From the IMG/VR virus record IMGVR_UViG_3300037507_000724, positions 1 to 23,232 of that record: a stretch of 23,232 bases of DNA; one strand, 5' to 3'. Under the pieces are notes generated by a model. The model saw nothing but the letters and a program-made list of their open reading frames with translations, ran no database searches and was not told the origin of the DNA. The position numbers were made by a program, and so were the translations under genes. This document shows positions 1 to 23,232 of this stretch, in pieces (within the stretch, counting starts at the first letter, position 1; every line of letters begins with the position of its first letter). Source of the stretch: a virus.

Positions 1-209
1 GCCCAGGTTGCAAGGCTGTCCTTTAGCTGCGCAAGGATCGCCCGCAGTCTGGCAGCCTTGACCGGAGCGGCTAGCTCATCAATAGTGCGGAGCTGATTGA
101 CCGCATCAATGATGATGTCGTTATAGGCATTGATGATGCGCCGGCCAACGCTATTGCTGAACCTGTTTAGGTCGATGGCATTGCGGTATAGCGCTTCTGG
201 TGTGCTCAT
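1..209 (-). CDS. MuF-like head morphogenesis protein, N-terminal part (runs off left edge)
   Basis: The reading frame starts at ATG 209 and stays open to the window edge, giving 69 complete codons. The visible N-terminus begins MSTPEALYRNAIDLNRFSNS and is a charged, helical segment. This type of N-terminus is seen in SPP1 gp7/MuF minor head proteins, which are encoded after the portal and act in capsid assembly or DNA ejection. The start overlaps the stop of the upstream 145-aa gene by ATGA (206-209), so translation is probably coupled. The position after terminase and portal fits the usual head-gene order. The diagnostic C-terminal MuF domain is outside the window, so the family call rests on context and on the style of the N-terminus. 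Confidence 0.6.
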   Translation of the reverse strand, partial: MSTPEALYRNAIDLNRFSNSVGRRIINAYNDIIIDAVNQLRTIDELAAPVKAARLRAILAQLKDSLATW

Positions 210-643
210 GCGCCTTTAAGACGCTTTTGCGATGGCTTGCGAGTACCCGCGACACGACGTGCTGCACTTGCTGGCTGACCAACAATGTTGTTAAGTTCAC
301 GAAAGTACCTTGCATCAGATTGAGCAAGCTGACGCAAGGTGCCCCGCAATGCGTCCGATACCTTGCCGGATCCTTGGCTTTGTTTACTAGATGCCGCAGT
401 TTTTTCATTGGCTCCTTTTTTAATGTTACGACGAATAATGCGCATACCTGCAACATTGCCTCCCAATGATTGCACGCGCATTTGCTCAGCCTTGTATAAA
501 TCACGTTGACCGCGACGCAATGCACGCGTCATACTGCCGCCTTTTGGCTGAGGTTTTGGCTGTTTTGGACGACTAAGTACCCCACCAGTACCACTGCCGG
601 CAAAGCGACCACGAGAGTCACGGGTTTGATTGCGAACAGCCAT
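206..643 (-). CDS. Basic hypothetical phage protein, 145 aa
   Basis: This 145-aa protein is rich in Arg, Lys, Gly and Gln and has low-complexity basic stretches (SRGRFAGSGTGG near residue 10, KPQPKGG near residue 32). No membrane segment or catalytic motif is visible. The ATG at 643 follows an A-rich stretch containing AAAGAG, a weak ribosome site. It lies between the portal-side genes and the MuF-like gene and overlaps the latter by 4 nt, so it is probably co-expressed with head genes. A nucleic-acid-binding, scaffold-like or minor structural role is possible from charge and position only. I do not recognise a family. Confidence 0.65.
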   Translation of the reverse strand: MAVRNQTRDSRGRFAGSGTGGVLSRPKQPKPQPKGGSMTRALRRGQRDLYKAEQMRVQSLGGNVAGMRIIRRNIKKGANEKTAASSKQSQGSGKVSDALRGTLRQLAQSDARYFRELNNIVGQPASAARRVAGTRKPSQKRLKGA

Positions 644-659
644 GGCAATAACTCTTTTT

Positions 660-920
660 TTATATGATACCCAATTGCTGCGGCGCGTATCCAGATCTAA
701 TGCTTACATTGGCGCCACGGGTTAATGCACCCTGTACTGCTGCAGCAAAGGCGTCGTAACCGTTCTGGCCGTCTTCCATGATGCGCAGCTCATCCACTTC
801 ATCGGCTTTGCCGTCTTTGTACCATGTCAGCCGGATGACAGCTAGCACCTCATCAGGCAGGTCGCAAACGGTGTAATCAAGTTCCTGTTTCCTGGGCTTC
901 TTCGGCTCCATCCATATCAT
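660..920 (-). CDS. Hypothetical protein after portal, about 86 aa
   Basis: The frame is open beyond 920, but the upstream part is antisense-like sequence inside the portal frame. The first plausible start is ATG 920 (MIWMEPKKPRKQE), with ATG 911 as alternative (83 aa). Either overlaps the 3' end of the portal gene by about 40 nt. The body contains an acidic/hydrophobic segment (DYTVCDLPDEVLAVIRL) and ends SGYAPQQLGII. No known domain is recognised. The gene stops 17 nt before the start of the basic 145-aa protein, so it sits in the head operon. Presence of a gene is well supported; the exact start is uncertain. Confidence 0.6.
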   Translation of the reverse strand: MIWMEPKKPRKQELDYTVCDLPDEVLAVIRLTWYKDGKADEVDELRIMEDGQNGYDAFAAAVQGALTRGANVSIRSGYAPQQLGII

Positions 921-2322
921 CAGGTCCACTAGCCAGTCTGTCAGCTTGTCCAGCAGACGGTAGATCAAGCCCCGCATTGGATGTGGCCTCCAGTTCCTCG
1001 TCCACATCAAAGTTATCGCCCAACACGTCGCCTTCGGCAAGCTCCCGGAGCAATGTCTCCTGCGAGATGGTGCCAGCGGTGTACAGCGACAGCAGGGCGG
1101 CGATGTCCTGCGGCTCAAGGCGTGCGCCGAGGAAGTCACGGTTGACGTAGGCGCTGCCGGCGGCAGTGGCATTGCCGAGATACTGCGCATGCCATTGCAG
1201 GCAGTTGTCGATCATGTCTTGCATGTTTTGCGCGATCACCATCATGGTGCTGTCGCCTTGGCTGCGGTCAATGCGCTTTGCCTCAGCGGTCTCGGCGCTC
1301 AGCTTTTGGCCTAGCACTGCCGACAGCCCTAGCTCGTTGATCTGCAACGCAAGCTGCTCAAGCCGGCGGAACTGCGCCTCAAAGCTGCGACCTGCAGGCT
1401 CGATGTACTCGGCACGGCCTTCGGCAGGGAATGCAATCGCTTCACCAGGTCCAGCTGATACCTCTTCCGCTGCTGACGGGAACCCGTAAAACGCCAGCAT
1501 TGGCACTGCTGAGATGTGCAGCTGGTTGTCAAGGTCCGACTGCACTTGATAGGTCTTGAGATTCAGCTCTGCGATGTCCTCAAGCGGCGGGCGCGACTCC
1601 ATAAAACCATGCCGCTGCGCGTAAGCAATGCTGAACGGGATCTCGCTAAGGCTGGTGCGGCCTTCATCGACGACGGTGAACTCACCGCTATCGGCTTTAC
1701 GGTGAATGCGGTACTCACCAGGCGTTAGGACACGCACCTGCTCGACGGACTTTTCGCCAAACTCACCATCGGGGACGGTGACGACTTCCGCCAGCCGGAG
1801 CTGTGTCAACACCTGCCGGCCTTCTTGAGTTTCGGTGCGCCAGCCAAGGATCTGCCGGGGCGTGTAGGTCACCCAATAGGGACGACCCCCATTAGCAGGT
1901 GCATCCACCAATGTACCAATGTGGCCATAACGGACCATCTTGCGGGCTGCTTCATAGGTCCAGACGTTGAGGTCATTGCCTTGCAGGTCTACGTCGAATA
2001 ATTGTTCGCGGATGATGTCAGCGGTGTCATCCAGTCGGACGGGCTTGCGGGTCAGCATGCCGGCCAGCATTCGCTCAAGGCGGATGTAGTACGGCGGGCA
2101 GACGCTACGGGCTAGGCGGTTGTCGTAGGACTCGTCCAGCTCGCGTGGCTCTTGCGGCAGGTAACGGCGATGCTTCTTACGCATGCCGTAGGTGCCCTGC
2201 AGCAGGTCCTCGATTAGCAACCAGTGCGGCTCTTGCGCGTACCAAGCAGTGTTGGGGTCGCTGACCTTCGATACGGTGCGCTGCGCTAGCGGCCGGTCGT
2301 AGAAGTTGTACCCGCTATGCAC
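877..2322 (-). CDS. Phage portal protein (DUF4055-like)
   Basis: A 481-aa protein, within the usual size range of portal proteins, which form the dodecameric channel for DNA packaging and the attachment point for the tail. The N-terminal third resembles the DUF4055 portal family: the segment RLERMLAGMLTRKPVRL near residues 82-98, then GHIGTLVDAPANGGRP, and a mid-protein stretch with DLDNQLHISAVPMLAFYGF. The C-terminus is acidic (DDMDGAEEAQETGT). The start codon is GTG at 2322; no strong Shine-Dalgarno is seen, and a small inverted repeat (2335-2350) lies just upstream. Its place downstream of TerS/TerL and upstream of a MuF-like gene supports the call. Assignment to this portal subfamily is by recollection of its motifs, not by search. 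Confidence 0.85.
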   Translation of the reverse strand: MHSGYNFYDRPLAQRTVSKVSDPNTAWYAQEPHWLLIEDLLQGTYGMRKKHRRYLPQEPRELDESYDNRLARSVCPPYYIRLERMLAGMLTRKPVRLDDTADIIREQLFDVDLQGNDLNVWTYEAARKMVRYGHIGTLVDAPANGGRPYWVTYTPRQILGWRTETQEGRQVLTQLRLAEVVTVPDGEFGEKSVEQVRVLTPGEYRIHRKADSGEFTVVDEGRTSLSEIPFSIAYAQRHGFMESRPPLEDIAELNLKTYQVQSDLDNQLHISAVPMLAFYGFPSAAEEVSAGPGEAIAFPAEGRAEYIEPAGRSFEAQFRRLEQLALQINELGLSAVLGQKLSAETAEAKRIDRSQGDSTMMVIAQNMQDMIDNCLQWHAQYLGNATAAGSAYVNRDFLGARLEPQDIAALLSLYTAGTISQETLLRELAEGDVLGDNFDVDEELEATSNAGLDLPSAGQADRLASGPDDMDGAEEAQETGT

Positions 2323-2334
2323 GACCGCTAACTG

Positions 2335-2350
2335 CTGACAATGGTGTCAG
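2335..2350. promoter_or_regulatory. Small perfect inverted repeat before portal gene
   Basis: CTGACA, a 4-nt loop, TGTCAG. It lies between the stop of the 43-aa gene (2352) and the GTG start of the portal (2322). It could be an mRNA hairpin that affects portal translation, or an operator half-site pair. No T-run follows, so it is not a classic terminator. Function is unknown. Confidence 0.3.
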
Positions 2351-2351
2351 T

Positions 2352-2483
2352 TTACGGCTTCAGCCCCTGATGGCAGGCCGGGTGGTTGTGAGCCTGGTCA
2401 CGGCCGACGCTGATGCCAATGCCGTACATCATGAATAGCAGCGTCAGGGCTGCAAAGCGATTGAGCCAGGGGTTGGTGGTCAT
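2352..2483 (-). CDS. Small single-span membrane protein, 43 aa
   Basis: A short frame starting at ATG 2483 and ending TAA 2352. The protein reads MTTNPWLNRF followed by a hydrophobic segment of about 17 residues (AALTLLFMMYGIGISVG), then a short His-rich polar tail. The start overlaps the upstream gene's stop as ATGA (2480-2483), the same coupling used throughout the operon, and this is the main reason to believe it is real. The predicted topology is one transmembrane helix. Such small membrane proteins are frequent in phage head operons; no function can be assigned. Confidence 0.6.
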   Translation of the reverse strand: MTTNPWLNRFAALTLLFMMYGIGISVGRDQAHNHPACHQGLKP

Positions 2484-2755
2484 GGGAGAGGTTGGATAGG
2501 TAATTCAGATACAGGCACCCACCAAAGCTCGGTGGTCCAGATGCCGCCGGTTCGCATTAGGTAATGCTCATAGGCGACAAACTCTTTGGTTTCGCCTTCC
2601 GGCGTGCAGGTCTCGCCGCGAGCATGTGGCGATGAAGCGGGGATGTAGATAGCACGCTCACACGGCGGCCATAAGCCTTGGGCGCGGTACTGCTCGTAGG
2701 TGAAGCGCATAGCTGTTTGGTTGAGAGGGGCGCCGTAGCGCCCCATTTCTGTCAT
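2480..2755 (-). CDS. Hypothetical protein, 91 aa
   Basis: The frame begins with ATG 2755, overlapping the upstream stop as ATGA (2752-2755). An internal start at 2710 (MRFTYEQYRAQGLW, 76 aa) is possible. The protein is rich in Trp, Tyr and Pro (RTGGIWTTELWWVPVSEL near the C-terminus) and has two Cys. No known domain is recognised. It sits between two other small genes expressed from the promoter at 3061-3088. The ATGA overlaps on both sides argue for a real, coupled gene. Confidence 0.6.
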   Translation of the reverse strand: MTEMGRYGAPLNQTAMRFTYEQYRAQGLWPPCERAIYIPASSPHARGETCTPEGETKEFVAYEHYLMRTGGIWTTELWWVPVSELPIQPLP

Positions 2756-3018
2756 GCAAGTGCTTGATTGGCAAGCATCTCGTTGGCAGTGTTGAGCCGC
2801 TGGAACAGTTGCGGCAGGATGTGGAAGTGGCGCTCACGCTTAGCGGCTTCAATCATGTCAAGAGTCTCATTGCGAAACTCTTGCCACTCTTGACGCTGCG
2901 ACTTGCGGGCGGGCTTGGTGACGGGCTCAAGGATGACCACTGTGGGGCGTTGAGCGAGGTTCTGAGCCTTAAAGGCGGCGATCTCGGCGGCGGTGCGGGT
3001 GGGGTTAAAGCGGGTCAT
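2752..3018 (-). CDS. Hypothetical protein, 88 aa, first gene after promoter
   Basis: The frame extends to an ATG at 3069, but that codon abuts the predicted -10 element (3061-3066) and would lie upstream of the transcript start. The likely start is therefore ATG 3018 (MTRFNPTRTAAEIAAF). The protein is helical and charged, with a Lys/Arg/Gln-rich centre (KPARKSQRQEWQEFRNE) and no Cys. It may be a small structural or DNA-associated protein; no family is recognised. It is the first cistron of the leftward head operon, followed by ATGA-coupled genes. Confidence 0.6.
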   Translation of the reverse strand: MTRFNPTRTAAEIAAFKAQNLAQRPTVVILEPVTKPARKSQRQEWQEFRNETLDMIEAAKRERHFHILPQLFQRLNTANEMLANQALA

Positions 3019-3060
3019 GGGTGGGATTTGATTGCCGGAGGTCTTGCCCCCGATGAACCA

Positions 3061-3088
3061 ACTATACACCCCATGCCGCCGTGGTCAA
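3061..3088 (-). promoter_or_regulatory. Sigma70-type promoter for the head operon
   Basis: On the minus strand: TTGACC (3083-3088), a 16-bp spacer, TATAGT (3061-3066). Both boxes match consensus at five of six positions. It lies just after the TerL stop (3104) and would start transcripts near 3054, ahead of the 88-aa gene and portal. The -35 and several spacer bases are shared with the promoter at 13715-13742. Confidence 0.65.
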
Positions 3089-3103
3089 TCCCCGTTACAC
3101 TTG

Positions 3104-4453
3104 TTAATAAAGCCTGACGCCCGTGCTGCGGCCAGCGCCAGCGTGCAGCGGGTTGAACTCGCGCCACACCAGGTAGCCGAGCGCGTCGTTCATGTGGTCA
3201 AAGCCCGCGTCCTTGTCCGGCTCGCCCTTGTCGGTGTAGCACTGCAGCTCCAGGCACTCGATCACGCGACGGCAGCCCTGCGCCACCTGTAGACGCACCT
3301 GCCCTTTGCCATTTTCCAGCAGCGCCTGCACGGCCGCTACCCGATCACGCACTGGCGGGTTGCTGCGTGGTGACTGGTTCGACATGCCGTAGGACTCCAG
3401 GATCTGGATGTCGGTCTGGCTTGCGTTGGTGCTGCGGCTGCCACCGCTGGCGTCGGGGTAGATGTAGATCTGCTGCTGCGGGTGCCGGCGGCGGATCTCT
3501 TGCGCTAAAGCGTCGGTGTCATGGGCACCGGCAATCTCGTCGATCACCAGCAGGCCGTTGTTCAGCCGGATGGCGATCACCGCAGACATGTTGCCCACGT
3601 TGAAGTCAATGCCAACCCGGATCGGCTCCGATGCAGTATTTGGCGGCTCTGCAATGCAGTGTTTGTTGCGGTCAAAGCGGTCATACACCTGCCCAGTTGT
3701 CAGGTTGACGAACTCGCCGTCGAGGTACGCCCGCAGCAGGCTCGGATCGTAGTTGGCTTCTAGTCGCTCGATGAAGTCCGGCGGCAGGTGTGGGTTGTCC
3801 GCCGTGCGCATCTTGATGAGCTGCCGGTCTGGCCGCTGCTTTGCCTCATCGCTGCCAAAGGTGTTCCACATCCACCGGAATCCCTCTGGCGTGGATGCCG
3901 CGCCAAACTGCCGGACATTGCCAGACCGCAAACGGCCAAGGATCTTCGGGAATGCCTTATTGGCAATGCTGGGCGTTACCGTGTCAATTTCGTCAGCCAA
4001 AACCCAGGCAAGGTTCAAGCCAATGATGCGGCTCCAGTTCTCAAAGCTGCGGCACAGGATCTTGGTGTCACCGCCCGGCAGGTGCAGCATGTACTCCGGC
4101 AGCGGCGACGCCCTGAAGGTGTACGGGATGTCGTACGCCTCAAGGAATGCCTCGAAGTCCGTCTGCCAGATGTCGCGGATCAGCGGTCCAGTTGGCTCCA
4201 TCACGCAGCCGATAAAGCCTTGGTTGACCGCTGCCAGCATCACGGCTTTAGCGCACAATGCCCTGGTCTTGCCAGCGCCATACCCCGCACTGATGCCAAG
4301 GATCTGCGTTGCAGTGTCATCGACAAACGCAAGCTGCCCAGGGTGCAGGTCGCTTCTGATACGCGCAACTAGATCACCCGTATCCTCTGGCGTCTGCTGC
4401 TGCATGAAAGCAAGCAGCGGCACTGGTTCACATATGCCAGACAGCAGGCTCAC
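3104..4453 (-). CDS. terL: Terminase large subunit
   Basis: The packaging motor: an ATPase that pumps DNA into the prohead plus a nuclease that cuts it. The 449-aa protein has the ATPase P-loop GYGAGKT (residues 57-63), a Walker B with DEID (154-157) and the coupling motif ASTPEG (about 186-191). The C-terminal RNase H-like nuclease shows GIDF (D283), YPDAS (D334) and a late HMNDALGY segment, giving the expected acidic triad. The start is GTG 4453, overlapping the TerS stop as GTGA; an internal ATG at 4405 is a possible alternative. TerS lies immediately upstream and the portal downstream, the standard order. Confidence 0.95.
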   Translation of the reverse strand: MSLLSGICEPVPLLAFMQQQTPEDTGDLVARIRSDLHPGQLAFVDDTATQILGISAGYGAGKTRALCAKAVMLAAVNQGFIGCVMEPTGPLIRDIWQTDFEAFLEAYDIPYTFRASPLPEYMLHLPGGDTKILCRSFENWSRIIGLNLAWVLADEIDTVTPSIANKAFPKILGRLRSGNVRQFGAASTPEGFRWMWNTFGSDEAKQRPDRQLIKMRTADNPHLPPDFIERLEANYDPSLLRAYLDGEFVNLTTGQVYDRFDRNKHCIAEPPNTASEPIRVGIDFNVGNMSAVIAIRLNNGLLVIDEIAGAHDTDALAQEIRRRHPQQQIYIYPDASGGSRSTNASQTDIQILESYGMSNQSPRSNPPVRDRVAAVQALLENGKGQVRLQVAQGCRRVIECLELQCYTDKGEPDKDAGFDHMNDALGYLVWREFNPLHAGAGRSTGVRLY

Positions 4454-4773
4454 GACATCTCAAACCGCAGCAGCCGGGCTTGCTTCTCAAGCGCCATCAA
4501 AGCGGTACCGAGTTGCTCTTTGTCTGATGCACGACGCTCATATTCCTGCAGCCTGGCAACGGCAGCCTCTAGCCATTGAGGCCGCTCTATCTCGGCGTCA
4601 AGCGATAGGAGTTGGCGAGCGCGAGCAATGTAAGCATCGGCCTGGCGCTCGCCTATTCCCCAGTTCTCCGCTGCAAATTGTATGATTTGCCTTCTACTAT
4701 GTGCACGCAAGAGCAAGCTGTAGACAGCATTTACACGCTGGTCAGACTCTGTATTGTTGCACTTGCGCGCCAT
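4450..4773 (-). CDS. terS: Terminase small subunit
   Basis: The DNA-recognition subunit of the packaging enzyme. It is 107 aa, with an N-terminal helix-turn-helix-like region (SRRQIIQFAAENWGIGERQADAYIARA, residues about 26-52) followed by a helical oligomerisation segment. This pattern is typical of small terminases. The ATG at 4773 is preceded by GGGAG seven bases upstream, one of the better ribosome sites on this strand. The gene overlaps TerL by 4 nt. Its upstream neighbour is the sliding-clamp gene, whose stop is only 4 nt away, so replication and packaging genes are in one transcription unit. Confidence 0.85.
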   Translation of the reverse strand: MARKCNNTESDQRVNAVYSLLLRAHSRRQIIQFAAENWGIGERQADAYIARARQLLSLDAEIERPQWLEAAVARLQEYERRASDKEQLGTALMALEKQARLLRFEMS

Positions 4774-4777
4774 TGTA

Positions 4778-5818
4778 TTACTCCCGGATTTGAATCGGCA
4801 TGATGAGATAAGTCTGCTCCGTCATGCTAGTCGGCCTTAGGACGACCGGCGTTGTTGCACTATTGGCCGACAGTGTAACAGTCTCCGCTTGGCGCATGGC
4901 CTTCAGTCCATCAAGCAGATAATGCACGTTGAACGCCCATGTGCCGGTTGCTGTGCCTTCGTAGGTGATCAGCTCTTTGCCGTTGTTGGCATCGGCCTCA
5001 GCGGTGATGGCAAGGCCACCTGATCCGGCGGTGAGCTTAACGACGGAGTTGTGCGCCTCTGCGATCAGGGAGACGCGCTCCAGGCACCGGGTAAAGCGAT
5101 GCCGGTCCAAGGTCATGGTGTGCTCAAAGCCGGCGGGCACCAGCGCTGCCACGTTGGGAAACTTGCCATCAAGGATGCGGCTGTAGATGGTGACGCCATC
5201 ACCGGCATCGATAACCGCCTGACCGGCTGCGGCAGCAATGCCGACGACTCGATCCTGCAGCAGCTTCATCGTGCTTGCTGGCAGAACCAGGTCGATGCCA
5301 TCGGGCAGCGCTACGGGCACACGCATCAGCCGGTGGCCGTCTGTGGCCTCCATGAAGCCGGCTGCCATGTGGATGCCTTGGAGGATCTGCTTGCTGCTGT
5401 CGGTGCTAACGGCAATCATGCAGGCACGCGCACCAGCGGTCAGGTCCAACTCGGTGCTAGGAGCCTCTACAACGGGCATGGCGGGGTAATCGGCTGCATC
5501 ACCCACAGCAAGCCCGTAAGAGCCGCTGGAGGCGCTCACAGCGCCGTCTGAGAGCGTCACAGGCTCGCCGTCGTCCATGCGGCTTACCAGACCCGCCAGC
5601 AGCCGATACGGCAGTGCCACGGTGCCAGCAGTGTCTATGGCTGCCGGTACGGACACCGTGATGCCGAGTTCCAGGTTGAAGCCTGTGACGGTCATGGTTG
5701 CGGCATCGGCAGCAATCAGGCAGCAGCTCAGGATTGGATGGCTGTTGCTGGTGCTGATGGCTGGAGCAATGGTGCGTAGCGCATAGCTGAGATCAGCCTG
5801 CGTGGTGATGAGTTTCAT
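4778..5818 (-). CDS. dnaN: DNA polymerase III beta sliding clamp, phage-encoded
   Basis: A 346-aa DnaN homologue, slightly shorter than cellular clamps. The clamp encircles DNA and tethers polymerase and other partners. The N-terminus (MKLITTQADLSYALRTI, then HPILSCCLI, TGFNLELGI) follows cyanobacterial DnaN closely. ATDGHRL in the middle domain and YLIMPIQIRE at the C-terminus (matching the YLIMP(M/I) ending of bacterial clamps) are diagnostic. It is ATGA-coupled to the 66-aa gene upstream. No DNA polymerase gene is visible in the window, so the protein probably loads on phage DNA and recruits host Pol III or phage factors. Acquisition from a cyanobacterial host is inferred from resemblance. 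Confidence 0.9.
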   Translation of the reverse strand: MKLITTQADLSYALRTIAPAISTSNSHPILSCCLIAADAATMTVTGFNLELGITVSVPAAIDTAGTVALPYRLLAGLVSRMDDGEPVTLSDGAVSASSGSYGLAVGDAADYPAMPVVEAPSTELDLTAGARACMIAVSTDSSKQILQGIHMAAGFMEATDGHRLMRVPVALPDGIDLVLPASTMKLLQDRVVGIAAAAGQAVIDAGDGVTIYSRILDGKFPNVAALVPAGFEHTMTLDRHRFTRCLERVSLIAEAHNSVVKLTAGSGGLAITAEADANNGKELITYEGTATGTWAFNVHYLLDGLKAMRQAETVTLSANSATTPVVLRPTSMTEQTYLIMPIQIRE

Positions 5819-6015
5819 GTGGCGGCATCGGTAAGGATGGAAACAATGCGCTCGTAGTCAGCGGCGAATGATGCAACCAGTTCAGCCGGGATTGGCTGCT
5901 GGTCATCTTGGGCATTGTCGCGGATGGCAGCGGCGTATGCAAGCGCATGCTCCATGGCGTCATGGAGCCGGTTGATTACGGGTTGCTGCTTGGCTGCGAT
6001 GTTGATGAGATCCAT
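5815..6015 (-). CDS. Small helical protein, 66 aa
   Basis: A 66-aa acidic, Ala-rich helical protein (MDLINIAAKQQPVINRLHDA at the start). No Cys, membrane segment or known motif. It overlaps the 3' end of the RHH gene by 40 nt in another frame and the start of the clamp gene by ATGA. This compact coupling supports expression. It could be a partner of the clamp or RHH protein, but nothing in the sequence proves this. Confidence 0.55.
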   Translation of the reverse strand: MDLINIAAKQQPVINRLHDAMEHALAYAAAIRDNAQDDQQPIPAELVASFAADYERIVSILTDAAT

Positions 6016-6248
6016 GTAATGACATAAGCGACAAGCTGCTCAACCATGCGCCGTGGGATGTCCCCGCGCACATTGGCTAGCGCGTCAGACACTAGTCGGT
6101 GATAACGCGCCACGGTGAGGCCACTGTCGCAATTCGCAACAAGCGCCCGACTGCGGATCAACTCGCTACGGCTGACGCCTGCCATAGCCGCCTGCTGGTC
6201 CAGCGCCACGAGGTCTGCAGGCTCAAAACGGACTTTGACTTCTTTCAT
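5976..6248 (-). CDS. Ribbon-helix-helix DNA-binding protein, 90 aa
   Basis: The N-terminus has the RHH pattern: a beta strand EVKVRFEPADLVALDQQA (residues 3-20) followed by AGVSRSELIRSRAL, where SRSELIR matches the second helix of Arc/CopG/MobC-type proteins. The C-terminal part may oligomerise. It is the first gene downstream of the iteron array, and one iteron copy (6254-6264) sits 6 nt in front of its ATG with no Shine-Dalgarno visible. It is a candidate iteron-binding protein or autorepressor. Which protein binds the iterons is not shown by the sequence. Confidence 0.75.
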   Translation of the reverse strand: MKEVKVRFEPADLVALDQQAAMAGVSRSELIRSRALVANCDSGLTVARYHRLVSDALANVRGDIPRRMVEQLVAYVITWISSTSQPSSNP

Positions 6249-6253
6249 TTGGT

Positions 6254-6537
6254 GGCGGACGCAAGGAATGCAGTGTAGGACAGGGATCTCAGTGATGGCG
6301 GACGCAAGTGAGCCATAGGCGGACGCAAAAAACCTAGTCGTAGCAAGGGAGGACGCAAAATCGGGTTTTTCCCTTACCCCCCCTATACGTTCTACACCTT
6401 CCCCCCTCCCGTTTTTCTATACACGATATTTATCCCCTATTTGCGTCCGCCAAGGTAAAAAGATAGATAGAGACAGGGTTTTTGCGTCCGCCATTTGCGT
6501 CCGCCTAGCGTCCGCCGTGACGCAAGTTGCGTCCGCC
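6254..6537. repeat. Candidate replication origin: two opposed arms of 11-bp iterons
   Basis: The unit GGCGGACGCAA occurs in the left arm at 6254, 6297, 6318 and 6348 (last with one mismatch). It occurs inverted (TTGCGTCCGCC) in the right arm at 6441, 6482, 6495, 6506 (one mismatch) and 6527. A partial forward copy is at 6519-6525. An exact forward copy at 6602-6612 and a partial inverted copy at 6551-6557 lie inside the primase gene. Start-to-start spacings (43, 21, 30; 41, 13, 11, 21) mostly fall near whole helical turns. The arms flank a pyrimidine-rich core and adjoin the primase-helicase gene. This matches iteron origins in general layout. The 296-base gap holds no convincing gene. Confidence 0.7.
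6366..6440 (+). other. Pyrimidine-rich core between iteron arms
   Basis: Seventy-five bases between the two iteron arms contain only three G on the plus strand, with C-runs, T-runs and two TATAC-containing segments (6384-6388 and 6418-6422). Such strongly strand-asymmetric, partly AT-rich sequence is a plausible duplex-unwinding or primer-synthesis site. No open reading frame or strong promoter was identified here. Confidence 0.5.
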
Positions 6538-6544
6538 AACCGTC

Positions 6545-8914
6545 TCACCATGCGTCCATCCTGAGACCCTCGATAAGACGGTCACGGGATTTGCCGCCTC
6601 TGGCGGACGCAAGTTTTGGGAAGATCTGCCGCAGCGCCGGCACCAGCAGTCGTGGCGCCTTGACCGTCCGGTCGGTCGGTGGATCCATAAGCCAGCGGTC
6701 ATTCTTATCTAAATACCCCTCATCTCTGTACCAGGTTTGCAATGCTTCCCAGACGCGCTTTACGGATACTGTTGCACCTTCCTCATGGTGCAATCCAATG
6801 GCATCGCAGAACTCCCAGAGGTGACAACTTGCACGCCTGACATCCTCCATGGCCTGCCGACCTGAGCTGTAGTCGATGCCATATTCGATAGCCAAAGACA
6901 AGCCTTCTAGCAGCCAATTGAGAAACGCTGGGCATATCTGCTGCTGGATGAAGTCGGGGTCATCCTTTAACCGTGGATCCGCTTGAATGTGGCTTGATTC
7001 TGTAGGCGTTGCCATGAACGTCTTGCGGAACCTGAACACATGGAACCGGGTCTCGATGGCCACCTGATCACCGGACAGCGACGGGTCTTTGTTCAGGTTG
7101 AACACGAACAACGACGACGGCACAAACTGGGATTCCTGTACACCTTTGAGTTCGTAAGACAGCTCCTCGCCGCTAATTGCAGCCTTGAGTGACTGCAGGT
7201 TGTCGATATGTACAAACTGACTATTTTCGCTGGACCAGTTGACCGAGGCGCCACGCAGCGGGGCGATTGGAAACTTGCGGCCTTGGTCGTACTGGCGGAA
7301 GTCGGCCAGAGAGCAAGACGTGAAATTACGACTGCCGAGGGTGTCGCGCAAGGCAGTGCGGATGGTGTCTTTGCCGTTGCTGCCCTCACCAATCATGAGC
7401 ACTGCCCGAGGCCTGCCGCGTGTGGCTCGGTATTTGGTCAGGTCAAGGCCGCTGCCAAGGATGCGCTGCAGCGTGTCACGGTCACCGGGTTCGACAGCTT
7501 CTAGTAGCCGCCATAGGTGCTGGGGGTTGGCTTCCGGGTCGTAGGCGTAAGCGGTGACGTAGGTGAAGGCAGTGTCTGGATCGTGTGACGTGAATGCGTA
7601 ATTGAGTTTGCGGCCTGCCCATGACCACGACACCACGCCATTGGCGCAGTTGATCGCATTGGCCGGGTTGACTGGCACAGGGTCCAGCAGCCGCCGCATC
7701 CATGCGAGGGCTTCATCGACGTATTTAGGGCGCTTCCACGGGTAGCAGCGCTCGCCGTTGCGGGCATCGACAACATGCATCTGCGATAGCAGTGCAGCGA
7801 TACTGGGCGCTAGCTCCTCGTCGGTAATCGGCTTGTAATGGGTGCCGCACCAGCAATGCAGCACGCCATCAACGCAGATCCACCGTGGCGACTGCGCTTG
7901 GAACACATGGCGCACCACCAGATCGAGCCATTCGGTGTCGGTTTTGTTGTAGAGCTGCAGGTTGATCACCTCAGGCTCTACTGCTGTGGTCTCACGGCTG
8001 CGCCTGCTGCGTGGTGCTGGCACGGCAGGCTTCCAGCCGTGATGCCGCGCCCAGTACCAAAACGTGCCAGCACTAATTTGATCACCACCAGAGCCGGCAA
8101 TCTGCTGCAGACCATGCCACTCGGGGCTGTGCTGCTGCATTAGGGCAATGGCCTGGTCGGAGTCACCGCAGGCTTTGATCAGCCCCCAGAAAATGTTGCG
8201 GTAGATGTGGTAGGTGCCGGTGCCGGGCTGGCGCTGCGGGATAAACGCAAGCGCCTCGCGTACCTCGTCAATGCTGCGCTCGATCGGTTCGGCGTAGGAC
8301 TGAGCCGGCCGCTCGTGTTGGTAATAGGTCTCTGACGGCAGGGCGGCCTCAATGTCAGCCACGCTGTAACGGTGCCCTGCATGGGACACCATCTGACACA
8401 TTTCGCCTAGCTCACCATCGGCACCGGCGTGGAAGGTGCCTGGTAGCCGCATGACACGGGCTGGATTCTTGATGCTGCGGTCGGCATCGGCGTAATCAAG
8501 CAGCCGGGTCTGCAGCAGACGCCAGTGCTCAATGGTGATCGGCTCAGACAGAACCCAGTAGTTGTGGATCGACTTGCCGCCGGTTGACACCTGCATGGTC
8601 GGCTCGGGCAGCCGCAGTTCTTGCCATGCGGTGAGCTGCCAGTCGGTTGGTCTGTCGTCCCATTCGCAGAAAAACGCACGGCAGGTGGTGATGTCGGCGT
8701 CCTTGTCGCCTCCGTCGTTGATGACGACATAAACGCCGCGGCCTTCGCGCTGCCACTCGTTGATGCGGATGCGCGAGAAGCCGCCTTTGCGGCCTGCATC
8801 GCCTGCTTTTTTGGGATTCTCAGCGTGGTAGAACGCCCGCAGGCGTATCTCACCAGCAGGCTTGCCCAAGGCATGGACAAACTGCCTGCCCAGCTCAAAG
8901 TCAATGTCCTTCAT
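6545..8914 (-). CDS. Primase-helicase (RepB-type primase plus SF3 helicase)
   Basis: A 789-aa replication initiator-type protein. The N-terminal AEP-like primase domain carries CEWDD (83-87), TGGKSIHNYW (111-120) and RLPGTFHA (156-163), matching RepB-type primases. The C-terminal half is an SF3/D5-type helicase with Walker A GEGSNGKDT (509-517), a Walker B region VNWSSEN (558-564) and a motif C segment SLFVFNLNKDP near residue 610. The fusion would unwind and prime phage DNA, probably at the adjacent iteron array, as in P4-alpha-like systems. It overlaps the 57-aa RHH gene by ATGA. Two iteron copies, one exact and one partial, lie inside its 3' end, so origin and gene have co-evolved or overlap. 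Confidence 0.9.
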   Translation of the reverse strand: MKDIDFELGRQFVHALGKPAGEIRLRAFYHAENPKKAGDAGRKGGFSRIRINEWQREGRGVYVVINDGGDKDADITTCRAFFCEWDDRPTDWQLTAWQELRLPEPTMQVSTGGKSIHNYWVLSEPITIEHWRLLQTRLLDYADADRSIKNPARVMRLPGTFHAGADGELGEMCQMVSHAGHRYSVADIEAALPSETYYQHERPAQSYAEPIERSIDEVREALAFIPQRQPGTGTYHIYRNIFWGLIKACGDSDQAIALMQQHSPEWHGLQQIAGSGGDQISAGTFWYWARHHGWKPAVPAPRSRRSRETTAVEPEVINLQLYNKTDTEWLDLVVRHVFQAQSPRWICVDGVLHCWCGTHYKPITDEELAPSIAALLSQMHVVDARNGERCYPWKRPKYVDEALAWMRRLLDPVPVNPANAINCANGVVSWSWAGRKLNYAFTSHDPDTAFTYVTAYAYDPEANPQHLWRLLEAVEPGDRDTLQRILGSGLDLTKYRATRGRPRAVLMIGEGSNGKDTIRTALRDTLGSRNFTSCSLADFRQYDQGRKFPIAPLRGASVNWSSENSQFVHIDNLQSLKAAISGEELSYELKGVQESQFVPSSLFVFNLNKDPSLSGDQVAIETRFHVFRFRKTFMATPTESSHIQADPRLKDDPDFIQQQICPAFLNWLLEGLSLAIEYGIDYSSGRQAMEDVRRASCHLWEFCDAIGLHHEEGATVSVKRVWEALQTWYRDEGYLDKNDRWLMDPPTDRTVKAPRLLVPALRQIFPKLASARGGKSRDRLIEGLRMDAW

Positions 8915-9084
8915 GACTCACGACGCCCAGTGGCGGGCAGCAGACCACGGCTGTGCAGGTCCATGGACTGCTGCAGCAACAACCTGATGGCGGTACCACG
9001 GGACATGCGGTCACCACGCCAGGCATCCAGCCATTGCAACTGGTCTGGGCTGAGGCGCACTGGTGTTGGATGGGCTAATCGCAT
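8911..9084 (-). CDS. Small CopG-like RHH protein, 57 aa
   Basis: The frame runs from ATG 9084 to TGA 8911 and overlaps the primase start as ATGA. The sequence TPVRLSPDQLQWLDAWR (residues 7-23) then MSRGTAIRLLLQQSM (27-41) is the ribbon-helix-helix pattern of CopG-like repressors: beta strand, amphipathic helix, and an S-R-x-x-A-I-R second helix. It is the first gene of the leftward operon, starting 18 nt from a dyad-containing divergent promoter region (9102-9135), so autoregulation through that dyad is likely. It could also regulate the rightward operon or control copy number by binding the origin. Confidence 0.7.
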   Translation of the reverse strand: MRLAHPTPVRLSPDQLQWLDAWRGDRMSRGTAIRLLLQQSMDLHSRGLLPATGRRES

Positions 9085-9101
9085 CTGCGGCGGCTGGGTG
9101 C

Positions 9102-9135
9102 TTGCACACTGTAGCCGGGGCTGCTACGCTTGCAA
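9102..9135. promoter_or_regulatory. Divergent promoter/operator region with imperfect dyad
   Basis: Left half TTGCACACTGTAGC and right half GCTGCTACGCTTGCAA form an imperfect inverted repeat (TTGCA...GTAGC against its complement). Each half also supplies a weak -35 (TTGCAC on plus, TTGCAA on minus), with -10-like TACGCT (plus, 17-bp spacer) and TACAGT (minus, 16-bp spacer). It sits between the leftward RHH/primase operon and the rightward HNH/helicase operon. Repression by the 57-aa RHH protein is inferred. Confidence 0.45.
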
Positions 9136-9155
9136 GGCCACACGCCAACGGGAGC

Positions 9156-9560
9156 ATGGATCAAGACCACGGATCAATGGTGTGCCGAAAATGCGGTAGC
9201 ACCAGCATTGAAGTTTGGGAAACGCCTGAGCTGACCCATTACGGCAAGTTCATTTGCGTTGATTGCGATTGCTTTAATGGCTGGGCACCAAAACCACAAG
9301 AAAACAAAAACGATCGCCCAAAGCGCAATAAAAAATTGCATGACAAGTATGGGAAAGATTTCTGCCAGTTGTGCTTGCGCGAGCCTGACAGGCCAGGATC
9401 ACTACCTAATGAGTCAGTGCTGGAAGCTCATCACGTCATTTCTTTGAAAGAAGGCGGCAGTGATGAGCCCGAAAATCTTTGGACTGTTTGCACTGATTGC
9501 CACAAGCTGATTCATGCTCGCAGGCTTGAATTGAGCAAATACCTCTTTGAGGGTGAATGA
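9156..9560 (+). CDS. HNH endonuclease with N-terminal zinc ribbon
   Basis: A 134-aa protein. The N-terminus has Cys pairs (CRKC near residue 10, CVDCDC near 34) forming a small zinc ribbon. The C-terminal HNH domain has CQLC, EAHHVISLKEGG, then NLWTVCTDCHKLIH, giving the His-Asn-His core and two structural Cys pairs. Start ATG 9156 follows GGGAG by one base, which is close; ATG 9177 (MVCRKC) is an alternative. The gene and the next one are visibly more AT-rich than their neighbours, suggesting a mobile or recently acquired nuclease. It may be a homing-type enzyme or act in DNA processing. Confidence 0.85.
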   Translation: MDQDHGSMVCRKCGSTSIEVWETPELTHYGKFICVDCDCFNGWAPKPQENKNDRPKRNKKLHDKYGKDFCQLCLREPDRPGSLPNESVLEAHHVISLKEGGSDEPENLWTVCTDCHKLIHARRLELSKYLFEGE

Positions 9561-9763
9561 CCGTTATGGACCCAACAACTGCATTTGATCATCGGCTACA
9601 GCACGTCCCTTATAAATGGAAAAGCCCAATTTCCGAGGTCGTAGACACGTTTGAAACAGTACAAATTGGGCTTAAAAGCATCGGCATTGAAGATCCTTTT
9701 GTGTTGATTGAAGCCGTAAGGCTTGTTTTTGATCGCTATGACAAAGCAAACCCTGAAGAATGA
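9557..9763 (+). CDS. Hypothetical protein, 68 aa
   Basis: Overlaps the HNH stop as ATGA and the helicase-methyltransferase start as ATGA. A second start at 9566 (MDPTTAF) would give 65 aa. The protein looks globular and acidic, with a helical C-terminal half (VLIEAVRLVFDRYDKAN). No motif is recognised. Base composition is AT-rich like the HNH gene, so the two may have arrived together. Confidence 0.6.
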   Translation: MTVMDPTTAFDHRLQHVPYKWKSPISEVVDTFETVQIGLKSIGIEDPFVLIEAVRLVFDRYDKANPEE

Positions 9764-12018
9764 CCTACTCCGACTTCCTAGCCTCCAAATCAACCGCCTG
9801 CCCTGCTGCTGGGTTTGATCCGCAGCAGTTCACCGCGCCGCTGTTCCCTTTTCAGCGGGACATCGTGACCATGGCCTGCCGCGTTGGCAGGTTCTGTATC
9901 TGGGCCGACTGCGGCATGGGCAAAACCGCCATGCAGCTCGAATGGGCGCATCAGGTGCATCGGCACACAGGCGGCAACGTGCTGGTGTTAGCACCACTAG
10001 CCGTGGCGCATCAGACCGTCCGCGAGGGCAGCAAGTTCGGCATCCCGTGCGCGTTTGCTGCAACGCAAGGCGAGGTCAAGCCAGGCATCACGGTCACCAA
10101 CTATGAGAAGCTCGGCCACTTCGAGCCGACCGCCTTCGATGGCGTGGTGCTCGATGAGAGCAGCATCCTCAAGGCGTACACCGGCAAGATCCGCAACCAG
10201 ATCATCGAGTCGTTCGCGCAGACACCATTTCGTCTGGCTTGCTCAGCCACGCCAGCGCCCAACGACCACATGGAGCTGGGCAACCATGCCGAGTTCATCG
10301 GCGTGATGACCAGGACCGAGATGCTGGCCATGTTCTTCGTCCATGACGGCGGCGACACCAGTAAATGGCGGCTCAAGGGGCACGCACAGTCCAAGTTCTG
10401 GGAGTGGGTCTGCAGCTGGGCCGTCACCATCCGCAAGCCGTCAGATCTGGGCTACGACGATGGCAGCTTCATCCTGCCCGAGTTATCCATTCAAGATTGC
10501 ACTGTCGAGACACCACGGGAGGCCATGGCGGACGACGCTGGCCAGATGGCGCTGTTCGCCATGGAAGCCCGCACCCTGAGCGATCAGCGGCATGTGCGCA
10601 AGGCATCGCTGCAGATGCGCGTTGATGCAGCCGCTGCATTGGCCAACGACAGCACCGAGCAATGGCTGGTCTGGTGTGATCTCAACGATGAATCCAAGGC
10701 GCTCACTGCTGCTATCGATGGCGCGGTTGAGGTGTCAGGCAGTGACAGTGACGACCATAAGCGCCGTGCCGCGATCGACTTTCAAGATGGCAAGATTCGG
10801 GTGCTGGTGAGCAAGCCCAGCATTTTCGGCTTTGGCCTCAACTTTCAGGGCTGCCACAATGTCGCATTCGTTGGCTTGTCGCACAGCTACGAGGCGTTCT
10901 ATCAAGCGATCCGCCGGTGCTGGCGATTCGGGCAGCAACACCCGGTCAATGCGCACATCATCTACGACGTAGCCGAGGGCCGCGTGATCGAGAACATCCG
11001 CCGCAAGGAAGCGGACAGCATCGCAATGGCTGAGTCAATGGTCACCATCATGAAGCAAACCACCATGGAACAACTCAAAAAGATCCAGCGTCAGGTTGCG
11101 CCGCACATCACCGAGCGCCAGTCAGGCGACAACTGGGATCTGTACATGGGCGACTGTGTTGAGAGCATTAAGCAGATTGACTCAAACAGCATCCACTACA
11201 GCATCTTTAGCCCGCCGTTTGCGTCGCTGTACACCTATTCCAACAGCGACCGCGACATGGGCAACAGCCGCAACGACCAGGAGTTCTTCGATCACTTCGT
11301 CTACCTGGCCAAGGAGCTGCATCGCGTGCTGATGCCCGGCCGGCTGATCAGCTTCCACTGCATGAATTTGCCCAGCAGCAAAGAGCGCGACGGCTTCATC
11401 GGCGTGAAGGATTTTCGCGGTGACATGCTGCGCATCTTTCAAGCTGCTGGCTTTGTCTTCCATTCAGAGGTCTGCATCTGGAAGGACCCCGTCACCGCCA
11501 TGCAGCGCACTAAGGCGATCGGCCTGCTGCACAAGCAGATCCGTAAGGACTCAGCCCTAAGCCGTCAGGGCATCCCTGACTATCTGGTCACGGTGCGCAA
11601 GTTGGGCGACAACCCCGAACCATGCGCTGGCCCGTTCACTGAGTTCGCTGGCGAGAACCCACCAGCCAAGACAGGCGACGCCATCAAGGACAGCATCAAC
11701 ATCTGGCAGCGCTACGCCAGCCCGGTGTGGATGGACATCAACCCATCCGACACGCTGCAATACCGCAGCGCCCGCGCCAATGACGACGAGAGGCACATCT
11801 GCCCGCTGCAGCTTGAGGTGATCCGTCGGGGGATGCAGCTATGGAGCAACCCAGGCGATCTGGTGCTCAGCCCATTCGCTGGCATCGGCAGCGAGGGCTA
11901 CGTCAGCTTGCAGATGGGCCGCCGGTTCGTCGGCTTTGAGCTGAAGCCCAGCTACTTCAACTGCGCGGTTAAAAACCTGCAGTCAGTTGAGTCGCACAAG
12001 CAGGGAGAGCTGGTGTGA
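9760..12018 (+). CDS. SNF2-type helicase fused to DNA amino-methyltransferase
   Basis: A 752-aa two-domain protein. Residues 1 to about 440 form an SF2 ATPase: ADCGMGKT (49-56), motif II LDESS (131-135), SATPAPN (162-168) and a motif VI region RRCWRFGQQ with GFGLNFQGC before it. Residues about 450-752 form a beta-class amino-methyltransferase, with catalytic motif IV SPPF (484-487) preceding the SAM-binding motif SPFAGIGSEGY (704-714) and GFELKPSYF. SPP(Y/F) is common in N4-cytosine enzymes, but N6-adenine cannot be excluded. It is ATGA-linked to its neighbours, including a second helicase and a VRR nuclease. Likely roles are protection from host restriction or modification coupled to replication. 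Confidence 0.88.
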   Translation: MTYSDFLASKSTACPAAGFDPQQFTAPLFPFQRDIVTMACRVGRFCIWADCGMGKTAMQLEWAHQVHRHTGGNVLVLAPLAVAHQTVREGSKFGIPCAFAATQGEVKPGITVTNYEKLGHFEPTAFDGVVLDESSILKAYTGKIRNQIIESFAQTPFRLACSATPAPNDHMELGNHAEFIGVMTRTEMLAMFFVHDGGDTSKWRLKGHAQSKFWEWVCSWAVTIRKPSDLGYDDGSFILPELSIQDCTVETPREAMADDAGQMALFAMEARTLSDQRHVRKASLQMRVDAAAALANDSTEQWLVWCDLNDESKALTAAIDGAVEVSGSDSDDHKRRAAIDFQDGKIRVLVSKPSIFGFGLNFQGCHNVAFVGLSHSYEAFYQAIRRCWRFGQQHPVNAHIIYDVAEGRVIENIRRKEADSIAMAESMVTIMKQTTMEQLKKIQRQVAPHITERQSGDNWDLYMGDCVESIKQIDSNSIHYSIFSPPFASLYTYSNSDRDMGNSRNDQEFFDHFVYLAKELHRVLMPGRLISFHCMNLPSSKERDGFIGVKDFRGDMLRIFQAAGFVFHSEVCIWKDPVTAMQRTKAIGLLHKQIRKDSALSRQGIPDYLVTVRKLGDNPEPCAGPFTEFAGENPPAKTGDAIKDSINIWQRYASPVWMDINPSDTLQYRSARANDDERHICPLQLEVIRRGMQLWSNPGDLVLSPFAGIGSEGYVSLQMGRRFVGFELKPSYFNCAVKNLQSVESHKQGELV

Positions 12019-13370
12019 ACCTCCGCCCCTACCAGCAACAACTCATTACCGACATCCGCCTGCAGTACCAACTCGGCAAGCGCACGGTGCTAGCAGTCCT
12101 GCCAACCGGCGGCGGCAAAACGGTGTGCTTTAGCTACATCGCCCAAGCTGCCGCCAAAAAGGGCAACCGCGTCTGCATCCTGGTGCATAGGGCTGAACTG
12201 CTAGACCAGGCCAGCCGAGCGCTCACCAGCATGGGCGTCAGTCATGGCCGCATTGCTGCAGGCCGCAGCATGGACCTAAGCCATGCGGTGCAGGTTGCCA
12301 GCGTCCAGACCCTTGCCCGCAGGCTGCACAAACTGCCGGGAGAGTTCTTTCAGCTCCTGGTGGTGGATGAAGCGCACCACACCAATGCTGGCCAGTGGGC
12401 ATCGGTTATTCGCCATTTCCAAACAGCGCACGTTTTAGGAGTTACAGCGACCCCGGTACGAGGCGACGGACGCGGGCTTGGCGACCACTATGAGGCCATT
12501 GTCCAGGGACCCAGCGCTGCTTGGCTGACCGATAACGGCTACCTCGCTAGCGCCCGTGTCCTAGCACCGCCGGGGTTCAATGCCACCGGGCTGCGTAAGC
12601 GCATGGGTGACTTTGACACCAAGGAGGCCGAGCAGCGTGTCGGCACCATCATGGGCGACTGCTGCAGTCACTACCGCAAGCATCTAGCAGGCCAGACCGC
12701 TATTGCGTTCTGCTGCTCGGTGGCGCATGCCGAGGCGGTTGCACGCTTATTCATGAGTCAGGGGATTGCAGCTGCCAGCATTGACGGCACCATGACCACT
12801 GACCAGCGCAGCGACCTGTTAACAGCACTCGGGACTGGTCGCATCAAGGTGCTTACATCGTGCTCACTTATTGGTGAGGGTGTGGACGTGCCCAGCGTCG
12901 GCGGGTGCATTCTGCTTAGGCCAACGCAGTCAGTCGGCCTGCACTTGCAGATGATCGGCCGGTGCCTGAGGCCATCTGCAGGCAAGACCGCCGTTGTGCT
13001 GGACCACGTTGGCAACACGCTCAGGCTGGGGCATCACCTCGAAGAACGCGACTGGACGCTGGACGGTGCCGTCAAGCGGGATAGCGACCGCCCTCCAAGC
13101 GTCAAGGTATGCCCCGTGTGCTTTGCCACCAGCATGAGCGCCACGCAGGTCTGCCCTGACTGCGGGCATGTGTTCGCACCGCAGGAGACTAGGGAGCTAA
13201 AGGTAGTTGAGGGCGAGCTGCAAGAGCTGACCACCCGCGAGCGCAAACGCGAGCAGGGCAGCGCTCAGTCCCTCGAAGACCTACGCAAACTGGCGCAGCA
13301 ACGCGGCTACAAACGCGGATGGGCAGAGCGCGTCTACCAGGCTAGGTTGGCCAAGCGGCATGGGCTATGA
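12015..13370 (+). CDS. SF2 DEAH-box helicase with C-terminal zinc ribbon
   Basis: A 451-aa helicase of the RAD25/type III restriction-like SF2 group. Motif I PTGGGKT (30-36), motif II DEAH (117-120), motif III TATP (143-146), and motif VI QMIGRCLRP in the second RecA domain are all present. After the helicase core, CPVC and CPDCGH form a zinc ribbon, then a charged helical tail. The start is GTG 12015, overlapping the upstream stop as GTGA. With the next gene (VRR-NUC) it forms a helicase-nuclease pair often seen in phage replication and recombination loci. It would act as a DNA translocase or branched-DNA unwinder. Confidence 0.9.
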   Translation: MNLRPYQQQLITDIRLQYQLGKRTVLAVLPTGGGKTVCFSYIAQAAAKKGNRVCILVHRAELLDQASRALTSMGVSHGRIAAGRSMDLSHAVQVASVQTLARRLHKLPGEFFQLLVVDEAHHTNAGQWASVIRHFQTAHVLGVTATPVRGDGRGLGDHYEAIVQGPSAAWLTDNGYLASARVLAPPGFNATGLRKRMGDFDTKEAEQRVGTIMGDCCSHYRKHLAGQTAIAFCCSVAHAEAVARLFMSQGIAAASIDGTMTTDQRSDLLTALGTGRIKVLTSCSLIGEGVDVPSVGGCILLRPTQSVGLHLQMIGRCLRPSAGKTAVVLDHVGNTLRLGHHLEERDWTLDGAVKRDSDRPPSVKVCPVCFATSMSATQVCPDCGHVFAPQETRELKVVEGELQELTTRERKREQGSAQSLEDLRKLAQQRGYKRGWAERVYQARLAKRHGL

Positions 13371-13718
13371 GTGAGCGAGCAGCGCATCCAGCAGGAGATC
13401 CGGCTGGCCATCAGCCACGGTGATACCAAAGTCTTCCGCAACAACACCGGCACCCTTAAGGATGCCAACGGACGCCCGGTGCAGTTCGGCCTGTGCAAGG
13501 GCAGTGCTGACCTGATCGGCTGGCGGACAGTCACGGTCACGCCCGACATGGTCGGCACCCAGGTGGCTGTGTTCCTATCCATCGAGGTCAAAACCCCAAC
13601 CGGCCGGCTCAGGCCAGAGCAGCAGCAGTGGCTGAATGCGGTGCAGGCTGCTGGCGGCATTGCTGGCGTGGCACGCAGCGTTGAGGATGCGTTACGGATT
13701 GTGACTGAGCACGCTTGA
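13371..13718 (+). CDS. VRR-NUC domain nuclease, 115 aa
   Basis: A single-domain PD-(D/E)XK nuclease of the VRR-NUC family. Visible motifs are GSADLIGW (44-51, catalytic Asp47), IEVKTPTGRL (71-80, Glu72 and Lys74) and PEQQQWL with the conserved Gln after it. Length fits stand-alone phage VRR-NUC proteins, which cut branched or junction DNA. Start is GTG 13371, immediately after the helicase stop. The last codons overlap the -35 box of the promoter at 13715. It probably partners with the upstream helicase; a restriction role with the helicase-methyltransferase is possible but unproven. Confidence 0.9.
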   Translation: MSEQRIQQEIRLAISHGDTKVFRNNTGTLKDANGRPVQFGLCKGSADLIGWRTVTVTPDMVGTQVAVFLSIEVKTPTGRLRPEQQQWLNAVQAAGGIAGVARSVEDALRIVTEHA

Positions 13719-13742
13719 CCACGGCAGACCATGGTGTAGGAT
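13715..13742 (+). promoter_or_regulatory. Promoter for the recombination/sigma operon
   Basis: TTGACC (13715-13720), a 16-bp spacer, TAGGAT (13737-13742). The -35 and 10 of 16 spacer bases match the promoter at 3061-3088, including ACGGC right after the -35 and GGTG right before the -10. Transcription would start near 13750, ahead of the 66-aa gene at 13769. Confidence 0.55.
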
Positions 13743-13768
13743 ATGGGGGTCCCAAACGGATTTCACCC

Positions 13769-13969
13769 ATGACCCGCACACCTCTCGCCATGCTCCCCTC
13801 CAGCGCCACCAACATGGCCGTGCGCTGCCAGTCGGCTTGCATCGCATCCGTCGGGTCAGACATGGAGGCGTGGGACCGCTGGAGTGCCAGCCTTGACCGC
13901 TGGATGTCGCATCCTCAATTCGATATGGCGGAGTTCAGCCGCCTATGTCGGGTCTACGGGCTCGACTGA
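13769..13969 (+). CDS. Hypothetical protein, 66 aa
   Basis: Starts at ATG 13769 (MTRTPLAMLPSSATN), just downstream of the predicted promoter; the frame is also open upstream, but that part would overlap the promoter. The C-terminal half is Trp-rich and helical (DMEAWDRWSASLDRWMSH). No known domain is recognised. It is the first cistron of the operon that carries exonuclease, annealase and SSB, a common place for small regulators or host-takeover proteins. Confidence 0.5.
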   Translation: MTRTPLAMLPSSATNMAVRCQSACIASVGSDMEAWDRWSASLDRWMSHPQFDMAEFSRLCRVYGLD

Positions 13970-13996
13970 GTCCATCATTCCACCCGCGTTAACACC

Positions 13997-14176
13997 ATGA
14001 CAACCACACTGACCCTGATCCTTGTCCTGTTGCTGCTGCCGTTGCTGCTGCTGCTATGGGCAACGGAGTCAACCGAGCAACGCGCCAAGCGGCTGCGTGG
14101 CTATGGCTGGTCGCAGCGCCGCATTGCGGAGCATATGCACATCAGCCGTTACCGCGTCCGCCTAGCACTGGCTTAA
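13997..14176 (+). CDS. Small protein: membrane anchor plus helix-turn-helix, 59 aa
   Basis: From ATG 13997 to TAA 14174-14176. Residues 3-21 are almost entirely Leu/Ile/Val with one Pro, a clear transmembrane helix. After WATESTEQ comes a basic segment KRLRGYGWSQRRIAEHMHIS (31-50) then RYRVRLALA, which reads as a helix-turn-helix of the kind in small phage regulators (GWSQRRIAEHMHISRYRVR). The combination suggests a membrane-tethered DNA-binding protein. Translation stops 2 nt before the next ATG. No Shine-Dalgarno is obvious. The Leu-codon repeat (CTGCTGCTG) raises some chance of low-complexity artefact, but the HTH half argues for coding. Confidence 0.55.
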   Translation: MTTTLTLILVLLLLPLLLLLWATESTEQRAKRLRGYGWSQRRIAEHMHISRYRVRLALA

Positions 14177-14178
14177 CC

Positions 14179-14367
14179 ATGACATCAGACGACTTCTGGA
14201 CATTCCAGACCGCCAAGCAGCACGGCGGCGGGTTCATCTCCCGCCTTGCCGATGCAGGGTTGGTGGCTGACCCCAATAACCGGCAGACCCTGCTGCAGGC
14301 ATTCCCCCAACTGCAGCATTGCTTTGGACCCCAGACCTTGATCCACCGACAACTGAGGCAGAAATGA
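14179..14367 (+). CDS. Hypothetical protein, 62 aa
   Basis: Starts at ATG 14179 (MTSDDFWTFQTAKQHGGGFI) and ends by overlapping the exonuclease start as ATGA (14364-14367). It contains SRLADAGLVADPNNRQTLL, a segment I associate with small phage proteins next to recombination genes, without a known function. Compact, soluble, one Cys. It contains the GAGG ribosome site for the exonuclease in its 3' end, so coupling is likely. Confidence 0.65.
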   Translation: MTSDDFWTFQTAKQHGGGFISRLADAGLVADPNNRQTLLQAFPQLQHCFGPQTLIHRQLRQK

Positions 14368-15155
14368 CGATCACTAACGAGCAGTACCACGCCGACCCGG
14401 CCGTCAGCGCCAGTCACCTCAAAGCGGTAATGCAATCGCCTTACCACTACTGGAGCCGGTACGTTGACCCCAACCGCAAACCGGTTGAACCGACCGCTGC
14501 AATGAAGCTGGGCAGCCTTGCCCATTGCGCCATTCTCGAACCAGAGGAGCTGCTGCAGCGCTACGGCATCTGCGCACCACGCAACACCAAGGCCGGCAAA
14601 GAGCAAGCCGCGGCCATGGAGGCCGATGGCATCGAGGTAGTCACCAGCTCAGACATGGCGCTTGCCATGGGCATGAGCGCTGCGGTGCAGGCACACTCTG
14701 CAGCGTATGCACTGCTTAAAGAGGGCAAAGCCGAGCAGTCGTTCTGGTGGGATGACCTAGCCACCGGCATGCGTTGCAAGTGCCGCCCGGACTGGTATCA
14801 GGGCAGCACCATCGTGGACATCAAGACCACCACCGACGCCAGCCCGCAGGCGTTCGCCCGCAGCGTGGCCACCTTTGGCTACCACATCCAGGCAGCGCAT
14901 TACCTCGAAGGACTGTCAGATCGCTGCCAGCGCTTTGTGTTCGTGGCAGTCGAGAAGACCTACCCGCACGCCGTCGCGGTTTACGAGCTTGACGCTGAAG
15001 CCCTTGCATTAGGGCGGACCATGCGGGACAATGGCATGGACGTGATCGCCGGATGCCATGCCGCCAATGTGTGGCCGGGCTACGGCGACACGATCATCCA
15101 GACCATCAGCCTGCCTAAGTGGGCGACAAATCCCATCGAAACCCAAACCTTCTGA
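14364..15155 (+). CDS. RecE-like PD-(D/E)XK exonuclease
   Basis: A 263-aa nuclease of the RecE C-terminal/exonuclease VIII type. Motifs: [11 protein letters not shown] (50-60, with His54), KCRPDW (Asp143), TIVDIKTT (Asp152, Lys154) and QAAHY (Gln176 to Tyr180), which is the RecB-like QxxxY motif. It would chew dsDNA 5' to 3' and hand 3' single strands to the annealase encoded next. ATG 14364 has GAGG five bases upstream. The gene overlaps the annealase start as TGATG. An open extension upstream to 14319 is ignored because of this ribosome site and the ATGA junction. Confidence 0.88.
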
Positions 15156-15907
15156 TGTCAACAGCAATTACTACCTGGACTCCTGACCAGGTCCAACTGA
15201 TCAGCAGCACCATTGCGCCAGGCTGCACTAACGACGAGCTGCGGCTGTTTGCCTATGCCTGCCAGCGCACGGGGCTAGATCCGTTTAGCAAGCAGATCTA
15301 CGCCATCAAGCGTGGCGGCAAGATGACCATCCAAGCCGGCATTGATGGCCTCCGTGCCATTGCCGAGCGCACCGGACAGCTTGACGGCAGCCAAACCGAA
15401 TGGTGCGGCGAGGAGGGCGACTGGCGTGATGTGTGGCTTGCAGTCAAGCCGCCTGCTGCAGCTAAGACCACCATCTGGCGCAAAGGCAGCCAGCACCCGT
15501 TTGTTGGTGTTGCCCGCTTTGCGGATTACAACGCCGGCCAAGGACTGTGGTCCAAAATGCCTGCCGCGATGATCGCCAAATGCTCCGAGGCACTGGCGCT
15601 GCGTAAGGCGTTCCCTGCTGACATGTCCGGCGTCTACACCACTGACGAGATGGACCAGGCCACCGAGCCTGTAACGGTCACTACTGAGGCCGCGCCTGCA
15701 CTGCCTGCTGTCAAGGCCAAAGACACCAGCAAGACCTTCACCGCTGGTGCTGCCGCCATCGCTAAGGCCAAGAGCCTGCAGGACCTTGAAGACCTGCAAC
15801 CCCGCATGGCAAAGCGGCTAGAGGACGGCGACCTGACGCAAGAGCAGCACGACAAACTCTTGCAGCAGATGCTTGAGAAGGAGGCTGACCTTGTATCTGA
15901 CGACTGA
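15155..15907 (+). CDS. bet: Bet/RecT-family single-strand annealing protein
   Basis: A 250-aa annealase. The N-terminal core has [20 protein letters not shown] and [17 protein letters not shown], the conserved pattern of Bet-type annealing proteins; the middle has [21 protein letters not shown], also characteristic. The C-terminus is a variable Ala-rich linker and a charged helix. It pairs single strands exposed by the upstream exonuclease, and the SSB encoded two genes downstream probably acts with it. Starts at ATG 15155 in a TGATG overlap. The last codons contain an AAGGAGG ribosome site for the next gene. Confidence 0.92.
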
Positions 15908-16094
15908 ACAGCTAGCAGCACGCTGGGGCTTGAAGCCAAGCACCATCAAGTCCCAGCGGCTGCGTAACCAAGGACCGTCCTATTACACGGTCCCCCGGTT
16001 CGGCTTGCCCTTAGGTGAGTCGCGGGTCAGGTATCCCATAGCGGATGTGCTGGCCTTTGAAGAATCCAATTCCATTACCCCCATCAACCCATGA
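15891..16094 (+). CDS. Excisionase/MerR-like helix-turn-helix protein, 67 aa (TTG start)
   Basis: The best start is TTG 15891, because AAGGAGG (15878-15884) lies six bases upstream inside the annealase gene. An earlier in-frame TTG at 15873 would put this site inside the coding region. The protein begins [20 protein letters not shown], a winged-helix HTH of the excisionase/MerR type, and continues with [10 protein letters not shown], the family's usual last helix. It overlaps the SSB start as ATGA. It may be a DNA-architecture or regulatory protein; no integrase is in the window, so an excision role is not supported. Confidence 0.75.
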
Positions 16095-16432
16095 GCCTTT
16101 ATGCTTCCGGCGTCGTTCGTATTATTAGCGAACCGCAGATTAAGTTTTTTGATTCTGGCACTTGTGTTTGCAACTTCGGTGGTGGCATCAGCGAAGGCAA
16201 AGACAAAGATGGCAATTACATCAATAATGCCATTGACGTAGAAGTCTGGGGCAAGGGCGGCGAGATGATTGCCGACAACTGCAAAAAAGGCGACAGCATT
16301 ATGGTGACAGGTGCCATCCGCCGCCAAGACTGGACCGATAAAGAGTCTGGCACCAAGCGCAGCAAGCATGTGCTGAACGTGCAACGGTTTGAGTACCTGC
16401 CACGCACCAAGACTGAGGAGGCTGCATTCTGA
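16091..16432 (+). CDS. ssb: Single-stranded DNA-binding protein
   Basis: A 113-aa OB-fold SSB. Typical elements are GVVRIISEPQIKFF, CNFGGGISEGKDKDG, the NAIDVEVWGKGGEMIADNCKKGD strand-helix region, and IMVTGAIRRQDWTDKESG. It is shorter than bacterial SSB and lacks the long linker, but ends TEEAAF, a weak echo of the acidic -DDDIPF tip used to recruit partners. ATGA-coupled to the HTH gene; followed by a TGATG overlap. It should coat single strands made by the exonuclease and at the origin. The gene is more AT-rich than the annealase. Confidence 0.88.
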   Translation: MSLYASGVVRIISEPQIKFFDSGTCVCNFGGGISEGKDKDGNYINNAIDVEVWGKGGEMIADNCKKGDSIMVTGAIRRQDWTDKESGTKRSKHVLNVQRFEYLPRTKTEEAAF

Positions 16433-16575
16433 TGAACGAAGCCGCCATCAAAACAGCATTTGAGCAGTGGTGGCGTGACAGCTATGGGATGCCACCACGC
16501 ACCCATGCTGTCATGACCCACGTCGCCTTTGCTGAGTACATCCTCAAGCTGATGGAGCTAGAGCAGGATGACTGA
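16432..16575 (+). CDS. Small protein, 47 aa
   Basis: ATG 16432 overlaps the SSB stop (TGATG), and TGA 16573-16575 lies in an ATGACTGA overlap with the next gene. The protein reads MNEAAIKTAFEQWWRDSYGM and ends LMELEQDD; it has two adjacent Trp and an acidic tail. I have the impression that similar short Trp-rich proteins occur in cyanophages, without a known role. Its final codons (GAGCAGGATGAC) belong to the repeated junction described for this cluster. Confidence 0.6.
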   Translation: MNEAAIKTAFEQWWRDSYGMPPRTHAVMTHVAFAEYILKLMELEQDD

Positions 16576-16885
16576 CCACAAAGCAACGCCCGAGCAGTGG
16601 CACGAGCTGGAAAGGCACAGCCACAGCAGTCAGCCATGGGCGCCTTGCATCCTCGAACTCCGCGCCAGGGTCGAGGCGCTGGAGGCCAACTCCAAGCCAA
16701 CTCCTAATTTTTCCCAAATTGGGAGTTCGCTGGTGGAGCGGGTGCGCGGCATCATCGGGCTCGACCCGGCAGGTGACGGCAAAGCCCGCGCCGCGATCCG
16801 CGAGGTGGCGGCGTGGTTGCGTGAGCACTACGGCGGACCGACTGCATCCTCTACTGCGCTTGAGCAGGAGGCGAGCGATGACTGA
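16568..16885 (+). CDS. Modular cyanophage-type protein, 105 aa
   Basis: Begins at ATG 16568 in an ATGACTGA overlap. The N-terminal part has PEQWHELERHSHSSQPWAP and a short coiled coil (LELRARVEALEANS). The central NSKPTPNFSQIGSSLVERV is encoded over a 12-bp hairpin (16699-16727). ARAAIREVAAWLREHYGG follows. I associate these segments with modular small proteins of marine cyanophages, but no biochemical role is known to me. It ends with the embedded ribosome site GAGCAGGAGG for the next gene. Confidence 0.65.
   Translation: MTDHKATPEQWHELERHSHSSQPWAPCILELRARVEALEANSKPTPNFSQIGSSLVERVRGIIGLDPAGDGKARAAIREVAAWLREHYGGPTASSTALEQEASDD
16699..16727. repeat. 12-bp hairpin inside a coding region
   Basis: AACTCCTAATTT, loop TTCCC, AAATTGGGAGTT. 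All twelve positions pair in RNA if one G-U is allowed. It forms an AT-rich island within GC-rich coding sequence and encodes part of the PTPNFSQIGSS module. It could be a recombination hot-spot, a mobile palindrome or an RNA-processing site. Confidence 0.6.
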
Positions 16886-17090
16886 CTACAGTTCCAAACT
16901 TCAAGAGTTTCACGCCACCAGCGCTCAACTGATTCGCGCTGTCATAGAGAACGCCATCAGGGACACCTCGCCTTGCCATTGGCGTGTCATTGAAGGTCCT
17001 GAAGACGGCAGCCAGATGGTTCGCGTTCGTGATCTGATGGCGTGGGCTGACAAGATCGCTTCCCAACTGGAGCAGGAGGTTCAACAATGA
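16878..17090 (+). CDS. Small protein, 70 aa
   Basis: ATG 16878 has a strong ribosome site (GAGCAGGAGG, six bases spacing) and an ATGACTGA overlap with the upstream stop. The protein MTDYSSKLQEFHATSAQLIR continues as amphipathic helix, has CHWRVIEGPEDGSQMVRVRD in the middle, and ends ADKIASQLEQEVQQ. No known domain. Ends in an ATGA overlap. Confidence 0.65.
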   Translation: MTDYSSKLQEFHATSAQLIRAVIENAIRDTSPCHWRVIEGPEDGSQMVRVRDLMAWADKIASQLEQEVQQ

Positions 17091-17431
17091 CCCACCCCAT
17101 CACCCCACCTCGCGAACTAGTGGAGCAATGGGCTTCAGAAAAATGCTACGACGAACGCGATTGGCTTTATGAATTGCACATCGCCAACCGTGCTGCTCAA
17201 TGGGGGGCTGACCAGGAGCTGGAGGCGTGTTGTGAGTGGTTTGTCCGTGATTGGACCGACATCGAAACAGCAGACAATCTCCGCGCTGCCCGCCGCTCTA
17301 AGCCGCCGAGCTTGAAGGAGCAGGCGCTGGAAACGTTGCAAAGGCTGTCCAAAGATGGATACCCCTGCAACTACCAAGAAGATTCTGATTGGGACACCAT
17401 CCGCCGCGCCCTGGAGCAACTCGATGACTGA
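17087..17431 (+). CDS. Modular cyanophage-type protein, 114 aa
   Basis: Starts MTHPITPPRELVEQW, followed by NRAAQWGADQELEACCEWF (residues about 35-53) and LRAARRSKPPSLKEQALETL (64-83), then ends IRRALEQLDD. I recall these blocks as recurring in small cyanophage and Synechococcus proteins in different combinations; this is recollection, not search. GAGCAGGAGG (17070-17079) is its ribosome site. No enzymatic motif is visible. Ends in an ATGACTGA overlap with the DUF3310 gene. Confidence 0.65.
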   Translation: MTHPITPPRELVEQWASEKCYDERDWLYELHIANRAAQWGADQELEACCEWFVRDWTDIETADNLRAARRSKPPSLKEQALETLQRLSKDGYPCNYQEDSDWDTIRRALEQLDD

Positions 17432-17627
17432 TGTCGTCAACCACCCGCCGCACTACACACAAGGCGGCATCGAATGCATCGAAGCTATCGAAGCAGCGCT
17501 CACACCAGAAGAGTTTCGCGGCTACTGCAAAGGCAACGTGCTTAAGTATGTCTGGCGTGAAAAGCACAAGCAAGGCACCGAGTCCTTGCGCAAAGCAAAT
17601 TGGTACATGCAATGGCTGATCCAATAA
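17424..17627 (+). CDS. DUF3310-family small protein
   Basis: A 67-aa protein with the clear family pattern: VNHPPHYTQGGIECIEAIEA at the start, then GYCKGNVLKYVWREKHK and SLRKANWYMQWL. DUF3310 proteins are common in phages and often annotated as nucleotide-kinase-like, but the true activity is not established. It lies among nucleotide-metabolism and replication genes, with dCTP deaminase three genes downstream. Starts at ATG 17424; its end overlaps the following gene by 16 nt in another frame. Confidence 0.85.
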   Translation: MTDVVNHPPHYTQGGIECIEAIEAALTPEEFRGYCKGNVLKYVWREKHKQGTESLRKANWYMQWLIQ

Positions 17628-17911
17628 GCGACCGCAATGCCAAGGGCAAAGGCCGCAACTTTACGGTGAACATCCGCATGAGCCGCGAGGAGATCGAAGC
17701 TGCCCGCAAACTTGGCGGCGGCAACATCAGTCAAGGTTTTAGGCACGCCATTCGCTATGCGACGGATCGTGATATGAAGCCGGTGACGCTTACAACGCTG
17801 CTGCGTTCGGCTGCGGTCCTGGCCCAAGATTTAGAAGATACATGCAAGCAATTCAGGTCCGATGCTATGAGCCGAGTTAGACGTGCCAGCAGTTCAAGTC
17901 CGATGCCCTAG
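17612..17911 (+). CDS. RHH-like DNA-binding protein, 99 aa
   Basis: ATG 17612 (MADPISDRNAKGKGRNF). The segment FTVNIRMSREEIEAARKLGG followed by NISQGFRHAIRYA looks like a ribbon-helix-helix: beta strand with alternating polar residues, helix, turn, second helix. The C-terminal half is helical, and the last 15 residues are Ser/Arg rich and overlap the zinc-ribbon gene. This C-terminus coincides with a 24-nt repeat, so it may have been altered by a small duplication. Stop is TAG. A regulatory role is inferred. Confidence 0.65.
   Translation: MADPISDRNAKGKGRNFTVNIRMSREEIEAARKLGGGNISQGFRHAIRYATDRDMKPVTLTTLLRSAAVLAQDLEDTCKQFRSDAMSRVRRASSSSPMP
17842..17906 (+). repeat. Imperfect direct repeat pair at zinc-ribbon gene start
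   Basis: A 24-bp unit at 17842-17865 recurs at 17883-17906 with four mismatches (offset 41). Both copies can encode a start codon followed by x-A-(I/V)-Q-V-R-C; the first then meets a stop after four more codons, the second continues into the zinc ribbon. Probably a small tandem duplication. Confidence 0.55.
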
Positions 17912-18116
17912 CTGCTCATGTCAGCAGACGTATGTCGTTATGACCAATCAATTGGCTGACGGTACGATTGTTAGGCGTCGCCGCTGCGATGGGTGTAATC
18001 ACCGCTGGTACACCAAGCAACCGGCAGAAATTCAAGTTTCAAAGTATGACCTGAAATGGTCAGCATCTAAGCACTGCACTGGTAAACACGTTATCGACAT
18101 CAATGATCCTATCTGA
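17883..18116 (+). CDS. NrdR-like zinc-ribbon protein, 77 aa
   Basis: GTG 17883 gives VPAVQVRCPSCSC with Cys8 and Cys11, then the second knuckle RRRRCDGC (Cys35, Cys38) and NHRWYT. The spacing, the RRRR before the second pair and the aromatic after it match the N-terminal zinc ribbon of NrdR, the ribonucleotide reductase repressor. The ATP-cone domain of NrdR is absent. It overlaps the dCTP deaminase gene by 14 nt, so a role in controlling nucleotide or phage gene expression is plausible. Could also be a generic phage zinc-ribbon transcription factor. Confidence 0.7.
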   Translation: MPAVQVRCPSCSCQQTYVVMTNQLADGTIVRRRRCDGCNHRWYTKQPAEIQVSKYDLKWSASKHCTGKHVIDINDPI

Positions 18117-18657
18117 CACCGAAATCGAAGACCTAATCGTCACTCAGGGGATGGTGCAGGGCCATGACCCAGAGCTGATCAATCCTGCCAGCTTGGACTT
18201 ACGGCTTGGCAACCTGATCATGCTTGAATCGGTCCAAGGCCACCAGATGATTCCGCTTGACATCAGCGGTTACACCGTGGAGCATCCATACGAGTTGGTG
18301 CCTGGTCAGTTTGTGCTGGCCCAGACGGTCGAGACCTTTTACATGCCGGAAGATATCGCCGGCCTGTTTTTCCTGAAGTCAAGCCGCGCTAGGGAGGGCT
18401 ATGAGAACCTCCACGCCGGCTATGCCGATCCCGGCTGGAATGGCAGCACGCTAACGCTAGAGCTGAAAAACGCCCGTCAGCTGCAGCCGCTGCCCATTTA
18501 CTCAGGGCTCAAGATTGGTCAGATGGTGTTCTTTCGCATGAGCCAGCAGCCAGCGCTGAGCTATGCGCAGGTTGGGCACTACAACAATGACAAGCTAGTG
18601 GCTGCCTCCAAGCAGTTCCTGAGCCGCAGCCAAATGCCAAGGCTCGATGCTGCATGA
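18103..18657 (+). CDS. dcd: dCTP deaminase-family protein
   Basis: A 184-aa protein of the dCTP deaminase/dUTPase fold. The N-terminal INPASLDLRLGN is the family signature. The active-site block reads KSSRAREG, then HAGYADPGWNGSTLTLEL; against E. coli Dcd this keeps the Ser, the Arg of the SSLAR motif, the DPGW turn and the catalytic Glu of TLEL, while the first Arg of RSS is Lys. Activity is therefore plausible: dCTP to dUTP (or dUMP), feeding thymidylate synthesis. The DUF3310 gene lies just upstream. The end of the gene overlaps an opposite-strand frame (18595-18816). Confidence 0.85.
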   Translation: MILSDTEIEDLIVTQGMVQGHDPELINPASLDLRLGNLIMLESVQGHQMIPLDISGYTVEHPYELVPGQFVLAQTVETFYMPEDIAGLFFLKSSRAREGYENLHAGYADPGWNGSTLTLELKNARQLQPLPIYSGLKIGQMVFFRMSQQPALSYAQVGHYNNDKLVAASKQFLSRSQMPRLDAA

Positions 18658-18816
18658 GCGCATCGCCTCGGCAGCTAGCCACTTAATCTGCGAGCGCTGG
18701 CTAGCCTCCTGCTCAGCCAGTAGCAAGCTGTACTCAAGTAACGCATTCCAATCTTTTGCTGCATGTAGCTAGCGCAACATGTTAGCGTTGGCAGCGCCGT
18801 GGAACTGTGCTTCCAT
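18595..18816 (-). pseudogene. Possible antisense small gene interrupted by TAG
   Basis: On the minus strand, ATG 18816 opens a frame that reads MEAQFHGAANANMLR, meets TAG (18769-18771), then stays open in the same frame for 57 codons to a second TAG at 18595. The part after the TAG has strong coding character (LHAAKDWNALLEYSLLLAEQ, then QIKWLAAEAM). It covers the otherwise gene-free stretch before the sigma gene and the 3' end of dcd. It may be a gene inactivated by one amber mutation, or the C-terminal part may use another start. It may also be chance. No other gene on either strand explains 18658-18838. Confidence 0.35.
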
Positions 18817-18838
18817 TGTGTGAACTAATGGATTCATC

Positions 18839-19852
18839 ATGGCTGACAGCATCAAAGACTACCTCAACAGTATCGCCAAATATCCACTACTGACACCGCA
18901 GCAAGAGATACAACTTGGCAGGCGTGTCATTAGATGGCAAGAATTAAGACAATGCGACAGGGAGCTAACCCGTGATGAGCAACGCGAGTTGCGAAGCGGT
19001 GAACGCGCTAGGCAACGGTTTATTAAGTCCAACCTGCAGCTTGTAGTCCATGTAGCCCGCAAGTACGACAAGCGCAGCAACAAGACGCTTGAGTTGATGG
19101 ACTTGATCCAAGAGGGCAATATCGGCCTTGCGCGTGCGGTTGAGCTATTCGACCCGTCACGCGGTTACAAGTTTTCAACTTATGCCTATTGGTGGATCAG
19201 GCAAGGCATTACGCGGGCATTGATCCAGCATGACTCCATAATTCGCCTGCCAACCAGTTTGCATGAGATGCTGTACAAGATAAACCGCACCATGCAGGAT
19301 CTAAGCCATAAGATCGGCAGACAGCCAACCATGAGCGAAATCTCTAGCGCACTGGATATGGACGTAGAAGAGCTGTCATACCTGTTAAAGCAAACCTATA
19401 AAGTGACAAGCCTAGACCAGCGAGTTGCTGACACCGAGACAACATGCATCGGTGACAACATTGCTGACCCTAACTACGACAATGACCTGATAGAAACACG
19501 ACAAGAGATACGCGAATTGATGGATTGTTTTAACAAATACTTAGACCCGTTGACCAAACAAGTAATCCATGCCAGAAACCTTGCGCGGCCTGTCACCTGG
19601 GCGCAACTTGAACAGCAAACAGGCGTCAGCCGCACCAAGCTGCAAAACCTAGAGCGTCGTGGCATTAGCCGCCTTCGTATGCTGATGAGCAACCCATTAA
19701 GCAATACCCCGCTTGGCCATGTCGAAACCAACAATCAGCCGCTATCAGGATGTATGGAGGGTTTGCTTCAACGGTATGTGCCGAGAGCACAGGCAGCAGT
19801 GGCAAGCACTGATTTTTTACCATCAGATGCTCAATCAACCAACCAATCCTGA
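18839..19852 (+). CDS. Group-2 sigma70-family factor, phage-encoded
   Basis: A 337-aa sigma factor. Region 1.2 is DSIKDYLNSIAKYPLLTPQQ, typical of cyanobacterial sigma factors. Region 2 has SNLQLVVHVARKY, LMDLIQEGNIGLARAVE, then YKFSTYAYWWIRQGITRAL (-10 recognition). Region 3 follows (IGRQPTMSEISSALDM). Region 4 is present but diverged: it lacks the usual RYGL segment, and the HTH reads GVSRTKLQNLERRGISRLR instead of the standard TRERIRQIE-type helix. A C-terminal tail of about 50 residues, rich in Ser, Asn and Gln, is extra. It could redirect host RNA polymerase to phage promoters. It is the last gene of the rightward block, and its end overlaps the opposing HNH gene by 22 nt. Confidence 0.9.
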   Translation: MADSIKDYLNSIAKYPLLTPQQEIQLGRRVIRWQELRQCDRELTRDEQRELRSGERARQRFIKSNLQLVVHVARKYDKRSNKTLELMDLIQEGNIGLARAVELFDPSRGYKFSTYAYWWIRQGITRALIQHDSIIRLPTSLHEMLYKINRTMQDLSHKIGRQPTMSEISSALDMDVEELSYLLKQTYKVTSLDQRVADTETTCIGDNIADPNYDNDLIETRQEIRELMDCFNKYLDPLTKQVIHARNLARPVTWAQLEQQTGVSRTKLQNLERRGISRLRMLMSNPLSNTPLGHVETNNQPLSGCMEGLLQRYVPRAQAAVASTDFLPSDAQSTNQS

Positions 19853-20130
19853 ATCTTTAGAACGCGATCAACAGACCACGAATCTTGACGGCTAAACCAT
19901 TCGCGCCATTCCTCGCTGCCTTTCTTACGGTTGCAATTCTTGCAGGCCGGTACAAGGTTGCAAGCAACAGTAGCGCCACCTTTATGGCGCGGCTTGACAT
20001 GATCTAGCGTGTCAGCCGGGGCGCCGCAATACGCGCATGTATGGCCCCATGCTTCAAAAATTTGCTGTCTAAATTGATGCTTTGCGCTGCGTTTTGATAC
20101 GAGGTTGGAGCCATCAATCAAATGATCCAC
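19831..20130 (-). CDS. HNH endonuclease, 99 aa
   Basis: A compact HNH protein: CAYCG (about residue 33), LDHVKPRHKGG (catalytic His), NLVPACKNCNRKKGS with the second Cys pair and Asn. It resembles small phage HNH nucleases of the McrA-like type. The frame starts with GTG 20130, overlapping the upstream 60-aa gene stop by 17 nt. Its 3' end overlaps the sigma gene tail-to-tail. Phage HNH proteins of this size can assist terminase or act as homing nucleases; this one is not next to the terminase genes. Confidence 0.85.
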   Translation of the reverse strand: MDHLIDGSNLVSKRSAKHQFRQQIFEAWGHTCAYCGAPADTLDHVKPRHKGGATVACNLVPACKNCNRKKGSEEWREWFSRQDSWSVDRVLKIQDWLVD

Positions 20131-20296
20131 GCAGTTCCGGGATGGGTAACACCTGAACCGTGAGGCCCAGGACGTGATCGTTGGACGGCGCTAGCTCAGT
20201 AAGCCGCGCCACGAAATTGTCCGATACCTCTTCCGGGTCGTCGTCTTCAGATTCCACCACAATGGTGTACTCAATCTCAAGGACGTACTGTCTCAT
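20114..20296 (-). CDS. Hypothetical acidic protein, 60 aa
   Basis: ATG 20296 overlaps the phosphoesterase stop as ATGA. The sequence (MRQYVLEIEYTIVVESEDDD at the start) alternates beta-type residues and then has an acidic helix; it ends LGLTVQVLPIPELRGSFD. It may be a small alpha/beta domain. No known family is recognised. It lies between the metallophosphoesterase and the HNH gene in the same transcription unit. Confidence 0.6.
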   Translation of the reverse strand: MRQYVLEIEYTIVVESEDDDPEEVSDNFVARLTELAPSNDHVLGLTVQVLPIPELRGSFD

Positions 20297-21144
20297 ACGG
20301 TTGGCCTGCAGGAGATGTCAACGCCGCCGCGCTCTCGTGGCCGCAGCGTTAGCCATATCCCGCCAAGTGACTTAGGCATTACGATGCGCTCAATCGCCCA
20401 GCCACCAGTAGCGCCAAACTCCTGCTTATAGGTGCCGGTCTGCAAGTGCCAGCGCTGCTCAATCCATGCCTTGCCGTTTTCTGCGATGCGGTAGCACGGG
20501 TGTGCCACAATGCTGCGCTCGTGGTTGTGGCCGTTAAGCATGATGTCTGCATCAGGCGCGATCTGCGCGTACCGGCCGCCGCCCATGGTACCTTTGGTGA
20601 CGATGCCGCCCCATGCGCCGTGGTGAAAGAACAACGTGCAGCGGCGTGTACGACCAGCTGACTGCCGGAACGCAAACCGCACAAAGCCTTGGTAACCCAT
20701 GTGCTCGGTGACCGCGCCATCGTTGCGCATGAGTCGCACCACGTTCTCTAGCGGGTCGATCTCTTGATTGTTGAGCACGGCAGTCTCATGGTTGCCGTCG
20801 CCCATCATCAGGATCATGTCACCGTATGGCCGGAGCAGGTCGGCTGACTCGCGGAACACCAGATCAAAGTAGTTGCCGCCAAGGTGCTCTGGTCTGATGT
20901 CGCCTTTGCTGCCGCGCCTATCCTTTTTGCCTTGCATCAGGCAAAGCACATCACCAAACATCAAAGCATGGCCGCCAATCGCTTTGCACTCCTCAAGGTG
21001 CTGCAGCAGCAGCTTGCGGTTGCACTTTGGGTTGTCTAGGTGGATGTCCGACAGCAGCAGAAAGGTTGCTTCTTCCTTAGTGCTGTTGTACGGTATCCGT
21101 ATCTCCAAAAGCTCTGGCGATACTCGCGTAGACGTGATCGCCAT
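20293..21144 (-). CDS. Calcineurin-like metallophosphoesterase
   Basis: A 283-aa protein with all core motifs of the family: LSDIHLD (Asp33, His35), FGDVL (Asp65), MGDGNHE (Asn118, His119), FFHHGAWGG and NGHNHE. These bind two metal ions. It is a single domain, without the capping domain and C-terminus of SbcD/Mre11, so the substrate cannot be told: DNA ends, nucleotides or phosphoproteins are possible. ATGA-coupled to the 60-aa gene. It follows the endolysin in the leftward lysis operon, with a 28-nt gap. Confidence 0.88.
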   Translation of the reverse strand: MAITSTRVSPELLEIRIPYNSTKEEATFLLLSDIHLDNPKCNRKLLLQHLEECKAIGGHALMFGDVLCLMQGKKDRRGSKGDIRPEHLGGNYFDLVFRESADLLRPYGDMILMMGDGNHETAVLNNQEIDPLENVVRLMRNDGAVTEHMGYQGFVRFAFRQSAGRTRRCTLFFHHGAWGGIVTKGTMGGGRYAQIAPDADIMLNGHNHERSIVAHPCYRIAENGKAWIEQRWHLQTGTYKQEFGATGGWAIERIVMPKSLGGIWLTLRPRERGGVDISCRPTV

Positions 21145-21172
21145 GCCGTTGGTAGCGGCTTACACAGGCAGT

Positions 21173-22231
21173 CTAATAAGGCCAAGCGAGGCGCGGCCTG
21201 CCTTGGCGGATGCCGGTGTGGATAAAGCCCTTGGGTGCGCCTAGTCCAGTGCTGTATGGCCAATGCTTGACGCACCAGTCCTGCAGCTTGTAGATGTCCA
21301 CGCCGTTGATATACCAGTCAACTGCACCCACGCCAGGTGCATTAAATAGGTGCTCGCTGCCGCTGGCACCACCTACTTGCCGATTGATGGCTGCTGGTCT
21401 GTAACCCGACGTGATGATGAGCGGCTTGTTGCCAAATGCACCACGAGCGCGTTCTAGGAATGCTGCCAGCTCAGCTGCGGTATCTACTTGGTACTGGTGA
21501 TCAAAGCGCCGTGACTCTTGGTCTAGCGCAAACTCACCGATTCGGATGTGCGGCGTGATTCGTGCGCTGAACGGACTGCTAGGCGTCAGCTTGGCTGCTC
21601 CCTGCTGCTGATCGCCAACCCACAACCTGCCTTCTGCCTGCCGGCGACGTAGCAAACCAGCCTCGACGTTGGTGCCGGGGTTGCGGTACAGCAGCAGCGC
21701 ATCAGGGACGCCTGCCCAGTCCTTATCCTTCAGCCGTTTGCTGATCGTCTCGAATCCTTCGGATCCGTAGAACCCACTGCCTAGGTTGTAGGCAAAGCTA
21801 ATCAGCGCACATTGCTGGTTGCCGCTCATGGCATTCCAAAACGGCACCGTGGCACGCAGCTTGGCGGCAATGCGGTCTATCTCAAGTTCAAGCAGGCTGC
21901 TGGCTTCAATAACTGTAATCTTGTCGCCGCGTTGCACCTTGCGGCCATCGCTGTAGCGAGTGGTGCCATAGCCAATGGTCCACGGGTCGCCGCCGCTAAG
22001 CGGATCAGGGTAAGCGCTTAGGTGGCAGCCCTCAAACTCTTTTATCAGCTTTATCGCTGGCCCATAATTATGCAGCTTGCCGCCGGCCTGCCATGTCTTG
22101 TACCAAAACTGGTCTTTATTGAACAGCTCCGGCGCTACCTTTAACAGCTCTGCTTCCAATTCAGAGATGGCCGCCATTTGGTGTGGCGTGCCGTGCTTGT
22201 AGTACCGGAACAGGTCGCTCAGCTTGACCAT
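21173..22231 (-). CDS. Endolysin: GH24 lysozyme fused to M15 peptidase-like domain
   Basis: A 352-aa dual enzyme. Residues 1-55 form an N-terminal helical extension. The lysozyme domain has IKEFEG (Glu67), AYPDPL (Asp76) and TIGYGTT (Thr90/91), the E-D-T triad of GH24. After a Pro/Ser linker (TPSSPFSARITP) the C-terminal domain reads ITSGYRPAAIN, GSEHLF, GAVDW and FIHTG, giving the His-Asp-His zinc set of M15 D,D-peptidases. It would cut both glycan and peptide bonds of the cell wall. No signal peptide is seen, so a holin is needed. ATG 22231 lies inside the end of the -1 frame described at 22219-22559. Stop is TAG. Confidence 0.92.
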   Translation of the reverse strand: MVKLSDLFRYYKHGTPHQMAAISELEAELLKVAPELFNKDQFWYKTWQAGGKLHNYGPAIKLIKEFEGCHLSAYPDPLSGGDPWTIGYGTTRYSDGRKVQRGDKITVIEASSLLELEIDRIAAKLRATVPFWNAMSGNQQCALISFAYNLGSGFYGSEGFETISKRLKDKDWAGVPDALLLYRNPGTNVEAGLLRRRQAEGRLWVGDQQQGAAKLTPSSPFSARITPHIRIGEFALDQESRRFDHQYQVDTAAELAAFLERARGAFGNKPLIITSGYRPAAINRQVGGASGSEHLFNAPGVGAVDWYINGVDIYKLQDWCVKHWPYSTGLGAPKGFIHTGIRQGRPRLAWPY

Positions 22232-22559
22232 GGTGACTTGATCTCCATTGCACCGCCAAGCAGGCGGCTATCTCCGGTTTGCAGTGTGTCGTCTACTGGG
22301 TGATGCGTAATCACCGGCTCAGGGCCTACGGGCTGCGCTGCGTGCCAGTCCGCTTCGGCTTGGTCTAGTTTGGCCGGCAACTGGGCCTCGAATCGCTGTT
22401 TGCGAATAGCGAACGAGGTCAGCGCTTTTTTGCTTTCAGCAAGTTCAGCACGTGAAACACCAGCTGCACAATGCTGTTGCTTTTCAGCGGGCTAATGGCG
22501 ATCAGCTCGCTAGCAGCAGCGACGATGATCCAGAAGGCGGGATGAGAAAGGAAGTCCAC
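22219..22559 (-). CDS. Predicted -1 frameshift product of the holin-like gene, 113 aa
   Basis: If ribosomes slip -1 at A AAA AAG (22425-22431), the first 45 residues of the holin-like protein are joined to a 68-residue extension starting ALTSFAIRKQRFEAQ. The extension is helical and charged first, then contains PVGPEPVITHHPVDD and ends EIKSPWSS. Its frame, from the preceding in-frame TAG onward, has no ATG or GTG near its beginning; the first TTG is 15 codons past the slip point. The coordinates fit: 341 nt, one short of 114 codons. The end overlaps the endolysin start by 13 nt, the usual style here. The product could be a regulator of lysis timing or an antiholin-like form; this is inference. 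Confidence 0.65.
22386..22431 (-). promoter_or_regulatory. Programmed -1 frameshift signal (slippery site plus hairpin)
   Basis: On the minus strand: heptamer A AAA AAG (22431 to 22425), spacer CGCTGA holding the zero-frame stop (22424-22419), then a hairpin with stems CCTCG/CGAGG and TCGCT/AGCGA separated by a small T/TT internal loop, and a 10-nt loop (22418-22386). Slippery heptamer, 6-nt spacer and about 10 bp of stem is the classic -1 frameshift layout, and this heptamer is the one used by E. coli dnaX. Confidence 0.7.
22419..22559 (-). CDS. Holin-like small membrane protein, 46 aa
   Basis: GTG 22559 to TGA 22419. The protein starts MDFLSHPAFWIIVAAASELI, a hydrophobic helix, continues SPLKSNSIVQLVFHVLNLL, a second amphipathic or membrane helix, and ends KAKKR. 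Size, basic tail and position right before the endolysin suggest a holin or holin partner. I recall similar short proteins in cyanophage lysis cassettes. The upstream stop (22564-22566) is 4 nt away. The AAAAAAG just before its stop is the predicted slippery site. Confidence 0.7.
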   Translation of the reverse strand: MDFLSHPAFWIIVAAASELIAISPLKSNSIVQLVFHVLNLLKAKKR

Positions 22560-22563
22560 GGGG

Positions 22564-22812
22564 TTAGCGTGTAGGCCGTGCCTCAAGCATAGTCACGCGC
22601 TGCTCAACGCCATTAAGACGTGAAAAAGTTTCCTTGCGGTCTTCCTTGATGTCCGTATGCAGCACCTCTAGCTGTGTGGCAATATGCTCTACGGCAGCGG
22701 TCAGTCTAATTACAGCTTCGCGTGCTTCATCGTTGCGACGGCTAAAGCCCATCGCCCCCATCGCGGCAACGGAGATCGACGCTCCAGCAATAGCAGCGAT
22801 GACCTCGATCAT
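22564..22812 (-). CDS. Membrane-anchored coiled-coil protein, 82 aa (holin/XhlA-like candidate)
   Basis: Residues 2-22 (IEVIAAIAGASISVAAMGAMG) form a small-residue-rich transmembrane helix. The rest (RNDEAREAVIRLTAAVEHIA through VEQRVTMLEARPTR) is a charged coiled coil. N-terminal membrane helix plus coiled coil before the endolysin suggests a lysis accessory protein; XhlA-like haemolysin proteins have a similar composition but the opposite order. Together with the 46-aa gene it makes a two-protein membrane set for lysis. ATG 22812 follows the 45-aa gene by 9 nt. Confidence 0.65.
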   Translation of the reverse strand: MIEVIAAIAGASISVAAMGAMGFSRRNDEAREAVIRLTAAVEHIATQLEVLHTDIKEDRKETFSRLNGVEQRVTMLEARPTR

Positions 22813-22821
22813 GTAATCAGT

Positions 22822-22959
22822 TTAGCGACCCTGGCCGCGCAAAGGTTTCTTGCCTCTGCGTCGGGGACGGCTACGTTGCCCATACCCTTGACGGGTAGTT
22901 TTGGGCGGACCGGGTTGGTGCTCGATCCGCGCGGCGCCGGCCTTTGCCTTTACTGCCAC
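22822..22959 (-). CDS. Arg-rich small protein, 45 aa
   Basis: GTG 22959 (within the last codons of the upstream gene) to TAA 22822. The sequence MAVKAKAGAARIEHQPGPPK then TRQGYGQRSRPRRRGKKP, ending RGQGR, is strongly basic. I associate the ARIEHQPG...KTRQG...RGQG(R/K) layout with small conserved cyanophage proteins of unknown role. The 11-nt overlap with the upstream gene supports coupling. Nucleic-acid or capsid-DNA binding is a guess from charge. Confidence 0.65.
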   Translation of the reverse strand: MAVKAKAGAARIEHQPGPPKTTRQGYGQRSRPRRRGKKPLRGQGR

Positions 22960-23232
22960 GGCGTTCCGCTGGCCTTGCTGGGATGGTGCTGCTCGTCAAG
23001 CTGCGCCTGTAGGGCGGCTTCGATCTCGGCTACCTTTTCGGCGCCGAAAGCATCCTTGACCCAGCCGATCACCATCTCCTCAGTCAGGTCAGCAAACGGG
23101 ATCAGCTTGTCCGGGCGCTCAAAGCCCAGTGATCCGTATGCGCCGCTGCTGTAGGTGCCGTCCTCGGCGGTGACGGTGTAGTGGGCAGTCATCACAAACC
23201 CGTCAGCGGTCTCGCGCTCCAGGTTGGCGATG
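22950..23232 (-). CDS. Conserved phage protein (DUF7936-like), N-terminus beyond right edge
   Basis: The frame is open to the right edge and reads IANLERETADGFVMTAHYTV before EDGTYSSGAYGSLGF, so the ATG at 23192 and GTG at 23195 are probably internal and the true start is just outside the window. The C-terminal half PFADLTEEMVIGWVKDAFGA and VAEIEAALQAQLDEQ is a helix-rich segment that I recall from small proteins near phage tail genes. Ends at TAA 22950. It may mark the boundary to tail genes. Confidence 0.7.
   Translation of the reverse strand, partial: IANLERETADGFVMTAHYTVTAEDGTYSSGAYGSLGFERPDKLIPFADLTEEMVIGWVKDAFGAEKVAEIEAALQAQLDEQHHPSKASGTPWQ

Follow-up and report, generated by a model that had tools for sequence, protein, structure and literature searches.

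A phage DnaN-type sliding clamp beside exchangeable primases and putative origins in relatives of cyanophages

The literature leaves open how cyanophages without a polymerase gene replicate, a question that has been raised for cyanopodoviruses, and the use of host Pol III is one of the hypotheses put forward for them in a published survey (PMC9860041). The window analyzed here, a virus record of 23,232 bases, carries a gene for a DnaN-type beta sliding clamp next to its terminase genes and no visible polymerase. This locus raises the question of which replication proteins such a clamp works with, and what it does for the phage. Since the window is a fragment of a genome, its relatives were needed for the full gene list.

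The clamp and its gene neighborhood

The clamp gene (4778..5818, minus strand) encodes a protein of 346 aa from an ATG start, with three clamp domains indicated by family matches and a fold model. The Pfam domains DNA_pol3_beta, DNA_pol3_beta_2 and DNA_pol3_beta_3 were each above the cut-off and in order, the curated equivalog model for DnaN, TIGR00663 (NCBIfam), gave 162 bits (cut-off 137.65), and PHROG 947, described as 'DNA polymerase processivity factor', matched residues 1–344 (E = 1.7e-57). Homologues were found at 80 loci with 77–94% identity, stop codons were absent from all of the full-length copies checked (n = 78), and differences from the copy at one locus (L002) were distributed 27/7/71 over the three codon positions, the third predominating. 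Based on these observations the open reading frame does not exist by chance, and the sequence comparison indicates purifying selection on the clamp. An AlphaFold model built from an alignment of 56 diverse viral and bacterial relatives reached a pLDDT of 92.2 and a pTM of 0.86, superseding an earlier run on 28 near-identical clamps (pLDDT 44). The best 50 PDB matches listed for this model were all bacterial beta clamps, with TM scores of 0.83–0.90 and 19–27% identity, and as modelled the protein has the beta-clamp fold. The first-pass annotation had read this gene as a full-length DnaN, which is borne out by the reading frame, the Pfam, TIGR00663 and PHROG 947 matches and the model.

Pocket and interface residues were mapped through the Salmonella clamp, which follows E. 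coli numbering. Residues L146, G148, T159, G161, H162, R163, L164, P221, N297, Y300, M340 and P341 of the window clamp are the same as in the Salmonella pocket. The hydrophobic partner pocket, defined by TDGHRL, P242, N320, Y323 and an MP near the C-terminus, is present, and the positions of R246, M364 and R365 differ. At the dimer interface, the positions Y101, L103, L251, I252, R248 and E282 are unchanged or conservatively substituted, while the charged interface residues R103, R105, E300 and E303 of E. coli beta are altered. The DNA-facing R24, R80, R168, R197 and K198 of E. coli beta correspond to non-basic residues in the window clamp. Of the dimer-interface residues, whose loss had been named beforehand as an argument against a ring, the hydrophobic ones are retained and several charged ones are not.

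On the minus strand, the genes follow the order of a primase/helicase, a 296-base gap, a gene for an RHH protein, a 66-aa ORF, the clamp, a gene in the TerS position and the terminase large subunit. The primase/helicase (6545..8914) contains D5_N and DUF5906 with a P4-like C-terminal part; it is the putative initiator and is represented by other types in relatives. The RHH (NikA/CopG-like) DNA-binding protein (5976..6248) stands at the start of the clamp operon. The 66-aa ORF (5815..6015) overlaps the clamp start by 4 nt; in window-family loci whose sequence extends far enough, it is nearly always present upstream of the clamp. The TerS-position gene (4450..4773, 107 aa) follows 4 nt after the clamp and is exchanged in relatives, and the TerL gene (3104..4453) was identified by Pfam and PHROG matches. 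The clamp had been placed between an RHH/origin region and the terminase genes (TerS–TerL), and this position is correct.

The plus strand encodes a fusion of an SNF2-type helicase with an N6/N4 methyltransferase (9760..12018), which carries the motif QMALF, and a RecE/exonuclease VIII-like nuclease (14319..15155), with a second helicase and a VRR-NUC-like gene between the two. These are followed on the same strand by a RecT/Bet-type annealing protein (15119..15907), a single-stranded DNA-binding protein (SSB; 16091..16432) recognized by its similarity to the annotated SSB of Synechococcus phage S-H1 (31%), and a cyanobacterial RpoD-type sigma factor (18839..19852) recognized by family matches. 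The sigma factor is 337 aa long in the window versus about 294–300 aa in relatives, and its Pfam regions 1.2, 2 and 3 were matched and region 4 was not. The clamp of S-H1, in a like gene order, is 41% identical to that of the window, and the SNF2-methyltransferase of S-CBS3 shows 85% to the window's; on this sequence evidence, the window phage is a relative of cyanophages.

To place the clamp among other clamps, we used a tree of 42 rows, in which the cyanobacterial dnaN rows came from plasmids and chromosomal cyanobacterial DnaN was not among them. The window clamp fell in a viral clade of 14 rows (99/97), nested in a clade of 25 rows that unites cyanophage clamps with dnaN from cyanobacterial plasmids (95/99), in agreement with the cyanobacterial character ascribed to it from the sequence alone. 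The clamp of Rhizobium phage 16-3 grouped with Alphaproteobacteria and that of Arthrobacter phage Persistence with Actinomycetota, that is, with the bacterial groups of their hosts, which suggests that phages have captured clamps several times and separately. The first-pass annotation had also held a cellular-type clamp to be out of the ordinary for a phage, and this view is not supported: PHROG 947 is an established family of DnaN-type phage clamps, and several unrelated phages carry one. In the same tree, the clamp of the 'Microcystis' phage Mae-JY04 (L083, PP395637.1, 19947–21074) grouped with Alphaproteobacteria, and the fetched part of that genome has 64.6% GC; considering both, its stated host may merit checking. 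We also observed cyanobacterial plasmids with dnaN beside dnaX (L110, L112, L113, L132 and L133), plus holA in Planktothrix, which constitute partial Pol III sets.

A putative origin and the exchange of primases

An AT-rich core in the gap between the primase/helicase and RHH genes (6249..6544, no strand assigned) is surrounded by two opposed arrays of TTGCGTCCGCC iterons. These number nine, of which seven are exact and two carry a single mismatch, and the 3' end of the primase gene holds a tenth (6602–6612). All ten TTGCGTCCGCC matches of the 23 kb window fall in 6254–6612, and ten were reached in none of 100 shuffles. The gap is a putative replication origin, judged from its repeats.

The association of primase and iteron was examined in the 58 window-family loci holding both genes. 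Seven loci have a D5/DUF5906 primase, 13 a Zn-ribbon/Toprim-like primase and 38 a PrimPol-VapE primase, and on the clamp tree no fewer than 14 switches of primase type are needed. Each type comes with iterons of its own. All seven D5/DUF5906 loci carry the GCGTCCGCC iteron in 8 copies (0.005 in shuffled regions), all 38 PrimPol-VapE loci a AGGTGGGG-like iteron in 8–11 copies (0.2 in shuffled regions), and all 13 Zn-ribbon/Toprim-like loci a CCGTTAGG-like iteron in 3–5 copies (0.02 in shuffled regions). Iteron sequence class and primase type thus agree in all 58 loci. The motifs were derived from the same data by primase type, and the classes are distinct save that two Zn-type regions each contain one B-type match. 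When phylogenetically independent pairs were compared, primase and iteron changed jointly in 12 of 12 pairs for the VapE type (p = 0.0005); the corresponding counts for the two remaining types were 8 of 8 and 6 of 6. In the S-H1 family, the Zn-type primase is likewise accompanied by a CCGTTAGG-type iteron (3/3 loci), and the window-family iteron motif was absent in two S-H1-family loci with a VapE-type primase.

Clamps that are 95.7% identical in DNA adjoin different primase types. Similarity between the primase types is confined to short weak stretches at most, the best being a 72-aa stretch shared by VapE and DUF5906 (E = 0.002), so that distant homology is possible for some of them. The RHH protein is 75–100% identical across window-family loci. 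The iterons were also considered as an RHH operator, which is less likely, since RHH is conserved while the iterons switch with the primase. In two loci of the VapE type (L045 and L048), the gap between primase and RHH is 535 bases compared to the usual ~275. Judged from these sequences, initiator and origin look like a plug-in cassette beside a fixed clamp.

The missing polymerase and the role of the clamp

We searched 14 window relatives for family A (PolA), family B (PolB) and Pol III alpha polymerases and found none, with controls matched in known genomes. A DnaX/HolB-type loader was likewise not detected in these 14 relatives, with controls matched, the search covering DnaX/HolB-type models as distinct from T4-type gp44/62 models. 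A search for PolB2 was left uncounted, as it matched no control genome. In S-H1, there was no match to PolA, PolB, Pol III alpha or a DnaX/HolB-type loader. Two of the relatives have terminal repeats, of 127 bp in G011 (41,868 bases) and 153 bp in G002 (41,137 bases), and their records are therefore probably complete. The lack of a visible polymerase, remarked on in the first-pass annotation, holds in the 23 kb window and in 14 of 14 related records, including these two of ~41 kb; a polymerase gene with its own clamp partner elsewhere in the genome had been named beforehand as an argument against the proposed roles of the clamp, and no polymerase was detected in the 14 relatives. Two side observations concern the related records themselves. 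An ORF in G002 (L093, 8418–12152) resembles tail protein J and opens with a match to a Hint/intein-like domain (residues 7–146). The record G001 (L096–L098), of 58,956 bases, resembles a 41.7 kb genome in which one portion is duplicated in diverged form and is possibly a chimeric or concatemeric assembly.

The VapE-type primase of relatives carries a Prim-Pol domain, by which it might carry out limited DNA synthesis. Several unrelated clamp-bearing phages are also without a PolA, PolB or Pol III alpha match: no match was above the cut-off in the DnaN-bearing phages 16-3, Persistence, Salinibacter M8CR30-2 and Mae-JY04. The DnaN-bearing Nodularia phage 2AV2 had a weak PolA-like match under the cut-off. 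The annotation of Burkholderia phage KL1 has a polymerase and a DnaN-type clamp together (PMC3483164).

The explanation that we favor, and consider fairly probable, is that the window encodes a ring-forming DnaN clamp, derived long ago from a cyanobacterial dnaN, that links the phage initiator and origin to the host loader and host Pol III. The phage primase/helicase would bind the iterons in 6249–6544, open the AT-rich core, unwind the DNA and prime it; the host clamp loader would place the phage-encoded clamp at primed ends; and the partner pocket of the clamp would hold host Pol III, by which the phage genome would be copied. Ring assembly, loading by the host, recruitment of Pol III and the binding of iterons by the primase are steps that we infer. 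The capture of host Pol III, suggested previously for this clamp, gains support at the sequence level from the lack of any PolA, PolB, Pol III alpha or DnaX/HolB match in relatives together with the kept pocket residues.

The clamp, the RHH gene and the 66-aa ORF stay in place while the initiator and origin on one side and the TerS-position gene on the other change, which makes a dedicated partnership of the clamp with either neighbor unlikely. From the comparison of loci, it is probably a constant adapter to the host replisome, with an interchangeable initiator-origin unit. A further reading, to which we give somewhat less than an even chance, is a modular replicon. Here, origin cassettes built on at least three types of initiator-primase, every type having an iteron code of its own, would be swapped, and the fixed clamp would make any of them fit host Pol III. 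If this is true, foreign origins would find in the clamp a universal socket supplied by the phage. Several points count against the favored explanation. S-CBS3 and S-LBS1 share parts of the early gene set and are annotated without a clamp; host Pol III is thus presumably usable without a phage clamp. The Prim-Pol domain of the VapE-type primase and the altered DNA-facing and charged interface residues of the clamp also count against it.

It is possible, and in our judgment unlikely, that the clamp is chiefly a tool-belt that the phage uses in recombination, repair or methylation, with RecE/RecT and the SNF2-methyltransferase as partners, and not for bulk replication. The window does hold a RecE-like nuclease, RecT and SSB, and QMALF in the SNF2-methyltransferase (residues 262–266, about 10543–10557) is the only strict clamp-binding-like motif found and is fixed in near relatives carrying this fusion. 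However, one strict motif against 0.23 expected in the proteome is weak. QMALF is lost in S-H1 and in L048, both of which bear a clamp; QMGLF stands at its site in S-CBS3, whose annotation has no clamp; and the genomes G008, G011 and G012, which bear a clamp, yielded no homologue of the SNF2-methyltransferase. QMALF was dropped as a clamp-partner motif, as motif and clamp do not consistently occur together.

Slightly less probable again is that the clamp substitutes for or out-competes the host clamp, either to starve or redirect host replication or to evade an inhibitor or defence directed at clamps. The divergence of the clamp from cyanobacterial plasmid DnaN (about 26–31% identity) with the pocket nevertheless retained is what a substitute would look like, but no clamp-inhibitor gene was identified by a search with family libraries. 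A role in the manner of T4 gp45, in which the clamp would tie replication to packaging or to late transcription through TerS or the phage sigma factor, had been proposed and is very improbable. In its favor, the TerS-position gene lies 4 nt from the clamp in the window and in most loci, and a sigma factor is encoded in the window. The TerS link was rejected because this gene falls into five clusters at 50% identity, its type varying next to a clamp that is kept throughout. The window sigma ends in STDFLPSDAQSTNQS, with no hydrophobic/acidic tail like that of gp55/gp33, and sigma differs in length among relatives (about 294 to 337 aa).

Comparison with known systems

The clamp protein itself is a further member of a known phage DnaN family, with S-H1 as an annotated precedent in the database. 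The arrangement is new: a constant phage clamp stands beside interchangeable initiator-origin cassettes, without a detected replicative polymerase or loader. The window group offers a specific and testable case of polymerase-less replication in another cyanophage type, in which the phage would supply the clamp and its own initiator and origin, and the host the polymerase and loader. The clamp provides a handle on which parts of the host replisome a phage must replace, and the one-to-one match of iteron and primase yields predicted origins and initiator specificities for dozens of uncultured phages.

Among the nearest known systems is S-H1 (host WH 7803; MK105819), whose 41% identical clamp is annotated as DNA polymerase III beta subunit. 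S-H1 has the order of primase, RHH-like gene, clamp, TerS-position gene and TerL, no PolA, PolB or Pol III alpha match, and CCGTTAGG-type iterons like those of window relatives with a Zn-ribbon primase. It differs in that its clamp belongs to another clade, its primase is Zn-ribbon/Toprim-like and not D5/DUF5906, and SNF2 and methyltransferase are separate genes. The dnaN genes of cyanobacterial plasmids (Trichormus, Sphaerospermopsis, Planktothrix and others) share the DnaN fold family and the cyanobacterial clade with the window clamp at 26–31% identity; in contrast, they are longer, with C-terminal extensions in those aligned, and of six whose surroundings were examined, five have dnaX after them and one holA. 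The DnaN clamps of phages 16-3, Persistence, M8CR30-2 and 2AV2 belong to the same PHROG 947, but their gene neighborhoods are unlike that of the window. T4 gp45 is also a phage-encoded sliding clamp, whereas the window clamp belongs to the bacterial DnaN family; the phage polymerase and loader that accompany the clamp in a gp45-type system had no counterpart among the PolA, PolB, Pol III alpha and DnaX/HolB-type searches in relatives. The putative origin resembles the pri-rep-ori layout of phage-inducible chromosomal islands (PICIs), where two sets of iterons flank an AT-rich core 3' of the initiator/primase gene (PMC6092414). In the window, this layout sits in the genome of a tailed phage with its own clamp and terminase.
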